Notes under the pieces: model-generated
Databases searched by the model: none
What the model was told of the DNA's origin: nothing
What the model saw: only the letters and a program-made list of their open reading frames with translations
Part shown: positions 1 to 64,000 of the stretch, piece by piece
Layout of the letters: every line of letters begins with the position of its first letter
Numbering within the stretch: the first letter of the stretch is position 1
From: Halorubrum halophilum
Lineage (GTDB): Archaea > Halobacteriota > Halobacteria > Halobacteriales > Haloferacaceae
DNA length: 64,000 nt
Reading direction: 5' to 3'
Assembly: GCF_000739595.1 (NCBI RefSeq)
Contig: NZ_BBJP01000036.1
Location: forward strand, 62,001 to 126,000
Translations under genes and position numbers: made by a program

Positions 1-76
1 TCCCGAAAATCAGGGCGAACAGAAGCAGCGCGGCCGACAGCAGCAACACCGCCAGCTTCGTCCCGATCGCACGCAC
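1..76 (-). CDS. Partial exported or membrane protein, N-terminus only
   Basis: The minus strand from a GTG at 76 reads MRAIGTKLAVLLLSAALLL and stays open to the window edge. This is a short basic N-terminus followed by a hydrophobic stretch, so a signal peptide or first membrane helix. It begins 72 bases after the stop of the preceding minus-strand gene and may be the next member of the exported-protein operon. Only about 25 codons are visible, so no family can be named. Confidence 0.45.
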   Translation of the reverse strand, partial: MRAIGTKLAVLLLSAALLLFALIFG

Positions 77-147
77 GTTACGACAGGGAAAGGACGCGTA
101 GACCGGACAGCCTTGCCGTCTCCAAGGGTTGACGGGAGAACCCATCG

Positions 148-948
148 CTACGGAACCCCCGATCCCGGTTGCGGCTCGGTTCCGCCGGAGTGAGCGACGG
201 CGGGAGACTCTGCGTCGGAGTTCTCACTGGACGCGTCGTCGTCCGAGTTATCGCCCTCGTCCGTGCCGGTCCGTGTGCCGTCACCGTCAACATCGGGATC
301 CGCGGGAGAAGTCTCGGATCCCTCCGGTTCGTCGTCGGGATCCGCAGGGGGAGTCCCGGATTCTTCTGGCTCCTCGTCGGGAGCCGCGGGAGAAGTCTCT
401 GATCCCTCCGGTTCCTCGTCGGGAGCCGCGGGAGGAGTCTCTGATCCCTCCGGTTCCCCGTCGGGGCCCGTGGAGGGGGTCTCAGATTCCTCTGGTTCCT
501 CGTCAGGATCCGCGGGAGGAGTCTCGGATTCCTCCGGCTCCTCGTCGAGATAGCCGTCAGATTCCGGCGCCTCCGGTGGATTGTCGCCGGATCTCGGGGG
601 CTCATCTGACGATTCGTCGTCGGTCCCGTTCATTGGGACCGGTGGCACTTTCGGAGGGGCGGGTGAGTCGTCATCTCCCAGTTCCGCTCCACCATCGGTC
701 AGATTCGTGGGATCCGGACTGTCTCCGGACGGTTGCTTGACCGGTGACGGTTCCTCGGGGACGCCAAGCTCCGGATCGAAGACGGTCTGGGACTCCTGCT
801 CAGACGTGAACTCCGACGCGGCCGTGGCCGTCACGGAGACGTTCTCGGTCGCAGTGAACAGCGCGACCGTGTAACCGCCACCGAACGCGGCGCTCCAGAC
901 GAGCATCGCGGCGACGGCGAACGTACCCACCCGTCCAATCCGGGTCAT
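148..948 (-). CDS. Exported acidic Pro/Glu-repeat protein with SipW-type N-terminus
   Basis: This is a 266-residue protein. Starting at ATG 948 gives an N-terminus with one hydrophobic helix ending in GGYTVALFTATENVSVTA. That resembles the SipW/TasA-type signal of its neighbours but lacks the twin arginine. The body is low-complexity and acidic (Pro, Glu, Asp, Ser, Thr), with six 14-residue repeats near the C-terminal half and no C-terminal membrane anchor. ATG 948 overlaps the stop of the signal peptidase gene by four bases (ATGA), implying translational coupling. A role as an extended surface or matrix spacer protein is inference; I recognise no domain. Confidence 0.75.
   Translation of the reverse strand: MTRIGRVGTFAVAAMLVWSAAFGGGYTVALFTATENVSVTATAASEFTSEQESQTVFDPELGVPEEPSPVKQPSGDSPDPTNLTDGGAELGDDDSPAPPKVPPVPMNGTDDESSDEPPRSGDNPPEAPESDGYLDEEPEESETPPADPDEEPEESETPSTGPDGEPEGSETPPAAPDEEPEGSETSPAAPDEEPEESGTPPADPDDEPEGSETSPADPDVDGDGTRTGTDEGDNSDDDASSENSDAESPAVAHSGGTEPQPGSGVP
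297..548 (-). repeat. Six tandem 42-bp coding repeats (14 residues each)
   Basis: Within the acidic exported protein, six units of 14 residues follow the pattern DEEPEESETPPADP with substitutions at a few positions (for example DGEPEGSETPPAAP and DDEPEGSETSPADP). The units are in frame and contiguous. They would form an extended, highly charged stalk. Confidence 0.9.
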
Positions 949-1937
949 CGGTCCTCCGATCCAGAACCGTCGGTGGCGATCGACTTCTCGTCGCTCGCGA
1001 CGTCGACCGGGTCTAAGACAGCGTTGTCCGTGCGGTCGTTCGGGGACCGTCCATCGCCCTGAGCGGACGCGTCGCGGTCGAGTACGCCGGTACCGGAGAG
1101 CCACACTCCGACGGCACCGACGAGCAGTGCGCTCGTCGCGATCGCGACGGAAACGGCGAGCGCCGTCCGGATCTGAAACGCGACGTAGACGCTGTAGGGC
1201 GTGAACGCGGCCAGCACTGCACCGGCGCCGGTAACGGTGTCAAGGGACAGTTCGGTTCCGTCCCCTTGCGCTGGCTCGTGGCCCCCCGCGGCCGACATCG
1301 CCGGACCCTCGGTCGGAGCGGACTCAGCCCCGTCCGCGGCGGCAGACACCTCGGGATCGTCGAACACGAACTCGTCCGTCGGTGTGGTACCGTCGTCGGA
1401 CGCGCCAGCCGCGCCGACCGTCCCGGCGCCGTCGCGGTCGCGGACGAAGACCCACAGCTCGGACAGCACGAGCAGCCCGAAGGGAACGACGACGAGCGCG
1501 GCGAAGCCAAGCGGCGAGCCGGCGAACTGGATCACGTACCCGATATAGGGAATGGTAACAGCCACCACGCCAATGACGTTCGTCCCGGCGACCAGCGAGG
1601 CGTCCGGCCCCTCGTTCGCGTCCCCTTTCGTCTCGAAGGCGGGACCGCCGTCGGTCGCGACGACGTCGATAACGCGGTGGGTCACCGGGACTTCGTTGTT
1701 GCCGCGGACGAACGTGATCACGTCGCCCTCGGCGATCGCGGTCGGGTCGCGCTCGTCGACGATGACGACATCGCCCGGCGCGATGGCCGGCGTCATGCTC
1801 GCGGTGAGCACGACAAAGCCGTGTTCCGCGCCGACAACGCCGGGGATCGCGTACACCACGAACGGCGCAACGACCGCGATCAACAGGAGTAGTCCAAGCA
1901 CGTTCGCCGTCGTTTTGAGTGATACTGGTAGGTTCAT
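945..1937 (-). CDS. Archaeal signal peptidase I (S26B) of the SipW-type locus
   Basis: This 330-residue membrane protease should remove signal peptides outside the membrane. There is an N-terminal transmembrane helix (about residues 10-32). The catalytic Ser47 is in LTASMTP, His87 is in PVTHRVI (the archaeal/ER type, with His where bacterial enzymes have Lys), and Asp106 is in KGDANEGPD. Two further hydrophobic segments follow (about 120-160 and 245-285), separated by an acidic linker, making it longer than a minimal SEC11-type enzyme. The gene overlaps both neighbours (1937 upstream, 945-948 downstream), so it is co-translated with exported proteins carrying SipW-type signals. They are its likely substrates by analogy with SipW-TasA. 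Confidence 0.9.
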   Translation of the reverse strand: MNLPVSLKTTANVLGLLLLIAVVAPFVVYAIPGVVGAEHGFVVLTASMTPAIAPGDVVIVDERDPTAIAEGDVITFVRGNNEVPVTHRVIDVVATDGGPAFETKGDANEGPDASLVAGTNVIGVVAVTIPYIGYVIQFAGSPLGFAALVVVPFGLLVLSELWVFVRDRDGAGTVGAAGASDDGTTPTDEFVFDDPEVSAAADGAESAPTEGPAMSAAGGHEPAQGDGTELSLDTVTGAGAVLAAFTPYSVYVAFQIRTALAVSVAIATSALLVGAVGVWLSGTGVLDRDASAQGDGRSPNDRTDNAVLDPVDVASDEKSIATDGSGSEDR

Positions 1938-3466
1938 CAGATGTCCTCCGGGACGCAGAGCGGGCCGTCTCGCGTGGTGGTACCGGCGACGACCTCGTAG
2001 AGCGGGCCGCCGTCGTCGTCTGTTCCGTACGTGTTTCCGACGGCGATTGGGTCCGAACAGCTCGTGTGGATGTCGACCTCGGTCGACACGCCCGCGTCGC
2101 CGCCGTCGACGATCGCGACGGTCGTGTTCTGCCCGAGACCGTCGAAGCCCCCGTCATGAGTCTGTGCGACGCCGGCACCGTCGGCGACGAATACGTCTCC
2201 GCCGCCACGGTCCGCCGGGCCGAAAACGGTAGCGCCCGTGCTGGGACCGGTCTGCGTCGTCGTGACCTCGATCGTCGCGTTCGCGTCGCCGAGGTACCGG
2301 AACGTGAGGTCGCGAAGGCGACCGTTGCCGTCGCCGCAGACGCCGCAGTCCGGACCGTCGTCCCGGTCGTCGTCTCCGTCCTCGTCGTTCTCATCCTCGT
2401 CCGGGTGATCGTCGCCGTCTCCCTCTTCGGTCGAAGCGCAGATCGGCTCGCCGTCGATCGTCGTCGCGGCCGCGACCTCGTAGCGCGGATCGCGTTCCGG
2501 GAAGACGTCGCCGACCGCGAGCGGCACCGAGCAGCTCGTGTGGATCTTGGCACCGGCGACGCCGGTGGCGCCGGAGTCGTCGACGTAGAGGTTGCGCGGA
2601 AGGCGGCCGTCGTCGGCGTCCCCGCCCTCGATCAGGAACGAGTCGCCCCCGTCAACCGAGCCGGAGAACACGACGGTGCCGTCCTTCGCCTGCGGGCCCC
2701 CGCGACCGGTGACGACGATGTCGCCGGTCTCCGAACCGAGGTACTTGAGGGTGAGCGAGCCGACCTTGGTATCGGTGTCGTCCGCACAGACCACGCAGGG
2801 GTCCGGGCACCGCGCGGCGCCGGCAAACGGGTTCGACCTCTCCGCGTCAGTCTCCGGGACGTGTCGACATTGCTCCGCGTACACCTGGAAATCGAACGAC
2901 GTCGACTCTCCCTCGACGCTCTGTGGTGTCGTCTGGGGGAGTTCCCAGTCGAGGACGATCTCTAGCGAGTCGTCGGACGGGTCGAGACACGGCGAGCCGT
3001 CGGCATCGTCGATCCGGAGTCCCGTGACGAGCTCCCGGCGGATTCCGGCGAGCGAGCCGGACACAGAGCGCGTTCCGACGGTCAGCTCCGCCCTGACCGC
3101 GTCTCCGAGAGGATCGGGAGCCGGCGGACAGTCGGTACCCAGCCAGAGGCGGGCGGGGTTCGTCTGTACCGAGACCGAGAGCCGCTCAGTCCCGTGGTCG
3201 CCGCGGTCGAGTGTATCCGACGAGCCGTCCCCGACGAGATCGAACCGGACGCGACCGTCGTCGTCGGTGAGACACCCGTGACAGTCGACAACGACGTCGA
3301 CTTTGCCGGCCCCGAGGGTGTTGTCTGGGAACGACTCCTCGTCGGTAAAGTACGCGAACGTCCCGGCACCGCTCGCGGCGCCGACCGCGCCCACACCGCC
3401 GAGGACGGCGAGGAGACTACGACGGCTTAGGCCGGACGGGGAAGATTCCGATGGGTCAGGTCTCAT
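1937..3466 (-). CDS. SipW-type exported protein with duplicated C-terminal domain
   Basis: This is a 509-residue exported protein. The N-terminus carries LSRRSLLAVLGGVGAVGAAS followed by GTFAYFTDEESFPDNTL, the SipW/TasA-type signature shared with neighbours. The region up to about residue 215 is TasA-like and ends in the cluster's common strand motif FQVYAEQCRH. After a Cys-rich linker, two homologous domains follow, beginning LTLKYLG and LTFRYLG and each containing IHTSCS and a closing Cys. They are separated by an Asp/Glu-rich linker (about 348-372). ATG 3466 overlaps the upstream stop by four bases. An extracellular structural or matrix role is inferred from the family. Confidence 0.8.
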   Translation of the reverse strand: MRPDPSESSPSGLSRRSLLAVLGGVGAVGAASGAGTFAYFTDEESFPDNTLGAGKVDVVVDCHGCLTDDDGRVRFDLVGDGSSDTLDRGDHGTERLSVSVQTNPARLWLGTDCPPAPDPLGDAVRAELTVGTRSVSGSLAGIRRELVTGLRIDDADGSPCLDPSDDSLEIVLDWELPQTTPQSVEGESTSFDFQVYAEQCRHVPETDAERSNPFAGAARCPDPCVVCADDTDTKVGSLTLKYLGSETGDIVVTGRGGPQAKDGTVVFSGSVDGGDSFLIEGGDADDGRLPRNLYVDDSGATGVAGAKIHTSCSVPLAVGDVFPERDPRYEVAAATTIDGEPICASTEEGDGDDHPDEDENDEDGDDDRDDGPDCGVCGDGNGRLRDLTFRYLGDANATIEVTTTQTGPSTGATVFGPADRGGGDVFVADGAGVAQTHDGGFDGLGQNTTVAIVDGGDAGVSTEVDIHTSCSDPIAVGNTYGTDDDGGPLYEVVAGTTTRDGPLCVPEDI

Positions 3467-4218
3467 ACCGATCCCCCGGTGTCGTTACCGGTCGCTGGGA
3501 ACGGGTTCGCCGTCCCGGCACCACACGGATCGACGCCGAACGTCACGTCGAAGTCGATGGACCCACCCATTCCGGCGTTGCCGCCGCCGGGCGGGAACTT
3601 CCAACCGAAGATCAGACAGCGCTGTTCGCCCGGACGGAGACACCCGTTGTCGAGCAGGCCGGGGTCTATCTGCACGCCGTCCGCGAGGTCGTCGTCGACG
3701 AGCCCGGCGAAGCTTCCGGCGTATATCTCTTCGCCGTACTCCGCGTAGTCTCCGCTCGCGCCCTCACAGCTGCCCAATCCGAGGAGACCGGTGTCGTACC
3801 GTACGACCACCTGGAGTCGGTCCGCGAGCTCGGCGCTCGCCGGATCGCCCCCGATGGTCGGTTCGACGCGCATCCACGCTCGAAGGCCCTCCTCGGTCGG
3901 GTCCTCGACCCGCAACCCAACGCTCGCGGTCCCCTCGTCTCGGGGGAACACGTCGTCGAGATCGACGAGGCGAACGTCGGTGACGCCGTCTGCGAACTCG
4001 GACTCGTCCGTCGGCCCGTCGACGACGACATCGCCGTTGTACGTCGCCTGCCAGCCGACGAGCAGGCGCCGACCGGTCGTCTCCGCGTACGTGTAGTTCG
4101 TGTACTCGTTCCAGCTCCCCGTCGAGCGTCCGCGTGCGAGTCCCGCAGTGGCGAAGCCGACGGCTCCCGCTCCCGCGAGCACTTTCCTGCGCGTTATTCC
4201 GTGTTCTCGTTTCGTCAT
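3463..4218 (-). CDS. Tat-type exported protein of the SipW-type locus
   Basis: This is a 251-residue protein with a twin-arginine signal (ITRRKVLAGAGAVGFATAGLA), but the AYFSD motif of its neighbours is missing. The mature part has paired cysteines and a C-terminal strand region (GGSIDFDVTFGVDPCG) that occupies the place of the FDLxFxxEQxRHND motif in the paralogues. It is the first gene of the overlapping block 4218-148. A TATA-like CATACATA on the minus strand near 4290 suggests that block may have its own promoter. No function can be assigned; it is probably a surface protein. Confidence 0.75.
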   Translation of the reverse strand: MTKREHGITRRKVLAGAGAVGFATAGLARGRSTGSWNEYTNYTYAETTGRRLLVGWQATYNGDVVVDGPTDESEFADGVTDVRLVDLDDVFPRDEGTASVGLRVEDPTEEGLRAWMRVEPTIGGDPASAELADRLQVVVRYDTGLLGLGSCEGASGDYAEYGEEIYAGSFAGLVDDDLADGVQIDPGLLDNGCLRPGEQRCLIFGWKFPPGGGNAGMGGSIDFDVTFGVDPCGAGTANPFPATGNDTGGSV

Positions 4219-4370
4219 TCGTGTGTTTCGTCGGCTCCGAACGGCCGTCTCGTCACGTTGGCTACACGCTCCCGTCTCTCCTATGTATGGGCATCATACC
4301 CGATCGCACCGGCTTCCAGCCCAAGCGGATGGATGGTCCTACCGAGCCCAACAGCCGTCTCGGCGGCGTT

Positions 4371-5768
4371 TCAGGCGACGTTGACGTCGACCGCAGGGCG
4401 CTCCTGTGACCCGCCACCTCCGGCGCCGACGAGCGTCACGCTTGCGGTCAGCGTCCAGTCGACCGACGCGTTGACACCGTCGATGAGGAGATGAGCGATA
4501 TCGGTAGAGCCGTCGACGGAACTCACGGCGTCGCCGCCCGACGGGACCGAACCGTTCAGTCGGACGTCCGTCACCGAGGCAGTGACTCCCGAATCGCCTT
4601 TCGCCGTGAGGACGATCGCATTGCTCGTCGCTCCCACCGAAGTCACGTCTGCGAGGGTACCCGCGTACGAAACCGCTGCTGAACTGCCGTCTCCGTCGTC
4701 GATGGCGATCGAGAGGGATCCGGTCGTCGCGTCGTGCGTCACCGTGAGTTCCGCCGTCGTCGGATCGGTCCACGCGACGCCAGCCGTGTCGTAGTCGCCG
4801 GTATTTGCCGGTGCGTTGCCGACGAGGAGCTGATCGTTGACCTGGCCAGCGCCGTTCCGCGCGCGGGCGAACCAGACCGGCGGACGGGCGAGACGGTCGA
4901 CACCGTACCCGTCGTCCGCAGATGCCTCGATACACGGGTTCACCTCGCCGTCGTTGTGGCGGCACTGCTCCGCGCGGAAGTCGAGGTCAAAGGCGACCGA
5001 ATCCGTCTGGACTTCGTTGCCGACCTCGCCGAAGGGGAGTTCCCAGTAGAGCGCGAGGGCCGCCCCGGCGGTGAGCGAGTCCATCGGTGCGAAACACTCT
5101 CGAGCGAGTCCGGCCTCGTCGTCGCCCGTCCCGTCGAGCGGGACGCCGTTCGCGAGCGCGCCGAGAACCGCTCGGAGCGAGCCGTCGAGGAGCGGGGCAC
5201 CGAGCTGCGTCCCGGACAAGGGATTCTGGTAGACCAGTCGGGCGGCGATTGCGTCCGCAAGCTGTCCACCCCACGGATCCGTCTCGCTAGCATCGATCTC
5301 GGCGGGGGTGAAGCCGGCGTCAAGGAGCGCCGCGCGCTCGGGATCGACAACTCCGTTTTGCGCGTTCCCCGTGAGGCGGGCGCAGGCCCACACGTAGCCG
5401 GGGTTGTCGTCTAAGAGGAAAGAGAATCGCAGCCAGCCGGAGTCGCCCGGCTTGACGTCGTCGAGCTGGTATCTGACGCTCGCAGGAGCCTCTGGGGTCC
5501 CCCAGACGATACCGAAGTCCCCGCCGCCGGTTCCATTGCTACCTGCGTACGGGTTGTCGTCGTTTCGACTGCCCTGATCGGCCGCGAACTCGTACCGAAC
5601 GCCGAGATCGAGTGTTCCGGCCGTCAGGTCGTTGTTCGCGAGCGTTTCCTCGTCGCTGAAGTACGCGGTCGTTCCGAGGCCGGCTCCGGCAGAGGCGAGG
5701 CCGATAGCGCCGAGGCCGCCGAGAAGTCGTCGCCGGGACAGACCGATGTCAGTGGATTTTCGTGTCAT
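4371..5768 (-). CDS. SipW/TasA-type exported protein with extra C-terminal beta domain
   Basis: This is a 465-residue protein. Its N-terminus (LSRRRLLGGLGAIGLASAG, then AYFSDEETLANNDLTAGTLDL) is nearly identical to those of the two genes upstream. A TasA-like domain spans about residues 35-270, includes DDVKPGDSGWLRFSF and NPGYVW, and ends in FDLDFRAEQCRHND. A second beta-rich domain of about 190 residues follows, with Thr/Ser-rich strands and alternating small residues, and no catalytic motif. Family members in bacteria polymerise into extracellular fibres; that role here is inference. Confidence 0.82.
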   Translation of the reverse strand: MTRKSTDIGLSRRRLLGGLGAIGLASAGAGLGTTAYFSDEETLANNDLTAGTLDLGVRYEFAADQGSRNDDNPYAGSNGTGGGDFGIVWGTPEAPASVRYQLDDVKPGDSGWLRFSFLLDDNPGYVWACARLTGNAQNGVVDPERAALLDAGFTPAEIDASETDPWGGQLADAIAARLVYQNPLSGTQLGAPLLDGSLRAVLGALANGVPLDGTGDDEAGLARECFAPMDSLTAGAALALYWELPFGEVGNEVQTDSVAFDLDFRAEQCRHNDGEVNPCIEASADDGYGVDRLARPPVWFARARNGAGQVNDQLLVGNAPANTGDYDTAGVAWTDPTTAELTVTHDATTGSLSIAIDDGDGSSAAVSYAGTLADVTSVGATSNAIVLTAKGDSGVTASVTDVRLNGSVPSGGDAVSSVDGSTDIAHLLIDGVNASVDWTLTASVTLVGAGGGGSQERPAVDVNVA

Positions 5769-5903
5769 GAGGGTGATTGTCGCGGTCCGAAGGGACTGCG
5801 GGAGACCCCGCCGGCGGAGTCGAACCGCCGTACTCCAAACGGGGCTATCAGTGCGACCGAACGAACGGGGAGCCGTGGCTCCGCCGCCCGCCGGGCGGTC
5901 GGA

Positions 5904-7595
5904 TTAGGCCATCCCGGCCCCGTCGTTGTGCCGCTCCTGTTCGGTGTAGAAGCCGAGGTCGAACCCGAGCGTGTCGCCCTGGATCTCGTTACCGACGTCG
6001 TCGAAGGGGATCTCCCATTCTAGCGCGACGCAGTGCATGACGCCGTCCCCGCGGAATGCCTCGCGGTCCGGGTCGTCCGCCGATTCGTTCAGCTCCTCGT
6101 AGATCGTCGCGCGGTTGCCGTCGAGGGGAATCCCGTTCCCGCTGCTCAGTTCGGCGAGGACGTTTCCGAGCGTGTCCTTCATGATGACCTTCTCCCCGAC
6201 CGCCTGCGCGGCGAGGTTCCCGAACACCGACGGGATGTTGAGCGGGTCGTCGACGTCGTTGAAGAACGTGGGATCACCGCCCAATCCGCCGGCCGGGCCG
6301 GCCATCGCTTGGAGCGTGCTAGCGCTGCCGTTGACGTTGATCGTGTAGACGTCGGTCGCGGGACTCGGTGAGCCTGCCCGTGCGTCGTCCGCGGCGCCGG
6401 TCGGCGAGGAGAACGACGAACCACCATCGCCCTCGAACGACTCGCCGTCCGAGAGGACGATGTTCGTCTTCGCCACGCCGCTGCGGGCCCTGGTCGAGGC
6501 GAGCTCACCCTGTGCCACGTCGACGCCCTCGCCGATGTACGTCCCGGTGGCGATACCGCCGGGGCTGTCCGGGTCGTCGCTGCCCTCCAGCACGTCCGGA
6601 TCATTGGTGGAGCCGTTCACGACGTTCGCGAGCTTCCGGCGGAGTCCCGAAAGCGCGGCGTCGACATCGTCCAAGTCCGCCGTAAGCTCCTGTAGGAGAC
6701 CGACGCGCGGGCTCCCCATCTCGTTGTCACCGTCGAAGTACGCGACGCCGACTTTCACGTCGGAGTTCTGCCCCTGTAGGTAGTCGATGAACTGCCGGGT
6801 GCCGAGCTCGACGAGGTCGATCTTCGTCGTCTCGTCGTAGGTGGTGGCGCCGACGGTGATGTCGTCTTCGCTGACGACACCGCCGAACGTGCGGTACAGC
6901 ATCGAACCTGAGAAGTCGAGGGTCAGCATGATGTCGACCGGCTCGGCCGGATCGTAGACGTTGTCGCAGTCCTCGTCGTACCACAGCGTCGCCTGGATGG
7001 CGTCCGCGAGGTCCGGGAGATTGTCCGGGTCGACCGCGAGCTCCGGATCGGTGGACACGTCGCCGTCCTCCGAGGTGAGCTCCCCCTGCATCCAGATGTA
7101 GCCGGGGTTGTCACAGAGATGTAGCGAGAACGTGATCTCGCCGGAGTCACCGGGTTTCAGGTCGCTGAACTGCATGAGCGAGTCCATCGGCTCCTCGGTG
7201 ACGGGGTCGATCCCGTAGTTCGCTTCCGAGAGCGGTGGGATGTTCTCACAGTTCAGCTCCGGGATGTTCGCGCCGTTGCTGTCGTCGTCTTCCAGGTCCG
7301 GGAAGTCGCTGTACTTCACCTCGTCGCCGTCGATCTCGACCGACTGTTCGCCATCGCCGTCGTGGTCGGGGTGCGCGTTGACGAACTCGCGGCCGTCACC
7401 GTAGTCGTAGGTCTGTTGCCAGTCGACGAGCAGGTCGAGCGTCCCCGCGGTGAGGCTATTGTCCTGGAACGTCTCGGTGTCGCTGAAGTACGCGGTCGTC
7501 CCGAGGCCGGCTCCGGCGGACGCGACGCCCACGGCGCCGAGTCCGGCGAGGAGCTTGCGCCGGGAGAGATTGATGTTGGTGGATTTGTTTGTCAT
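5904..7595 (-). CDS. SipW/TasA-type exported protein with inserted vWA domain
   Basis: This is a 563-residue protein. Signal region: LSRRKLLAGLGAVGVASAG, then AYFSDTETFQDNSLTAGTLDL. The TasA-like part is interrupted at about residue 215 by a von Willebrand factor A domain whose MIDAS motif DFSGS lies at residues 227-231. The TasA-like fold resumes at about residue 475 and closes with FDLGFYTEQERHND. An intact DxSxS site implies divalent-metal-dependent ligand or subunit binding outside the cell. The gene is second in the minus-strand cluster. A Mg2+/Ca2+-dependent adhesion or fibre-tip role is inference. Confidence 0.85.
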   Translation of the reverse strand: MTNKSTNINLSRRKLLAGLGAVGVASAGAGLGTTAYFSDTETFQDNSLTAGTLDLLVDWQQTYDYGDGREFVNAHPDHDGDGEQSVEIDGDEVKYSDFPDLEDDDSNGANIPELNCENIPPLSEANYGIDPVTEEPMDSLMQFSDLKPGDSGEITFSLHLCDNPGYIWMQGELTSEDGDVSTDPELAVDPDNLPDLADAIQATLWYDEDCDNVYDPAEPVDIMLTLDFSGSMLYRTFGGVVSEDDITVGATTYDETTKIDLVELGTRQFIDYLQGQNSDVKVGVAYFDGDNEMGSPRVGLLQELTADLDDVDAALSGLRRKLANVVNGSTNDPDVLEGSDDPDSPGGIATGTYIGEGVDVAQGELASTRARSGVAKTNIVLSDGESFEGDGGSSFSSPTGAADDARAGSPSPATDVYTINVNGSASTLQAMAGPAGGLGGDPTFFNDVDDPLNIPSVFGNLAAQAVGEKVIMKDTLGNVLAELSSGNGIPLDGNRATIYEELNESADDPDREAFRGDGVMHCVALEWEIPFDDVGNEIQGDTLGFDLGFYTEQERHNDGAGMA

Positions 7596-7719
7596 GATCG
7601 TGATGAGTGGTGTCGGATGTGTTGTTCGTGATCGCTCAGCACGGTCACCGGAGCGCGTCGTCGTCGACGGCCCGGCCCGCGGAGCGAGTCAGGCGCGGTT
7701 CAGGATCTCCGGACCGAGA

Positions 7720-8571
7720 TCAGCTCGGGGTCGTGTTGACCGGCGCCGAGTTGTTGAACGGGTCGTCGTTGTGGCGGACCTGTTCGGTCTCGAAGACGAG
7801 GTCGAACCCGAGCGTGTCGCCCTGGATCACGTTGCCGACCTGGAACGGGACCTCCAGGAGGAGACAGAACGAGTAGACGCCACCGTTATCGTTGATCGGG
7901 ATGGGGGCGCCGTCGCTGTTCTTGATGATGTAGCCGTCGGAGAGCGTGGCGTCGGCCTCACTCGCGTTCGTGTAGTGCGTGTTGGTGTCAACGACGCCGC
8001 CGACATCCGAGGGCGCGTAGCTGCCGCCCAGCGCGTTCGAGTTGTTGTTGAAAACGGGATCAAGTCCAGAGAGCCCGGTCTTGTCGCCGCTCGCGTCGTC
8101 GTAGTCCTGCCACACCGTGGTGAGGAGGAACTCGGCGAGGTCGGCGTCGTTGTCATCATCGCCCTCGACATCCTGCTCGGGCCCGGGGTTCGCACCGCCG
8201 GTCTCGGTGAAGTTCTCCGTGCGCACCTGCACGTAGCCGGGGTTGTCGCCGACCTCGATGTCGAAGCAGATGATCGCCCAGTCGCCGGGTTTCACGTCGT
8301 CGACCTGAATGCCGGTGACGATGTCCCCGTCAGCCGTCTCTGACAGCCCGACGACCCCTTGGCCCGTCCAGTAGTCGTCGGCCGCGACGATCTCGGCGGT
8401 GACGCTCATGTCGAGGGTCCCCGCGGTGAGGCTGTTGTCCTGGAAGGTTTCCGTGTCGCTGAAGTACGCCGTTGTCCCGAGTCCCGCACCCGCGGAGGCC
8501 ACGCCGATCGCACCGAGACCGGCCAGCATCTTGCGCCGCGAGAGTCCGATTGAGTTGTCGTCTGCGTTCAT
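7720..8571 (-). CDS. SipW/TasA-type exported protein, minimal form
   Basis: This is a 283-residue protein and the shortest complete paralogue. It has signal LSRRKMLAGLGAIGVASAG, then AYFSDTETFQDNSLTAGTLDM, followed by a single TasA-like domain with VDDVKPGDWAIICFDIEVGDNPGYV and the C-terminal FDLVFETEQVRHND. It is the promoter-proximal gene of the minus-strand cluster. The first 50 residues are almost identical to those of the vWA paralogue, pointing to recent duplication or selection on the export signal. A candidate major fibre subunit, by inference. Confidence 0.85.
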   Translation of the reverse strand: MNADDNSIGLSRRKMLAGLGAIGVASAGAGLGTTAYFSDTETFQDNSLTAGTLDMSVTAEIVAADDYWTGQGVVGLSETADGDIVTGIQVDDVKPGDWAIICFDIEVGDNPGYVQVRTENFTETGGANPGPEQDVEGDDDNDADLAEFLLTTVWQDYDDASGDKTGLSGLDPVFNNNSNALGGSYAPSDVGGVVDTNTHYTNASEADATLSDGYIIKNSDGAPIPINDNGGVYSFCLLLEVPFQVGNVIQGDTLGFDLVFETEQVRHNDDPFNNSAPVNTTPS

Positions 8572-9032
8572 GGTTGGTTGGTCCCCGACTTCGCCGCCGT
8601 TCGGAAGCGGAATCGGTTACTCCTCCCTGAGAGGGGTACCCACCTAGTTACGAGCAGCCACGTCACCGTCGAATGCGAGGTTCGACCCGGTGGAACGGGG
8701 CCTTCGATCGGCGGTCCGGACGACCTACTCGCCGCGAAGCAGACGACACGGACCGCATACCACGGCGAAACAGACGACACGGACCGCATACCACGGCGAA
8801 ACAGACGACACGGCGACCGTACCGCCGCGGCCAGAATCGGCGGCCGAAAACGGGGACGTAGGTGTCAGCTACCGCGCCGCAGGCTATCGATTTGGTCGGA
8901 TCGAACCGGGGAGTAGGATCGGGCGGCGCTCCCGTATTCGGCGCATACATATACCCCGATCGGACCCATTGGAGGCCGAAGACCGGCCTCCGCGAAGCGC
9001 GGACGCCTGAACTCTCCCGAGATGTACCCACA
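8572..9032. other. Divergent intergenic region of the SipW-type locus
   Basis: These 461 bases separate the minus-strand exported-protein cluster from a plus-strand HTH gene. I see no convincing gene. The region contains the 31-bp tandem repeats at 8735-8813 and a TATA-like CATACATATAC at 8944-8954, about 80 bases before the ATG at 9033. No clear TATA box was found just upstream of 8571 on the minus strand. Confidence 0.6.
8735..8813. repeat. 31-bp tandem repeat, 2.5 copies
   Basis: The unit starts CGAAACAGACGACACGGACC and ends CCACGG. Copies run 8735-8765, 8766-8796 and a partial 8797-8813, and differ at one position. There are no spacers, so this is not a CRISPR. The location between divergent regulatory and structural genes suggests an operator or iteron-like array. 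Confidence 0.9.
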
Positions 9033-9596
9033 ATGAAACTCCGATCCGATATCCTTCCGGCCGAACAGGTGTACGCCATCCTCGCGAACGAGCGCCGCCG
9101 GCGTGCCCTCAAACAGCTCGGGAGCGTCGGCGGCGTCGTGACGGTCCACGAGCTGTCGGCGCTGATCGCGGGCCGCGAGACCGGCGAGAGCCCGCCGCCG
9201 AAGCGCTGTCGCGAGAGCGTGTACACGTCGCTCGTGCAGACGCACCTCCCGAAGCTGGAAGAGCTCGGCGTGATCGAGTACGACCGGGAGAGCCAGACGG
9301 TCGAGGTGTCCCGCCACGCGCGCGACGTGGCGCTGTACACCGAGGTGGTCGCGAGCGCCGGCGTCACGTGGTCGGAGCTGTACCGCGCGCTCGGCGTCGT
9401 CTCCCTGAGCGTCCTGCTCGCGGCGCTGCTCGGCGTCCCCCTCGTCTCCGCGGTCGACCCGATCCTGTTGACGAGCATCGCGCTCGCGCTGTTCGCCGCG
9501 GCGAGCGCCTACCAGCTGTGGGTCAACCGCTTCTCCGTGCTCCGGCAGCTCCGAGCCGGAGGAAGCGGCGCCCTCGGTCTGCGACGACGGGACTGA
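9033..9596 (+). CDS. HTH-type regulator with C-terminal membrane helices (DUF7344-like)
   Basis: This is a 187-residue protein. A winged-helix region (about residues 1-105) begins LPAEQVYAILANERRRRALK and contains VYTSLVQTHLPKLEELGVIEYD. It is followed by two hydrophobic segments (about 120-165). This haloarchaeal architecture resembles the uncharacterised DUF7344 family. The gene is divergent from the SipW-type cluster and is its natural candidate regulator. I start at ATG 9033 because the HTH begins there and upstream codons look non-coding. A close paralogue lies at 11223. Confidence 0.8.
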   Translation: MKLRSDILPAEQVYAILANERRRRALKQLGSVGGVVTVHELSALIAGRETGESPPPKRCRESVYTSLVQTHLPKLEELGVIEYDRESQTVEVSRHARDVALYTEVVASAGVTWSELYRALGVVSLSVLLAALLGVPLVSAVDPILLTSIALALFAAASAYQLWVNRFSVLRQLRAGGSGALGLRRRD

Positions 9597-9626
9597 GGCG
9601 AACAGCGATTTTGCGACGTTTCGGAG

Positions 9627-9930
9627 TTATTTATAAAGAAACGCAGCCGGTGCGGTCGGCGCGTGCCTGTGAGCGACCCAACGGGCCGCGAACCGCCCGC
9701 GCGAGGGAGTCGCGGCCGCTTATAAGGGCCGCGACGAGGCTGGGGAGGCGTGAGGCGCGGTTGCGATGCTGTGCGGGGCGGGACTCGAAGGGGCAGTCGC
9801 CGGCGGCAACGCCGCCGGCTTCCAGAGGCGCGAAGCGCCTCGCGGCTGCCCCTTTGGAGGTGTTCACCGTCGATCCGTCATCAACCACTTATAAACAGCC
9901 GACGACGACGCCGTAGACCGTTTATAAATA
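9627..9930 (-). repeat. Hairpin-rich intergenic repeat, copy A (reverse orientation)
   Basis: This is the reverse complement of the family described in the findings. The second linker appears near 9735-9756. It has a hairpin GTCGCGGCC/GGCCGCGAC around a TTATAA loop near 9708-9735, GCGAAGC-type hairpins (including GAGGCGCGAAGCGCCTC), and TTATAAA boxes at both ends. Unlike other copies, its outer arms read AAGGGGCAG and CTGCCCCTT, so the usual mismatched internal loop is a perfect duplex here. It lies between convergent genes. Confidence 0.85.
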
Positions 9931-9984
9931 CTCGTTCGACGCATCGATCACCGTCCAGCAAACCGCTTGAAAATCGGATCCGTA

Positions 9985-10884
9985 CTACCGCTCTCCCGCG
10001 AGCGACGGCGGGAGGTCGAGTTCGAACAGGCGCGCGTCGCACGCGGTACACCGGCCGGCGACGACCTCGTAGCTCGTACAGCAGGACTCGACGACCCGCT
10101 CTTCCAACTGCACCGTTCCCTCGCAGGTCGGACACCGCTCGACGAACAGCCGCAGCGCGCCGAGCACGCCGCTCCGGGAGACGAGCGGGAGCGACGCCCA
10201 GTCGTTGAGGTGGGTCGCCAGCGCGCTGTCGGCGGCGACATCCGCGAGGAACGCCGACCGGGACTCCCAGTGGCCGATGCGCTCGTCGTCGGCGTGCGCG
10301 AACCCGGCATCGCCGCGCCAGCGCAGCGAGAGTTCGTCCTCGTCGACGCCGGTGAGCCGCGCGAGGGCGCCGACATCGGCGGAAGAGGCGGGACGCGTGC
10401 CGTCGGGGGCGGTCTCGGCGGAAGCGGTGTCCTCGGCGGCAGCGGCGCCCTCGGTCGCGTCGCGCAGCGCGGCGAGGTGCGTCTGCCAGGCCGACTCGAA
10501 CCACGGCGCGAACGCGAGGTCGCTCCCGTCCGGCGTCTCGACCAACACGCCGCCCGACGAGAGGTACGACTCCGCGTCGATCGCCGCCGGCGGCCCGGTG
10601 TCGCGCCCCTTCCCGAACAGCCGCAGCGCGCGCCCGGGGAGGTAGCGCTTCGTGATCTCGGGCGTGCCGGGGACGAGATAGCCGCGCAGCCAGATCGCCG
10701 CGAGCGCGACGACGAGCACGACCGCGCCGAGTTCGACCGCGACCAGCGCACCGACGCCGACCGCGCCGACCGCGCCGATCGCGACGTTGACGACTGTACA
10801 GGGGAGACAGCGGTTCTCGCCGGTGTACTCCGGGCGCCGAAGCCGACCGAGACGGGTGTCGTGTGATGTCGTCATACCCGTCAT
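9985..10884 (-). CDS. Membrane protein with C-terminal zinc-ribbon cysteines
   Basis: This is a 299-residue haloarchaeal protein. An N-terminal CLPC is followed by two adjacent transmembrane helices (about residues 30-70), then a cytoplasmic-looking acidic domain. The C-terminus has the metal-ligand pattern CPTC...CC...CTAC (about residues 248-282). The function is unknown. The first ATG is at 10884. An in-frame ATG at 10875 is also possible, because a TATA-like CATACATACGC on the minus strand near 10893-10901 predicts a start site around 10875. The gene is convergent with the 9033 gene across repeat copy A. Confidence 0.7.
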   Translation of the reverse strand: MTGMTTSHDTRLGRLRRPEYTGENRCLPCTVVNVAIGAVGAVGVGALVAVELGAVVLVVALAAIWLRGYLVPGTPEITKRYLPGRALRLFGKGRDTGPPAAIDAESYLSSGGVLVETPDGSDLAFAPWFESAWQTHLAALRDATEGAAAAEDTASAETAPDGTRPASSADVGALARLTGVDEDELSLRWRGDAGFAHADDERIGHWESRSAFLADVAADSALATHLNDWASLPLVSRSGVLGALRLFVERCPTCEGTVQLEERVVESCCTSYEVVAGRCTACDARLFELDLPPSLAGER

Positions 10885-11222
10885 CGGCGACGATGAAGCG
10901 TATGTATGCGCGTCCTACCACCGGTCTCGGGGGATCACACGGGACCGCGACAACGACGACCCGGACAGCGAGCGGGACGATCCGGACAAAAAAGGCAGAC
11001 ACCCGAACGACGGTCGAACGAAGCGGAACCAGTGATGTGGATTCAAATATATGAGGTTTTTTGAGAACCTGCGTGAGGATCGGATCGAATACGGCTCGGT
11101 ATCAACGCTGGCTTGGGCGTTCCGCACAGGTACGAATCCCAGATTTTCTCAACGAAACAGTAATAGATAGTGATATGTATGTTGGTATCGATTGGTAAGA
11201 TAATTCAACACAAGGTTGAGAC
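10885..11222. other. AT-richer promoter region between divergent genes
   Basis: These 338 bases lie between the divergent zinc-ribbon membrane protein and the HTH gene at 11223. No gene was recognised. The stretch 11034-11215 is much richer in A+T than its surroundings, with several TATA-like runs (for example TTCAAATATATGAGG near 11041 and GTGATATGTATG near 11169), consistent with promoters and regulator sites. Confidence 0.5.
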
Positions 11223-11777
11223 ATGACACCACATCTCATAAACGAGGGAAAAGCGACGACCGACGAGTCCGACGAGCCCTCACGGGACGAGGTGTTCACG
11301 GCGCTCAGTAACCGCCGGCGGCGGAACGTGATCACCTACCTGAAACAGCACGGCGACGGAGCGCGCGTCAGGGACATCGCCGAGCAGCTGGCGGCGTGGG
11401 AGAACGGCCTCGAGATCCCCGAGGTGACGTACAAACAGCGCAAGCGGGTGTACACCGCGCTCCACCAGTCGCACCTGCCGAAGCTGGCCGAGAGCGGATT
11501 CATCGACTACGAGTCGGATCGCGGGATCGTCTCGCTGACCGAGGAGAGTCGGCAGCTGGAGGTGTACCTCGAAGTCGTCTCCGAAAACGAGATCCTCTGG
11601 GGGGAGTACTACGTCGGTCTCGCGGTCGTCTGCGGGTTGCTCGGCGGCGCGGCGTGGATCGGGACGGTCCCGTTCGCGTCGGTCTCCGGCTACGCGTACG
11701 CGGTCCTGTTCGCGGTGCTTTTCGGCGTCTCCGGGCTCGTTCACCGGAGGTCGACGCGGCGGAACCGGTTGGGGTGA
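11223..11777 (+). CDS. HTH-type regulator with C-terminal membrane helices (DUF7344-like), paralogue
   Basis: This 184-residue protein has the same architecture as the 9033 gene. A winged helix (RDEVFTALSNRRRRNVITYL) and VYTALHQSHLPKLAESGFIDY precede two hydrophobic segments (about residues 128-172). It is probably a membrane-tethered transcription regulator. Having two such genes 1.6 kb apart around a membrane protein, and next to the SipW-type locus, suggests a local regulatory pair. The target is unknown. Confidence 0.78.
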   Translation: MTPHLINEGKATTDESDEPSRDEVFTALSNRRRRNVITYLKQHGDGARVRDIAEQLAAWENGLEIPEVTYKQRKRVYTALHQSHLPKLAESGFIDYESDRGIVSLTEESRQLEVYLEVVSENEILWGEYYVGLAVVCGLLGGAAWIGTVPFASVSGYAYAVLFAVLFGVSGLVHRRSTRRNRLG

Positions 11778-11804
11778 CGCCGGCCCGACGGCCGGTCCCG
11801 CTGG

Positions 11805-12686
11805 TCACTCGACGAGTTCGTTCAGCTCCCGGATCTTCTCGGTCTGCTCCTCGTTCGCCGCCACGATCCGCTCCGCTTCGGTCGCGACGTCGTCGGCGGT
11901 GTCCGCCGACGAGTCGATCATCGCCGACACCTCCTCCGTGGACGCGGCCTGTTGGTCCGTGGCGTCGGCCACTTCGCCGACGCCCTCCGTGGCCTCGGTG
12001 ACGGCCGCGTCGATGTCGTGGAGGACGTCGACCGTCTCGTCGACGCGGTCGAGACCCGTCCGGACCTCGTCGCTCGCCACTTCGATCCGCTCGCTCGTCT
12101 CGTGGGTGTCCGCCTTGATCTCGTCGACGAGTTCCTCGATGTCCTCGGCGTTTCGCTGCGACTCCTCCGCGAGGTTCTTCACCTCCTCGGCGACGACCGC
12201 GAAGCCGTCCCCCGCCTCGCCGGCCCGCGCCGCCTCGATCGACGCGTTCAACGCGAGCATGTTCGTCTGGTCGGCGATGTCGTCGATCACGTCGACGATC
12301 TCGTCGATCCGCCCGATCCGGTCTTCGAGCCGGGAGACGGTCTCGGAGACCTCGTCGTTCGCGGACTCGACGGTCTCCATCGCGTCGATCGCGTTTTCGG
12401 CGACCGTACACCCCTCCTCGGTCAGCTCCTGTGCGTGGCCGCTCACCGCCTCGACCTCCTCCGCGCTAGCGGCGATCTCCTCGACGGTGGCCGACAGGTT
12501 CGACACCTCCTCGGAGATCTTCCGCATCGACGCCGACTGCTCTTCCGTCAGTTCGGTCACCTCGTTGGACCCCTTCGAGACGATCTGCGAGATCCGAAGC
12601 AGCTGCTCCACGGTCTCGCCGATCTCCGCCTGTATGTCCGGTTCGGTGCGGCCGTCCGCCTCGGGTCCGTCCGATCGGGTCGCCAT
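11805..12686 (-). CDS. Soluble methyl-accepting chemotaxis-type transducer
   Basis: This is a 293-residue, almost entirely coiled-coil signalling protein. The conserved cytoplasmic hairpin tip is [20 protein letters not shown] followed by [18 protein letters not shown], which contacts CheA/CheW in this family. No transmembrane segment and no recognisable sensor domain are present, so it is a short cytoplasmic transducer. I chose ATG 12686 over GTG 12701 because GGAGGTG lies six bases upstream of it. No chemotaxis genes are nearby, and the input signal is unknown. Confidence 0.88.
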
Positions 12687-12900
12687 ACGGACACCTCCCA
12701 CAGGCCGCCGGTTAATCTGATGGTGAAAATATCAGAACGGATAACTTGACGCGGGATATGAATATCCGGAAGTAAAATCGGAAATTGAAGGACGTAAGTG
12801 GGCGAACGTATACGTTCTATCGGACGGGCGAGGTCCCCGAAATATCCCGAGTGATAATCGCCGGGCTACCTTTTTCAAGAAGTGTTGGGGACCCGAACGT

Positions 12901-13314
12901 ATGGCGACATCGACAACGGTGATCGAGGAGACCGACATCTACACGGCCGAATGGGACGCGGCGCTCGACCTCCCCGTGTTCACGTGGGACGAGTACGCCG
13001 CCGGCGAGGCGTTCCGCGAGGGCGCTCGCCGCTGGGAGGAGATAATCGCGGACCGGGGCGCGGACAAGTACGTCGTGAACACCGCGGGCGTGACCGCACA
13101 CGACGACGCCGACAAGCGCTGGCTCGCCGAGGAGTGGGTCCCGGACCTCATCGACGCGGGAGTGACGCGCGGCGCGGGCGTGTACGCCGACTCCGCGATC
13201 GCGAGCATGGAGATGGAGGAGGTCGAAGAGCAGCTGAGCTCGCTCGACCCCGACTTCGAGTTCCGCGCGTTCGCGAGCAACGAGGAGGCGAAGGCGTGGC
13301 TGCGCGACCAGTAA
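12901..13314 (+). CDS. STAS/SpoIIAA-like protein
   Basis: This is a 137-residue acidic soluble protein with alternating beta strands and helices. Features include FTWDEYAAGEAFREGAR, DKYVVNTAGVTAHDDADKRW and a C-terminal FEFRAFASNEEAKAWL, the last typical of SpoIIAA-like/STAS proteins. The partner is unknown. The name rests on general resemblance only, but the coding region itself is well supported by haloarchaeal codon use and a clean start. Confidence 0.65.
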   Translation: MATSTTVIEETDIYTAEWDAALDLPVFTWDEYAAGEAFREGARRWEEIIADRGADKYVVNTAGVTAHDDADKRWLAEEWVPDLIDAGVTRGAGVYADSAIASMEMEEVEEQLSSLDPDFEFRAFASNEEAKAWLRDQ

Positions 13315-13475
13315 CGGGACGCGACGACTGACGCTCCACCCCCTTTTCTCGTCGGCGCGGCGAACGCTCACGCCGCCGAGCCGCCTCGCGTCTCGCAGCG
13401 GCGCGCCGCCCGACGCTCCGCCGTCCGCCCGCGGACCCGCAGGGTTTTAGCCGCGCACGGCGGGAGTACGGGTAT

Positions 13476-16244
13476 ATGCCAACGGGGATCGTCGGGGAGT
13501 TCCTCGATCTCAAGGCGGAGACCGACGCGGACGTGCTCGCCATGCAGTGCGGCGACTTCTACGAGTTCTTCGCGGACGACGCCGAGCTGGTCGCCGACGA
13601 ACTCGATCTGACCGTCTCGCAGAAGTCTTCGCACGGTTCGTCGTACCCGATGGCGGGCGTGCCGCTCTCCGATCTCACCCCCTACGTGAAGGCGCTCGTC
13701 GAGCGCGGCTACCGGGTCGCCGTCGCCGACCAGTACGAGACCGACGACGGCCACGCCCGGGAGATCACCCGGGTCGTCACGCCCGGGACCCTCCTCGAAA
13801 CCGCGGACGACGACGCGCGGTACCTCGCGGCGGTCGTGCGCAAAGATGACACCCCCGACGCCCCCGACGGCCCCTACGGGCTCGCACTCGCCGACGTGAC
13901 CACGGGTCGGTTCCTCGTCACCGAGGTCGACACTGCCGGCGACCTCCGGGCGGAGCTGTACCGGTTCGACCCCGCGGAGGTGCTTCCGGGGCCGCGCGTC
14001 CGCAACGACGACCAACTGCTCGGGGCGGTCCGCGAGGACCTCTCGGGGTCCGTCTCCGTCTTCGACGCGGAGGCGTTCGCACCGGGACGGGCGACACACG
14101 CGGTCCGCGAGCAGTTCGGCCGGGAGACCGCCGACAGCGTCGGGATCGACTCCGACCTCGCGTTACGCGCGGCGGGCGCGGTCCTCGGCTACGTCGAGGA
14201 GACCGGCGCTGGCGTGCTGGCGTCGATCACACGGCTCACCGCCTACGGCGACGGCGACCACGTCGCCGTCGACGCCACGACCCAGCGCAACCTCGAACTC
14301 ACCGAGACGATGCGCGGAGACAGCGAGGGGTCGCTGTTCGAGACGGTCGACCACACCGTCACCGCCGCCGGCGGCCGACTGCTCCAGGAGTGGATCACGC
14401 GCCCGCGGCGGGACGGCGCGGAGCTGACCCGCCGGCTCGACGCGGTGGAGGCGCTCGCGTCGGCGGCGCTCGCGCGCGACCGCCTGCGCGAGACGCTCGG
14501 CGAAGCGTACGACCTCGAACGGCTCGCCGCGCGAGCGACCAGCGGGAGCGCGGGCGCGCGAGAACTCCTGTCGGTGCGGAACTCGCTCGCGCTGGTTCCC
14601 GAACTCGCCGACGCCGTGTCCGGGACCGCGCTCGCGGACTCTCCGGTCGCTGCAGTCCTCGATCGGATCGACCGCGAGCGCGCGGCGACGCTCCGCGACG
14701 AGCTCGCGGACGCGCTCGCGGAGGACCCGCCGAAGACGAAGACGCAGGGGGGCCTGCTCCGGGAGGGGTACGACGACGAGCTCGACGAGCTGATCGCGCG
14801 CCACGAGGAGGTCAAGGAGTGGCTTGACGGGCTCGCAGAGCGCGAGAAGCGGCAGTACGGGCTGAGCCACGTCACCGTCGACCGCAACAAGACGGACGGG
14901 TACTACATCCAGGTCGGCAAGTCGGTCGCGGACCAAGCGCCCGAGCACTACCGCGAGATCAAGACGCTGAAGAACTCGAAGCGGTTCGTCACCGAGGAGT
15001 TAGAAGAGCGGGAACGCGAGGTGCTCCGCTTAGAGGAGGCCCGTGGAGAGCTGGAGTACGAGCTGTTTGAAGAGCTCCGCGAGCGGGTCGCCGCCGACGC
15101 CGAACTGCTGCAGGACGTGGGGCGCGCGGTCGCCGAGATCGACGCGCTGGCGTCGCTGGCGACCCACGCGGCCGGTAACGACTGGACTCGACCCGAGCTG
15201 ACGGACGAGCGCCGGCTCGACGTTGAGGCCGGGCGCCACCCCGTCGTCGAGCGGACGACCGACTTCGTGCCGAACGACCTCCGGCTCGACGAGGAGCGCG
15301 GCTTCCTGATCGTCACCGGCCCGAACATGAGCGGGAAGTCGACGTACATGCGGCAGGCGGCGCTGATCCAACTGCTCGCGCAGGCGGGCTCGTTCGTCCC
15401 CGCGCGGGCGGCCGCGGTGGGGCTCGTCGACGGGATCTACACCCGCGTGGGCGCGCTCGACGAGCTGGCGCAGGGGCGATCGACGTTCATGGTGGAGATG
15501 CAGGAGCTGTCGAACATCCTCCACTCGGCGACCGAAGAGTCGCTCGTCATCCTGGACGAGGTCGGGCGCGGCACCGCCACCTACGACGGGATCTCGATCG
15601 CGTGGGCCGCGACGGAGTACCTCCACAACGAGGTGCGCGCGCGCACCCTCTTCGCCACCCACTACCACGAGCTGACGACGCTGGCCGACCACCTCCCCCG
15701 AGTCGCCAACGTCCACGTCGCCGTCGACGAGAGCGACGGAGAGGTGACGTTCCTCCGGACCGTCCGGGACGGCCCGACGAACCGGTCGTACGGGGTCCAC
15801 GTCGCCGACCTCGCGGGCGTCCCGGAGCCGGTCGTTTCCCGCGCCGGGACGGTGCTCGACCGGCTCCGCGAGGAGAAGGCGATCGAGGCGAAGGGCGGGG
15901 GGCGGGTCGGAGGCGGGGGCGCCGAAGGAAGAGCCCCAGACGGCGACACGAAACAGGTCGTCTTCGACCTCTCGTCCGGGTCGTTCGCGGGCGAGAGCGG
16001 CGGCGGTTCCGACGCGGCGGTGTCGGACGCGGCCGAGCCCGGGAACGACCGGAACGGAACGGGACCGGAGTCGGCGTCGTCCCCCGAAGGAGCAGTCTCC
16101 GAGACCGCAGAGACCGACCGCGTCGACCCCGAGACCCGCGCCGTGATCGAGGAACTGAGCGACGTCGACGTCGCGGCGACCGCGCCGGTGGAGCTGCTGT
16201 CGCGGGTACAGCAGTGGCAGGCACGGCTCGACGACGGTGACTGA
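13476..16244 (+). CDS. mutS: DNA mismatch repair ATPase MutS
   Basis: This 922-residue protein recognises mismatches. The N-terminal domain contains MQCGDFYEFFADDA, which holds the mismatch-contacting Phe-x-Glu-type region. Lever and core domains follow, then the ATPase with Walker A GPNMSGKST (residues 615-623), the signature STFMVEMQELSNIL, Walker B LVILDEVGRGTATYDG and the ATHYHEL motif. A haloarchaeal Gly/Asp-rich linker separates the ATPase from the C-terminal helical dimerisation segment (about 880-920). A TATA-like TTTTAG about 30 bases upstream suggests a leaderless transcript. Confidence 0.96.
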   Translation: MPTGIVGEFLDLKAETDADVLAMQCGDFYEFFADDAELVADELDLTVSQKSSHGSSYPMAGVPLSDLTPYVKALVERGYRVAVADQYETDDGHAREITRVVTPGTLLETADDDARYLAAVVRKDDTPDAPDGPYGLALADVTTGRFLVTEVDTAGDLRAELYRFDPAEVLPGPRVRNDDQLLGAVREDLSGSVSVFDAEAFAPGRATHAVREQFGRETADSVGIDSDLALRAAGAVLGYVEETGAGVLASITRLTAYGDGDHVAVDATTQRNLELTETMRGDSEGSLFETVDHTVTAAGGRLLQEWITRPRRDGAELTRRLDAVEALASAALARDRLRETLGEAYDLERLAARATSGSAGARELLSVRNSLALVPELADAVSGTALADSPVAAVLDRIDRERAATLRDELADALAEDPPKTKTQGGLLREGYDDELDELIARHEEVKEWLDGLAEREKRQYGLSHVTVDRNKTDGYYIQVGKSVADQAPEHYREIKTLKNSKRFVTEELEEREREVLRLEEARGELEYELFEELRERVAADAELLQDVGRAVAEIDALASLATHAAGNDWTRPELTDERRLDVEAGRHPVVERTTDFVPNDLRLDEERGFLIVTGPNMSGKSTYMRQAALIQLLAQAGSFVPARAAAVGLVDGIYTRVGALDELAQGRSTFMVEMQELSNILHSATEESLVILDEVGRGTATYDGISIAWAATEYLHNEVRARTLFATHYHELTTLADHLPRVANVHVAVDESDGEVTFLRTVRDGPTNRSYGVHVADLAGVPEPVVSRAGTVLDRLREEKAIEAKGGGRVGGGGAEGRAPDGDTKQVVFDLSSGSFAGESGGGSDAAVSDAAEPGNDRNGTGPESASSPEGAVSETAETDRVDPETRAVIEELSDVDVAATAPVELLSRVQQWQARLDDGD

Positions 16245-16315
16245 GGCCGCGAGGACAGATTCGACACGCTGCGTCTGACGTAAGAACTAATGTCTAACCT
16301 CGTCGTGTGGTGTGT

Positions 16316-16666
16316 ATGGGTATTATGAGCAAGATCCTCGGCGGCGGCGGAAACCGTTCCGTCGACGATTACGTCGAACTCGACCTCGACGACTTCGCCG
16401 AGGCGCACGCGGACACGGGCATGCAGGTACACATCGCGGAGATCGGCGACCAGGGCGACGTGATCCCGATCAAAGACGCCGTCTACGACGGGGATTTCGT
16501 CATCGCGGACATCACCCGCCACTCCACGTCGGACCGGACGATCGAACACATCATCGACGAGCTGCGGCAGGTCGCGCAAGAGGTCGACGGCGACATCGTC
16601 CAGAAGGGCGACGACCAGATCGTCGTCACGCCGACCGGCGTGAGCATCTCTCGCGAGAAGCTGTAA
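16316..16666 (+). CDS. sepF: Cell division protein SepF
   Basis: This is a 116-residue protein. The N-terminus MGIMSKILGGGG is a short membrane-targeting segment, followed by the SepF core with HIAEIGDQGDVIPIKDAVYD and a C-terminal strand VVTPTGVSIS. Archaeal SepF anchors FtsZ to the membrane and is essential in haloarchaea where studied. I use ATG 16316, which keeps the amphipathic N-terminus. A start at 16325 (MSKILGGG) or the earlier GTG at 16307 is less likely. Confidence 0.92.
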   Translation: MGIMSKILGGGGNRSVDDYVELDLDDFAEAHADTGMQVHIAEIGDQGDVIPIKDAVYDGDFVIADITRHSTSDRTIEHIIDELRQVAQEVDGDIVQKGDDQIVVTPTGVSISREKL

Positions 16667-16710
16667 GGGGCGGTTGATCACCGATCCAGTGCATCGCGGT
16701 CGAACCGTGG

Positions 16711-16718
16711 CATATATG
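16711..16718 (+). promoter_or_regulatory. TATA box of the SDR dehydrogenase gene
   Basis: CATATATG lies about 30 bases before the ATG at 16745, the spacing expected for an archaeal TATA box with a leaderless or nearly leaderless transcript. Confidence 0.6.
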
Positions 16719-16744
16719 CCCGTCTCGCGCCCACGTACGACCGA

Positions 16745-17647
16745 ATGGACGAGCCGGTCCTGCTGACGGGCGCCGGCGGACGGGTGGGGCAGGCCATCCT
16801 CCGCGGCATCGGCGACGACTACGAGTGGCGACTCCTCGACAGGGAGCCGCTCCCGGCGGCGAAGGTGCCGAACGGGGTCACCGACGCCGACCGGTACGTC
16901 GCCGACATCACCGACGCGGACGCCGTTCGGGAGGCGATGGACGGCGTCGGCGCGGTGATCCACCTCGCGGGCGACCCACGGAAGACGGCGCCGTGGGACT
17001 CCGTGCTCCGGAACAACATCGACGGGACGCAGGTGGTGATGCGGGCAGCCGTCGACACCGGCGTCGAGAAGTTCGCGTTCGCCTCCTCCAACCACGCCGT
17101 CGGCGGGTACGAGACCGAGGAGCGCACGCCGGACCTGTACCGCCCCGAAGACGGCTACCGCCTCGACGGCACCGAACTCCCTCGTCCCGGGAACCTCTAC
17201 GGCGTCTCGAAGGCGGCGGGGGAGTCGCTCGGGCGCTTCCACCACGACGAACACGGGATGAGCGTCGTCTGCGTCCGCATCGGGAACCTCACGAAGGACC
17301 ACCCGCCGCGGGAGTACGAGCGCGGCCAGGCGATGTGGCTCTCGCACCGCGACTGCGCGCACCTGTTCGACCGGTGTCTCCAGGCCGACTACGGCTACGA
17401 GATCGTCTACGGCATCTCGAACAACGACCGACGCTACTACTCGATCGAGCGCGCCCGCGAGGCGCTCGGCTACGACCCTGCCGACAACTCCGCCGACTAC
17501 ACGTTCGAAGGAGAGCCGAAAGACGAGGCCGACGAGGGCGGCGATACCGGCGACACCGCCGGCGGCGACCCCGACTCCGGGCTCGACGACCCCCCGGCCG
17601 AGCCCAACTTCCCGACTGACCCCGACACGCCGACCGATGGCGCCTGA
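16745..17647 (+). CDS. NAD-dependent SDR-family dehydrogenase, probably glucose-6-phosphate dehydrogenase (Azf-like)
   Basis: This is a 300-residue extended SDR enzyme. It has the Rossmann motif TGAGGRVG (Gly9, Gly12, Gly15), and catalytic Ser in ASSNHAVGG with Tyr152 and Lys156 in LYGVSKAAGE. Overall features match the haloarchaeal family that includes Azf, the NAD-dependent glucose-6-phosphate dehydrogenase of the oxidative pentose phosphate route. The related uronate dehydrogenases look similar, so the substrate is inferred. The C-terminus ends in a disordered Asp/Pro tail of about 45 residues. Confidence 0.7.
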   Translation: MDEPVLLTGAGGRVGQAILRGIGDDYEWRLLDREPLPAAKVPNGVTDADRYVADITDADAVREAMDGVGAVIHLAGDPRKTAPWDSVLRNNIDGTQVVMRAAVDTGVEKFAFASSNHAVGGYETEERTPDLYRPEDGYRLDGTELPRPGNLYGVSKAAGESLGRFHHDEHGMSVVCVRIGNLTKDHPPREYERGQAMWLSHRDCAHLFDRCLQADYGYEIVYGISNNDRRYYSIERAREALGYDPADNSADYTFEGEPKDEADEGGDTGDTAGGDPDSGLDDPPAEPNFPTDPDTPTDGA

Positions 17648-17993
17648 TCGGAGCGAGCCCCCTCTGACACCGTTGTCATCCCTCTTTCGGACATATCGCA
17701 GCTCAAACGGCCGCTGAAGGGACTCATCGACCGATAGCGGGAGTCTGTGTGTCTGTGTGGTCCGTCTTGCCGCGTGCGGGCACTTCGCGTGGTACCGTTC
17801 CACTTGAAACGACGCCCGCGCGTGGCTGACGAGCGTCAGACGCGGTCGGCGTCGACGACCCGGAACCGACGGAAGAGGCCGCTCAACGGGGCGAAAACGA
17901 CCACTTTCACCGCGGTTGCGGGATTTTTAATACCGTGAGGAACCAACCGACGTACGCCTCCCACTGAATCATGACCGGAGGCGGAGACACCCC
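17648..17993. other. Intergenic region upstream of rpa3
   Basis: This 346-base region has no recognisable gene. It contains a near-perfect operator-like palindrome CTGACGAGCGTCAG (17826-17839), a GT-rich stretch (GTCTGTGTGTCTGTGTGG near 17743), and a TATA-like TTTTTAATA (17929-17937) that would start transcription about 35 bases before the rpa3 ATG. Confidence 0.5.
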
Positions 17994-18920
17994 ATGAGCG
18001 AACTGCGACAGGAAGCGGAAGCGATAGCGGAACAGTTCTCGGACCACCTCGATGTGGACGCCGACGAGATCGAGGAGCGACTGGAGAACCTCGTCAACGA
18101 GTACCGCGTCCCCCTCGACGAGGCGCGCCGAAGCGTGACCAACAGCTACCTCGAAGACGCCGGGATGGAGCGCGACGAGCTCGGCCGCGGCGGCAGCGAG
18201 TCCGTGCTCGTCGACGAGATCGACGAGGACGAACAGTGGGTCGACCTGCGCGTGGAGTTGGTCGATCTGTGGGAGCCCCGCAGTGACTCGATCTCACAGG
18301 TCGGGCTCCTCGGCGACGAGTCGGGCACGATCAAGTTCGTCGCCTTCGAGACCTCAGACCTTCCCGAACTGACTGAGGGGCAGGCGTACGAGCTCTCGAA
18401 CGTCGTCACCGACGAGTACGAGGGGAGCTACTCGGTGAAGCTCAACCGGACCACCGGTATCACCGAGATCGACGAGGAGATCGAGGTCGGCGACAACGCC
18501 GACACCGTCGAAGGCGCCCTCGTAGACATCCAGTCCGGCTCCGGGCTGATCAAGCGCTGCCCCGAGGACGACTGCACGCGCGTCCTCCAGAACGGGCGGT
18601 GCTCCGAGCACGGGCAGGTCGAGGGCGAGTTCGACCTCCGGATCAAGGGCGTCCTCGACGACGGCGAGACCGTCACCGAGGTCATCTTCGACCGCGAGGC
18701 CACCGAGGAGCTCACCGGCATGGGCTTAGAGGAGGCCAAGGACATGGCGATGGACGCGCTCGACACCACCGTCGTCGCCGAGGAGATGGGCGACGACGTG
18801 CTCGGGCGGTACTACCGCGTCACCGGCCCCACCTTCGGCCGGTACGTCCTGGTCGACGAGATGGAGAACCCCGGCGAAGTCGACGTTGAAGCCGCGCTGA
18901 TCGAAGCGAGGTCGATCTAA
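17994..18920 (+). CDS. rpa3: Single-strand DNA-binding protein RPA3
   Basis: This is a 308-residue protein that coats single-stranded DNA in replication and repair. An N-terminal helical region (about 1-65) precedes an OB fold (about 75-160, with LLGDESGTIKFVAFETSD) and a second OB-like domain containing a zinc finger (CPEDDC...GRCSEH, about residues 184-206). Length and layout match the haloarchaeal RPA3 type rather than the longer RPA1. Its stop codon directly abuts the ATG of the RPA-associated protein, as in known haloarchaeal rpa3-rpap3 operons. Confidence 0.88.
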   Translation: MSELRQEAEAIAEQFSDHLDVDADEIEERLENLVNEYRVPLDEARRSVTNSYLEDAGMERDELGRGGSESVLVDEIDEDEQWVDLRVELVDLWEPRSDSISQVGLLGDESGTIKFVAFETSDLPELTEGQAYELSNVVTDEYEGSYSVKLNRTTGITEIDEEIEVGDNADTVEGALVDIQSGSGLIKRCPEDDCTRVLQNGRCSEHGQVEGEFDLRIKGVLDDGETVTEVIFDREATEELTGMGLEEAKDMAMDALDTTVVAEEMGDDVLGRYYRVTGPTFGRYVLVDEMENPGEVDVEAALIEARSI

Positions 18921-19586
18921 ATGAGCCAATCCGCACCCACCCGAGAGGTCGCCCGGCGCGTGTTCGCGAGCGAGTTCAACGACGCCGGCTTCACGTTCAC
19001 CGAGTCCGACGACGAGCGCGCCCCCGTCTACGCGCTGTTACCGACGGGCGAATCGTCGAACCGCGTGTTCTTCGTCGGCACCCTCACGGAGAAGGAGGAC
19101 GTCGGCGACGACAGCGAGTACTGGCGCGGCCGCATCGTCGACCCGACGGGCACGTTCTTCGTGTACGCCGGCCAGTACCAGCCGGAAGCCGCTTCCAAAC
19201 TCCGGGACTTGGAGCCCCCGGCGTACGTCGCAGTCGTGGGGAAGCCCCGGACGTACGAGACCGACGACGGCACCGTCCGCGTCTCCGTCCGCCCCGAGTC
19301 GATCACCGAGGTCGACGCCGACACCCGCGACCGCTGGGTCGCCGAGACGGCCAAGCGAACGATCGAGCGCGTCGCCGCGTTCGACGACGAGGGGAACGAG
19401 TACGCGCGGATGGCCCGCGAGGAGTACGACTTCGACCCCGAGACGTACAAGGCCGCCGCGCTGTCGGCCCTGGAAGACCTCGACGAGGGCGACGGCGACG
19501 AGCTCGCGGGGGACGACGCCCCCGACGCCGCGAGCGACGAGACCGCCCCCGACGGGTCGGATTCGGCCGGCACGCCGGAGCCCTGA
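18921..19586 (+). CDS. rpap3: RPA-associated protein (COG3390 family)
   Basis: This is a 221-residue protein encoded immediately after rpa3 with no gap. It has an OB-fold-like core (about residues 15-115: VARRVFASEFNDAGFTF, YWRGRIVDPTGTFFVYAGQY) and an acidic C-terminal tail. In Haloferax the cognate pair acts together in DNA repair. Partner specificity to the adjacent RPA is known for this family and supported here by strict co-transcription. Confidence 0.87.
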   Translation: MSQSAPTREVARRVFASEFNDAGFTFTESDDERAPVYALLPTGESSNRVFFVGTLTEKEDVGDDSEYWRGRIVDPTGTFFVYAGQYQPEAASKLRDLEPPAYVAVVGKPRTYETDDGTVRVSVRPESITEVDADTRDRWVAETAKRTIERVAAFDDEGNEYARMAREEYDFDPETYKAAALSALEDLDEGDGDELAGDDAPDAASDETAPDGSDSAGTPEP

Positions 19587-19606
19587 CGCGATCTGCGCGA
19601 CTCAAT

Positions 19607-19640
19607 CCCGGTTCGAACCGGGAGCCAATTTTCATTCTTG
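19607..19640 (+). terminator. Probable terminator after rpap3
   Basis: A perfect 16-bp palindrome CCCGGTTCGAACCGGG (19607-19622) is followed by AGCCAATTTTCATTCTTG. It begins 20 bases after the rpap3 stop. It also resembles a tRNA T-arm, but no tRNA surrounds it. Confidence 0.5.
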
Positions 19641-19689
19641 CGATCGTCTGACAAACGCTTAAGTATATTGCGCGACGATCGCTCCGATA

Positions 19690-20094
19690 ATGGGCAACAA
19701 GAACAAGACGATCTCGTTCCGCGTCAACGAGGACGCGTTCGAGACCCTCCGCGACATCGCCGAGGAGCGAGACATCTCGCTGTCGGCCGTCTTCCGGGAC
19801 TACGTGGATACGCTCGTTGCCCACGACGGACAGGTCCGGGTCGTCCCGGAGGCGGAGCTCGACAGCATGGGCGAGAGCGGGGAGTCGTTCCCCCCGAAGA
19901 TCGAGGTCCCGAAGAGCTTCGTGCGCGAGCACGAGCGACTGGAGCTCGAAGCCGACCACCTCCGCGAGCAGCTCGAGGAGCACAAACGCTACGTCAACTA
20001 CCTCCGCGAGCAGCTGGAGGACGGCGACGAAGAGGTGATCCAGCTCGAAGACCTCGACGGCGAGCCCGACGAGCCCTCCTTCCGACTCGGGTAG
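19690..20094 (+). CDS. Ribbon-helix-helix protein with coiled-coil tail
   Basis: This is a 134-residue protein. Residues 1-45 fit a CopG-type ribbon-helix-helix DNA-binding fold (KTISFRVNEDAFETLRDIAE, then ISLSAVFRDYVDTLV). Residues 77-115 form a Glu/Arg-rich coiled coil (LELEADHLREQLEEHKRYVN). It is probably a dimeric or tetrameric transcription regulator or nucleoid protein. A TATA box CTTAAGTATATT (19658-19669) predicts a leaderless or very short leader. The target is unknown. Confidence 0.78.
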   Translation: MGNKNKTISFRVNEDAFETLRDIAEERDISLSAVFRDYVDTLVAHDGQVRVVPEAELDSMGESGESFPPKIEVPKSFVREHERLELEADHLREQLEEHKRYVNYLREQLEDGDEEVIQLEDLDGEPDEPSFRLG

Positions 20095-20382
20095 CCGCCG
20101 GCGACGGGTCTCGACTCCTTCCGGTGTGTCTCCCTCTCCGCCCAGCCGCGCCTCCCATCCGCGGAGAAACTTACTCGATCGTTCGGTACTGTTCGCCGAA
20201 ACGACGATGTCGGCGAAAATATTGCCGGACACGCCTCGAATTGTTCAAAAGCGTCCGGTTCTCTCCGAATCTGATGGACAGTTCCTCATCGCACTCACCG
20301 ATTTCTGACTATAATAAACTATCTACGAAAACCATAATACCCGGGCGGCGAACCGTTCGTGTATGAAGAGGTGGGTTCGACC

Positions 20383-21486
20383 GTGAGCGTGTTCGACAGG
20401 GCGTACGACGATCCGGTCCGCGTGCTCGACGAGGACGGCGAGGTCGTCGGCGATGTACCCGACCTCGACGACGAGGAGCTCGTCGGGATCTACCGGCACA
20501 TGCGGCTGGCGCGGCACTTCGACGAGCGGGCCGTGAGCCTCCAGCGGCAGGGGCGGATGGGAACGTATCCGCCCCTGTCGGGACAGGAGGGCGCGCAGAT
20601 CGGCTCCGCGACCGCGCTCGCCGAGGGCGACTGGATCGTCCCCTCGTACCGCGAGCACGGCGCCGCCCTCGTCCGCGGGCTCCCGCTGAAACAGACCCTG
20701 CTCTACTGGATGGGCCACGAGGCGGGCAACGCGACCCCCGAGGACGTGAACGTGTTCCCGGTCGCGGTGCCCATCGCCTCGCAGGTTCCCCACGCCACCG
20801 GCGCGTCGTGGGCCTCGAAGCTCCGGGGGACCGACGAGGTGTTCCTCTGTTACTTCGGCGACGGAGCAACCAGCGAGGGCGACTTCCACGAGGGGGTCAA
20901 CTTCGCGGGCGTGTTCGACACGCCGACCGTCTTCTTCTGTAACAACAACCAGTGGGCCATCTCCGTGCCCCGCGAGCGACAGACGCGGAGCGCGACGCTG
21001 GCCCAGAAGGCGGAGGCGTACGGGATCGACGGGGTACAGGTCGACGGGATGGACCCGCTCGCGGTGTACAGCGTCACGGAGGCGGCCGTCGAGAAGGCGC
21101 GCGCCCCCGAGACGGACCGCCCGCGCCCGACGCTGATCGAGGCGATCCAGTACCGCTTCGGCGCGCACACGACCGCCGACGACCCGACGGTCTACCGCGA
21201 CGAGGACGAGGTCGAGCGCTGGAAGCGCAAGGACCCGATCCCGCGGCTGGAAGCGTACCTCCGGTCCGAGGGCGTGCTCGACGACGAGCGCGTCGCCGAG
21301 ATCGAGACTCTCGTCGAGACGCGGGTGGCCGAGGCCATCGAGGCGGCCGAGTCGGAGGCGCGGCCGAGGCCGGAGGAGATGTTCAAGCACGCGTACGCGG
21401 AGCTCCCGCCGGAGCTGGAGCGGCAGTACGAGGAGTTCGCGGCGTTCCGCGAGGCGCACGGCGACGAGGCGTTCCTGGAGGAGTAA
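20383..21486 (+). CDS. 2-oxoacid dehydrogenase E1 component, alpha subunit
   Basis: This is a thiamine-diphosphate-dependent decarboxylase subunit of about 367 residues. The ThDP/Mg motif is GDGATSEGDFHEGVNFAGVF ending in CNNNQWAIS, and the regulatory-type loop region is YRFGAHTTADDPTVYR. The frame opens at GTG 20359 without an in-frame ATG. I choose GTG 20383 because GAGGTG lies nine bases upstream. It is the first gene of a four-gene operon encoding a complete complex. Haloarchaeal E1 enzymes of this type may use pyruvate or branched-chain 2-oxoacids, and the substrate cannot be read from sequence. Confidence 0.93.
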   Translation: MSVFDRAYDDPVRVLDEDGEVVGDVPDLDDEELVGIYRHMRLARHFDERAVSLQRQGRMGTYPPLSGQEGAQIGSATALAEGDWIVPSYREHGAALVRGLPLKQTLLYWMGHEAGNATPEDVNVFPVAVPIASQVPHATGASWASKLRGTDEVFLCYFGDGATSEGDFHEGVNFAGVFDTPTVFFCNNNQWAISVPRERQTRSATLAQKAEAYGIDGVQVDGMDPLAVYSVTEAAVEKARAPETDRPRPTLIEAIQYRFGAHTTADDPTVYRDEDEVERWKRKDPIPRLEAYLRSEGVLDDERVAEIETLVETRVAEAIEAAESEARPRPEEMFKHAYAELPPELERQYEEFAAFREAHGDEAFLEE

Positions 21487-22473
21487 ATGAGCGAGACACA
21501 GAACCTCACCGTGGTACAGGCGGTCCGAGACGGATTGTACACCGAGATGCGCGAGGACGACGACGTCCTCGTGTTGGGCCAGGACGTTGGGAAGAACGGC
21601 GGCGTCTTCCGCGCGACCGAAGGTCTGTTCGACGAGTTCGGCGGCGACCGCGTCGTCGACACCCCGCTCGCGGAGTCGGGGATCGTCGGTGCCGCCGTCG
21701 GCATGGCCGCGATGGGACTCAGACCCGTCCCCGAGATCCAGTTCTCCGGGTTCATGTACCCCGGATTCGACCAGATCGTCTCCCACATGGCCCGCTTCCG
21801 CACCCGAAGCCGGGGGCGATTCAACCTGCCGATGACCCTCCGCGCCCCCTACGGCGGGGGCATCCGCGCGCCCGAGCACCACTCCGAGTCGAAGGAGGCG
21901 TTCTACGCCCACGAGGCCGGGCTGAAGGTCGTTATCCCCTCGACGCCGTACGACGCGAAGGGGCTGTTGGCGGCGTCGATCCGCGACCCCGACCCGGTGA
22001 TTTTCCTCGAACCGAAGCTCATCTACCGGGCGTTCCGCGGCGAGGTGCCCGAGGAACCGTACACCGTCCCCATCGGGGAGGCGACCACCCGCCGCGAGGG
22101 CGGCGACGTGGCGGTGTTCACCTACGGCGCCATGACGCGCCCGACGCTGGAGGCCGCCGAGAGCCTCGCCGAGGAGGGGATCGACTGCGAGGTCGTCGAC
22201 CTCCGCACGGTGTCCCCGCTCGACCGCGAGGCGATCGTCGAGGCGTTCGAGGCCACCGGGCGCGCCGTCGTCGTCCACGAGGCCCCGAAGACGGGCGGGC
22301 TCGCGGCCGAGATCACGGCGATCATCCAAGAGGAGTCGCTGCTGTATCAGGAGGCGCCCGTGAAGCGGGTCGCCGGGTTCGACGTGCCGTACCCGCTGTA
22401 CGCGCTGGAGGACTACTACCTCCCGACCGCGGCGCGTATCGAGGAGGGTATCACGGAGGCGGTGGAGTTCTGA
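21487..22473 (+). CDS. 2-oxoacid dehydrogenase E1 component, beta subunit
   Basis: This is a 328-residue transketolase-type subunit that pairs with E1 alpha to form the heterotetramer. Recognisable parts are VVQAVRDGLYTEMREDDDV, LAESGIVGAAVGMA, GGGIRAPEHHSES (with the active-site His) and the C-terminal VAGFDVPYPLYALEDYYLP. The ATG directly follows the alpha-subunit stop, so translation is tightly coupled. Confidence 0.95.
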   Translation: MSETQNLTVVQAVRDGLYTEMREDDDVLVLGQDVGKNGGVFRATEGLFDEFGGDRVVDTPLAESGIVGAAVGMAAMGLRPVPEIQFSGFMYPGFDQIVSHMARFRTRSRGRFNLPMTLRAPYGGGIRAPEHHSESKEAFYAHEAGLKVVIPSTPYDAKGLLAASIRDPDPVIFLEPKLIYRAFRGEVPEEPYTVPIGEATTRREGGDVAVFTYGAMTRPTLEAAESLAEEGIDCEVVDLRTVSPLDREAIVEAFEATGRAVVVHEAPKTGGLAAEITAIIQEESLLYQEAPVKRVAGFDVPYPLYALEDYYLPTAARIEEGITEAVEF

Positions 22474-22475
22474 CC

Positions 22476-24086
22476 ATGCCGGTTAAAGAGTTCAAGCTGC
22501 CCGACGTGGGCGAAGGCGTCGCCGAGGGAGAGCTCGTCTCGTGGCTGGTCGCGCCCGGCGACCGCGTCGAGGAGGACCAGCCGGTCGCGGAGGTCGAGAC
22601 CGACAAGGCGCTCGTCGAGGTCCCGTCGAGCTACGACGGGACCGTCGAGGAGCTGTTCGTCGAGGAGGGCGACATCGTCCCCGTCGGCGACGTGATCATC
22701 TCGTTCCGCGTCGGCGAGGAGGGTGAGACGGCAGACGACTCCGGAGCGGACGAGGCGGGCTCGGCGGAGCAGGACGCTGCCGAGCCTGAGTCGGAGGCAG
22801 ACATCGACGCGGACGCCGACACCGACTCGGAGCCGGCCACCCCGTCCGGTCGGACCTTCGCGCCGCCGTCGGCCCGCCGGCTCGCCCGCGAACTGGGCGT
22901 CGACATCGCTGCCGTCGACGGGAGCGGTCCCGGCGGTCGGATCAGCGAGGCCGACGTGCAAGCACACGCGGAGGGCGGCGGTGACGCCGCGGGCGATTCC
23001 GACTCCGACGAGGCGCCGGCGCCGACCCCGACCGACGTGGGATCCGGCGGCCGCAAGTCGGCCGTGAAAAAGCGCGGCGGCGACGGGGCCGCCGGAGCCT
23101 CGCCGACGACCGCAACCGCGCCCGACGCCCCCGAACCCGCTGGCCGCGAGACGACGCTCGCGACCCCGGCGACCCGGAGGGTCGCCCGCGAGCTGGGCGT
23201 CGACATCGACGACGTGCCGACCGACGAGACCCGGGACGGCGAAGCGTTCGTCACCGGCGAGATAGTTCGGGCGTACGCGGAGGCGCTGGAGTCGGGGGAA
23301 TCGCCCGAGTCGGAAGCGTCGGAAGCGGATCTCGAAGGGTCGACTCTCGAGCCGGAATCCGTCGACGCCTCGCCTCGCGCGCCCGGATCGACCGACGAGA
23401 CCGTCCCCTACCGCGGCGTGCGGCGTACCATCGGGAAGCAGATGGAGCGCTCGAAGTTCACCGCCCCGCACGTCACCCACCACGACACCGCCGAGGTCGA
23501 CGCGCTCGTGGAGGCCCGCGAGGAGCTGAAACCCCGGGCCGAGGAGGAGGGCGTGAAGCTCACCTACATGCCGTTCGTGATGAAGGCGATCGTCGCGGGG
23601 CTGAAGGAGTACCCGTACCTCAACAGCGAGCTCCGCGAGGACGACGAGGAGATCGTGTTGAAGGGCGATTACAACCTCGGGATCGCCGTCGCGACCGACG
23701 CCGGGCTGATGGTGCCGGTCGTCGAGGACGTCGACGAGAAGGGGCTCTTCGAGCTGGCCACAGAGGTCAGGGACCTCGCCTCTCGCGCCCGCGAGCGGAA
23801 GCTCAAGCCGGCGGAGATGAAGGGCGGCACGTTCTCGATCACCAACTTCGGTGCCATCGGCGGCGAGTACGCGACGCCGATCATCAACTACCCCGAGACC
23901 GCGATCCTCGGGCTGGGCGCCATCGAGGAGCGCCCGGTCGCCCGCGACGGCGAGGTCGTCGCGGCGCCGACCCTACCCCTGTCGCTGTCGATCGACCACC
24001 GCGTGATCGACGGCGCGGTCGCGGCCGAGTTCGCGAACACCGTGATGGAACATCTTGAACACCCGCTGCTACTGTTGACTCAATAA
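22476..24086 (+). CDS. Dihydrolipoyl acyltransferase E2 with two subunit-binding-like domains
   Basis: This is a 536-residue E2 core. It has an N-terminal lipoyl domain with the lipoylated Lys44 in VETDKALVEVP, then an acidic linker. A peripheral-subunit-binding domain follows (about 129-163, PSARRLARELGVDI...GGRISEADV). After another linker comes a second, similar domain (about 229-266, PATRRVARELGVDI) that lacks the GGR turn. The acyltransferase domain has His508 in DHRVIDGA. It begins two bases after the E1 beta stop and overlaps the E3 ATG by one base. Haloarchaeal lipoylated complexes have long been known without a clear in vivo activity. Confidence 0.95.
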   Translation: MPVKEFKLPDVGEGVAEGELVSWLVAPGDRVEEDQPVAEVETDKALVEVPSSYDGTVEELFVEEGDIVPVGDVIISFRVGEEGETADDSGADEAGSAEQDAAEPESEADIDADADTDSEPATPSGRTFAPPSARRLARELGVDIAAVDGSGPGGRISEADVQAHAEGGGDAAGDSDSDEAPAPTPTDVGSGGRKSAVKKRGGDGAAGASPTTATAPDAPEPAGRETTLATPATRRVARELGVDIDDVPTDETRDGEAFVTGEIVRAYAEALESGESPESEASEADLEGSTLEPESVDASPRAPGSTDETVPYRGVRRTIGKQMERSKFTAPHVTHHDTAEVDALVEAREELKPRAEEEGVKLTYMPFVMKAIVAGLKEYPYLNSELREDDEEIVLKGDYNLGIAVATDAGLMVPVVEDVDEKGLFELATEVRDLASRARERKLKPAEMKGGTFSITNFGAIGGEYATPIINYPETAILGLGAIEERPVARDGEVVAAPTLPLSLSIDHRVIDGAVAAEFANTVMEHLEHPLLLLTQ

Positions 24087-25513
24087 TGGTCGTCGGAGAC
24101 ATCGCAACCGGAACGGAGGTACTGGTGATCGGCGCGGGACCGGGCGGCTACGTCGCCGCCATCCGCGCCGCGCAGGAGGGGCTCGACACGACGCTCGTCG
24201 AGAAGGACGCCTACGGCGGCGCCTGCCTGAATCGCGGCTGCATCCCCTCGAAGGCGCTGATCTCGGGCTCGGGGCTCGCCCACGAGGCCGGCAACGCCGA
24301 GTCGATGGGGATCCACGCGGACCCCGCCGTCGACATGGGGAAGATGGTCGAGTGGAAGGACGGCGTGGTCGACCAGTTGACCAGTGGCGTCGAGAAGCTC
24401 TGTAAGGCCAACGGCGTGAACCTGATCGAGGGGACCGCCTCGTTCGTCGACGAGCACACCGCGCGCGTCGCCCACGGCGGCGAGGGACAGGGCTCGGAGT
24501 CGATCGAGTTCGAGCACGCGATCGTCGCGACCGGCTCGCGGCCGATACAGATCCCCGGCTTCGACTTCGCCGAGGACCACGTCTGGAGCTCCGCGGACGC
24601 GCTCGACGCGGACTCGGTCCCGGACCGGCTCGGGATCGTCGGCGGCGGCTACATCGGCATGGAGCTGGCGACGACGTACGCGAAGCTCGGCGCCGACGTG
24701 ACCGTCGTCGAGATGCTCGACGACATCCTTGACCCGTACGAGGACGACGTGAAGCGGATCGTCCGCAAGCGCGCCGAGGAACTCGGCGTCGAGTTCGGCT
24801 TCGGCGAGGGCGCGAGCGAGTGGTCGGAGGGCGCCGACGGCGGCTACCTCCTCCACACGGAGACCGAAGAGGGCGAGGAGTCGACGTACGGCGCCGACAA
24901 GATCCTCGTCGCGGTCGGCCGCCAGCCGGTCACCGACGGGCTCGACCTGGAGAACGCCGGGATCGAGACCGACGACCGCGGGTTCATCCAGACGGACGAC
25001 CGCACCCGCACCGCGGTCGAGCATGTCCACGCCGTCGGCGACGTGGCTGGCGACCCGATGCTCGCGCACGCGGCCTCGAAGGAGGGGATCGTCGCCGCCG
25101 AGGTGATCGCGGGCGAGCCGGCCGCGATGGACCAGCAGGCGATTCCCGCGGCGGTCTTCACCGACCCCGAGATTGGGACGGTGGGATTGACCGAGGCGGA
25201 GGCCGAAGCGGACGGGTTCGACCCGGTCGTCGGCGAGATGCCGTTCAACGCCTCGGGTCGCGCGATGACGACCGGCCACACCGAGGGGTTCGTTCGGCTC
25301 GTCGCCGACGACGAGACCGGCTTCGTGCTCGGCGCGCAGATCGTCGGCCCGGAGGCCTCGGAGCTGATCGCGGAGGTCGCGCTCGCGATCGAGATGGGCG
25401 CGACGCTGGAGGACGTGGCGGCGACGGTCCACACGCACCCCACGCTCGCGGAGGCGGTCATGGAGGCCGCGGAGAACGCCCGCGGACAGGCGATTCACAC
25501 GCTGAACCGGTAG
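24086..25513 (+). CDS. lpdA: Dihydrolipoamide dehydrogenase E3
   Basis: This 475-residue flavoprotein reoxidises dihydrolipoamide with NAD. It has an FAD motif GAGPGGYVAAIRAAQ, the redox disulfide Cys47/Cys52 in GGACLNRGCIPSK, an NAD-binding GGGYIGMELATTYAKLG, and the C-terminal dimer interface with catalytic HTHPTLAEAV. The start codon overlaps the E2 stop (TAATG). It completes the E1-E2-E3 operon. Confidence 0.96.
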   Translation: MVVGDIATGTEVLVIGAGPGGYVAAIRAAQEGLDTTLVEKDAYGGACLNRGCIPSKALISGSGLAHEAGNAESMGIHADPAVDMGKMVEWKDGVVDQLTSGVEKLCKANGVNLIEGTASFVDEHTARVAHGGEGQGSESIEFEHAIVATGSRPIQIPGFDFAEDHVWSSADALDADSVPDRLGIVGGGYIGMELATTYAKLGADVTVVEMLDDILDPYEDDVKRIVRKRAEELGVEFGFGEGASEWSEGADGGYLLHTETEEGEESTYGADKILVAVGRQPVTDGLDLENAGIETDDRGFIQTDDRTRTAVEHVHAVGDVAGDPMLAHAASKEGIVAAEVIAGEPAAMDQQAIPAAVFTDPEIGTVGLTEAEAEADGFDPVVGEMPFNASGRAMTTGHTEGFVRLVADDETGFVLGAQIVGPEASELIAEVALAIEMGATLEDVAATVHTHPTLAEAVMEAAENARGQAIHTLNR

Positions 25514-25542
25514 TCGAGAGCCGAGTCGACTGCTGCGTCTTT

Positions 25543-25740
25543 TTAAGCGGACGCGTCGTAGCCCGCCTCGTTCACCGCGCTCACCAAGGCGTCCGGGTCG
25601 GCGTCGCCCTCGACGGTCGCGGACTCGCTCTCGCGGTCCGCAGTCGCGCTCTCGACGCCGTCGACGCCTTCGAGCGCCTCTGTGACGCTCTGTTCGCAGT
25701 GTCCGCACGACATTCCCTCGACCGTGATCGTCTGGCTCAT
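25543..25740 (-). CDS. CopZ-like copper chaperone (HMA domain)
   Basis: This 65-residue single heavy-metal-associated domain has Cys12 and Cys15 in GMSCGHC. It probably carries Cu(I) in the cytoplasm to the CopA ATPase at 26969. The length is standard for CopZ. ATG 25740 starts exactly at the HMA fold; longer reading frames upstream look non-coding. It is divergent from the Lrp-TRASH regulator, sharing a promoter region. Confidence 0.9.
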   Translation of the reverse strand: MSQTITVEGMSCGHCEQSVTEALEGVDGVESATADRESESATVEGDADPDALVSAVNEAGYDASA

Positions 25741-25871
25741 GACGCGTGACGATAGGGCCGGAGGACGTTTGTCGTTTTCTGCTTCGGAAACACGGTTCGA
25801 TCGGCGGATCGACTTTGGAATCCGAACTGGTTCGCCCAACCGTCTTATATATCGGGTGCGTACCGGGACGC
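25741..25871. promoter_or_regulatory. Divergent copper-module promoter region
   Basis: A strong TATA box CTTATATAT (25844-25852) lies about 24 bases before the regulator ATG 25872, predicting a leaderless transcript. The same 131 bases must contain the chaperone promoter on the other strand, making it the likely binding region of the TRASH regulator. Confidence 0.55.
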
Positions 25872-26471
25872 ATGCGCGACCTCGACGAGACGGACCTGGA
25901 GATCCTGTCGCTGCTGGCCGAAAATGCTCGGCGCCCGTTCAGCGAGATCGGCGACCGCGTCGGGCTGTCGGGGCCGGCGGTCTCCGACCGCGTCACGCGG
26001 CTGCAGGAGGCCGGCGTCATCGAGGGGTTCACGGTCGACGTCGACCGCACGAAGCTTCAGGCCGGGGTTCCGGTGCTGATCGACGCGGAGCTGCCGCCGA
26101 ACCGTCCCGAGGCGCTCGACGCGGCGCGGGATCGGGTCCGGGAGGCTGACGCGGTCGAGCACGTCTTCGTCACGGCCGAGGGCGACCTGCGGGTGTACGG
26201 GCGGGTGGAGGGGCGTAACGTCCGCGAGTGGGTGGCCGGGCTGTTCGAGGGGGTCGCCGTCGAGGACTACGCCGTCACGCTGGTCGACGAGTTCGAGTGG
26301 ACACCCTCGATCGAGGGCGTGGAGTTCGCGCTGACGTGCGCGGAGTGTTCGAACACCGTTGATAGTGAAGGCGAGACGGCGCGGATCGACGGCGAAGTGT
26401 ACCACTTCTGCTGTCCGTCCTGCCTGTCGCGGTTTCGAGAGCGGTACCAGCGACTGGAGGAGGGGGTGTAA
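25872..26471 (+). CDS. Lrp/AsnC-type regulator with C-terminal TRASH metal-sensing domain
   Basis: This is a 199-residue protein. The N-terminal HTH (residues 1-45, ETDLEILSLLAENARRPFSE) and Lrp-like central domain are followed by a TRASH domain with four cysteines in CAECSNTVD...HFCCPSC (about 156-183). Copper-responsive Lrp-TRASH regulators are known in Halobacterium, where they control a copper P-type ATPase. Location between a CopZ-like gene and copA supports the same role. The start at ATG 25872 is supported by the TATA spacing. Confidence 0.9.
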   Translation: MRDLDETDLEILSLLAENARRPFSEIGDRVGLSGPAVSDRVTRLQEAGVIEGFTVDVDRTKLQAGVPVLIDAELPPNRPEALDAARDRVREADAVEHVFVTAEGDLRVYGRVEGRNVREWVAGLFEGVAVEDYAVTLVDEFEWTPSIEGVEFALTCAECSNTVDSEGETARIDGEVYHFCCPSCLSRFRERYQRLEEGV

Positions 26472-26488
26472 TTCGGCGAGTCGTTTGG

Positions 26489-26830
26489 TTATAAGTCGTT
26501 TTTGGCGGTGAACGTCTCCAAAGCCCCAGATGCTCGCTTATAAGTGGTTGACAGCGGATCGACGATGAACACCTCCAAAGCCCCAGCCGTGAGAGAGACG
26601 CACGCTCGCTCCGGTCCTCGGTCGCTCGCGTTGCTCGCTCCCTGCGGTCCTTACGTCGCCTGCGTCTCTCTCACGGCTGCCCCTTTGAGTCCCACCCCGA
26701 CCGCAACCGCACCGCACCTCACGCCTCCCCAGCCTCGTCGCTCGCTTCGCTCGCGACTCCCTCGCACGCGCTCCTCGCGGCCGCCGATGGCGGCCACTCG
26801 GAGGCGCGCGCCACCGCCTGTCCTATTAAA
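26489..26830 (+). repeat. Hairpin-rich intergenic repeat, copy B
   Basis: Two TTATAAGT leader units start at 26489 and 26538, followed by the conserved GAACACCTCCAAAGCCCCAG. Hairpin 1 has perfect 19-bp arms (26584-26602 and 26661-26679: CAGCCGTGAGAGAGACGCA with its complement). The linker ending CCTCACGCCTCCCCAGCCTC is at 26717-26736. Hairpin 3 is GGCCGCC-GAT-GGCGGCC. The element occupies most of the gap between the Lrp-TRASH gene and copA. Short reading frames inside it (MNTSKAP...) are artefacts of the repeat. Confidence 0.92.
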
Positions 26831-26968
26831 CTGGCCGCCGATTGGTTCGCACTCGTCTCTCACCAACGCCCCGCCTCACCGGTACTTTGGAATCGAATAT
26901 TTCGACCCACCCGAACCCCCGATCTCGAAGCAGAAAACCGCCTAAGGGTGGGGCCCGTAGTAGTACAC

Positions 26969-29671
26969 ATGCCAACGAGAACAGCCCATCTGAACGTCAC
27001 GGGGATGTCCTGCGCCAACTGCTCGGCGACGATCGAGGACGCCCTCGACGACCTCGACGGGGTGGCGTCGGCGAACGCCAACTACGCCACCGACGAGGGA
27101 TCGGTCGAGTACGACCCCGACGAGGTCTCGCTCGGCGAGATCTACTCGGCGATCGAGGCCGCCGGCTACGGCGCGGTCAGCGAGACCGTCACGGTCGCGA
27201 TCACGGACATGTCCTGTGCGAACTGCGCGGAGACCAACGCGGAGGCCCTCGAATCGACGCCGGGCGTGATCGCCGCCGACGTGAACTACGCGACCGACGA
27301 GGCGCAGGTCCGGTACAACCCCGCCGACGCCTCGCTCGGCGACCTCTACGACGCGATCGAGTCGGCGGGCTACTCGCCGGTCCGCGAGGGGAGCGGGAGT
27401 GGCGCGGGGGACGGGAACGGCGAGGGATCCGGGGACGGCGCCGGCACGGGTGGTTCCGGGCAGGACGCCCGCGACGCCGCCCGGGAGGAGGAGATCCGCA
27501 GGCAGCTCCGCCTGACCCTCTTCGGGGCGGTCCTCTCGGTGCCCCTGCTGGCGTTCATGGTCGACCACCTGGCGTTCGGCGGCGAGCTCTTCCCGGAGGC
27601 CCTCTTCGGCGTCCGGATCGGCTGGGTGCAGTTCCTGCTCGCGACGCCGGTACAGATCGTCTTGGGGCGACCGTTCTATAAGAACTCCTACAAGGCGCTC
27701 GTGACGAACGGGCGCGCCAACATGGACGTGCTGATCGCGCTCGGCTCCACGACCGCGTACGTCTACTCGGTCGCGGCGCTCTCGGGCGCGATCGCGGGGA
27801 GCCTCTACTTCGACACGGCCGCGTTCATCCTCGTGTTCATCACGCTCGGCAACTACTTGGAGGCCCGATCGAAGGGGCAGGCCGGCGAGGCGCTCCGAAA
27901 GCTGTTGGAGATGGAGGCCGACACGGCCACCCTCGTCGACGAGGACGGGACCGAGCGGGAGGTCCCCCTCGACGAGGTCGACGTCGGCGACCGCATGAAG
28001 GTCCGCCCGGGCGAGAAGATCCCGACGGACGGGGTCGTCGTCGACGGCCAGAGCGCGGTCGACGAGTCGATGGTGACCGGCGAGTCGGTCCCCGTCGAGA
28101 AGGAGGCCGGCGACGAGGTCGTCGGCTCCACGGTGAACGAGAACGGGCTGCTCGTGGTTGAGGCGACGAAGGTCGGCGCCGACACCGCGCTCCAGCAGAT
28201 CGTCCGCACGGTGAAGGAGGCGCAGTCGCGCCAGCCCGACATCCAGAACCTCGCCGACCGCATCTCGGCGTATTTCGTCCCCGCGGTCATCGTCAACGCC
28301 CTGCTGTGGGGCGTCGTCTGGTTCCTCTTCCCGGAGGCGCTTGCCGGGTTCGTGAACGCGCTCCCGCTGTGGGGGCTCGTCGCGGGCGGCCCCGCGGTCG
28401 CCGGCGGCGCGGTCTCGGTCTCGGAGTTCGCGATCGTCGTGTTCGCCTCCTCCGTGCTCATCGCCTGTCCCTGCGCGCTCGGGCTGGCGACGCCCGCCGC
28501 GACGATGGTCGGCACGACGATCGGCGCCAAATACGGCGTCCTGTTCAAGGGCGGCGACGTGCTCGAACGCGCCAAGGATGTCGACACCGTCGTCTTCGAC
28601 AAGACCGGCACCCTCACCGAAGGCGAGATGGAACTGACCGACGTGGTCGCCTTTGACCGCGACGGCGACCCGCTTCCCGACGGCGGCCCGACCCCGGACG
28701 GCGGTGCGACGCAGCGACGGGAGGGCGACGACGACCGCCCGACTCCCGATGACGCCCGCGACGCCGAAGACGAGGTGCTCCGACTCGCCGCGATCGCCGA
28801 ACGCGGCAGCGAACACCCGCTCGCCCGCGCCATCGTCGACGGCGCCGAGGGCCGCGGGCTAGAGGTCCCCGAGCCGGACGGCTTCGAGAACGTCCCCGGC
28901 CACGGGGTCCGCGCGACGGTCGACGGCGACGAGGTGCTGGTCGGCAACCGGAAGCTGCTGCGCGACAACGATGTCGATCCCTCCCCCGCCGCCGAGGAGA
29001 TGGAACGCTTGGAGAGCGAGGGGAAGACGGCGATGCTCGTCGCCCGCGTGCCCGCCGGCACGAACGAGGGCCGGCTCGTTGGAATCGTCGCCGACGCGGA
29101 CACCGTGAAACCCAGCGCGGCCGACGCCGTGGCGGCCCTCCGCGACCGCGGCATCGACGTGATGATGATCACGGGCGACAACGAGCGCACCGCCCGCGCG
29201 GTCGCCAAGCAGGTCGGAATAGACCCCGAGAACGTCCGCGCCGAGGTCCTCCCCGAGGACAAGTCGGCGGCCGTCGAGGCGATTCAGAGTGACGGTCGGC
29301 AGGCGATGATGGTCGGTGACGGCGTCAACGACGCGCCCGCGCTCGCGGTCGCGTACGTCGGGACCGCCATCGGGAGCGGCACGGACGTGGCCATCGAGGC
29401 CGCGGACGTGACGCTGATGCGCGACGACCCGCTCGACGTGGCGAAGGCGATCCGGATCTCGGACGCGACGCTCCAGAAGATCAAACAGAACCTCGTGTGG
29501 GCGCTCGGCTACAACACGCTGATGATCCCGCTCGCCTCGCTCGGGCTGCTCCAGCCCGCGCTGGCCGCCGGCGCGATGGCGCTGTCCAGCGTGAGCGTGC
29601 TCACCAACAGCCTACTCTTCCGACGGTACGAGCCCGATCGCGACTACCGGCTGCTCGGCCGGCTGCGGTGA
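26969..29671 (+). CDS. copA: Copper-exporting P1B-type ATPase CopA
   Basis: This 900-residue copper pump has two N-terminal HMA domains (CxxC at residues 15-18 and in TDMSCANC). A Gly/Ser-rich linker of about 30 residues follows, then eight membrane helices with the ion-binding CPC motif (500-502). The phosphorylation site is DKTGTLTEG (Asp544), with an Asp-rich insertion before the HPLA nucleotide-binding motif, and the hinge is GDGVNDAP. I use ATG 26969 ([15 protein letters not shown]) instead of GTG 26948 because the HMA fold begins there. It is controlled presumably by the upstream Lrp-TRASH regulator, although repeat copy B separates them. Confidence 0.95.
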
Positions 29672-29690
29672 GCGAGGTCGACCGCACCGA

Positions 29691-30581
29691 TCACGGCTCG
29701 CTTTTCATCACGCGGTACGCCTGATCGGCGTACCGGAATCGGGTCGTCTCGTTGTCGAAGCCAACTGTCTGGTCCGCCGTTCGCGTGTCCGTGTGGAGGA
29801 CCACCTGTTCGACCTCCTTATCCATGAACGCGAGCAGATTTCGGTAGCCGCGGTTCCGCCATTGCATCACCTGCTCGGCGATGAGCATGCGGCCGGCCGT
29901 CTGCGCTCGCTCCAGCGTGAGGGTGGCTCGATCGTCGTCGCCGTCCGACGCCCGCCATCCATCTGTCCTGACGGTCACCGTGGTCCCGTCCGACTCGCTT
30001 GTCGTGTCGTCAGTCGACACGACGGAGACCGGCGGGGCGTCGAGCTCGACGAGGGAGGCGCTCCTCGGCGTCGCGTGCCCGTATCCCGCGACGGCGGCGT
30101 AGCGGCCTCCACCGAGGTACGGATACCGCTCCGCGTCTCCGTCGCCTCCGTCGTCCACCTCGCTGGTCGCCGCCGCCATCGCCCACGTCTCGCTCTCACC
30201 TGCTTGGAGGGTTTCACAGAAGCCGTCATGAGCACCTGGGCCGATGTGGTACCACTGGTCGTCCCGCAGTTTGTAGAGGTTCCAGTGACCGCAACTGGTC
30301 GATTCTTCCGATCGGTTGTAGTACGTGAACTCGATCCGAGTGGGCAACTCCGCCGTCTCGGTGCTCGGACGGACGAACCCTCGGGTCGTCTCGTCAGACT
30401 CGTGGTACCAGGTGACCCCGCACTCGCACGGGAGTCCCGGGACCGATATCCCGTCGAACTCTGAATCGATCTCCGGTCCCGGCGAGTCTGCCGACTTGTT
30501 CGATTCACCTTCCGGCGTGCTGCAGCCGGCAAACGCCCCGAGGGCAGCCGACAGGCCAGCGAGGACGGGGCGTCGGCGCAT
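29691..30581 (-). CDS. Predicted haloarchaeal lipoprotein of unknown function
   Basis: This is a 296-residue protein. The N-terminus MRRRPVLAGLSAALGAFAGC has a twin-arginine-like start and a lipobox with Cys20. The mature part begins with a Ser/Glu-rich linker, then a beta-rich domain with a possible disulfide or metal pair CECGVTW, and a helix near the C-terminus (MLIAEQVMQWRNRGYRN). No family was recognised. ATG 30581 is chosen because it places the signal peptide at the terminus. The gene is convergent with copA and divergent from the DUF5783 gene. Confidence 0.72.
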   Translation of the reverse strand: MRRRPVLAGLSAALGAFAGCSTPEGESNKSADSPGPEIDSEFDGISVPGLPCECGVTWYHESDETTRGFVRPSTETAELPTRIEFTYYNRSEESTSCGHWNLYKLRDDQWYHIGPGAHDGFCETLQAGESETWAMAAATSEVDDGGDGDAERYPYLGGGRYAAVAGYGHATPRSASLVELDAPPVSVVSTDDTTSESDGTTVTVRTDGWRASDGDDDRATLTLERAQTAGRMLIAEQVMQWRNRGYRNLLAFMDKEVEQVVLHTDTRTADQTVGFDNETTRFRYADQAYRVMKSEP

Positions 30582-30655
30582 GTCCCTCCTGTCCGCCAGC
30601 GCGTGAAGGGTCTTGTGGCGGCCCCCCTCAAGCGTTCCACACGGATGCATATTTT

Positions 30656-30682
30656 ATATAGCGATATTTGATTTAATTATAC
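30656..30682 (-). promoter_or_regulatory. 27-bp shared promoter-like element, copy 1
   Basis: This AT-rich 27-mer begins (plus strand) ATATAGCGATATTTG and continues ATTTAATTATAC. It is repeated in inverse orientation at 31737-31763 with 26 of 27 identities. On the minus strand it lies 75 bases before the lipoprotein ATG, in the same relative orientation as copy 2 to the PPC gene. Confidence 0.7.
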
Positions 30683-30790
30683 GATCCGGCCTCGCACCCC
30701 GATCGACGGCTACGACCGCTTCGCACGTCGGTTCCGGTCCCCTGAGCGACGATCGACCGGCTTTTTCCCCGCCGCGCCGTCGGATCGGGT

Positions 30791-31120
30791 ATGGCCGACG
30801 AGTTCGACCCCGAGAAGTTCGAGGACAAGTACGCGAACTACTTCAACGAGCTCCAGCGGGCGTACAAGAACGCGTTCAACCAGATGAACGACCGGTACGA
30901 CTCGGAGTTGATCCACGGGATCGACCAGACGGTGCTCAACGAGTCCGAGCCGTTCTACGAGGACGGCGAGTTCTACGTCGAGCTCCCCGAGAACCCCCGC
31001 GAGCGCATCCGCGGGGCCGTCTCCGTCGACGACGAGACGTTCGAGGAGACGCTCGACGAGTACGTCGACCGGATCGAGACGGAGCTGTACCGGACGCTGG
31101 GCGTCGACCGGCCGGAGTGA
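30791..31120 (+). CDS. Small acidic haloarchaeal protein (DUF5783-like)
   Basis: This is a 109-residue acidic protein, mostly helical, with KFEDKYANYFNELQRAYKNA and a conserved-looking SEPFYEDGEFYVELPENPRE. It resembles the haloarchaeal family DUF5783, whose function is unknown. It is a soluble, cytoplasmic, single-domain protein. It lies alone between the lipoprotein and the NifU-domain gene. Confidence 0.75.
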   Translation: MADEFDPEKFEDKYANYFNELQRAYKNAFNQMNDRYDSELIHGIDQTVLNESEPFYEDGEFYVELPENPRERIRGAVSVDDETFEETLDEYVDRIETELYRTLGVDRPE

Positions 31121-31222
31121 GCCGGCCGCGCTTCGCCCGCTTCGGCGCCCGATACGGCGGTTTTCGCGGCACGCGTCCCGTCGAACCAAAGGCATAAGCC
31201 GCCCGGACGCCAATCCGCGGAC

Positions 31223-31600
31223 ATGAGCACGGATACGACTGACGCGGACAACGACCTCCGCGAGCGGATCACGAACTTCCTGCGGCGCAACTTCCCGCAG
31301 ATCCAGATGCATGGCGGGAGCGCCGCCATCAGCCACCTCGACCGCGAGAGCGGCGAGGTCACGATCCAGCTCGGCGGGGCCTGCTCCGGCTGCGGTATCT
31401 CCCCGATGACGATCCAGGCGATCAAGTCCCGGATGGTCAAGGAGATCCCCGAGATCGAGACGGTCCACGCCGACACGGGCGCCGCCGCAGGCGCGGACGG
31501 CGACCTCGGCGGAACCAGCAGCGGCGGCATGTCCCCCTCCTTCCCCGGTGAGACGACCGACGACGACAGCGACGACGAAGGGCCGCAGGCCCCGTTCTGA
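31223..31600 (+). CDS. NifU C-terminal-domain protein (Fe-S scaffold/carrier)
   Basis: This is a 125-residue protein. Residues 10-88 form a NifU-like domain with the cluster-binding CxxC in GGACSGCGISPMT and the typical IQMHGGSAAISHLDRESGEV. Such proteins assemble or carry [4Fe-4S] clusters to apo-proteins. A disordered Gly/Asp tail of about 35 residues follows. Downstream lies DP2, whose family binds metal in Cys-rich modules, but no functional link is shown. Confidence 0.88.
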   Translation: MSTDTTDADNDLRERITNFLRRNFPQIQMHGGSAAISHLDRESGEVTIQLGGACSGCGISPMTIQAIKSRMVKEIPEIETVHADTGAAAGADGDLGGTSSGGMSPSFPGETTDDDSDDEGPQAPF

Positions 31601-31736
31601 ATCGGTTCTCCCGGTTTTCCCCGATCTCGCGGCTCTGTCCTCTGCGTTTTTCACCTTTCGATAGCTGTTCGCTCGATATTCCGATGTTTGGCCCGTTTCT
31701 GACTGATTCTGTGTGAGCGTGATTACCCCGCACTAA

Positions 31737-31763
31737 GTATAATTAAACCAAATATCGCTATAT
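31737..31763 (+). promoter_or_regulatory. 27-bp shared promoter-like element, copy 2
   Basis: This is the inverse copy of the element at 30656-30682, differing at one base. It lies 60 bases upstream of the PPC gene ATG (31824). The sequence GTATAATTAAACC at its start contains a TATA-like run. Confidence 0.7.
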
Positions 31764-31823
31764 CAATTTGGCTTCAGAGCGCGACTGAAGGCTTTTTGCC
31801 CTCGGCGGTCGTGGACGATTCCT

Positions 31824-32243
31824 ATGCACCATCGGGAAGTCGAGCCGACGGCGGAGTACGTCGCGCGGTTCGAGACGGGCGCCGACTGGCGCGAGGAGAT
31901 CGAGGACCTCGCCCGCGCGGAGGACGTTGAGGCGGGCTGGTTCACGGCGCTCGGGGCCGTGCAGGACGCGGAGGTGTGGTTCTACGACCAAGACGAGTGT
32001 GAGTATCGCTCGGTGACGTTCGACGAGCCGCTGGAGGTCGCGGCCTGCGTCGGCAACGTCTCGCTGCTCGACGGCGACGTGTTCGCGCACACGCACGTCG
32101 TGCTGTCGCGACCGAGCGGGCAGGCGCTCGCGGGACACCTCGACTCCGCGACCGTCTGGGCCGGCGAGTGCCACCTGCGGGCGTTCGCGGAGCCGCTGGA
32201 GCGCTCTCACGACGAGGCCACCGACCTCGACCTATGGCTCTGA
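31824..32243 (+). CDS. PPC-domain (DUF296) protein
   Basis: This is a 139-residue protein with a single PPC fold (about residues 10-125). It has the metal-ligand-like histidines and motif FAHTHVVLSRPSGQALAGHL and GWFTALGAVQDAEVWFYD. In bacteria and archaea, free-standing PPC proteins are trimeric and of unclear function; in plants the domain is linked to AT-hook DNA binding. It is encoded 16 bases before the PolD large subunit and so is probably co-transcribed with it. Confidence 0.85.
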   Translation: MHHREVEPTAEYVARFETGADWREEIEDLARAEDVEAGWFTALGAVQDAEVWFYDQDECEYRSVTFDEPLEVAACVGNVSLLDGDVFAHTHVVLSRPSGQALAGHLDSATVWAGECHLRAFAEPLERSHDEATDLDLWL

Positions 32244-32259
32244 GTCGGAGCTGGCGGCG

Positions 32260-35200
32260 ATGAGGCCGGACGACGAGCGCTACTTCGCTCGGATCGAAGA
32301 CCGGCTGGACGAGGCGTGGGGCGTGGCCGAGGCCGCCAAGCAACAGGGCCACGACCCGAAGCCGGAGATCGAAATCCCGATCGCCCGAGACATGGCGGAC
32401 CGCGTCGAGAACATCCTCGGGATCGACGGGGTCGCGGAGCGCGTCCGCGAGCTGGAGGGCGAGATGTCCCGCGAGGAGGCGGCGCTGGAGCTCGTCACGG
32501 ACTTCGTCGAGGGGACCGTCGGCGACTACGACTCCCGCGCCGGCAAGGTCGAAGGCGCGGTTCGGACCGCGGTCGCACTGCTCACCGAGGGGGTCGTCGC
32601 CGCGCCGATCGAGGGGATCGACCGCGTGGAGCTGCTGGAGAACGACGACGGCACCGAGTTCGTCAACGTCTACTACGCCGGTCCGATCCGGTCCGCGGGC
32701 GGGACGGCGCAGGCGCTGTCCGTGCTCGTCGCCGACTACGCTCGATCCCTGCTCGACATCGACGAGTACAAGCCCCGAGACGTGGAGGTCGAGCGCTACG
32801 CCGAGGAGATCGCCCTCTACGACAAGGAGACGGGGCTCCAGTACACGCCGAAGGACAAGGAGTCGAAGTTCATCGCCCAGCACATGCCCGTCATGCTCGA
32901 CGGGGAGGCGACGGGCGACGAGGAGGTCTCCGGGTTCCGCGACCTGGAGCGCGTCGACACCAACTCCGCGCGCGGCGGGATGTGCCTCGTCGCCGCCGAG
33001 GGGATCGCGCTGAAGGCCCCGAAGATACAGCGGTACACCCGCGACCTCGACGAGGTCGACTGGCCGTGGCTCCAGGACCTGATCGACGGCACGATCGGGA
33101 AGGACGGCGGCGGCGCGAGCGACGAGGCCGACGAGGACGCCGACGCGGAGGGGGACCACGACGGCGACGCGGAGGCAGACGGTGACGGTGAGGGCGACGA
33201 AAGCGACGGGGCCGGCTCGGAGGACGGGACCGATTCAGAGTCGGAAGCAGCCGAGCCCGACGGCCCGCTCCGAGCGAAGTCCTCCCAGAAGTTCCTTCGC
33301 GACCTGATCGCGGGTCGGCCCGTCTTCACCCATCCGAGCGAAGCGGGCGGGTTCCGGCTCCGATACGGTCGCGCGCGCAACCACGGATTCGCGACCGGCG
33401 GGGTCCATCCCGCGACGATGCACCTCGTCGACGACTTCCTCGCGGCGGGCACCCAGATCAAGACGGAGCGGCCGGGGAAGGCCCACGGGGTCGTCCCCGT
33501 CGACTCCATCGAGGGACCGACGGTCCGGCTCGCGAACGGCGAGGTCCGACGGATCGACGATCCCGAGGAGGCGAAGGCGATCCGGAACGGCGTCGAGAAG
33601 GTGCTCGATCTGGGCGAGTACCTCGTCAACTACGGCGAGTTCGTCGAGAACAACCACCCGCTCGCGCCCGCGTCGTACGTCTACGAGTGGTGGGTCCAGG
33701 AGTTCGAGGCTGCCGGCGCCGACGTGCAGGCCATGCGGGACGACCCGCACGTCGACCTCGAACACCCCAAGGTCGACGAGGCGCTCGCGTGGGCGCGCGA
33801 GTACGACTGCCCGCTCCACCCGGAGTACACCTCCCTCTGGCACGACGTGTCGGTCGACGCCTTCGAGGCGCTCGCCGACGCGGTCGCCGACGGCGACGTG
33901 GTTGAGGGCGTCCTCGCGATCGAGCGTACCGAGACGACCCAGACCGCCCTGGAGTCGCTGTTGGTCGAGCACGTCGCGACGCCGGACGCGCTCCGGATCC
34001 CCACGTGGCGCCCGCTCGCACGGTCGCTCGGGGTCGACGACGGGCTCCGGAAGACGTGGGACGCGGGCGACCTCTCCGCGGCGGCCCGCGAGTGGGACGA
34101 CGGCGAGAACGCGGTGAAGGCGGTCAACGAGGTCGCTCCCTTCGAAGTCCGGGAGCGGGCGCCGACCCGGATCGGCAACCGGATGGGTCGCCCGGAGAAG
34201 TCGGAGAGCCGCGACCTCTCGCCGGCGGTCCACACCCTCTTCCCGATCAACGAGGCCGGTGGCCCCCAGCGCGACGTGGCGGAGGCCGCGAGCGTCATGG
34301 ACGACACGGGTCACCGGGGGCGGTTGGAGGTGGAGGTCTCCGACCGCGTCTGTCCCGTGTGCGACGAGCACACCTACCGGGCGCGATGCCCGGACTGCGA
34401 GGTCCACACCGACCTCCACTACGAGTGCGGCGACTGCGGCACCGTCTGCGAGCCCGACGAGGCCGGCCGCGTCGAGTGCCCGCGCTGCGAGTGGGAGGTG
34501 CGCGCGGCGACCTACCAAGAAGTCGATCTCAACGACGCGTACCGCTCCGCGCTGGAGAACGTCGGCGAGCGGGAGTCCGCCTTCGAGATCCTGAAGGGGG
34601 TTCAGGGGCTCACCTCGCGGAACAAGACCCCCGAGCCGATCGAGAAAGGGGTCCTTCGCGCGAAGAACGGCGTCACGTCGTTCAAGGACGGGACGGTCCG
34701 CTACGACATGACCGACCTCCCCGTCACGTCGGTCCGGCCCGCAGAACTCGACATCACCGCCGACCACCTCCGGGAGATCGGCTACGAGACCGACATCGAC
34801 GGCGAGCCGCTGCGCCACGACGACCAGCTCGTGGAGCTCCGGGTGCAGGACATCGTCCTCTCCGACGGCGCCGCCGAGCACATGCTCAAGACCGCGGACT
34901 TCGTCGACGACCTCCTCGAACAGTTCTACGGGCTCGACCGCTTCTACGAGGTCAACGAGCGCGACGACCTCGTCGGCGAGCTCGTCTTCGGGATGGCGCC
35001 CCACACGAGTGCGGCTACTGTCGGAAGAGTGGTAGGATTCACGTCCGCCGCCGTCGGGTACGCTCATCCGTACTTTCACGCCGCTAAGCGTCGGAATTGC
35101 GACGGCGACGAGGATTGCGTCATGCTTCTCATGGACGGACTTCTCAACTTCTCGAAGACGTTCTTGCCGGACCAGCGCGGCGGTCGCATGGACGCGCCCC

Positions 35201-35850
35201 TCGTGATGTCCTCGCGGATCGATCCCTCGGAGATCGACGACGAGGCGCACAACGTCGACATCGCGCGGGAGTACCCGCGGGAGTTCTACGACGCGACGCT
35301 GGAGATGGCGGATCCGGAGTCGATCGAGGACCTGATCCAGATCGGCGAGGACACGCTCGGGACCGACGAGGAGTACCACGGGTTCGGCCACACCCACGAC
35401 ACGACGGACATCGCGATGGGCCCGGATCTGTCGGCGTACAAGACGCTCGGCGACATGATGGAGAAGATGGGCGCCCAGCTGGAGCTGGCCCGGAAGCTCC
35501 GCGCGGTCGACGAGACGGACGTGGCCGAGCGCGTGATCGAGTACCACTTCCTGCCGGACATCATCGGGAACCTCCGCGCGTTCTCGCGGCAGAAGACGCG
35601 GTGTCTCGACTGTGGCGAGAAGTACCGGCGGATGCCGCTCTCGGGCGACTGCCGGGAGTGCGGCGGGCGGGTGAACCTCACCGTCCACGAGGGGTCGGTG
35701 AGCAAGTACGTTGACACGGCGATCGAGGTCGCCGACCGGTTCGGCTGCCGGCCCTACACGAAACAGCGGTTGAAGGTGTTAGACCAGTCGCTGGAGTCGA
35801 TCTTCGAGGACGACACCAACAAGCAGTCCGGTATTGCGGACTTTATGTGA
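32260..35850 (+). CDS. polC: DNA polymerase D large subunit DP2, intein-free
   Basis: This 1196-residue protein is the catalytic subunit of the archaeal replicative polymerase. Landmarks are YYAGPIRSAGGTAQALSVLV near residue 143, a haloarchaeal acidic insertion (about 285-335), zinc-binding CPVCDEHTYRARCPDC and CGDCGTVC...CPRC (about 700-745), the double-psi barrel catalytic region with NCDGDED (Asn946-Asp952), and a C-terminal zinc finger CLDCGEKYRRMPLSGDCREC. No intein is present, although the N/CDGDED junction is a known DP2 intein site. The codons around that junction are atypical (see the separate entry). Confidence 0.96.
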   Translation: MRPDDERYFARIEDRLDEAWGVAEAAKQQGHDPKPEIEIPIARDMADRVENILGIDGVAERVRELEGEMSREEAALELVTDFVEGTVGDYDSRAGKVEGAVRTAVALLTEGVVAAPIEGIDRVELLENDDGTEFVNVYYAGPIRSAGGTAQALSVLVADYARSLLDIDEYKPRDVEVERYAEEIALYDKETGLQYTPKDKESKFIAQHMPVMLDGEATGDEEVSGFRDLERVDTNSARGGMCLVAAEGIALKAPKIQRYTRDLDEVDWPWLQDLIDGTIGKDGGGASDEADEDADAEGDHDGDAEADGDGEGDESDGAGSEDGTDSESEAAEPDGPLRAKSSQKFLRDLIAGRPVFTHPSEAGGFRLRYGRARNHGFATGGVHPATMHLVDDFLAAGTQIKTERPGKAHGVVPVDSIEGPTVRLANGEVRRIDDPEEAKAIRNGVEKVLDLGEYLVNYGEFVENNHPLAPASYVYEWWVQEFEAAGADVQAMRDDPHVDLEHPKVDEALAWAREYDCPLHPEYTSLWHDVSVDAFEALADAVADGDVVEGVLAIERTETTQTALESLLVEHVATPDALRIPTWRPLARSLGVDDGLRKTWDAGDLSAAAREWDDGENAVKAVNEVAPFEVRERAPTRIGNRMGRPEKSESRDLSPAVHTLFPINEAGGPQRDVAEAASVMDDTGHRGRLEVEVSDRVCPVCDEHTYRARCPDCEVHTDLHYECGDCGTVCEPDEAGRVECPRCEWEVRAATYQEVDLNDAYRSALENVGERESAFEILKGVQGLTSRNKTPEPIEKGVLRAKNGVTSFKDGTVRYDMTDLPVTSVRPAELDITADHLREIGYETDIDGEPLRHDDQLVELRVQDIVLSDGAAEHMLKTADFVDDLLEQFYGLDRFYEVNERDDLVGELVFGMAPHTSAATVGRVVGFTSAAVGYAHPYFHAAKRRNCDGDEDCVMLLMDGLLNFSKTFLPDQRGGRMDAPLVMSSRIDPSEIDDEAHNVDIAREYPREFYDATLEMADPESIEDLIQIGEDTLGTDEEYHGFGHTHDTTDIAMGPDLSAYKTLGDMMEKMGAQLELARKLRAVDETDVAERVIEYHFLPDIIGNLRAFSRQKTRCLDCGEKYRRMPLSGDCRECGGRVNLTVHEGSVSKYVDTAIEVADRFGCRPYTKQRLKVLDQSLESIFEDDTNKQSGIADFM
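35005..35165 (+). other. Atypical-codon tract around the DP2 intein insertion site
   Basis: From about 35005 to 35165 the polC gene abruptly uses codons otherwise rare here (AGT, GCT, ACT, GGA, AGA, GTA, CAT, TTT, CGT, AAT, GAT, CTT), while the rest of the gene ends codons almost always in G or C. The tract straddles the N946/C947 junction where DP2 inteins insert in other archaea. Confidence 0.8.
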
Positions 35851-35909
35851 GGTCGAGTTTGTTAGGCGCTTTCTGCGGGTTTCTAAGTAGTGGTCGGTGT
35901 CGTCGGTCG

Positions 35910-36228
35910 TTTATAAGTAGCTGCTGACGGATCAACGGCGAACACCTCCAAAGCCCCAGTCGCGAGGACTCGCGCACCTCGTTGCGCGCTTCAGTCGCTC
36001 GCTTCGCTCGCTCCTTGCAGTGCTTACGTCGGTGTGCTTCGTCCTCGCGACTGCCCCTTTGAGTCCCGCCCTACCCGCACCGCGACCGCACCTCACGCCT
36101 CCCCAACCTCGTCGGCGCGGCGCTTATAAGCGCCGCGCCGACTCCCCCGCGGGCTCCTCGCGGTCGCCGGTGGCGACCGTTCGGAGGCGCGCCACCGCTG
36201 CTGCCGCCCCTTCTATTTATAAATAGAC
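35910..36228 (+). repeat. Hairpin-rich intergenic repeat, copy C
   Basis: One TTATAAGT leader at 35911 is followed by GAACACCTCCAAAGCCCCAG. Hairpin 1 arms are CAGTCGCGAGGAC (35957-35969) and its complement (36041-36053). Hairpin 2 is a perfect 32-bp palindrome (36111-36142) centred on CTTATAAG. Hairpin 3 is GGTCGCC-GGT-GGCGACC. The right end is the palindrome CTATTTATAAATAG. The copy lies between the convergent polC and KDPG aldolase genes. Confidence 0.92.
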
Positions 36229-36246
36229 CGTCGCTATTGCCTCGCC

Positions 36247-36888
36247 TCAGTCGTCGCGCGCGTCCTCGACCACTTGCACGAACTCGCGGGCGGTCTCGGT
36301 GATCGCTTCGTAGTCGCCGCGCTCGGCGGCGTCGTAGTCGACGAGGGCGCCGCCCGCGCCGACCGCGAACGCGCCGGCGTCGACGTAGTCGGCCGCGTTG
36401 TCCGGGCCGACGCCTCCGGTCGGCATCATCGGGATCTGTCCGAGCGGCCCCTGCATCGCGCCGAGGTGGGCCGGACCGACGGTCTTGGCCGGGAACACCT
36501 TCACGAAGTCGGCGCCGGCCTCGTAGCCGCGGATCGCCTCGGTCGGCGTCATCACGCCGGGCGCGCTGACGGCGCCGTAGCGGTTGCACGTCTCGATCAC
36601 GTCCTCGTGGAGGCTCGGCGAGACGACGAACTCCGCGCCGGCCATCAGCGTGGTCCGGGCGGTCTCGCTGTCGAGGACGGTGCCGGTACCCACGACGACC
36701 TCGCCGTCGAAGGAGCCGGCGACCTCGCCGAGCTTCTCGGCCACGTCGGGCGTGTCCGCGGTGATCTCGACGGCGGTGACGCCGCCCTCGCGCAGCGCCT
36801 CCGTGATCCCGATGAGCTGGTCGGCCTCGACTCCGCGCAGCACCGCGACGACGCCGCTGTCGACGATCCGTGAGAGCGTCTCGTTCAT
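36247..36888 (-). CDS. 2-keto-3-deoxy-(6-phospho)gluconate aldolase, Eda type
   Basis: This is a 213-residue class I aldolase with the Schiff-base Lys130 in DFVKVFPAKTVG, catalytic Glu41 in AVEITADTP, and phosphate-binding PTGGVGPDNAADY. It cleaves KDPG to pyruvate and glyceraldehyde 3-phosphate in the semi-phosphorylated Entner-Doudoroff pathway of haloarchaea. ATG 36888 gives the standard N-terminus (MNETLSRIVDSGVVAVLRG); the longer frame from 36912 is unlikely. No other sugar-pathway gene is adjacent. Confidence 0.9.
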   Translation of the reverse strand: MNETLSRIVDSGVVAVLRGVEADQLIGITEALREGGVTAVEITADTPDVAEKLGEVAGSFDGEVVVGTGTVLDSETARTTLMAGAEFVVSPSLHEDVIETCNRYGAVSAPGVMTPTEAIRGYEAGADFVKVFPAKTVGPAHLGAMQGPLGQIPMMPTGGVGPDNAADYVDAGAFAVGAGGALVDYDAAERGDYEAITETAREFVQVVEDARDD

Positions 36889-37074
36889 ACGCCCCTGTTT
36901 CCGAGCGGCCACTTAAATACGCGCGGATGCGAACGAACTCTATAGCCGTCACCGCGCGGTCCCGATCGTGCGATCGGTCGACACGAAAACGGCGGCGATC
37001 GCGGGTCGATCCGGTCGAAACGGCCGAGACGAAACACTACCCTTTTGACCCTGCTGTCGGTAACAAGCGGTATA

Positions 37075-39264
37075 ATGGGCCGACGCAAGAAGATCGTTCA
37101 AGAGTGTGAGCGGCTGATGGACTCCCCGGAGAACATCCGGAACATCGCCATCGCCGCCCACGTCGACCACGGGAAAACGACGCTCTCCGACAACCTGCTG
37201 GCCGGTGCCGGCATGATCTCCCAGGACACCGCGGGCGAGCAGCTCGCGATGGACACGAAGGAGGACGAGCAGGAGCGCGGCATCACCATCGACGCGGCGA
37301 ACGTTTCGATGACTCACGAGTACGAGGATACCAACCACCTCATCAACCTCATCGACACGCCGGGCCACGTCGACTTCGGGGGCGACGTCACCCGCGCGAT
37401 GCGCGCGGTCGACGGCGCGCTGGTGGTCGTCGACGCCGTGGAGGGCGCGATGCCCCAGACCGAGACGGTGCTCCGGCAGGCGCTCCGCGAGGGCGTGAAG
37501 CCGGCGCTGTTCATCAACAAGGTCGACCGTCTCATCTCCGAGCTCCAGGAGGGACCCCAGGAGATGCAGGAGCGGCTGATGTCCGTCATCGCTGACGTCA
37601 ACGAGCTCATTCGCGGGATGGCCGAGAACATGGACGACATCCCCGAGGACTGGACCGTCTCCGTCGAGGACGGCACGGTCGGGTTCGGCTCCGCGCTGTA
37701 CAAGTGGGGCGTCTCGATGCCGTCGATGCAGCGGACCGGGATGGACTTCGCCGACATCATGGAGCTGGAACAGAACGACGAGCGGCAGGAACTCCACGAG
37801 CGGACGCCGCTGTCGGACGTCGTGCTCGACATGGTCTGTGAGCACTTCCCGAACCCGGTCGACGCCCAGCCCCGCCGTGTCCCGCGCATCTGGCGCGGCG
37901 ACGCGGAGAGCGAGCTGGCCGACACGATGCGGATGGTCAACGAGGACGGCGAGGTCGTCTTCATGGTCACCGACATCTCCATGGACCCGCACGCGGGCGA
38001 GATCGCGACGGGCCGCGTCTTCTCCGGCACGCTGGAGAAGGGTCAGGAGCTGTACGTCTCCGGGACCGCCGGCAAAAACCGCATCCAGAGCGTCGGGCTC
38101 TTCATGGGGTCCGAGCGCGAGGAAGTGGACCGCGTCCCGGCGGGGAACATCGCGTCCGTCACCGGCCTGCGTGACGCCATCGCCGGCTCCACCGTCTCCT
38201 CCGTGGAGATGACGCCGTTCGAGTCGATCGAGCACATCTCCGAGCCGGTCATCACGAAGTCCGTCGAGGCGCAGAACATGGACGACCTGCCGAAGCTCAT
38301 CGAGACGCTCCAGCAGGTCGCCAAGGAGGACCCGACGATCCAGATCGAGATCAACGAGGACACGGGCGAGCACCTCATCAGCGGGCAGGGCGAGCTCCAC
38401 CTCGAAGTGATCACCCAGCGGATCCGCGACAACCAGGGCATCCCGGTCATCACCGGGGAGCCGATCGTGGTCTTCCGCGAGCAGCCCCAGGAGGCCTCCC
38501 GCGAGGTCGAGGGGCAGTCGCCGAACCGCCACAACAAGTTCTACATCACCGTCGAGCCGATGGCCCAGGATATCGTCGACGCCATCCAGCTCGGCGAGGT
38601 CTCGATGGACATGCCCGAACTGGAGCGCCGCGAGGCGCTGCAGGAGGCCGGCATGGACAAGGACACCTCCCAGAACGTCGAGCACATCCACCGAACCAAC
38701 ATCCTCATCGACGACACGAAGGGGATTCAACACCTCAACGAGACGATGGAGCTGGTGCTCGAAGGGCTTCAGGAAGCGCTCGACGACGGGCCGCTCGCCG
38801 CCGAGCCGGTCCAGGGGTCGCTGTTCCGGCTGCACGACGCGAAGCTCCACGAGGACACCATCCACCGCGGTCCCGCACAGGTCATCCCCGCGGTCCGCGA
38901 CGCGGTCCACCGCTCGCTGATCGACGGCGAGGTCCGCCTGCTGGAGCCGATCCAGGACGTTCGGATCGACGTGCCCTCGGAGCACATGGGCGCGGCGTCC
39001 GGCGAGATTCAGGGCCGCCGCGGCCGCGTCGACGACATGTACCAGGAGGGCGATCTCATGGTCGTCGAGGGCATCGCGCCCGTCGAGGAGATGATCGGGT
39101 TCTCCTCCGACATCCGCTCGGCCACCGAGGGCCGCGCCTCGTGGAACACCGAGAACGCGGGCTTCCGCGTGCTCGTCGACAACCTCCAGCGCGAGAAGAT
39201 CATGGAGATCCGCGAGCGCAAGGGGATGAAGCTGGAACTGCCGCAGTCGATCGACTACTTCTAA
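37075..39264 (+). CDS. fusA: Translation elongation factor aEF-2
   Basis: This 729-residue GTPase catalyses ribosome translocation. It has G1 AHVDHGKTT (residues 28-36), switch II/G3 DTPGHVDF, and G4 NKVD. Domain IV has [11 protein letters not shown], whose second His is the diphthamide site in this family, followed by [15 protein letters not shown]. Length is typical. ATG 37075 follows TATA-like GGTATA too closely to be its promoter; the upstream gap is divergent with the aldolase. Confidence 0.97.
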
Positions 39265-39352
39265 GTCGACGGCGCGGTTCGCGGCTTGCGGCTCGCTGCT
39301 TCTGCGGTTTCTCTCTCGATTCTTTCGCCCTTTTCAGCCCGTCAGCGACGAA

Positions 39353-39835
39353 CTACCTGATCGCCGACCGCCCGCCGACGAGCGCGAAGAGCAGTCCGAT
39401 CACGATCGCGACGAGCGGCGCGTTCGACGTGCGGTCCTTCAGGAACGCGGCGTCCGGATCCGACGGGTCGACGTACGCCGTCGCGGATTCGCCGACGGCG
39501 TACCCCTCGATCACCGACCGGGCCGCCGACTCGGTGTCGTAGTTCGACGTGATCGCCGACGGGAAGACGTTCGTGCTCGCGTACTCGGTCCCCTCGTACT
39601 CGTAGGTGAACCGGACGGTGGGTCGGTAGTCGACGCCGGCCTCGCTTCCCGTCGACGTCGACTCGATGTCGAGTTCGGTGACCGTGGCGTCGACCTCGAC
39701 GGCGTCGTCCACGGCGTTCGACTGCTGGGTGTAGTCGTACGCGCCGTACCCGGTCGCCGCGAGCCCGATCATCAGCATGAGGACCGCACCCCGGACCGTG
39801 TTCGGGCCGCTGATCGTGAGTCCGTCGTCTCCCAT
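39353..39835 (-). CDS. DUF3592-type membrane protein
   Basis: This is a 160-residue protein with an N-terminal helix (about 15-35, TVRGAVLMLMIGLAATGYGA) and a C-terminal helix (about 138-157). Between them is an extracytoplasmic beta domain of the DUF3592 kind (YRPTVRFTYEYEGTEYAST, GESATAYVDPSDPDAAFL). The function is unknown. It is convergent with the EF-2 gene. Confidence 0.78.
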   Translation of the reverse strand: MGDDGLTISGPNTVRGAVLMLMIGLAATGYGAYDYTQQSNAVDDAVEVDATVTELDIESTSTGSEAGVDYRPTVRFTYEYEGTEYASTNVFPSAITSNYDTESAARSVIEGYAVGESATAYVDPSDPDAAFLKDRTSNAPLVAIVIGLLFALVGGRSAIR

Positions 39836-40081
39836 TCGCTACGTCACCTCGAGGCGGCGAGAGTCGGTTCCGTGTGAGCGCTCACGTCGCAACCGCTGAC
39901 GAACAGCGTGGAGGGTTTTCACATCGTCGCGAGACGCCCTCGCCACATAATTGTGCGGTTGTCCCATCAGCCGTCTGCCGGTTCACCGTCGCGGCTTCTG
40001 TGCTGCCGGTTGCGAGTCGCCCTATTCCGTGCGCCGCGTTGGCAGGCTCGATAGCGAGGCAACGCCTGCCATCGCCGAAGG

Positions 40082-40088
40082 CTTATAC
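40082..40088 (+). promoter_or_regulatory. TATA box of the leader ORF-ACT-hom operon
   Basis: CTTATAC, preceded by GAAGG, is centred about 28 bases before ATG 40113. This predicts that the mRNA begins at or next to that ATG, making the small upstream reading frame the first translated, leaderless one. Confidence 0.6.
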
Positions 40089-40112
40089 CGGATCCCCCGA
40101 CTCCTTTCGGGT

Positions 40113-40274
40113 ATGCAGACGGGCACGACTCCTGCTCGGCGCATCGCGATGGAGCCAGCAAGCGACCGCTCCGTGCCGCCGACAGGACCGTGCCGGACCG
40201 GACCGCCGACGGGGACCTCCGGAACGTCGCTCGCCGCGACGGCGGCGGTTTCCGACGCGGAGGTGGCGGCGTGA
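40113..40274 (+). CDS. Candidate Thr-rich leader peptide upstream of the homoserine dehydrogenase operon
   Basis: This 53-codon reading frame (MQTGTTPARRIAMEPASDRS...) is placed to be translated leaderless from the TATA box at 40082. Its TGA overlaps the GTG start of the ACT-domain gene (GTGA at 40271-40274). Nine of its 53 residues are Thr (about 17 percent), with clusters TGTT and TGPPTGTSGTS. Thr is an end product of the pathway starting with the downstream homoserine dehydrogenase. It may couple translation or sense Thr supply, or may be a chance frame. Confidence 0.35.
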   Translation: MQTGTTPARRIAMEPASDRSVPPTGPCRTGPPTGTSGTSLAATAAVSDAEVAA

Positions 40275-40867
40275 GCGACGCCCGCGACGGGGTCCCCGAG
40301 GAGGAAGCGGACGGCGAGGACGTCACCCCTGACGGCGGCGGCCACGCGTCGACGGCGCCGTCGACGCACACGGTGCGGCTCGAACTCGCCGACGAGCCGG
40401 GACAGCTCCTCGCCGCGCTCCACCCGATCGCCGACAACGGGGGGAACCTCCTCTCGATCTACCACGAGCGCGGGAACAAGACCCCCCGCGGCCGGATCCC
40501 GGTCGAGGTCGACTTCGAGGCGACTCCGGAGCGCTTCGAGGGGATCGTCGAGGCCCTTCGGACCGAGGGCGTGAACGTGATGCAGGCGGGGACGGAGCGG
40601 TACGCCGAGGAGGTGACCATCCTGCTCTTCGGTCACCTCATCGACACGGACCTATCGGACTCCCTCTCGCGGATCGAGGCCTGCGAGTCCGCCTCCGTCG
40701 CCGACGTGTCGCTGGCGGCGCCGCAGGGGACCGAAGAGTCGTCGAGCGCCCGGCTTCGCCTGGAGGCCCGCGCCGGGGAGACGGAGGCTGCCCTCGCGGC
40801 GGTTCGGGAGCTGGCTGACGAGAAGAAGCTACGTCTGGTCGAGCCGCTCACGGGGGTGGAGGCGTGA
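40271..40867 (+). CDS. ACT-domain amino-acid-sensing protein
   Basis: This is a 198-residue protein. After a disordered acidic N-terminus come two ACT-type beta-alpha-beta modules (about 37-115 and 120-195). The first opens HTVRLELADEPGQLLAALHP followed by IADNGGNLLSIYHERG. ACT domains bind amino acids to regulate metabolism. Overlap with homoserine dehydrogenase at GTGA (40864-40867) suggests the two form a regulated enzyme, like bacterial homoserine dehydrogenases in which ACT is fused. GTG 40271 is chosen for its Shine-Dalgarno GGAGGTG six bases upstream. Confidence 0.85.
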   Translation: MSDARDGVPEEEADGEDVTPDGGGHASTAPSTHTVRLELADEPGQLLAALHPIADNGGNLLSIYHERGNKTPRGRIPVEVDFEATPERFEGIVEALRTEGVNVMQAGTERYAEEVTILLFGHLIDTDLSDSLSRIEACESASVADVSLAAPQGTEESSSARLRLEARAGETEAALAAVRELADEKKLRLVEPLTGVEA

Positions 40868-41850
40868 GACTCGCCGTCGTCGGCGCGGGCGCGGTCGGGC
40901 GCTCGGTCGTCGACCTCGCGAGCGAGTACGGCCACGAGGTCGTCGCGGTCGCGGACTCGTCGAGCGCGGTCGTCGCGGACGGGAAGGGCGACCGGGACGC
41001 CGGCGTCGACCCCGACGCGGTGGTGGCCCGCAAGACCGAGCGCGGGATCGTCGGCGACGACGACCCCGCGGACGCGCTTGCGGCCGACTACGATGCGCTG
41101 GTCGAGGCGACGCCGACGACGCTCGGCGACGCCGAGCCCGGCTTCTCGCACGTCCGGACCGCGCTGGAGCGCGACCGCCACGCCGTGCTCGCGAACAAGG
41201 GGCCGGTCGCGGAGCGGTTCGGCGATCTGCGCTCGCTCCTGAACGACAGCGACGGCGAGATCCGGTTTGAGGCGACGGTGGGCGGCGCGATACCCGCGGT
41301 GTCGACCGTCGAGGACATCGAGCCTGGTCACGTCACGGCAGTCCGGGGCGTGCTCAACGGGACGGCGAACTTCATCCTGACGCGGATGGCCGCCGAGGGC
41401 CTCGACTACGACCACGTGCTCGCGGAGGCGCAGGACCTCGGCGTCGCCGAGGCCGACCCCTCCTTCGACGTGGACGGCACCGACGCGGCGCTCAAGTGCG
41501 TCATCCTCGCCAACGTGCTATCCTTCGGCGCGGCCGACGACCCCGCCGACGCCCGCGAGTTCACGCTCGACGACGCCGACGTGTCGGGCATCCGCGACGT
41601 GCCCGGGTCCGCGCTCCGGCTCGCGGCCGAGGACGGCCGGACGGTCAGGCTCATCGGCGAGGCGACGGGCGAGACGGTTCGGGTCGCGCCGCGGCTCGTC
41701 CCCGAGAACGGGACGCTCGCGGTCTCCGGCACGCAGAACATCGTCCAGATCGAGACCACCCACGCCGGCCGGCTCAACATCTCCGGGCGCGGGGCGGGCG
41801 GCCCGGAGACCGCGAGCGCGGTGCTCGGGGACGTCGGGCGGCTGGAGTAG
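40864..41850 (+). CDS. hom: Homoserine dehydrogenase
   Basis: This 328-residue NAD(P)-dependent enzyme converts aspartate semialdehyde to homoserine for Thr and Met synthesis. It has the Rossmann motif VGAGAVGRSV, the NKGPVA segment, catalytic-domain GVLNGTANFILTRM, and EAQDLGVAEADPSFDVDGTDAALK with the family's conserved Asp/Lys pair. It has no C-terminal ACT domain; that function is on the preceding overlapping gene. The start is GTG 40864. Confidence 0.93.
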   Translation: MRLAVVGAGAVGRSVVDLASEYGHEVVAVADSSSAVVADGKGDRDAGVDPDAVVARKTERGIVGDDDPADALAADYDALVEATPTTLGDAEPGFSHVRTALERDRHAVLANKGPVAERFGDLRSLLNDSDGEIRFEATVGGAIPAVSTVEDIEPGHVTAVRGVLNGTANFILTRMAAEGLDYDHVLAEAQDLGVAEADPSFDVDGTDAALKCVILANVLSFGAADDPADAREFTLDDADVSGIRDVPGSALRLAAEDGRTVRLIGEATGETVRVAPRLVPENGTLAVSGTQNIVQIETTHAGRLNISGRGAGGPETASAVLGDVGRLE

Positions 41851-42057
41851 CGTCGCGAGCGTCGGAACGGGTCCTCCTCGTCCCCGATTCGTGTCACCGG
41901 AACCCGGCACGCGACCTCGGTCGTGTGACGCGCTGCCGTGACCCGCGTTGTCGAGAATCGCCCGACGGCGTCGCGATCATCTGTAGGCCGTATCGAAACC
42001 GTTTTAGTGGAATCTACCGAAACTTACTCACAGAGCGCCTTAGCGCGTGATTACCCC

Positions 42058-43323
42058 ATGAGTGACAAACCGCACCAGAATCTGGCCATCATCGGCCACG
42101 TCGACCACGGCAAGAGTACGCTCGTGGGTCGCCTCCTCTTCGAGACGGGGAGCGTCCCCGAGCACGTAATCGAGCAGCACCGCGAGGAAGCCGAAGAGAA
42201 GGGCAAGGGCGGCTTCGAGTTCGCCTACGTGATGGACAACCTCGCCGAGGAGCGCGAGCGCGGCGTCACGATCGACATCGCCCACCAGGAGTTCGACACG
42301 GACAACTACTACTTCACCATCGTCGACTGCCCGGGCCACCGTGACTTCGTGAAGAACATGATCACGGGCGCCTCGCAGGCCGACAACGCGGTGCTCGTCG
42401 TCGCGGCCGACGACGGTGTCGCGCCCCAGACCCGAGAGCACGTGTTCCTGGCCCGCACGCTGGGTATCAACGAGCTCATCATCGGCGTCAACAAGATGGA
42501 CCTCGTCGACTACAGCGAGGACTCCTACAAGCAGGTCATCGACGAGGTCGAAGACCTGCTCAACCAGGTCCGCTTCGCGACTGAGGACACGTCGTTCGTG
42601 CCCATCTCGGCGTTCGAGGGCGACAACGTCGCCGAGGCGTCCGAGAACACCCCGTGGTACGACGGCGACACGCTGCTGGAGTCGCTCAACGACCTGCCGG
42701 AGTCCGAGCCGCCGACGGACGCGCCGCTTCGACTCCCGATCCAGGATGTCTACACCATCTCCGGTATCGGGACCGTCCCCGTGGGACGCGTCGAGACCGG
42801 TATCCTCAACACCGGCGACAACGTCTCCTTCCAGCCGTCCGACGTGGGCGGCGAAGTGAAGACGGTCGAGATGCACCACGAGGAAGTGCCCAAGGCCGAG
42901 CCCGGTGACAACGTCGGGTTCAACGTCCGCGGCATCGGTAAGGACGACATCCGCCGCGGCGACGTCTGTGGCCCGGCTGACGACCCGCCGAGCGTCGCCG
43001 AGACGTTCCAGGCGCAGGTCGTCGTCATGCAGCACCCCAGCGTCATCACCGCCGGCTACACGCCCGTCTTCCACGCCCACACGGCGCAGGTCGCCTGTAC
43101 GATCGAGTCCATCGATCAGAAGATCGACCCGTCGTCCGGTGAGGTCGCCGAGGAGAACCCGGACTTCATCAAGTCCGGCGACGCGGCGGTCGTCACCGTG
43201 CGCCCGCAAAAGCCGCTCAGCATCGAGCCGTCCGGCGAGATTCCGGAACTCGGCAGCTTCGCCATCCGCGACATGGGTCAGACCATCGCGGCCGGCAAGG
43301 TGCTCGAAGTCAACGAGCGATAA
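42058..43323 (+). CDS. tef1a: Translation elongation factor aEF-1 alpha
   Basis: This 421-residue GTPase delivers aminoacyl-tRNA. It has G1 GHVDHGKST (residues 13-21), G3 DCPGHRDF, G4 NKMD, and domains 2 and 3 with conserved [13 protein letters not shown]-like text ([13 protein letters not shown]). Length is normal. It starts at ATG 42058; a TATA-like CGTTTTAGTGG near 42000 leaves a leader of about 30 bases. It is co-transcribed with rpsJ three bases downstream. Confidence 0.97.
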
Positions 43324-43326
43324 TCG

Positions 43327-43635
43327 ATGCAGCAGGCACGCGTCCGCCTCGCCGGCACGAGCCCCGAGGACCTCGACGACATCTGCGACGACGTCCGCGA
43401 GATCGCGGACTCGACGGGGGTCGCCCTGTCGGGCCCGATCCCGCTGCCGACGAAGACGCTCGAGATCCCGTCGCGCAAGTCCCCGGACGGTGAGGGGACG
43501 GCGACGTGGGAGCACTGGGAGATGCGCGTCCACAAGCGTCTGATCGACATCGACGCCGACGAACGCGCGCTCCGCCAGCTCATGCGCGTCCAAGTGCCGA
43601 ACGACGTCAGCATCGAGATCGTTCTCGAAGACTGA
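43327..43635 (+). CDS. rpsJ: Small ribosomal subunit protein uS10
   Basis: This is a 102-residue protein with the S10 signature [21 protein letters not shown] and C-terminal [15 protein letters not shown]. It sits in the conserved archaeal order EF-1 alpha then S10, with the ATG three bases after the preceding stop. Confidence 0.96.
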
Positions 43636-43645
43636 GCGCTAGGGC

Positions 43646-43676
43646 GTTTTTCTTTCACCCTTTCGTTTTTTGAGAT
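43646..43676 (+). terminator. T-rich terminator region after rpsJ
   Basis: Eleven bases after the rpsJ stop come two T-runs, GTTTTTCTTTC and CGTTTTTTGAG. Such T-tracts are typical of intrinsic archaeal termination. Confidence 0.55.
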
Positions 43677-43716
43677 CCCTAGCGGAGACGCTGTCGGTCG
43701 GTTCCAGCCGCTGCCC

Positions 43717-44277
43717 TTACGACACGTCGAGCAGCCGCGCGCGTCCGGCGACGAGCCCGCAGAACGCCCCGGTCGCGTGGGCGATCAGCGCGACGCCGGG
43801 CGCCGCGGTCGTCGCGGTGAGGACGACGGCTGCCAGCCCGAACAGCGCGAACTGCGCCCGCACGGAGAGCCGCAAGCGATCGAACAGCGTCGCGCTCACG
43901 ACGTTGCCCGCGAGGAGGTAGCCGCCGAGCGCGAAGACGGCGCCGCTGAGCCCCAACACGGCCGCCGGGGGACCGAGTAGCCCGCCGAGCGTCACTTGCG
44001 CGACCCCGGCGAGCGCGCCGCTCCCGACCACGAACGCGTGGAACCGGAGACGGGTGGTCCGACGCTCGACGAGGGGGCCGACGAGGAGTAACGCGAGCGC
44101 GTTCGCCAGCAGGTGACCGATCGATCCGTGCGCGTACACGCTGGTGAAGAGGGTCCACGGCGCGACGGCGAGCGGCGTCGACAGCGCGAAGATCCCCGCG
44201 AGGTCGACGACGCTCAACGCGAGCTGTGCGAGTCCGACGAGGAGGGCGACCGCGAGCGTCTCGAACGTGGCGCGCAT
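43717..44277 (-). CDS. Rhomboid-family intramembrane serine protease
   Basis: This is a 186-residue protein with six predicted hydrophobic helices. Rhomboid hallmarks are HGSIGHLLAN in the second helix (oxyanion-side His and Asn), catalytic Ser111 in GLSGAVFALGG, and His167 in AHATGAFCGL. It cleaves membrane proteins within the bilayer; the substrate is unknown. ATG 44277 starts directly at helix 1. An in-frame ATG at 44358 would add a polar 27-residue N-terminus. It is divergent from the iron-box-controlled flippase gene. Confidence 0.85.
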   Translation of the reverse strand: MRATFETLAVALLVGLAQLALSVVDLAGIFALSTPLAVAPWTLFTSVYAHGSIGHLLANALALLLVGPLVERRTTRLRFHAFVVGSGALAGVAQVTLGGLLGPPAAVLGLSGAVFALGGYLLAGNVVSATLFDRLRLSVRAQFALFGLAAVVLTATTAAPGVALIAHATGAFCGLVAGRARLLDVS

Positions 44278-44466
44278 CGCTCGGTCGTTCGCGCCGGAGC
44301 GGGTTAAACCCGACCGCGGCGGTCGGATCGCGTCGTCCGGGTCGTGTGCCCGCGCCATCCGCTCGGCCTCGGCCACGTACCGCTCGCGGTCGGCCGGGTC
44401 GTCGACCGCGTCGACGTTCTCGGGGTCGGCGTCGACGGAGCGATGCGGACCGCCAGCCTTTTGTTC

Positions 44467-44482
44467 TTTAGGCTGGCCTAAA
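44467..44482. promoter_or_regulatory. Iron box 1 (DtxR-type palindrome)
   Basis: TTTAGGCTGGCCTAAA fits TTTAGG-N4-CCTAAA. It overlaps a TATA-like CTTTAGG placed about 23 bases before ATG 44490, and lies in the rhomboid/flippase divergent region. Binding by a DtxR/SirR-type regulator is inferred from similarity to bacterial DtxR boxes. Confidence 0.75.
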
Positions 44483-44489
44483 TCAACGT

Positions 44490-44540
44490 ATGTTCGCTGA
44501 ACGACCCCTCGAACGCCGTCGAAGGACGGCGGACCGATGA
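44490..44540 (+). CDS. Candidate 16-residue leader ORF before the flippase gene
   Basis: ATG 44490 reads MFAERPLERRRRTADR and its TGA overlaps the flippase ATG (ATGA, 44537-44540). The start is placed for leaderless translation from the TATA/iron-box promoter. It may serve only to couple translation to the flippase; no evidence for a functional peptide. Confidence 0.35.
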   Translation: MFAERPLERRRRTADR

Positions 44541-45730
44541 CCAGCGGTCGCGTTCGAGATCGAATCCGAAGCGGCCTCTCGCGGGAGCGGCTCACGGTCG
44601 TCGGAACGTTCGCCGTCCTCGCGGTCGGCGTCGCCGTCACGGCCCGGACCCTCGACGCCGACGCGGTCGTCGGGGCGGTGACGGCGGCGGACCCGGCGCT
44701 TCTCGGCGCGGCCCTCCTTGTCTACCTCCTCTCGTGGCCGGTCCGCGGGCGCCGGTACGCCGACGTGCTCGCGGCGATGGGACGACGCTGCCGAATCGGG
44801 TTCCTCACGGCGGCGGTGTTTGCGAGCCAGACCGCGAACCTGATCGTCCCCGCGCGGGCCGGCGACGGGGTCCGCGCGTACCTGCTCAAGGAGCGTCGGG
44901 ACGTGCCGTACCCGACGGGGGTCGCGTCGCTCGCGGTCGAGCGCGCGTTCGACCTCGTGGCGATCGGCGCCCTCGGGGGCGTCGCGCTCGGGGCTCTGCT
45001 CCTGACCGGTCGGTCGCCCGGATCGGGCGAGTCGGTCGGCGCCGTCGCGCCGTCGACCGCGCTCGCGGCCGCGGCCGGTATCGCCGTCAGCGCCGCAGTC
45101 CTCTCGGTCGCGGCCGTCGCGGTCGCTCGGAGCGACCGGCGGTTCGGCCCGGCGCTCCGCGCTCGGATCGCGCGGCCGCGTCTCTCGCAGGCCGTCGACG
45201 CCGCCGTCCGATTCGGCTCGTCGGTTCGGGTCGTCGCCGCCGACCCTCGACGTCTCGGTGCGGTGTTCCTCTGGAGCGTCGTCGTCTGGGCGCTCGACGT
45301 TCTCACCGCCGTCCTCGTGCTCGCCGCGCTCACTGGCGGGATCGGGGGGTTCGTCGGGCCGCCGGCGCTGCTCGTCGTGGGAACCCTCGCGGTCAGCGTC
45401 GGCAACCTCGCGAAGGTGCTCCCGCTCTCGCAGGGCGGGATCGGGCTGTACGAGGCGGCGTTCACCGGTCTTGTCGTGAGCGCGACGGGGCTGCCCGTCG
45501 AGACGGCGCTCGCGGCGGCGATCCTCGACCACGCGCTGAAGAACGCCGTCACGCTCGCCGGCGGTGGAGTCGCGGCGCTCGCGCTCGGTCTCTCGCCGAC
45601 GGCCGGTCCCTCGGGGGACGGTGAGCCGACCCCCTCGGTACAGACCGACGGAGGGAGCGTCGCCGACGATTCGTCAACGAACGCCGACGGTGAGTGCCAA
45701 TCGTCGAACCGCGGACCGCCAAGTTTTTAG
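44537..45730 (+). CDS. Flippase-like membrane protein (lysylphosphatidylglycerol-synthase TM family, UPF0104)
   Basis: This is a 397-residue protein with about eight hydrophobic helices. It carries family features VYLLSWPVRGRRYADVLAAM, ASQTANLIVPARAGDGVRAY and LPLSQGGIGLYEAAF. Relatives include AglD-associated or lipid-linked-glycan flippase-like domains, so lipid-linked sugar handling is plausible but unproven. It ends in a disordered tail. The stop codon overlaps iron box 2 of the following gene. It is probably iron-regulated through iron box 1. Confidence 0.82.
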   Translation: MTSGRVRDRIRSGLSRERLTVVGTFAVLAVGVAVTARTLDADAVVGAVTAADPALLGAALLVYLLSWPVRGRRYADVLAAMGRRCRIGFLTAAVFASQTANLIVPARAGDGVRAYLLKERRDVPYPTGVASLAVERAFDLVAIGALGGVALGALLLTGRSPGSGESVGAVAPSTALAAAAGIAVSAAVLSVAAVAVARSDRRFGPALRARIARPRLSQAVDAAVRFGSSVRVVAADPRRLGAVFLWSVVVWALDVLTAVLVLAALTGGIGGFVGPPALLVVGTLAVSVGNLAKVLPLSQGGIGLYEAAFTGLVVSATGLPVETALAAAILDHALKNAVTLAGGGVAALALGLSPTAGPSGDGEPTPSVQTDGGSVADDSSTNADGECQSSNRGPPSF

Positions 45731-45741
45731 GCCGCCCTAAA
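45726..45741. promoter_or_regulatory. Iron box 2 (DtxR-type palindrome)
   Basis: TTTAGGCCGCCCTAAA exactly fits TTTAGG-N4-CCTAAA. It overlaps the flippase stop codon and a TATA-like TTTTTAG about 25 bases before ATG 45752, so binding would block a leaderless promoter. Confidence 0.78.
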
Positions 45742-45751
45742 AAATCGGTGT

Positions 45752-46933
45752 ATGGAAAAACGCCGCGCAGTAGACGCGAGCGGGGACATCTGCGTGATCG
45801 TCCCCACGATCCGCGAGTACGAGTGCCTCCGCGAGTACGTCGCGAACGCCCGAGAGCACGGGTTTGACGTCTCCCGGCTCCACTTCGTGCTCGTCACCGA
45901 GGACTTCTGTGACGTCGAGGAGATGCGCGCGATGCTCGACGACCTCGACGTCTCGGGCGAGGTATTTGATGGCAGCCGGCGCGAAGAGTGGTACGAGGCC
46001 AACGGAATCGCGGAGTACGGCCACGTCGTCCCGGCCGCGAGCCACGCCGAGACGAGTTTCGGGCTCCTCTACATGTGGGCCGACGACGACTTCGAGTACG
46101 GCCTCTTTATCGACGACGACACGCTCCCGCACGACGACGAGGACTACTTCGGGCGTCACATGGAGAACCTCGCGTTCGAGGGGGAGATCGAGCGTGTCAG
46201 TTCGGACGAGAACTGGGTCAACGTCCTCTACCAGAACGCCGACGAGCACGGGCTCTATCCGCGCGGCTACCCGTACTCGGCGATGGACGAGACGGTCGAG
46301 ACGGACTCGGTCGAGATCGAGGCCGGCGAGGTCGTCGCCTCGCAGGGGCTGTGGACGAACGTCCCCGACCTCGACGCGGTCCGGATCCTGATGGACGGCG
46401 ACTTGGAGGGACAGGCGCAGACGCGGACGACGACCGACGACTTCGGGGGCGACTTCGTCGCCTCTCGCGGCGACTACCTCACCGTCTGCTCGATGAACCT
46501 CGCGTTCCGCCGAGAGGTGATCCCCGCGTTCTACCAGCTGCCGATGGACGACAACGAGTGGGACGTGGGTCGCTTCGACGACATCTGGTCGGGCCTCTTC
46601 CTCAAACGGGCCTGCGACGTGCTCGGCAAGCGGATCTACAACGGCGGCCCGCTCTGTGAACACAACAAGGCCGCGCGCTCGACCTTCGACGACCTCGCGA
46701 ACGAGGTGGCGGGGCTGGAGCTGAACGAGCACGTCTGGGAGGTGATCGACGGAGCGGGCGGAGACGCCGACTCGTACGCGGCGGTCTTCGACGAGATGGC
46801 CGACGCGCTCGCCGAGGGCGACTTCTCTGAGTGGAACAACGGCGCGTTCCTCAACCACTGCGGCGAGTACATGCGCGACTGGCTCGACTGTCTCGACGCG
46901 ATCCGTCGGACGCCGGCGGTCGCGGACGACTGA
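45752..46933 (+). CDS. RGP-like glycosyltransferase (alpha-1,4-glucan-protein synthase family)
   Basis: This is a 393-residue soluble protein. It has an N-terminal nucleotide-sugar-binding region ICVIVPTIREYECLREYVAN, a DDD metal motif in FIDDDTLPHDDED (about residue 125), and YPRGYPYSAMD and DIWSGLFLKRACDVLGKRIY typical of reversibly glycosylated polypeptides and UDP-arabinopyranose mutases. The exact reaction here is unknown. Iron box 2 controls its promoter, and an iron-box SBP gene follows. There is no signal peptide, so it is cytoplasmic. Confidence 0.82.
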   Translation: MEKRRAVDASGDICVIVPTIREYECLREYVANAREHGFDVSRLHFVLVTEDFCDVEEMRAMLDDLDVSGEVFDGSRREEWYEANGIAEYGHVVPAASHAETSFGLLYMWADDDFEYGLFIDDDTLPHDDEDYFGRHMENLAFEGEIERVSSDENWVNVLYQNADEHGLYPRGYPYSAMDETVETDSVEIEAGEVVASQGLWTNVPDLDAVRILMDGDLEGQAQTRTTTDDFGGDFVASRGDYLTVCSMNLAFRREVIPAFYQLPMDDNEWDVGRFDDIWSGLFLKRACDVLGKRIYNGGPLCEHNKAARSTFDDLANEVAGLELNEHVWEVIDGAGGDADSYAAVFDEMADALAEGDFSEWNNGAFLNHCGEYMRDWLDCLDAIRRTPAVADD

Positions 46934-46952
46934 ACCGACACCACTAAAAGCA

Positions 46953-46968
46953 TTTAGGTTAGCCTAAA
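46953..46968. promoter_or_regulatory. Iron box 3 (DtxR-type palindrome)
   Basis: TTTAGGTTAGCCTAAA is the copy closest to the bacterial DtxR consensus TTAGGTTAGCCTAA. It lies four bases before ATG 46973, between a TATA-like ACTAAAAG (near 46943) and the predicted transcription start. Confidence 0.88.
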
Positions 46969-46972
46969 ACAC

Positions 46973-48118
46973 ATGACCGAACATCTATCAGACGACGTGA
47001 ACCGCCGACGGTTCCTTGCGGCGACCGGGGGCCTCGGCGTCGTCGGTTTCGCTGGGTGCATGGGAGAGGATAACGACGGCGAGAGCGGCAACGGAACTGA
47101 CGGCGACGACGCCGGATCTTCGGTCGGACAGATCGGTTCCGGCCGCGAGGGCCGCGACGCTCCCGGCGGCACTCCGATGGCCGAGATGCCCGACTTGGAA
47201 GGCGAGCTCACGGTCTACTCCGGCCGCGGCGAGTTCCTCGTCGGCGAGCTCGTCGGGTACATCGAGGACCTGTACGACGACTTCGACCTGACGGTCCGAT
47301 ACGGCGGCGCCACCGACCTCGTGAATCAGATCGCCAACGAGGGCGAGGGGTCACCGGCAGACGTGTTCTACTCCGTCAATGCGGGCTCGCTGGGGGCGCT
47401 GGCCGACGCGGGGCGCACGCAGGCGCTCTCCTCGGAGATCACCGACCTGGTTCGGTCGGAGTTCACCACCGAGCAGTGGATCGGCACCTCGGGCCGCGCG
47501 CGCACCGTCCCGTACAACACCGAGGCGTTCTCCGAATCGGAGCTTCCCGACGACATCATGGCGTACCCCGAAGAGTTCGACGGCGACCTCGGCTGGGCGC
47601 CCTCCTACGGCTCCTGTCAGGCGTTCGTCACCGCGATGCGGCTCATCGAGGGCGAGGAGGCCACCCGCGAGTGGCTCGAAGCCGTCGTCGAGTCGGGAAT
47701 CACTCCGTACAACAACGAGTTCGCTACCTGTCAAGGGATCGCCGACGGTGAGATCGACGCGGCGTTCACGAACCACTACTACATCCAGCGCGTCCTCGAC
47801 GGCAACCCCGAGGCGTCGATCGGCACGGCGTTCACCAGCGGCGACGCCGGCGCGGTGTTCAACGTCGCCGGCGCCGCGGTCGTCGACACGGCGAGCGACG
47901 CGACGCTCGCGGAGAACTTCGTCCGCCACCTGCTGTCGTCCGAGGCGCAGGACTACTTCGCCCGGTCGACGTTCGAGTACCCGCTCATCCCCGACGTCGA
48001 GCCGGTCGGGGACCTGCCGACGATCGACGAACTCGACGTCCCCGACATCGACCTGGCGGAGCTGTCCGACCTCGAAACGACCATCGACCTCATGCGCGAC
48101 GCCGGCGTCGAGGTCTAG
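46973..48118 (+). CDS. Fe(III)-type ABC transporter substrate-binding lipoprotein
   Basis: This is a 381-residue protein. A Tat signal (NRRRFLAATGGLGVVGFAGC) has lipobox Cys29 and is followed by an acidic linker. The binding domain (about 65-365) is of the FbpA/FutA type: LTVYSGRGEFLVGELVGYIE, NQIANEGEGSPADVFYSVNAG, and CQGIADGEIDAAFTNHYYIQR with candidate Tyr iron ligands. It collects ferric iron outside the cell for a permease, most likely the one at 54023. Promoter control by iron box 3 fits. The ABC ATPase gene is not in the window. Confidence 0.9.
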   Translation: MTEHLSDDVNRRRFLAATGGLGVVGFAGCMGEDNDGESGNGTDGDDAGSSVGQIGSGREGRDAPGGTPMAEMPDLEGELTVYSGRGEFLVGELVGYIEDLYDDFDLTVRYGGATDLVNQIANEGEGSPADVFYSVNAGSLGALADAGRTQALSSEITDLVRSEFTTEQWIGTSGRARTVPYNTEAFSESELPDDIMAYPEEFDGDLGWAPSYGSCQAFVTAMRLIEGEEATREWLEAVVESGITPYNNEFATCQGIADGEIDAAFTNHYYIQRVLDGNPEASIGTAFTSGDAGAVFNVAGAAVVDTASDATLAENFVRHLLSSEAQDYFARSTFEYPLIPDVEPVGDLPTIDELDVPDIDLAELSDLETTIDLMRDAGVEV

Positions 48119-48139
48119 GTCCTTCCCCCACCGACTCCC

Positions 48140-50422
48140 GTGTCGTCCCGTTCGGACTCCGCTGACCCGCGCCCGTTCGCACGCCGACTCGCGAGCCGCG
48201 GCCGCGCCCGGATCGCTCGCGCGGACCGTTTCACGCTCGCGGCCACCCTCGTCGCCGTCGCGACCGGTGTCCTCACCTTCGCCATCGCCGCGACGCTGTT
48301 CCGGTATCACTCCGTCAACCACGACGAGGGGGTGTACCTCATGCAGGCCGCGATGCTGCTCTCCGGTCAGCTCGAGATCCACGCGGGCGAGCTGGCCGAC
48401 GCCGTCCACCCGTGGTTCTTCATCGAGGACGACGGCCGGCTCTACCCGAAGTACAACCCCGTCCCCGCCGCGATGTACGCGGTCTCGATGTGGCTGTTCG
48501 ACGAGCCGCGGGTGACGCTCGCGGTCGTCGCCGCCGGCAACGCGGCGCTCGTGTCCCTGCTCGGCGGGACGATGTTCGACCGACGGGTCGGCCTCGCGGC
48601 CGCGGTCCTCTTCGCGGCCTCCCCGCTGGCGCTCATCACCTCTTCCGTGTTCCTCCCGTACGCGCCGACGACGTTCCTCAACCTCTGTTTCGCGGTCGCG
48701 TACCTCCGGGGGGTCCGCGATCGGTCGCTCGCGCTCGCCGGGCTCGCGGGCGTCGCGATCGGGCTCGCCTTCTTCGCCCGGCCGTTCACCGCGGTGCTGT
48801 TCGCGGCGCCGTTCATCCTGCACGCGCTCGGTCGGGTGGTCGTCGCGGTTCGGGACGTCGGGATTCCGTCGCTTCCGTTCCCCGGTCCGATCCGCCGCCA
48901 CGGGCTCACGGCGCTCTTTGGTATTCTCTTCGTCGGGGTCACCCTCGCGTACAACCTCCGGGTCACCGGCTCGCCCCTCACCTTCCCGTACGAGGCGTTC
49001 GCGCCGATGGACGGCCCCGGCTTCGGCGAGCGCCGGATTTTGGGACACACCGAGGAGTACACGCCCGAACTGGCGCTCCGCTCGAACGGATACGCGCTGT
49101 GGTACCTCGTCACACGCTGGGTCGTCGCCGGGCCGCTCGGCACGCTGCTCGCGCTCGCGGGCGGCGGGTTGGCCGCGCGGCGGTGGCTGTCCGGGCGGCG
49201 CGCGCTCGGCGGTGGCGTCGGGGACGACGCGGAGGACGCGGACGACGCGGACGCCCGCCGGTTCGAGCGCACCGCGGGGGTCCTCCTCGTCGGCGTCGTC
49301 GTCTCAGTCGTTGTCGGGAACCTCTTCTTCTGGGGATCGAACAACCTCCTCGCGACCTTCTCGGACCCGACCGACGGACTGGTCGCCGGGTTCGGGCCGT
49401 TCTACCACTTCGACCTCCTCGTCCCGCTGTCGATATTCGGGGGCGTCGCCGTCGTCTCCGGGTGGCGGGGGCTCTCCCGGCTCCGCGCGCGGCTCGCGGC
49501 TCGGGCCACCCCGCGAGCGGGTCGCGCGGCGGTCGTCGCGGTCGCGGTCCTCGCGCTCCTCGGCGGAGCGCTCGGCGCCGCCGCCGCCGTCGAGGCGCCG
49601 CTCGACCGGCACGCGGCCCACGCCGACAAGTACGAGACGGCCTACGAGCCGATCGAGTCGACCGAGTTCGACGACGATCTCGTGTTCATTCCGACGCCGT
49701 ACGGCGAGTGGCAGAACCACCCGTTCCAGGCGCTCCGGAACGACCCCGGACTCGACGGGGAGGCCGTGTACGCGCTCGACCGCGACCCGGCCGAGGACTT
49801 CGCGGTGATCGACGCGTACCCCGACCGCGAGCTCCACCGGTACGCGTATCAGGGGGAGTGGACGCCGGATCCGACCCAACACGTCGCCCCGAAGCTCGAG
49901 CCGCTCGACGTTCGGGCGGGCTCGCGGGTCGAGGCGACGACGACCGTCGGCGTCCCCGAGCGCGTCGAGAGCGCGCGGGTTCGGGTGGAGACCGTGCGTG
50001 GCGCTGGTGGGGAGGAAACTGCGGGCGACGACTTCGCCCGCCACGTGGTGACTGATCCCGAGGGGTCGCTGTCGGTCGACTGGTCGATCGGTCCCGACGG
50101 CGCGCGGCTGGCCGGCGCGCCGAACGCGACCGTCCCGATCGACCCCGAGGGCGACGAGATCATCGTGACGGTGACGCTCGTCGATCCGACGGGCGCGACG
50201 TTCACCTATCGGCAGGAGGCGGCGGTTCGGGCCGCGGATGAGGACGTTGCGGATGGCGGTGCCGAGGGCGACCGCGTCGAGGTCGTCTGGCCCCCGGAGC
50301 GCTCGGTGTGCCGGCTGGTCACCGAGTGCGGCACCGAGGGGACGTACCTCCCTGAGAACCCGGACGCCCACGCCGAGTGGGTGGTCTTCGAGACGGACGC
50401 CGAAGGCGTCGAAGATCGGTGA
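48140..50422 (+). CDS. ArnT/PMT-like membrane glycosyltransferase (GT39/GT83 type) with extracellular domain
   Basis: This is a 760-residue protein. The first luminal loop motif is YHSVNHDEGVYLMQAAMLL, with the acidic HDEG typical of lipid-sugar-dependent transferases. Ten or more hydrophobic helices run to about residue 490, and a C-terminal extracellular beta domain of about 250 residues follows. It should transfer a sugar from a lipid carrier to a target outside the cell. It starts at GTG 48140, 21 bases after the SBP gene, so it is probably co-transcribed under iron box 3. Donor and acceptor are unknown. Confidence 0.82.
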   Translation: MSSRSDSADPRPFARRLASRGRARIARADRFTLAATLVAVATGVLTFAIAATLFRYHSVNHDEGVYLMQAAMLLSGQLEIHAGELADAVHPWFFIEDDGRLYPKYNPVPAAMYAVSMWLFDEPRVTLAVVAAGNAALVSLLGGTMFDRRVGLAAAVLFAASPLALITSSVFLPYAPTTFLNLCFAVAYLRGVRDRSLALAGLAGVAIGLAFFARPFTAVLFAAPFILHALGRVVVAVRDVGIPSLPFPGPIRRHGLTALFGILFVGVTLAYNLRVTGSPLTFPYEAFAPMDGPGFGERRILGHTEEYTPELALRSNGYALWYLVTRWVVAGPLGTLLALAGGGLAARRWLSGRRALGGGVGDDAEDADDADARRFERTAGVLLVGVVVSVVVGNLFFWGSNNLLATFSDPTDGLVAGFGPFYHFDLLVPLSIFGGVAVVSGWRGLSRLRARLAARATPRAGRAAVVAVAVLALLGGALGAAAAVEAPLDRHAAHADKYETAYEPIESTEFDDDLVFIPTPYGEWQNHPFQALRNDPGLDGEAVYALDRDPAEDFAVIDAYPDRELHRYAYQGEWTPDPTQHVAPKLEPLDVRAGSRVEATTTVGVPERVESARVRVETVRGAGGEETAGDDFARHVVTDPEGSLSVDWSIGPDGARLAGAPNATVPIDPEGDEIIVTVTLVDPTGATFTYRQEAAVRAADEDVADGGAEGDRVEVVWPPERSVCRLVTECGTEGTYLPENPDAHAEWVVFETDAEGVEDR

Positions 50423-50436
50423 CGCGCTGGCGGTTG

Positions 50437-50800
50437 TTTATAAGTGGTTGAACGTGGATCCGCGGTAACGACTTCCAAAGCCCCAGCCGCTCGCTTATAA
50501 GCAGTTGCCGACGGATCGACGGTGAACACCTCCAAAGCCCCAGCTGTGAGGCCGGCGCACGCTCGTTGCGCTCCTCGCTCAGTCGCTTTGCTCCTTCGCT
50601 GCGGTGCTTCCATCGCCTGCGCCGGCCTCACAGCTGCCCCTTTGAGTCCCACCCGACCGCACCGCCCCGCACCTCACGCCTCCCCAGCCTCGTCAGTCGC
50701 CCTCCGCGTTGCTCCGGGCGACTGACTCCCTCGCGGGCTCCGAGCGGCCGCCAGCGGCGGCCGCTCGGAGGCGCGCCACCGCCTCGTCTACTTATAAATA
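50437..50800 (+). repeat. Hairpin-rich intergenic repeat, copy D
   Basis: Leader units start at 50438 and 50495. Hairpin 1 has perfect 19-bp arms CAGCTGTGAGGCCGGCGCA (50541-50559) and its complement (50618-50636). Hairpin 2 has 11-bp arms GTCAGTCGCCC (50692-50702) and GGGCGACTGAC (50716-50726). Hairpin 3 is GAGCGGCCGCC-AGC-GGCGGCCGCTC (50742-50766). It ends CTTATAAATAG. It lies between convergent glycosyltransferase genes. Confidence 0.93.
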
Positions 50801-50862
50801 GTCGACGCCGGTAGTCCGCGTTACCGTAAAAAGCCCTTCTCGCCTTCTGGGCCGCTCAGCGC

Positions 50863-51654
50863 TCAGAACCGTCGCAGCCGCTCTTCGAGACAGACGGTCA
50901 CGATCGACTTCGCGATGGCGGCACCGCCCTCGATCGGGTCGAGCTTCGTCTCGCCCAGTCGCTCGGCGTACTCGATCGGCTCCTCGCGCACGTCGTAGCC
51001 GCGCATCAATGGGCGGATCAGCAGCTCGGCGGAGAGGCCCGTGTTCTCGGTCCACCCGATATCCTGCACGACCTCGCGGCGGTATGCGCGCATCCCGGTC
51101 GTCGTGTCGTGGACTCGCTCGCCCATCAGGAGAGATGCGAGCGCCGCGAACGACTGGTTCCCGAACCGGTTGAACGCCGGCATCGACTTCGCGCCGTGGT
51201 AGAGCCGGTCGCCGCTGACCACGTCGGCGCCGTCGTTGATCGCGTCGAGGAAGTCGGGCAGCCGGTCCATCGGGTAGGTGTCGTCGCAGTCGGTCGTGAC
51301 GACGACCGGACGGTCCGGCGTCAGGACGGCCTCCCGGACGGCGACCCCGTACCCCTGGGGCTCCTGCTCGATGACGGTCGCGCCGTGCTCGCGGGCGATC
51401 TCCGGGGTCCGGTCCGAGGAGCCGTCGACGCAGACGACCTCGGCGCGCCCGTCCGTGACGCGCTCGATGTCGTCGAGGACGGTGCCAATCGCCTCCTCCT
51501 CGTTGTACGTCCCCATGACGACGCTCAGGTCGTCGAAGGTGTACTCCGCGTCGTCCGTTTCCTCGGGGGCGTCGCCGGTCTCCGCGGTCGCGTCGACGTC
51601 GACGGAGTCGGCTCCGTCGCTCGCCTCGTCGTCGGGCGCCGTGATCGAACTCAT
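50863..51654 (-). CDS. GT2-family glycosyltransferase (dolichyl-phosphate sugar synthase type)
   Basis: This is a 263-residue protein. After an acidic disordered N-terminus (about 45 residues) comes a GT-A domain: LSVVMGTYNEEEAIGTVLDD, VVCVDGSSDRTPEIAREHGA, metal-binding TDCDDTYPMDRLPDFLDAI, and DTTTGMRAYRREVV. It probably loads a sugar onto a phosphoisoprenoid, supplying the ArnT-like enzyme. ATG 51654 is preceded closely by GGAGGT. Iron box 4 lies 34 bases upstream. Confidence 0.88.
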   Translation of the reverse strand: MSSITAPDDEASDGADSVDVDATAETGDAPEETDDAEYTFDDLSVVMGTYNEEEAIGTVLDDIERVTDGRAEVVCVDGSSDRTPEIAREHGATVIEQEPQGYGVAVREAVLTPDRPVVVTTDCDDTYPMDRLPDFLDAINDGADVVSGDRLYHGAKSMPAFNRFGNQSFAALASLLMGERVHDTTTGMRAYRREVVQDIGWTENTGLSAELLIRPLMRGYDVREEPIEYAERLGETKLDPIEGGAAIAKSIVTVCLEERLRRF

Positions 51655-51687
51655 TACCTCCGACGAGCCGCCCCACCCACTTGAGTT

Positions 51688-51703
51688 TTTAGGTTCACCT
51701 AAA
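51688..51703. promoter_or_regulatory. Iron box 4 (DtxR-type palindrome)
   Basis: TTTAGGTTCACCTAAA fits TTTAGG-N4-CCTAAA. It sits 34 bases upstream of the GT2 ATG (51654, minus strand), overlaps its TATA-like CCTAAAAAC, and also overlaps the stop codon of the GMC oxidoreductase gene. Confidence 0.8.
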
Positions 51704-53318
51704 GCGGCTGTGAGAGCTGCTCTCGAACGTCATCGGCGACGCGCAGCGCGAGCGCGGCGATCGTCAGCGTGGGGTTCATCGCGCCGCTCGTGGGGAAGAC
51801 GCCGCTGGAGGCGATCCAGCAGTTATCGAGGTCGTGGGTCCGGCAATCGGCGTCGACGACGCCCGCGTCGGGGTCCGCGCTCATCCGGGTCGTCCCCATG
51901 TGGTGGAAGGCGGGGCCGGTCGCGTCGGGGCCGGCGACCCACTCGATCTCGGCGCCCAGCTCTTCGAGGACCGACCGCTGGATCTCGTTGGCGCGCTCGA
52001 TCGTCCGGAGCGCGCGGTCGCCGACGCTCCAATGAATGTCGGGAACCGGATTACCGTGGTCGTCGGTGCGGTCGGGATCGAGGGTCACGTAGCTGTCCGA
52101 CCGGGGAAGCTGTTCGACCAGTCCGCCCATCGCCACGTGGGTGCCGTAGCCGTCGCGGAGCCGGTCTACGAGGTCGTCGCCCCAGTCGTTGCCGGTCAGC
52201 GCCATCTCGACCGGCGAGGGGCCGGCGTAGTTGAAGAACTCCAGCTTGAACGGGCCGATATCCTCGTCCGCTTCGTCGTAGAACTGGTCGCACGCGCTGG
52301 TGTAGAACCCGACGTGGTTCTGTCGGGTCGGCTCGTCGAGGGTGCCGCCGACGCCCGCGAACAGGTGGTCCATGAAGAACTTCCCGACCGTCCCGCTGGA
52401 GTTAGCGAGCCCGTCGGGGTACTCTTCCGACTCGGAGAGCAGCAGGAGCCGCGGCGTCTCCACCCCGCCGCAGGCGACGACGAAGGCGTCGGCGGTCTGC
52501 CGGTGCTCCTCGCCGTCGGGCGTCGCGTACACCGCGGCGGTGACGCGGTCGGCGTCGTGTTCGAGCCGCTGGACTGCCGCGCGGTCGATGACGTTCGCGC
52601 CCTTCTCTTCCGCGCGATCGACGTGAACCGTGGCGTCGTACTTCGCCCCGGCCGGACAGACGGGCTGGCACGTGCCGTAGCCGACGCAGGCGGACCGGCC
52701 GTCGTACGTCTCGGAGTTGCGCGCGTTCGGCACCGAGTGCATGTCGATCCCCAGCTCCTCGCAGGCCTCCGCGAACAGCGAGTCGCTGTAGGAGGGCTCG
52801 AACGCGGGCATCGGGTGCGGCTCCTCGCGCGGCGGCGCGTAGGGATTATCGGAGGCGCCCGCGACGCCCAGCTCGCGTTCGGCCTCGGCGTAGTACGATC
52901 GGAGGTCGCCGTAGTCGATCGGCCAGTCCGGGCCGACGCCGCGCTCGGTCTTGGAGTTAAAATCGTCCTCGTGGAGCCGCATCACCATCCCCTGCCAGTG
53001 GAGCGTTGACCCGCCGATCCCCTTGACGCGGGCGTGGTTCAGCGGGTAGAACCACTCGCCGGAGTTGCTGTGTGCGTCCCGCTCGCCGCCCACGTCCCAG
53101 ACGTCGGGTCGGTCGTAGCTCGGGCGGATCGCCCGCTCCTGTCGCGTGAGCCGGTCCGTGGGGTCGAACCGCGGGCCGGCGTCGAGGACGACCACCTCGC
53201 GGTCGGCGGCCAGCCGGTCCGCGACGAGCGCGCCCGCCGGCCCCGAGCCCACCACGCAGACGTCCGCGTTCGCCACGGGTGAGCGGTCGCCGTCCCGGCT
53301 TGCGTCTCCGGCGCTCAT
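51699..53318 (-). CDS. GMC-family oxidoreductase, gluconate/sugar dehydrogenase large subunit type
   Basis: This is a 539-residue flavoprotein. It has an FAD motif VVGSGPAG (Gly24-Gly29), the substrate-side segment VKGIGGSTLHWQGMVMRLHE, a Cys-rich CVGYGTCQPVCPAGAKYDA as in gluconate 2-dehydrogenase-type enzymes, and a C-terminal HHMGTTRMSADPDAGVVD with active-site His. It has no signal peptide of its own; the overlapping upstream gene encodes a Tat-signalled small subunit, so the pair is probably exported together. It oxidises a sugar, sugar acid or polyol; the substrate is unknown. No cytochrome subunit is nearby. Confidence 0.88.
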   Translation of the reverse strand: MSAGDASRDGDRSPVANADVCVVGSGPAGALVADRLAADREVVVLDAGPRFDPTDRLTRQERAIRPSYDRPDVWDVGGERDAHSNSGEWFYPLNHARVKGIGGSTLHWQGMVMRLHEDDFNSKTERGVGPDWPIDYGDLRSYYAEAERELGVAGASDNPYAPPREEPHPMPAFEPSYSDSLFAEACEELGIDMHSVPNARNSETYDGRSACVGYGTCQPVCPAGAKYDATVHVDRAEEKGANVIDRAAVQRLEHDADRVTAAVYATPDGEEHRQTADAFVVACGGVETPRLLLLSESEEYPDGLANSSGTVGKFFMDHLFAGVGGTLDEPTRQNHVGFYTSACDQFYDEADEDIGPFKLEFFNYAGPSPVEMALTGNDWGDDLVDRLRDGYGTHVAMGGLVEQLPRSDSYVTLDPDRTDDHGNPVPDIHWSVGDRALRTIERANEIQRSVLEELGAEIEWVAGPDATGPAFHHMGTTRMSADPDAGVVDADCRTHDLDNCWIASSGVFPTSGAMNPTLTIAALALRVADDVREQLSQPL

Positions 53319-53908
53319 CGCGGCCCCTGTCGGTAGCTCTCGGTCCCGCCGGGGTGGCCCTGCGGGTTCTCCAGTCCGACCAGCTCGCCGCCGGTCGGCG
53401 AGGCATACAGCGCGAGCAGGAGCTCGTTGACGACGTGGTAGCGCACCCGCTCGGCGAGGGTTCCGTCGGAGTCCTCGTCGGCGGTGTCGGCGCCGACCTC
53501 GCGGAGGAGCCGGTCTCGGTCGTCCTCGGAGAGTTCGGCGACCGGCGCTCCGTACCACGACCGGGCCGCGTCGTCGAGTTCGCCGACCGTCGTTCGCACT
53601 CCCGTCGCGTGGGCCGATCCGTCGAGCCGCCCGTCGAGGAATCGGTCGACGAACGCCTCGACCCCCTCGACCTCGCTGGGGTAGAGGACCGTCGCGAACG
53701 CGGTCATCGCCGCGCGAACGGTCTCGTCGTCGGGGAGCGCGTCTCCGTCCCCGCCGTCATCCCCTTCGCCGTCCGCTCTCCCGGCGTCGTCGCGGTCGGC
53801 GTCGGCGCGATCGGGTCCGTCGCCCGACCGGCGAGCGGCCAAGGCGACGCCGCCGGTCGCGCCGACGGCGGCCAGCGCGGCCACCGCGTCGCGCCGCGTC
53901 AGTTCCAT
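53315..53908 (-). CDS. Gluconate 2-dehydrogenase subunit 3-type small subunit with Tat signal
   Basis: This is a 197-residue protein. The N-terminus MELTRRDAVAALAAVGATGG is a twin-arginine signal. The remainder is helical, with FATVLYPSEVEGVEAFVDRF and YGAPVAELSEDDRDRLLREV as in subunit 3 (gamma) of gluconate 2-dehydrogenase. Its stop overlaps the ATG of the GMC subunit (ATGA), implying equimolar synthesis and co-export. The TATA box TATAAT (minus strand, near 53936) predicts a leaderless mRNA, with iron box 5 between TATA and start. Confidence 0.87.
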   Translation of the reverse strand: MELTRRDAVAALAAVGATGGVALAARRSGDGPDRADADRDDAGRADGEGDDGGDGDALPDDETVRAAMTAFATVLYPSEVEGVEAFVDRFLDGRLDGSAHATGVRTTVGELDDAARSWYGAPVAELSEDDRDRLLREVGADTADEDSDGTLAERVRYHVVNELLLALYASPTGGELVGLENPQGHPGGTESYRQGPR

Positions 53909-53914
53909 GTCTGA

Positions 53915-53930
53915 TTTAGGCTTCCCTAAA
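53915..53930. promoter_or_regulatory. Iron box 5 (DtxR-type palindrome)
   Basis: TTTAGGCTTCCCTAAA fits TTTAGG-N4-CCTAAA. It lies seven bases before the small-subunit ATG (53908, minus strand) and about 93 bases before the ABC permease ATG on the plus strand. It is placed to control the oxidoreductase pair and perhaps the permease. Confidence 0.8.
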
Positions 53931-54022
53931 CTATTATATCCATCGGACCAGATCGGCGACCGGATCGTAACTGCTAACGGTCGGTGCGGCCGACTTCCAC
54001 CAAGACCCGCCCTTTCCGGACC

Positions 54023-55633
54023 ATGAGCTGGACACGCCGGATCCGCGATATCCTGACAGACGGCGACGGCCGATTACCGGTGGGGCTGACGCTGCTCTCG
54101 GCCGCCATCGCCGGCACGCTGGTGTTCCCGCTGGCGTGGCTGGTGATCGAGGCGGTCACCGTCGAGCGGTCGCGGGCGATGGACCTGTTGTTCAGCGCGG
54201 GAACCGCCGAGGTGCTGGCGAACAGCCTGCTGCTGATGGGCGGCGTCACCGCGTTTTCGATCCTGCTGGGCGTTCCACTGGCGTACCTGACGGCGCGGAC
54301 CGACCTCCCCTTCCGTCGGTTCTGGTCGATCGCGGTCGCGCTCCCGCTCGTCGTGCCGAGCTACGTCGGCGCGTTCTCCTTCGTCTCCGCGTTCGGTCCC
54401 CGCGGCGAGTTCCACGACCTGCTCGCGCCGCTGGGGATCGAGCGGCTCCCCGAGATCTACGGGCTCCCGGGAACGGTCCTCGTCATCACTCTCTACACGT
54501 ACCCGTACGTCTACCTGACCACTCGCGCCGCGCTCCTCTCGCTCGACACGACGCTGATCGAGGCGGCGCGGACGCTGAACCACGGTCGGCTCGAGGCGTT
54601 CCGCCGCGTGACGCTTCCCGTGATCCGCCCGGCGATCGCCGCCGGGTCGCTGCTGGCGGCGCTGTACGCGGTGTCCGACTTCGGGACGCCGACGATCATG
54701 CGGCTCCCCGTGTTCACCCGCCAGATCTACGTCGAGTACAACTCCTTCGGCCGGGACTACGCCGCCCTCCTCTCGCTGCAGCTGCTCGCCGTGGTGCTCG
54801 TCGTGCTCGCGCTGGAGTGGTTCGTCCGGTCCGACCGCTCCGCCCACGGCGACGACGCGGGAAACACCGACCGGCTCGTCGGACTGGGGCGGTGGCGCTG
54901 GCCGGCGACGCTCCTGCCGGCGTCGGTGTCCGCGGTCGCGCTGCTCGTTCCCCTCTGGATCCTCCTCCTGTGGCTCGTCCGCACCGACACCGGTCGCCGC
55001 CCCTCGATGGCGTTCGAGTGGGTGCAGGCGCTCAACTCGGTGTCGGTCGCCGCGGCGGCCGCGGTCGTCGCCGCGCTGGCGGCGCTCCCGGTCGCGTACT
55101 TCGCCGCGAACCACGACTCACCGCTGTCGACGCTGTTCGAGCGCACGACGTACGTCGGGTTCGCGGTCCCCGGAATCGTGTTGGCGCTCGCGTTGGTCTA
55201 CTTCGGGTCGAGCTACCTCCCGTGGCTCTACCAGACGCTCCCCCTGCTGGTGTTCGCGTACGTCGTCCGGTTCCTGCCGCAGGTCGTCGGGTCGACGCGG
55301 ACCTCGATCCTGGGCGTCGACCCGCGGCTGGTCGAGGCGAGCCGAGCGCTCGGCGAGTCGTCGATGGGGGCGTTCCGGCGCGTGACGTTCCCCTTAGTGC
55401 GGTCCGGGATCGTCGCCGGCGCCGCCCTCGTGTTCCTCACGACGATGAAGGAGCTCCCGGTCACGCTCATTCTCCGCCCCTCCAACTTCGAGACGATCGT
55501 CACGCAGATCTGGCGCGCACAAGAGTCCGGGCTCTACCAGTACGCGGTCGTCCCCACCCTCCTCCTCCTCGTCATCTCCGGGCTCTCGATGGTCGTCATG
55601 CTCGCACAGGAGGGCGGCGAGGACGGACTATAA
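54023..55633 (+). CDS. Fe(III)-type ABC transporter permease (FbpB-like, fused double permease)
   Basis: This is a 536-residue protein of about 12 hydrophobic helices in two homologous halves. Each half ends with an ABC ATPase-coupling loop: LIEAARTLNHGRLEAFRRVTLP (about residue 185) and LVEASRALGESSMGAFRRVTFP (about 450). This fused layout is typical of ferric-iron permeases such as FbpB/SfuB, making it the partner of the SBP at 46973. I chose ATG 54023; GTG 53984 would add 13 residues. No ATPase gene follows, because repeat copy E begins at the stop codon. Confidence 0.9.
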   Translation: MSWTRRIRDILTDGDGRLPVGLTLLSAAIAGTLVFPLAWLVIEAVTVERSRAMDLLFSAGTAEVLANSLLLMGGVTAFSILLGVPLAYLTARTDLPFRRFWSIAVALPLVVPSYVGAFSFVSAFGPRGEFHDLLAPLGIERLPEIYGLPGTVLVITLYTYPYVYLTTRAALLSLDTTLIEAARTLNHGRLEAFRRVTLPVIRPAIAAGSLLAALYAVSDFGTPTIMRLPVFTRQIYVEYNSFGRDYAALLSLQLLAVVLVVLALEWFVRSDRSAHGDDAGNTDRLVGLGRWRWPATLLPASVSAVALLVPLWILLLWLVRTDTGRRPSMAFEWVQALNSVSVAAAAAVVAALAALPVAYFAANHDSPLSTLFERTTYVGFAVPGIVLALALVYFGSSYLPWLYQTLPLLVFAYVVRFLPQVVGSTRTSILGVDPRLVEASRALGESSMGAFRRVTFPLVRSGIVAGAALVFLTTMKELPVTLILRPSNFETIVTQIWRAQESGLYQYAVVPTLLLLVISGLSMVVMLAQEGGEDGL

Positions 55634-56143
55634 AGTGGTAGAGGATCCGGCGTCATAGAGCGATTTGTCCTCGCTCAGTCTGATTGTCACCGATCGATCT
55701 GCTGTGCGGTGGCGCGTGCCTCCGAGCGCCCGAAGGGCGTGAGGAGCACGCGCGAGGGAGTCGCTGGCGCCATCGGCGCCAGCGACGAGGCTGGGGAGGC
55801 GTGAGGCTGTACGGTGCGGTCGGGTGGGACTCAAAGGGGCAGTCTCCGGCGGCGAAGCCGCCGGCTGCCAGAGGCGCGAAGCGCCTCGCTGTCACCGGCG
55901 CTATGCGCCGGTTTCAAGCGAGAGCTTCGCTCTCGCCCTGCCGCGAGGACGAAGCACGGCGCAGCAAGCACCACAGCGAGCAACGCGAGCGAGGAGCGTG
56001 GTTCGAAACGGCGAAGCCGTTTCGTCATCACGAGACGCCTTCGGCGTCTCGAACGACAGCAAGTCGCGCGAGTCCTCGCGGCTGGGGCTTTGGAGGTACT
56101 CACCGCCGCTCTGTCAGCGATCGCTTTTAAGCGATCGACTATC
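55629..56143 (-). repeat. Hairpin-rich intergenic repeat, copy E (reverse, expanded)
   Basis: This is the largest copy, in reverse orientation. Outer arms are CAAAG-GGG-CAG (55832-55842) and CTG-GGG-CTTTG (56082-56092). Between them are six small palindromes: 55846-55864 and 55871-55887 (GCGAAGC centres), 55894-55912, 55918-55936 (GCTTCGC centre), 56005-56023 (GCGAAGC-like) and 56031-56051 (CC-TTC-GG). A further arm pair GCCGCGAGGAC/GTCCTCGCGGC spans 55940-56082. Hairpin 2 is GTCGCTGGCGCC-ATC-GGCGCCAGCGAC (55760-55786). The left part of the gap, 55634-55700, is unremarkable. Confidence 0.9.
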
Positions 56144-56207
56144 GATCCGCCCTCCTTCACGTCCCGATTCCACACGTACTTACCCGACTCCGCCCCAGCG
56201 GATCGAC

Positions 56208-57143
56208 ATGGACCTCACCGATTCGACCGCACTCGTCACCGGCGGCGCGGGGCTCGTCGGGAGCCACCTCGCCGCGCGGCTCCTCGATCGCGGCGCGACC
56301 GTCCGCGTCGCCGACGACCTCTCGAAGGGCGACCGCGAGCGCGTCCCGGACGGCGCCGAGTTTATCGAGGCCGACCTCACCGATCCCGACGATGTCGCAG
56401 AGGCGGTCACCGACGACCTCGATGTCGTCTTCCACTTCGCCGCGTACACCGACACGAACTACGACGACGACCGGGAGCTGTTCGAGGACAACACGGCGAT
56501 GACGTACAATGTCTTAGAACGGATGCACGAGGTCGGCGTCGACCGGCTCGCCTTCACCTCCTCCTCGACGGTGTACGGCGAGGCGCCCCGGCCGACGCCG
56601 GAGGACTACGGGCCCCTCGAACCCATCTCCATCTACGGCTCCTCGAAGCTCGCCGACGAGGCGCTGATCTCGACGCACGCCCACTCGTACGGCGTCCGGT
56701 CGTGGGTGTTCCGCTTCGCGAACATCGTCGGCCCGCACCAGCGGGGGAACGTGATCCCGGACTTCATCCAGAAGCTCGACGCCGACCCGAGCGAGCTCGA
56801 GATCCTCGGCGACGGCCGCCAGGAGAAGTCGTACATGCACGTCTCGGAGTGCGTCGACGCTATCCAGCACGTCGTCGAGCACGCCGACGAGGACCTGAAC
56901 GTGTATAACCTCGGGACGGAGACGACCACCTCTGTCACCGATATCGCCGATATCGTCAGCGACGAACTCGGTGTCGACCCCGAGTACGATTACACCGGCG
57001 GCGACCGCGGCTGGACCGGCGACGTGCCGAAGATGCGCCTGTCGATCGAGAAGCTCGCCGACCTCGGCTGGGAGCCGTCGATCGAGAGCGACGAGGCCGT
57101 GCGGCGCAGCGCGCGGGAGCTTATCGACGAGATCGTCTCGTAA
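56208..57143 (+). CDS. NAD-dependent nucleotide-sugar epimerase/dehydratase (GalE-like)
   Basis: This is a 311-residue extended SDR with Rossmann motif TGGAGLVGSHL (Gly12-Gly18). Catalytic Ser/Thr is in TSSSTVYGE with Tyr143 and Lys147 in SIYGSSKLADE, and a substrate-binding region FRFANIVGPHQRGNVIPDF. It probably interconverts a nucleotide sugar (UDP-glucose 4-epimerase-like) and could feed the glycosyltransferases of the preceding cluster. It is isolated between repeat copies E and F. Confidence 0.85.
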   Translation: MDLTDSTALVTGGAGLVGSHLAARLLDRGATVRVADDLSKGDRERVPDGAEFIEADLTDPDDVAEAVTDDLDVVFHFAAYTDTNYDDDRELFEDNTAMTYNVLERMHEVGVDRLAFTSSSTVYGEAPRPTPEDYGPLEPISIYGSSKLADEALISTHAHSYGVRSWVFRFANIVGPHQRGNVIPDFIQKLDADPSELEILGDGRQEKSYMHVSECVDAIQHVVEHADEDLNVYNLGTETTTSVTDIADIVSDELGVDPEYDYTGGDRGWTGDVPKMRLSIEKLADLGWEPSIESDEAVRRSARELIDEIVS

Positions 57144-57193
57144 GTAGTGGCAGACGGACGCTGTGACATCCCTAATTGCCGTTCAGAGTGATT

Positions 57194-57591
57194 ATTTATA
57201 AATCGCTGATTGCGGTCGACCGTGGTCGCCTCCGAAGACCTAGCCGTTCGCTTATAAATGGTCGTCAACAGATCGGCGGCGAACACCTCCAAAGCCCCAG
57301 CCGGGAGGCGGGCGCACGCTCGTTGCGCGCTTCAGTCGCTCGCTCCGCTCGCTCCTTCCAGTGCTTACGTCGTCATCAGAACGCGGAGCGTTCTGATTGG
57401 CTCACGAGAGCGAAGCTCTCGTGAACGCCTGCACCCGCCTCCCGGCTGCCCTTTGTGTCCCGCCCCGAACTGCTCCGCACAGCACCTCACACCTCCCCAG
57501 CCTCGTCAGTCGCCTCCGCTTCGCTCCGGCGACCTCGCGCGTGCTGACTCGCGGCCGCCGAGGGCGGCCGCTCGCAGGCACGCGCCACCGC
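57194..57591 (+). repeat. Hairpin-rich intergenic repeat, copy F
   Basis: Leader units with TTATAAAT are at about 57195 and 57252. Hairpin 1 arms CAGCCGGGAGGCGGGCGCA (57298-57316) and 57430-57448 pair at 18 of 19 positions. Inside hairpin 1 are two extra palindromes, ATCAGAACGC-GGA-GCGTTCTGAT and TCACGAGAGC-GAA-GCTCTCGTGA (near 57376-57423). Hairpin 3 is GCGGCCGCC-GAG-GGCGGCCGC. It lies between the epimerase and argS. Confidence 0.92.
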
Positions 57592-57686
57592 AGTCCTGAG
57601 TGTCTCAATTTTGTCCCTTCGATCCCACGTCTCGCCCGCCGAGCCGCTTCGGAAGGGCCTTTTAACCCGCCCGTCGAACGGACGGT

Positions 57687-59495
57687 ATGTTCAGGCAGTT
57701 CCGGTCGGAGGTGGCCGACGCGCTCGGCGAGGCGCTCGCCTCGCTGGACCTCCCGACCGACGACCTCGGCATCGAACGCCCGCCCGACGATATGGACGCG
57801 ACGCTCGCCTCCAGCGTCGCCTTCCGACTCGCGGGCGAGGTCGGCGACGCGCCCCCGAACGTGGCCGCGACGGTCGCCGACGCGGTCGATATCGACGGGT
57901 ACGACTACCTCAACGCGGTCGACACCGCCGGCCCGTACGTCAACTTCCACGCGGGCGAGCGCTACCTCGCCGACACGCTCGACGCGGCCGCCCCCGACGC
58001 GGACTACGGCGCGCTCCCCGACCGGGACACCTCGGTCGTCGTCGAGCACACGAGCGCGAACCCGACCGGCCCGGTCCACGTCGGCCGCGCGCGCAACCCG
58101 ATCGTCGGCGACGCGGTCGCGAACCTCATGGAGTACGCGGGCTACGACGTGGACCGCCACTACTACGTCAACGACGCGGGCCGCCAGATGGCGGTGTTCA
58201 CGTGGGCGTACGAGCGGTTCGACGAGTCGGACTTGGCGGAGGACCCCGCCCGCGACCGCGCCGAGTACGACCTCGTGCGCTACTACCGCAAGGGGAATTC
58301 CTACTTGGAGGAGGCCGACCCCGAGGCCGTTGAGACCGCGGAAGACGAAATCGCCGCGATCCTCCAGGGCCTCGAAGCCGGCGACGAGGAGACGTACGAG
58401 CGCGTCGGCGAGGTCGTCGACACGGTCCTCGGCGGGATGAAGGACTGTCTCGCCCGCCTGCCCGCCGAGTTCGACGAGTTCGTCAAGGAGACGCGGTTCA
58501 TGCGCGACGGCTCGACCGACGACATCGCGGCGCGGCTCAAGGAGACAGACCACGCTGTCTACGAGGAGGACGCGTGGCAGCTGGAGCTCGACGACTGGGG
58601 GATCGATAAGAACCTCGTCTTCCTGCGCTCCGACGACACCAGCCTCTACACCACCCGCGACCTGGCGCACCACGAGTGGAAGTTCGCGAACTACGACCGC
58701 GCCGTCACCGTGCTCGGCGAGGACCACAAGCTGCAGGCCGACCAGCTCGACGCGACCCTCGAACTCCTCGGCAACGACACCGACCGGCTCGGGCACGTCA
58801 TCTACTCGTACGTCAACCTCCCGGACGGGAAGATGTCCACCCGAAAGGGGACCGGCGTGATGCTCGACGACCTCCTCGACGAGGCGATCGACCGCGCCCG
58901 CGAGGCGGTCGAGACCCGGATGAACGACCGGATCCGCGACGACGACCTCACCGAGGCGGACGTGGAGCGCATCGCCCACGAGGTCGGGATCGGCGCGGTC
59001 CGGTACGACATCGTCTCGAAGCAGCCCGCGAAGGCGATCACCTTCGACTGGGAGGACGCGCTCGACTTCGAGGGGCAGTCCGCCCCGTTCGTCCAGTACG
59101 TCCACGCGCGCTGTTGCGGGATCTTGGACGAGGCGGCCGACGCCGGGGTCGAGGTGCCGGGCGTGACGGCGGACGCCGAGGGGGTCGTCGACGTCGACGC
59201 TCTCGACGTCGACGCGTCGACGCTTGAGACCGAGGCGGCCCGCGACCTCCTCCGCGAGGTTGCTCGCTTCCCCGCTGCCATCGAGTCGGCGGCGGACGAC
59301 TTGGAGCCGCACACGATCGCCACGTTCACCCGCGAGTTCGCCGACGCGTACAACGCTTTTTATCGGGAGTGTCCGGTCGTGACCGCCGAGGACGAAGATC
59401 TGCGGGCCGCTCGCGTCGCGCTCGTCGCGGCCGCGAAGCACACGATGGCGAACGCCCTCGACGTGCTCGGGGTCGAGGCGCCCGACTCGATGTAG
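57687..59495 (+). CDS. argS: Arginyl-tRNA synthetase
   Basis: This 602-residue class I synthetase has an N-terminal Add-1 tRNA-binding domain (about 1-110), HIGH-type motif HVGRARN (about residue 131, within [16 protein letters not shown]), KMSKS-type GKMSTRKG (about 381) and a C-terminal helical anticodon-binding domain. Acidic insertions are typical of haloarchaea. It is flanked on both sides by hairpin-rich repeat copies F and G. Confidence 0.97.
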
Positions 59496-59529
59496 GATCG
59501 GGGCGACGATTGGTTCGGTCGTTCGGTTT

Positions 59530-59860
59530 TGTTCGATCGGGGTGTTGGCGGCGGATCGATGATGACCATCGCCAAAGGCCAAACCGCTCGCTTATAAATA
59601 GTTGATCGCAGATCGACGGTGACCACCGCCAAAGCCCCAGCCGCGAGGCGCTTCGCGCCTCTGGCAGCCGGCGGCGAAGCCGCCGGCGACTGCCCCTTTG
59701 AGTTCCACCCGACCGCACAGCACCTCACACCTCCCCAGCCTCGCGGCTCACGGCTCGCGGCTCCGCCGCTCGCGTTCGCCGCGTCCCTCGCGCGGCGCTC
59801 CTCGCGGCCGTCAGAGACGACCGCTCGGAGGCGCGCGCCACCGCATCTCATTTATAAACG
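59530..59860 (+). repeat. Hairpin-rich intergenic repeat, copy G
   Basis: A degenerate leader near 59545-59590 is followed by a second unit with CTTATAAATAG (59591). After CAAAGCCCCAG come two palindromes, GAGGCGCTTCGCGCCTC and GCCGGCGGCGAAGCCGCCGG, then CTGCCCCTTTGAG. The second linker is recognisable as CCTCACACCTCCCCAGCCTC, and hairpin 3 is GCGGCCGTC-AGA-GACGACCGC. The right end is ATTTATAAA. It lies between argS and prf1. Its hairpin modules are nearly the same as those in copies A and E. Confidence 0.9.
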
Positions 59861-59951
59861 ACCCTGCGATCGACCGCCCGTGTGACGCGGTACCGTCGCG
59901 CTGGCCGGGAGGTCAAAGCTTACTTACCCGCACGCCGCCGTATTTAGGGTA

Positions 59952-61202
59952 ATGAGTAGCGACGCCCAAGAGGCGAGCGACGACCGGCGGAAATACGAAT
60001 TCCGCAAGGTCATCGAGGAGCTCCGCGACTTCGAGGGCTCCGGCACGCAGCTCGTCACCATCTACATCCCCGAGGATCGGCAGATCTCCGACGTGGTCGC
60101 CCACGTCACGCAGGAACACAGCGAGGCGTCCAACATCAAGTCCAAGCAGACGCGGACGGCGGTTCAGGACGCGCTGACATCGATCAAAGACCGCCTCCGC
60201 TACTACGACACCTTTCCGCCGGAGAACGGGATGGTGATCTTCTCGGGTGCCATCGACGCCGGCGGCGGCCAGACAGACATGGTCACGCGGACGCTGGAGT
60301 CGCCCCCGCAGCCCGTTGAGTCGTTCCGCTACCACTGCGACTCCGAGTTCCTCACCGAGCCGCTCGAACACATGCTGGAGGACTCCGGGCTCTTCGGGCT
60401 CATCGTCTTAGACCGCCGTGAGGCCAACGTCGGCTGGCTGAAGGGCAAGCGGGTCGAACCCGTCAAGTCCGCCTCCTCGCTCGTCCCCGGCAAACAGCGG
60501 AAGGGGGGGCAGTCCGCACAGCGGTTCGCCCGCCTCCGCCTCGAAGCGATCGACAACTTCTACCAGGAGGTCGCGGGGATGGCCGACGACCTCTTCGTCG
60601 ATAAGCGCCACGAGCTCGACGGCATCCTCGTCGGCGGTCCCTCGCCGACAAAAGACGAGTTCCTCGACGGCGACTACCTCCACCACGAGCTGCAGGACAA
60701 GGTGCTCGGCAAGTTCGACGTGGCGTACACCGACGAGTCCGGGCTGAAGGACCTCGTCGACAACGCCAGCGAGGCGCTCGCCGATCAGGAGATCGTCGAG
60801 GACAAGCGCCACATGGAGGAGTTCTTCGAGAACCTCAACACCGGCGACGAGGCCACGTACGGGTTCGACCAGACCCGCCGAAACCTGATCATGGGCTCGG
60901 TCGACCGCCTCCTCATCTCCGAGGACCTCCGGTCCGACGTGGTCGTCTACGAGTGCCCGAACGGCCACGAGGAGTACGAGGTGATCGACGCACGACACTC
61001 GACCCCGGACCACGAGTGCGCCGAGTGCGGCGAGGAGGCCGACGTCGACGAGCGCGAGGACGTGATCGAACACCTGATGGCGATTGCCGAACAGCGCGGC
61101 ACCGACACCAAGTTCATCTCGACCGACTTCGAGAAGGGCGAACAGCTGCTCGACGCGTTCGGCGGAATCGCAGGAATCCTGCGCTACTCGACCGGCGTCT
61201 GA
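59952..61202 (+). CDS. prf1: Peptide chain release factor aRF1
   Basis: This 416-residue factor reads all three stop codons and releases the peptide. It has stop-codon-recognition NIKS (residues 61-64), catalytic GGQ (185-187, in GKQRKGGQSAQRF), and a C-terminal domain with a zinc-finger-like cluster CPNGHEEYE...CAECGEEAD, plus FGGIAGILRY. Length is standard for archaea. A TATA-like CTTACTTA lies about 30 bases upstream of the ATG. Confidence 0.96.
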   Translation: MSSDAQEASDDRRKYEFRKVIEELRDFEGSGTQLVTIYIPEDRQISDVVAHVTQEHSEASNIKSKQTRTAVQDALTSIKDRLRYYDTFPPENGMVIFSGAIDAGGGQTDMVTRTLESPPQPVESFRYHCDSEFLTEPLEHMLEDSGLFGLIVLDRREANVGWLKGKRVEPVKSASSLVPGKQRKGGQSAQRFARLRLEAIDNFYQEVAGMADDLFVDKRHELDGILVGGPSPTKDEFLDGDYLHHELQDKVLGKFDVAYTDESGLKDLVDNASEALADQEIVEDKRHMEEFFENLNTGDEATYGFDQTRRNLIMGSVDRLLISEDLRSDVVVYECPNGHEEYEVIDARHSTPDHECAECGEEADVDEREDVIEHLMAIAEQRGTDTKFISTDFEKGEQLLDAFGGIAGILRYSTGV

Positions 61203-61233
61203 TCCGGCGAGTCAGCGTTCGGTTTTTCTCGGC

Positions 61234-61674
61234 CTACTGATCCGGCTCCACGGGCGCCGCCGCGATCTCCAGACACGCGCACGCGTCCGTCTCGGGGTCG
61301 AAGCAGTCCGGACACTCCGGCTGCCGGTCGATGATCGTGTCGAGCCGCTCGGCGACGGTGTCGTCGATGACCGCCTCCAGCTCGCGGGCCTCGTCGCGGA
61401 ACTCCTCGACCGCGAGCACGTTCGCGAGGAAGCGCTCGATGATACAGTAGGTCTGGAGCGCGTCGCGCGCCCGCACGATCCCGTCGTCGGTGAGCCGGAC
61501 CCCCTTGTACTTCTCGTGTTCTGCGAGCCCGCGCTCCTCGAGCTTCCCGATCATCTCGTTGGCGCTCGCCGGGCTGACGCCGAGCGAGTCGGCGATCGAC
61601 CCGGTGGAGGCGGGACCGTCTTCCTGCTTCTGTACGACGTATATCGTCTTGAGGTACTGGTCTGCGGTGTTCAC
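61234..61674 (-). CDS. DtxR/SirR-family metal-dependent repressor with Cys-rich tail
   Basis: This is a 146-residue protein. Its N-terminal winged helix (MNTADQYLKTIYVVQKQEDG, SIADSLGVSPASANEMIGKLEERGL) and dimerisation/metal domain (about 65-115, with conserved His/Glu/Cys-like TYCIIERFLANVLAVEEF) follow the DtxR/MntR pattern. It has no SH3 domain. The C-terminus adds CPDC...CACLE, possibly an extra metal site. It is the only DtxR-type gene in the window and the best local candidate to bind the five iron boxes at 44-54 kb. Confidence 0.9.
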   Translation of the reverse strand: MNTADQYLKTIYVVQKQEDGPASTGSIADSLGVSPASANEMIGKLEERGLAEHEKYKGVRLTDDGIVRARDALQTYCIIERFLANVLAVEEFRDEARELEAVIDDTVAERLDTIIDRQPECPDCFDPETDACACLEIAAAPVEPDQ

Positions 61675-61717
61675 GGCTTCCCTCCGTCGGCGCTCGTCGT
61701 CGGTTCGATCCCCCGAT

Positions 61718-62203
61718 TCATCGTCGCTCCATGACCTCGGTTACCTCGCTGACGCCCTCAGCCTCGTCCTCGCGGATCGCGTGCAGCTCGTCCAACAGCT
61801 CCGCGCGGTCGACCGAGAACTCGGCGTCCGACTCCTCGATCGCCTGGATAAGGTCGTCGTAGAACTTGTAGGCGGTCTCCTCGTTGCACAGCTGGTCGTA
61901 AAGAACTCCGTCGAAGTCCTCCGGCTGGGTCCGCCCGTACCGCGCGCCCACGAGCTCCTCGATCTCGTCGAACGGGACGCTCTCGACGCCGAGCCCCTCG
62001 ATGAGCGATTCGAGCCGCCGGCGGTGCTCGGCCGACTCGTCGGCGGCGTCCGCGAGCAGGTCCTCGATCTCCTCGTCGAGTTCGGCGTCGAGGCTCTGGT
62101 AGTGGTGGTGCGCCCGTGCCTCCACGACCTCTTCCAGCACGATCCCGATCTGTAACAACCGGGCGAGCTGGTCGTCCGAGGCGATCCGCTGGCTCACGCT
62201 CAC
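61718..62203 (-). CDS. Ferritin-like/rubrerythrin-like helical protein
   Basis: This is a roughly 161-residue four-helix-bundle-type protein. Helix 1 has the Glu/His pattern LEEVVEARAHHHYQSL, helix 2 DESAEHRRRLESLIEGLG, and helix 3 NEETAYKFYDDLIQAIEES, fitting an Exx(E)H di-iron site. It lies 43 bases upstream of the DtxR-type gene on the same strand, so the two are probably one iron-homeostasis operon. Several GTG starts are possible (62212, 62203); 62203 gives MSVSQRIAS. Confidence 0.75.
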   Translation of the reverse strand: MSVSQRIASDDQLARLLQIGIVLEEVVEARAHHHYQSLDAELDEEIEDLLADAADESAEHRRRLESLIEGLGVESVPFDEIEELVGARYGRTQPEDFDGVLYDQLCNEETAYKFYDDLIQAIEESDAEFSVDRAELLDELHAIREDEAEGVSEVTEVMERR

Positions 62204-62301
62204 GGCGACCACCCGTCACCGTTCGATACGACCGTACGCATACACGTCATCTCAGACGTAGTCCGACTTAAGGAGTTCCCCTCCGACGCGACGCTGGCGC
62301 T

Positions 62302-62901
62302 CTATATCCCGAGCCAGTCGTCGTTCCGGATCTGGTGTCCCTCCTCTCGACAGATCTTCGCCGCCTGTCGTCGGATCTGCCGCGAGGTCGGGAGCTTCTC
62401 CTTGTCGCGGATCCGGTCGACGACCCAGTCGCGGACGACGCCGATCGCCTCGTCGTCGTCGTCGGGACTGAGCCGCTGAAGCTCGAAAAAGGTCTTTTCG
62501 TAGGCGTCGTACTGCGACCCGCCCAGCTTTTCGTCCGGGAGCGTCTCGCTGAGTTCCACGATCCGCTTCATGGCCGCGGCGACCGTCGGCCGCTGTATCC
62601 GAACGCGGACGCGATCCGGGGAGTCGAACACCACGGCGTCCGTTTCGGGCACCAGCTGCTCGACGGTGTACCGCTCGTCCGACGGCCCGATATCTCGGTC
62701 TCCGATCGCCGCGACGATCTCCGCCCCCGTGGCCGGGAACTCCAGCGACTCGAGATCTGCCTCGACGTCGTCGAGATCCGCGGCGTCGATCTCCGGCTCC
62801 GGCTCGTCGCCGCGTTCCAGCTCCGCCTCGACGTCGCGCCGCCGCTGCCGGTCGTCCTCGTTGCGCGCCTGTTTCTCTCGTCCGTCCTTGTCGTCTGCCA
62901 T
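62302..62901 (-). CDS. Conserved acidic haloarchaeal protein (DUF5789-like)
   Basis: This is a 199-residue protein. It has a charged coiled-coil N-terminus (MADDKDGREKQARNEDDRQR), an acidic linker, a small domain with LEFPATGAEIVAAIGDRDIG and YTVEQLVPETDAVVFDSPDR, and a C-terminal helical region ending in SRQIRRQAAKICREEGH. It resembles the uncharacterised haloarchaeal DUF5789; this label is uncertain. ATG 62901 is chosen at the start of acidic coding sequence. Confidence 0.7.
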   Translation of the reverse strand: MADDKDGREKQARNEDDRQRRRDVEAELERGDEPEPEIDAADLDDVEADLESLEFPATGAEIVAAIGDRDIGPSDERYTVEQLVPETDAVVFDSPDRVRVRIQRPTVAAAMKRIVELSETLPDEKLGGSQYDAYEKTFFELQRLSPDDDDEAIGVVRDWVVDRIRDKEKLPTSRQIRRQAAKICREEGHQIRNDDWLGI

Positions 62902-63100
62902 TCCCGTACCTACGACGCTCGACCGTTTAGTCCTGTAGGTAATATGAAAATAGAATAGTCTCGAAACAATGAACGTCACAGCCTCTCGTTCGTTTCGCCT
63001 CTGCGACGATGCCGCGGAAACCCGACCGTTCCCGTCTCCACGCAAAAACTCGGAAACGGACGAACTCGGAAACCGGTCGACCGGCGACCGACGAGCCCGT

Positions 63101-64000
63101 TTACTGCAGGCGCTCGAAGACGAGCTCCTCGACGTCGTCGCGGAACTCGTCGACCGCGATCTCCTCTAACACGGGGACGAAGAAGCCCTCGACGAGCATG
63201 TTCCGTGCCGTCAGCGAGTCGATCGTGCGGCTCTGGAGGTAGAACAGGTCCTCGGCGTCGACCTGCCCGACCGTCGCGGAGTGGGACGCCTCGGTGTCGT
63301 GGTTGTGGATGATCAGCTTCGGCGACGCGTCGGCCTCGGCGTCGTCCGACAGCATCAGCGTGTTCTCGCGCTGGTAGCTGGAGGTGTTCCACGCGTCGTT
63401 GCCCACGTCCTGAACCCCCTCGTAGACGGAGCGGGCCACGTCGTCGAGCACGCCGCGCGTGACGAGGTCGGCCGTCGTGTGCTCGGCCTGATGCCAGACG
63501 CGGGCGTTGATGTCGAAGTGCTGGTCGTCGGTGCCGAAGAACGTCCCGACGATCTGGCTCTCGGAACCGTCGCCGTTCAGCTCGGTCTCGACGTCGGAGC
63601 GCGTCAGCTTCGACCCGAAGTTGCTCTCGATCCAGTCGACGGTCGCGTAGGCGTCCGTCACGGCGCGCTTCAGCGAGTAGGTGTACGACTCGTCGTCGAG
63701 GTTCTGGAGCGAGCCGAACTGGACGTTCGCGTTCTCGCCCGCGGCGATCTCGACGAGGTTCGAGAAGTACCGGTCGCCGTCGACGCCGTCGTCTCCCGAC
63801 TCGATCGATTCGAGGATTGTCACCGACGACGACTCCTCGGCGACGACGAGCGTCTGGCTGAACAGCGAGCGGGAGTTCATCTCCGCGCGCACCGTCACGT
63901 CCTCGACGTCGACGCCTTCGGGGACGTAGACGAACGTCCCGGTCGTGAACAGCGCGACCGACAGCGCGGTGAGGTAGTTGTGCTCGGGGTCGAGCACCGA
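63101..64000 (-). CDS. sufD: Fe-S cluster assembly protein SufD, C-terminal part (partial)
   Basis: The last 299 residues of a SufB/SufD-family protein, open to the right window edge. The beta-helix core includes RYFSNLVEIAAGENANVQFG, HFDINARVWHQAEHTTADLV, KLIIHNHDTEASHSATVGQV, and the C-terminal FYLQSRTIDSLTARNMLVEG typical of SufD. SufBCD builds Fe-S clusters in the cytoplasm. SufB and SufC are presumably upstream, outside the window. Confidence 0.9.
   Translation of the reverse strand, partial: SVLDPEHNYLTALSVALFTTGTFVYVPEGVDVEDVTVRAEMNSRSLFSQTLVVAEESSSVTILESIESGDDGVDGDRYFSNLVEIAAGENANVQFGSLQNLDDESYTYSLKRAVTDAYATVDWIESNFGSKLTRSDVETELNGDGSESQIVGTFFGTDDQHFDINARVWHQAEHTTADLVTRGVLDDVARSVYEGVQDVGNDAWNTSSYQRENTLMLSDDAEADASPKLIIHNHDTEASHSATVGQVDAEDLFYLQSRTIDSLTARNMLVEGFFVPVLEEIAVDEFRDDVEELVFERLQ

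Follow-up and report, generated by a model that had tools for sequence, protein, structure and literature searches.

Why would an iron transporter have its binding protein and its permease separated by genes for glycosyl transfer and sugar oxidation? We examined such a locus in Halorubrum halophilum (assembly GCF_000739595.1, contig NZ_BBJP01000036.1, positions 62,001–126,000 of the forward strand); this stretch of 64,000 nucleotides is termed the window. Every gene that a preliminary description had named there was found where it had been placed (44537–55633), and the reported gap of ~6 kb between SBP and permease holds: SBP ends at 48118 and the permease starts at 53984, leaving 5.9 kb that contain glycan and GMC genes.

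Cluster content and iron boxes

The cluster and its surroundings comprise the following features.

44468–44481, no strand: iron box 1 (TTAGGCTGGCCTAA), exact palindrome upstream of the flippase-like gene
44537–45730, plus strand: FLIP, LPG_synthase_TM/TIGR00374 flippase-like membrane protein (PF03706, E 1.7e-41)
45727–45740, no strand: iron box 2, upstream of RGP; box at 97/105 RGP starts
45752–46933, plus strand: RGP, GT75-like, predicted NDP-sugar pyranose/furanose mutase (PF03214, E 4.2e-17)
46954–46967, no strand: iron box 3, upstream of SBP; box at 93/104 SBP starts
46973–48118, plus strand: SBP, Tat-type lipoprotein, FbpA-family ferric-binding protein (7w3w, E 1.8e-57)
48140–50422, plus strand: GT-C transferase with C-terminal DUF7846 (PF25230, E 5.4e-53)
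50863–51654, minus strand: GT2, dolichyl-phosphate hexose transferase NF041391 (415.8 bits, cut-off 375)
51689–51702, no strand: iron box 4, upstream of GT2 and overlapping the GMC stop; box at 59/81 GT2 starts
51699–53321, minus strand: GMC dehydrogenase, FAD-GDH/fructose dehydrogenase large-subunit type (6a2u_B, E 1.1e-88)
53315–53908, minus strand: SUB3, gluconate 2-dehydrogenase subunit 3-like (PF13618, E 1.2e-9)
53916–53929, no strand: iron box 5, in the divergent SUB3/permease intergenic region; box at 51/72 SUB3 starts
53984–55633, plus strand: PERM, fused two-domain Fbp-type ABC permease (PF00528, two stretches)
56202–57143, plus strand: GALE, SDR nucleotide-sugar epimerase/dehydratase-like (PF01370, E 1.8e-53)

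The iron boxes of the preliminary description proved to be five exact TTAGGN4CCTAA palindromes, starting at 44468, 45727, 46954, 51689 and 53916. Allowing one mismatch, the window yielded the same five sites only, where 0.19 would be expected per 64 kb, and five sites were reached in 0 of 100 shuffles. Across all 3.68 Mb of the genome we counted 12 exact sites. Five are those of the cluster; the other seven mark a siderophore ABC locus of FecCD type, accompanied by a DtxR-like regulator, and the ATPase of the present transporter. As in a DtxR-family (FerR-like) regulon, the palindromic operator thus accompanies iron genes as well as the gene of a DtxR-like regulator. The 14-bp palindrome is the right form; the 19-bp bacterial IdeR consensus gave no match in the genome at up to three mismatches. 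The position of box 1 is kept in Halorubrum relatives, and boxes occupy the same junctions in ~100 haloarchaeal loci, at a median of 5–33 bp from the start codon (RGP, SBP, GT2, SUB3). Judged from these boxes, the claim that the neighboring genes respond to iron stands, the same promoters being boxed across the ~100 loci and other iron genes being boxed in the same genome. That the cluster is under iron control we infer from its boxes and from what else the regulon contains.

The transporter is of Fbp type and, from its sequence, a predicted Fe(III) importer. SBP, which also matched 4elo and FbpA (1d9y), carries the adjacent Fe-ligand tyrosines of that family, and its N-H-Y-Y at 267–270 is invariant in 105 sequences. 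PERM may instead start at the ATG at 54023, and its orthologs adjoin SBP in other genera. The ATPase lies outside the window on another contig (C81, 8004–9122) with its own iron box at C81:9223, and shares 66% identity with the ATPase encoded in the cluster of a different genus; as in FbpABC, a two-domain permease is thus accompanied by a dedicated ATPase. Likeness to the bacterial FbpABC, Sfu and Hit systems extends to the FbpA-family SBP with its tyrosine pair, the fused permease and the MalK-type ATPase. Unlike those systems, this one is interleaved with glycan and GMC genes, and the Halorubrum genome studied here carries the ATPase gene apart, on a separate contig, behind a box of the type seen in the cluster.

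Inheritance of the sugar enzymes

RGP, GT2 and the DUF7846 transferase (the class-wide distribution of the GT-C protein was read via DUF7846) have one and the same distribution: all three are present in 154 of the 194 genomes, some of which carry them unlinked. Haloferax volcanii is among the carriers of all three. The GMC ortholog was present in 35 of 35 sampled set-positive genomes and in 0 of 20 negatives, a pattern that holds when it is unlinked. Within at least five genera that otherwise carry the set, there are genomes from which it is missing as a whole. Most genomes examined that lack the set keep a plain Fbp operon, mostly boxed. In a compact arrangement, on Salarchaeum plasmid pJOR178, the locus is a run of eight genes (RGP-SBP-PERM-ATP-GT39-SUB3-GMC-GT2) with boxes before RGP, SBP, SUB3 and GT2. 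The expectation that the neighboring genes would be conserved together is therefore borne out, with four enzymes (RGP, GT2, GT-C, GMC) all-or-none across haloarchaea. Given this inheritance and the plain Fbp operons of most negatives, the glycan genes form a single, obligate pathway added on to Fbp iron uptake; since Fbp operons persist without it, the pathway is dispensable for Fbp uptake as such.

Enzymes of the sugar pathway

RGP matched MtdL (7yua) at E 5.9e-23. With the catalytic residues of MtdL taken from PMC9937993, its DXD, nucleophile Arg159, Arg257, Asp260 and His287 correspond to RGP D121–123, R171, R274, D277 and H304, all of which, with D206 and S247, are invariant in 106 sequences. 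The MtdL pocket residues Asp87, Gln229 and His292 are absent from RGP, which has H98, M248 and R309 instead; these sugar and phosphate pocket positions may be MtdL-specific rather than family-defining. Because the pocket differs, mutase activity and substrate are uncertain, and we name the protein GT75-like rather than a proven mutase. It shares family and Mn/nucleophile residues with MtdL, Hyg20 and plant UAM, but is divergent, with an N-terminal part unaligned to MtdL and changed sugar-pocket residues, and it is under iron boxes and inherited with the glycan set.

The closest solved relative of GT2 is the dolichol-P-mannose synthase 5mlz. For the GT-C protein, annotated elsewhere as glycosyltransferase family 39, sequence-profile search gave no useful match and no homology to a solved GT-C. 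Its AF2 model (pLDDT 86.6) has a GT-C fold by Foldseek, with matches to AglB (E 3.0e-07), ArnT and AftA/Emb. N60, D62 and E63 are invariant, D62–E63 falling in the region where the acidic catalytic residue of the first outer loop would be expected. These nearest folds are enzymes that use polyprenyl-linked sugar donors. AftA/Emb use a furanosyl donor, fed in mycobacteria by a decaprenyl-phospho-arabinofuranose route whose furanose is made via DprE1/2. The haloarchaeal set resembles that route in its predicted logic, which pairs a polyprenyl-linked sugar with a GT-C transferase outside the membrane, and its sugar is probably furanosyl, but GT75, rather than DprE1/2, would generate the furanose while the sugar is still NDP-linked. 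Haloarchaeal Agl N-glycosylation (AglJ, AglD, AglB) likewise uses dolichyl-phosphate donors and a GT-C fold in AglB, and GT2 is related to AglJ (TIGR04182 at 129 bits); the present set differs in its genes, its iron boxes, its lack of an oligosaccharyltransferase and its all-or-none occurrence with GMC.

GMC has the [3Fe-4S] cysteines of FAD-GDH and FDH (C212/C218/C222, in 60/60 sequences), with H474 in 58/60 and N516 in 59/60. SUB3 has a twin-arginine N-terminus, MELTRRD, with R5 and R6 invariant; beyond its Pfam match, it showed no relative among solved structures by sequence profile and no significant fold match. The pair thus resembles FAD-glucose dehydrogenase, fructose dehydrogenase and gluconate 2-dehydrogenase in combining a C-x5-C-x3-C catalytic subunit with a Tat-type subunit 3. 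Unlike those complexes, the cluster encodes no cytochrome c subunit; no gene that we identified in the window cluster codes for one, and none is annotated in the pJOR178 run.

A proposed surface sugar in iron capture

From the gene identities, co-regulation sites, linkage and four-enzyme inheritance, which the computation established, we infer a furanose product, an order of steps, an acceptor and a role in iron capture. Without iron, a DtxR-like repressor would leave the TTAGGN4CCTAA operators, and the sugar pathway would be made together with the Fe(III) importer, which consists of the SBP lipoprotein, the fused permease and the separately encoded ATPase. RGP would convert an NDP-hexopyranose to its furanose form, GT2 would put the furanose sugar on dolichyl phosphate, the linked sugar would be flipped outward, perhaps by FLIP, and GT-C/DUF7846 would move it to a surface acceptor. 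Tat-exported SUB3–GMC would oxidize it there, and the oxidized sugar would bind, or help mobilize, Fe(III) for SBP.

We give an even chance to this reading of the locus as an iron-starvation module coupling an Fbp importer to an extracytoplasmic sugar pathway. It draws on the boxes at the cluster, its ATPase, the FecCD locus and the DtxR-like regulator, and at the same starts in ~100 loci; on the identical genome sets, GMC co-inheritance and the compact plasmid run; and on the GT-C fold, the MtdL catalytic residues kept in RGP and the Fe(III)-ligand tyrosines of SBP. Against it, GMC requires an Fe-S cluster, an odd investment when iron is scarce; SUB3 is unmatched to a solved small subunit, the RGP pocket is changed, and Fbp operons occur without the set. 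The preliminary reading of an iron-starvation response that makes a surface glycan or oxidizes a sugar outside the cell is partly supported. The shared boxes and the all-or-none inheritance suggest that haloarchaea catch scarce iron with the help of a dedicated surface sugar. More tentatively, and with a low probability, we propose a dolichyl-phosphate-furanose pathway whose product, once oxidized outside the cell by the Tat-exported GMC dehydrogenase, would chelate ferric iron while bound to the cell, acting as a siderophore-like glycan anchored at the surface that feeds the Fbp importer.

If that were true, iron acquisition of an undescribed kind would be present in about four fifths of sampled haloarchaea, in a field, haloarchaeal iron uptake, that is poorly understood. 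We found no described system of this make-up in the literature searched, though regulon tables outside it (Schmid 2011, Leyn and Rodionov 2015, Martinez Pastor 2024 on TroR) may mention the genes; the archaeal O-glycosylation route has been described as unknown (PMC8241124). The conserved, iron-boxed set ties iron import to glycosyl transfer, its four enzymes forming one inherited unit across the class, and predicts a new polyprenyl-linked sugar, perhaps with surface-bound Fe(III) capture. Natural minus strains within the same genera serve as controls, and there are definite deletion targets in culturable organisms.

Instead of building an iron-binding surface glycan, the pathway might glycosylate the transport lipoprotein (or permease), O- or N-linked, stabilizing it or tuning its iron binding. 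In most genera the GT-C gene comes directly after one for the ATPase, the permease or SBP, and the SBPs of glycan loci come close to forming a single clade, in which about two losses are nested. We nonetheless think this unlikely: Ser/Thr content of the SBP linker shows no clear excess (0.152 in glycan loci, 0.141 in genomes without the set), sequons are rare in both groups, SBPs are intact in genomes that lost the set, and the exported dehydrogenase is left unexplained. Its linker thus has no Ser/Thr or sequon enrichment that points to SBP in particular, and SBP as the glycan acceptor was set aside.

Less likely still, GMC/SUB3 would be the functional center, oxidizing an extracellular sugar and passing electrons outward to reduce Fe(III), with the glycosyl genes supplying or anchoring the substrate. 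The FAD-GDH/FDH type with its [3Fe-4S] motif, the inheritance of GMC with the glycan enzymes and the separate box of SUB3 would fit, but the cytochrome c subunit of FAD-GDH/FDH is missing from the cluster, and the importer is of ferric (FbpA) rather than ferrous type.

An iron-controlled envelope change outside iron uptake, such as alternative S-layer or glycolipid decoration in iron-poor cells, seems improbable. Several genomes do have GT2 and GMC well away from the transporter, and there are Fbp operons without the set; yet the great majority of loci have the enzymes interleaved or in line with SBP-permease-ATPase, a gene order inside the transporter operon that is otherwise hard to account for. 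That the genes are ordinary neighbors, joined by chance or shared genome neighborhood, is very improbable even though every family is common on its own, since the phyletic profile (identical sets over the 194 genomes, joint absence in the at least five genera) already refutes it, and most promoters are boxed.

Two further proteins vary in their attachment to the set. FLIP, which exceeds the TIGR00374 cut-off by 69 bits and gave no useful match to solved structures by sequence-profile search, adjoins RGP in Halorubrum, Natrinema and others; among genomes read, the locus is without FLIP in Haloarcula and g28. GALE adjoins FLIP-RGP in Natrinema and relatives and is in the conserved neighborhood of many genera; it is a conserved neighbor outside the obligate core. 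In iron-starved Haloferax volcanii, HVO_1859 (UPF0104 family), a possible relative of FLIP, rose 11.6-fold, and HVO_0655 (GalE family), a possible relative of GALE, 12.7-fold (PMC11349517).

A glycan gene set in an iron transporter locus

The gene names that the preliminary description gave to the cluster at 44537-55633 were borne out by gene order and family matches. The cluster and a neighbouring gene are as follows.

44537-45730, +, flippase-like protein (FLIP)
45752-46933, +, GT75-like protein (RGP)
46973-48118, +, FbpA-type ferric-binding lipoprotein (SBP)
48140-50422, +, GT39-type GT-C glycosyltransferase with DUF7846
50863-51654, -, dolichyl-phosphate hexose transferase (GT2)
51699-53321, -, GMC dehydrogenase (GMC)
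53315-53908, -, Tat-type subunit 3 of the dehydrogenase (SUB3)
53984-55633, +, fused Fbp-type permease
56202-57143, +, SDR epimerase-like gene (GALE)

Three intergenic copies of a non-coding repeat family of ∼300–400 bp were also noted in the window (50447-50776, 57204-57583, 59544-59836), ∼68–90% alike in parts and with mutually similar translations of their spurious ORFs.

The same gene set, looked for in other genomes, recurs in tblastn maps of 108 haloarchaeal loci. RGP is followed by SBP in nearly every locus, and then by one of two layouts: permease-ATPase-GT39 in line or the arrangement of the window, in which GT39 comes first and the permease lies beyond SUB3-GMC. The cluster usually ends with GT2. 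Salarchaeum plasmid pJOR178 carries a single eight-gene run, RGP-SBP-permease-ATPase-GT39-SUB3-GMC-GT2, annotated with generic names only; its boxes (see below) were seen in locus L162. In Halobaculum roseum (L192) a 337-kb plasmid carries the set; GT2 is ∼12 kb from RGP there, and the ATPase's only annotation is that of a TOBE-domain fragment.

Iron boxes and regulon

Exact matches to the iron box, TTAGGN4CCTAA, a putative DtxR-family operator, number five in the 64-kb window, each at a gene start of the glycan/iron cluster; allowing one mismatch returned the same five and no more (0.19 expected). The whole 3.68-Mb genome has 12 exact sites. Six of the seven outside the window mark one locus, where genes for a FecCD permease and an ABC ATPase lie with those for two siderophore-type SBPs (Peripla_BP_2) and a protein carrying the DNA-binding domain of iron-dependent repressors. 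The seventh precedes the gene at C81:8004-9122, whose product is the genome's best match (66%) to the ATPase located inside the cluster in another genus. With this boxed ATPase on contig C81 and the permease and SBP on C68, the Fbp-type transporter is therefore divided between two contigs, joined by the same operator. Across the mapped loci, boxes lie at the start of RGP in 97/105 (median 13 bp to the start codon), SBP in 93/104 (5 bp), GT2 in 59/81 (33 bp) and SUB3 in 51/72 (8 bp). Operator and regulon content together point to iron control of the cluster.

The box-dense siderophore locus (G000:C81:90192-100187) also encodes FAD-dependent reductase-like proteins and an unannotated 412-aa protein, and its DtxR-like regulator gene has a box near its start. 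Four Haloarcula loci (L120, L121, L124, L129) have a ∼3.1-kb unannotated stretch upstream of RGP, bounded by iron boxes, that may hold further regulon members.

All-or-none inheritance

RGP (PF03214), GT2 (NF041391, over cut-off) and DUF7846 were each found in 154 of one sample of 194 haloarchaeal genomes. The three genome lists, compared by eye, were identical, as were the listed absentees (n=20), and shared occurrence held even where GT2 is far from RGP (e.g. genomes G066, G117, G184, G010). Joint absence within otherwise positive genera (g1, genome G136; g6, G039; g26, G070; g51, G088/G089; g54, G095) suggests that these genes were lost or gained together on at least five separate occasions. 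A GMC ortholog (E ≤ 1e-100; best match at least 64% identical) was present in 35/35 positive genomes and 0/20 negative ones. Because the genomes are related, no simple p-value attaches to this co-occurrence, but the pattern of RGP, GT2, the DUF7846 glycosyltransferase and GMC is that of one pathway. H. halophilum has a GMC paralog elsewhere (G000:C95:35789-37408), 55% identical to the cluster GMC over 531 residues.

An FbpA-like SBP is kept in 17 of the 20 negative genomes (37–48% identity). In the 11 negative-genome loci read, it lies beside a permease, in most cases accompanied by an ATPase and boxes, and none of these loci has glycan genes; thus the transporter can do without the pathway. 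The SBP tree needs three label changes, with glycan-locus SBPs forming one main branch in which two negative sets are nested; the best reading is that the glycan genes were lost twice.

Enzymes and a proposed pathway

The families of the catalysts are well supported. RGP matches the GT75 mutase MtdL (7yua, E 5.9e-23), for which residue roles, including the DXD and nucleophile Arg159, have been described (PMC9937993). Equivalents of the DXD, Arg159, Asp195, Ser228, Arg257, Asp260 and His287 are invariant in 106 RGP sequences; Asp87, Gln229 and His292 become His, Met and Arg. Since these pocket residues are changed, we grade the furanose step as likely but unproven. An unlinked second RGP in genome G062 (G062:C2:1525556-1526527, L163; 451.9 bits) is far closer to the main PF03214 model than the iron-locus RGP. 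Paralogs at L055 (9748-10896) and L057 (6257-7414), ∼64% identical to the window RGP, lack iron boxes and the surrounding cluster, and their genomes also have the iron-locus copy.

GT2 scores above the family threshold for dolichyl-phosphate hexose transferases, and its closest solved structure is dolichol-phosphate mannose synthase. The GT39-type protein is predicted (good model, pLDDT 86.6) to have the GT-C fold of AglB, ArnT and mycobacterial AftA/Emb, a likeness of fold class rather than near kinship, as TM-scores are modest (0.3–0.5). GMC belongs with the FAD-GDH/fructose dehydrogenase enzymes, and its three [3Fe-4S] cysteines are present in 60/60 sequences; the twin-arginine at the SUB3 start is invariant, as is N-H-Y-Y in the FbpA-family SBP.

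The required location of each enzyme suggests a simplest order. RGP would act on an NDP-sugar to form a furanose, which would be loaded as a dolichyl-phosphate sugar, exposed outward and transferred by the DUF7846 GT-C enzyme; SUB3-GMC would then oxidise the sugar outside the cell. Co-regulation and gene order suggest a surface acceptor and a role in Fe(III) capture. Mobilisation of iron by an oxidised surface sugar would account for an exported dehydrogenase that shares its inheritance with glycosyl enzymes and has its gene within an iron transporter locus. Glycosylation of the transporter explains less; SBP as glycan acceptor, tested by linker composition, gave a negative result. Envelope remodelling likewise explains less than iron mobilisation.

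The preliminary description knew of no system with this make-up, and our literature search, with most subscription papers outside its reach, likewise found no paper describing the gene set. In Haloferax volcanii under iron starvation, fhu operons have a FerR signal and are iron-responsive, and the most strongly induced proteins include one of the UPF0104 family and one of the GalE family (PMC11349517); these two are possible counterparts of FLIP and GALE.

Follow-up and report, generated by a model that had tools for sequence, protein, structure and literature searches.

We consider it likely that copy E of a dispersed Halorubrum repeat is a non-coding, hairpin-rich host element that has been invaded by small cassettes, and that the cassette named alpha is a non-autonomous mobile element. 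The copy lies in a 64-kb stretch of Halorubrum halophilum DNA, which is called the window in the following. The fixed ends of alpha, the lack of duplication beyond a 3′-flanking G, the kept pairing of its stems and its nesting at hairpin junctions together suggest a hairpin-recognising enzyme. Such an enzyme would act in trans and recognise the hairpins, probably as single-stranded DNA, and would join the cassette 5′ of a G without target duplication; later spread within Halorubrum would have proceeded by copying of the host element and by ectopic gene conversion. On a wider reading, for which we see the balance as about even, the class Haloarchaea harbours tiny two-hairpin mobile DNA which lacks a transposase of its own and is moved by an enzyme system that attaches hairpins 5′ of a G; it would nest in a repeated non-coding element in some genera, and in others in loops of ordinary proteins, essential ones included.

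Palindrome pairs in a dispersed Halorubrum repeat

The first-pass annotation had counted six palindromes of 17–21 bp with three- to five-base centres in the segment 55832–56092. Using perfect arms of at least 7 bases and loops of 3–5 nt as the definition, we obtained exactly six, all spanning 17–21 bp (the hairpins of the three copy E cassettes in Table 1). The centres are indeed short, and the annotated range proved slightly loose, as all six measure 3 nt; the triloops are GAA (three), TTC (two) and TAT (one). In 2000 dinucleotide shuffles of the same segment, 0.18 palindromes were found on average and 3 at most, with six never reached, and the segment is the most palindrome-rich stretch of its size in the window. 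The palindromes pair up into three two-hairpin cassettes (55846–55887, 55894–55936 and 56004–56051), the first two of which are alpha units in tandem. Double hairpins with 3-nt loops were counted 33 times in 557 kb (the window and 40 orthologous regions of relatives, with DNA near a host core making up at most 14%), and 32 of the 33 are no more than 600 bp away from a host core.

The modules had also been annotated as recurring in copies A, G and F of the host element. This holds for A and G, which carry the same alpha with its hairpins at 9799–9841 and 59645–59687; recurrence is limited to these two because the cassette of copy F is of another type, not found in copy E. The stability of the d(GCGAAGC) mini-hairpin was rejected as a key feature, because alpha loops vary in sequence (TAC, TTC, TCC, GAA, GTA and others). 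The conserved trait of alpha is the hairpin pair with short loops and not GCGAAGC.

Table 1. Host-element features of copy E and cassettes in the window (a slash marks the insertion point).
Feature	Position	Strand	Description	Basis
Host element, copy E	55706–56110	+	approximate inner extent, GCGGTGGCGCG... to just past ...CTTTGGAGGTACTCACC	alignment with other genomic copies
Stem 1, copy E	55712–55753	+	equivalent stem of different sequence in other copies	predicted fold
Stem 2, copy E	55760–55786	+	perfect 12-bp palindrome, 3-nt loop	palindrome scan
Conserved core, copy E	55787–55806	+	GAGGCTGGGGAGGCGTGAGG, used for copy counting	in 52/52 genomes of the genus Halorubrum (all those searched)
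Hairpin 1, copy E	55832–56093	+	closed by CAAAGGGGCAG ... CTGGGGCTTTGG, houses three cassettes	sequence, predicted fold
Alpha cassette 1, copy E	55842–55890	+	49 bp, hairpins 55846–55864 and 55871–55887, inserted at GGGGCA/G	
Alpha cassette 2, copy E	55891–55939	+	49 bp, hairpins 55894–55912 and 55918–55936, at CGCT/GCCGCG	
Beta cassette, copy E	56001–56057	+	hairpins 56004–56024 and 56031–56051, ends less certain	palindrome scan
Alpha, copy A	9796–9843	+	3′ end altered	double-hairpin count
Alpha, copy G	59643–59690	-		double-hairpin count
Third cassette type, copy F	57375–57424	-	ATCAGAACGC / TCACGAGAGC hairpins	palindrome scan, pair count

Host copies have in common two variable stems, the core and the large hairpin closed by CAAAGGGGCAG...CTGGGGCTTTGG. 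Counted by the 20-base core with up to 3 mismatches, they number 155 in this genome (75 on the + and 80 on the - strand; backward control, 0), and seven cores fall into the window, at 9736, 26717, 36091, 50672, 55787, 57485 and 59723. An exact-pattern scan of named genomes for the element gave matches almost exclusively in Halorubrum species. Across the order, the core was matched at least once in 63 of 293 genomes, which belong to 20 of 87 genera, and the viral contigs searched gave 0 matches. This occurrence is patchy, with high counts in few distant genera and zero in some neighbours (noted for genus g35 of family f17, G058, g83 and g18); one distant genus ranges from 0 to 135 copies per genome. 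The patchiness suggests that the host element itself also spreads horizontally.

The ends of the element are approximate, because in relatives that lack it the intergenic sequence fails to align in its immediate vicinity. A MITE would have terminal inverted repeats matched by an autonomous element, together with a target duplication. Inverted termini like GATCGATAGCGGGAGT were seen in 22 of 117 host copies, 343–585 bp apart and with no target duplication seen. They belong to a longer form (L006, L012, L013 and 19 other copies of this genome) that measures about 450 bp without cassettes. The usual 3′ half is replaced by a second type, GTCCCGTGAGCGACCGAAGGGAGCGAGCGGGAGCACGGAAGTCGCAGC, behind the core of L008, L048, L057, L090, L112, L119 and others, and many copies have tandem 3′ units of about 57 bp, each ending in TTATAA.

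A structured non-coding RNA, with the cassettes as RNA domains under selection, would fit a predicted fold better than that of shuffled sequences (z -6.9), stems that differ in sequence between copies yet maintain their pairing, and the TTTATAA motifs found about 8 nt upstream of many copies. We nevertheless regard this as unlikely, given that Rfam yielded no match at the gathering threshold in the window, where five permissive matches lay far below the cut-offs, that the element is patchy in the order and missing from the orthologous locus in many relatives (see below), and that alpha also occurs within protein genes.

Junctions and turnover of the alpha cassette

Alpha is composed of 5′-GTC, a first hairpin of the form RCCGG..CCGGY, a TKCMA linker and a second hairpin with CT-3′ at its end, and mostly measures 45–51 bp. 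Among 302 host copies examined, 54 strict units were identified, 27 in each orientation. Part of the constancy of the ends is built in, because the strict filter demanded 5′ GTC and 3′ CT; about 20 more alpha-like pairs have altered 3′ ends. The units occupy eight or more distinct positions in the host element, with junctions including CGAG/GGAGTC, GGTGGC/GCGC, GGGGCA/GCCG, GCCTC/GTCG, GCGGT/GCTTAC, GGTGCT/GCTC and CTCGCT/GCCG. For most junctions the uninserted version is known from other copies, e.g. GGGGCAGCCGCGAGG when empty, and GGGGCA followed by GTC...CT and then GCCGCGAGG when filled. In one nested case (L216), an alpha is located in the linker of another alpha, with the junction CCGGCT/GCCAGA. 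The base 3′ of alpha is G in 52 of the 54 host-element insertions, and target duplication beyond that G was not evident in the 54 units. Their left flanks are variable without a fixed tetranucleotide, the base before the filter-imposed GTC being C in 25, T in 10, G in 10 and A in 9 units. A GTAG tag is absent from the ends of alpha, as is a terminal inverted repeat.

Both loops are 3 nt long in 38 of 41 unique alpha sequences, whereby the loop sequence is free. The linker after hairpin 1 reads TGCCA or TTCCA in one subtype and TKCAA in others, and the second hairpin ends with GCT or CCT and has no inverted tag. Inner pairing of stem 2 was assessed for 37 distinct strings among the matches listed, obtained with a pattern that left the inner stem free; 142 of 158 positions pair, compared to 114 on average and 131 at most for re-paired halves. 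The strict alpha subtype gave 404 matches in 46 of the 52 Halorubrum genomes and 0 in the control; viral contigs gave 0 matches and phages none. Among the matches listed, those from G005 are mostly of one stem variant and those from G003 mostly of another, the picture expected from lineage-specific amplification.

The first-pass annotation had suggested that the element grew by insertion or copying of hairpin units. Filled and empty junctions at eight or more positions, nesting and turnover between orthologues support growth by insertion, the unit being a pair of hairpins. Replication slippage or hairpin-primed synthesis, which had been named among the routes, would have built the palindromes in place. 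Perfect arms with short loops are the expected product of templated palindrome correction, which may account for stems staying perfect. As the source of the units, synthesis on the spot is refuted by the ends that they share. The same cassette recurs at unrelated positions and in either orientation, also within protein genes of other families, which leaves construction in place very improbable.

Turnover was indeed found at orthologous loci, the comparison of which had been advised in the first-pass annotation. Both flanks of locus E were present in 23 relatives (17 of 40 were omitted with one flank unmatched): 8 are filled in the same orientation, 1 is truncated, 12 are empty and in 2 the flanks are not adjacent. 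The carriers differ in their cassette sets, and by eye that of the window copy recurs in none of the 8 element-bearing relatives. In the near relative G036 the arrangement in the window is reversed: hairpin 1 is free of alpha, and a unit is located at the junction of stem 2 and core. Differences were seen at loci F and G as well. At locus C (window 50672–50780 compared with L243 11412–11561), both stems are entirely different in close relatives while the flanks align, a pattern indicative of gene conversion between copies or of one copy replacing another. Given such swaps between orthologues, presence or absence at a single locus can stem from conversion.

These wholesale stem swaps with retained flanks, the uniform orientation of alpha at each host-element junction and an alpha number that tracks the number of host elements (rho 0.61) would all be expected if nothing but gene conversion or recombination between full host elements reshuffled old cassettes, with no mobility at present. 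We think this quite unlikely, since it fails on the eight or more junctions, on the alpha nested in alpha, and on the units in unrelated protein genes, mostly of genomes without a core match. Gene conversion between full elements only, which the first-pass annotation had named as an outcome contrary to its proposal, is rejected for the origin of the cassettes, and conversion probably spreads them later. Hardly more than eight original insertions may lie behind the 54 units, with gene conversion or copying of the host having multiplied them later; with one orientation per junction and ends imposed by the filter, independent entries into host elements have to be counted as at least about 8 and not as 54.

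Alpha units within protein genes

Outside Halorubrum, alpha-like units were found within reading frames of unrelated protein genes. These sites were collected with permissive patterns and represent a sample, not a census: a loose alpha pattern was applied across the order and palindromic matches were picked by eye (10 of 20 regions and L294), the pattern being uninformative for counting, since in most genomes the backward control gave at least as many matches as the pattern itself. The host core is absent from the source genomes G143, G256, G247, G097 and G126, and G218 has 29 cores.

Of 25 orthologues of a CBS-domain protein gene, 2 contain an exact insert of 45 bp (DSEARSASGSRTQSG), and a sister of the same genus is empty. 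Protein uL2 of G218 (L294, 242–1009) has 15 alpha-encoded extra residues, none of which is present in the Haloarcula protein used for comparison, which we take to be that of Haloarcula marismortui. On plasmids, alpha was located in the genes of PpsA (Haloterrigena salifodinae), aconitase (Halobacterium sp. DL1), CobN (Natronococcus occultus), a phosphatase (Halolamina), MerA (Natrinema zhouii and Salinigranum rubrum), a P-type ATPase (Halomarina) and others. PpsA was the only match of a tblastn search with the alpha peptide, and a solved relative of this protein is without most of the alpha-encoded segment.

As expected for in-frame inserts, the additional residues are absent from orthologues, the lengths are multiples of 3 and known essential proteins are among the carriers. 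The length of alpha is a multiple of 3 in 12 of 12 coding units versus 5 of 54 units in the non-coding host element; the reading frame is displayed for 10 of the 12 (L310 and L314 being without one), and the count leaves out L309 and L312 (degenerate or non-coding), L315 (PpsA, missed by the pattern) and some units found later. At 15 of 16 displayed loci (L349 aside), the strand read encodes an SGSRTQSGD-like peptide or a variant of it, the exception being an NAD(P)-binding protein (L354) with the opposite strand. Against a purely coding picture stand two plasmid copies: L349 is part of a hypothetical ORF that is short, and L350 falls in no annotated gene. In protein genes, in-frame insertions would be the only survivors, mostly those on the strand giving a flexible, hydrophilic loop SExxSxSGSRTQSGD. 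The wider haloarchaeal reading would make these polar 15-residue loops the product of an archaeal, probably independent, counterpart of Rickettsia palindromic elements, a view to which we lean no more than away from it.

Candidate enzymes and relation to known elements

Transposition in the manner of REP elements, as put forward in the first-pass annotation together with a search for a Y1/REP-type transposase, agrees with the form of the cassettes; a Y1 enzyme as their driver does not agree with the genomes searched. A classical Y1 (HUH) enzyme, either an IS200/IS605 transposase or a RAYT, that moves the cassettes in trans, which would render them archaeal REP/BIME elements, would fit the two-hairpin form, the 5′ GTC tag, the 3′ CT end and the lack of evident target duplication. 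Furthermore, PF01797 was matched in 41 of 52 Halorubrum genomes, and the in-frame copies resemble those reported for REPs in the accessible part of PMC3733652. This enzyme appears a doubtful mover, however, as PF01797 is absent from 11 of the 52 genomes, in which the mean number of alpha units is 7.4 compared to 7.9 in the others, and as the alpha count does not track the Y1 count over the 52 genomes (Spearman rho 0.14, p 0.33), so that cassette number is independent of PF01797. In addition, the left flanks of the insertions share no tetranucleotide, and the ends of the resident IS605-type locus L039, one of three such loci, proved by eye to be unrelated to the cassettes. A divergent enzyme, or an enzyme lost after the insertions, is possible as the mover of alpha.

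Double-hairpin elements of fungal mitochondria are mobile units of two adjacent short hairpins. Alpha is like them in form; they are mitochondrial and presumably unrelated to it in sequence. REP/BIME elements with a RAYT have a GTAG tag and a linked Y1 transposase, neither of which applies to alpha. The CGTC-tagged REPs, which include RPE-4 and RPE-6, are described in the accessible part of PMC3733652 as having an unpaired 5′ CGTC (or TGTC/CCTC) tag, a stem of 8–9 bp starting from AT pairs and a loop of 4–5 nt, and their dimers as mainly head-head with the tags outside. As far as this account goes, alpha has in common with them short palindromes, a CCA-like tail in the form of the TGCCA linker behind hairpin 1, and both intergenic and in-frame intragenic copies in the absence of a dedicated transposase. 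Its 5′ end may also correspond to their unpaired tag, being close to (C)GTC, with the GTC imposed by the filter and a variable base before it. In contrast to these REPs, alpha has triloops and a GC stem foot (RCCGG), its two hairpins do not form a head-head dimer of tagged inverted copies, and it is archaeal and nests in another repeat. Alpha behaves as REP/RPE elements do, yet lacks several of the traits by which these are defined.

Among haloarchaeal elements, SMR-A of Haloquadratum walsbyi is described as about 110 bp long with prominent terminal inverted repeats, PATEs and IS605 as targets and an unknown mode of mobilisation (PMC3119063, accessible part). Alpha resembles it as a short haloarchaeal element without target duplication or transposase that inserts into palindromic parts, and differs by its length of about 45–51 bp, its two different hairpins and its additional entry into protein genes. 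PATEs have, according to the same part of PMC3119063, near-terminal palindromes, no target duplication and ends related to IS605. Alpha is like them in the first two respects; unlike them, it showed no relation to IS605 at the one locus read, and its left flanks are variable. Two-hairpin cassettes in genes, as found for alpha, are not reported for PATEs in that text. Rickettsia palindromic elements are bacterial, about 150 bp long and located in frame in unrelated protein genes (PMC10969869, accessible part). Alpha is likewise selfish DNA in frame within unrelated protein genes, but it is archaeal, measures about 45 bp and adds about 15 residues.

In its accessible part, a MITE review that covers RPEs in genes names no archaeal case (PMC10969869), and the cited literature, to the extent accessible, describes in-frame selfish palindromes only for bacteria (PMC3733652, PMC10969869). 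No earlier report of the cassette, including the exact peptide, was found in the open-access literature, subscription papers and supplements lying outside the scope of the search. A class-wide archaeal case with defined ends, empty orthologues and an insertion in uL2 would constitute a second system for hairpin movement without a transposase, and would bear on the origin of new protein segments from mobile DNA. As several haloarchaea are genetically tractable, mobilisation is directly testable.

For the beta cassette and the third cassette type, few positions are known and the ends are putative. Relatives of the beta cassette are present on plasmids of Haladaptatus, Natribaculum and Halomontanus. 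A further two-hairpin unit (GCCRGAAATC / GTCAGAAYSC) is located in the linker of the beta cassette in L090 and L158, a case of nesting in a second family.
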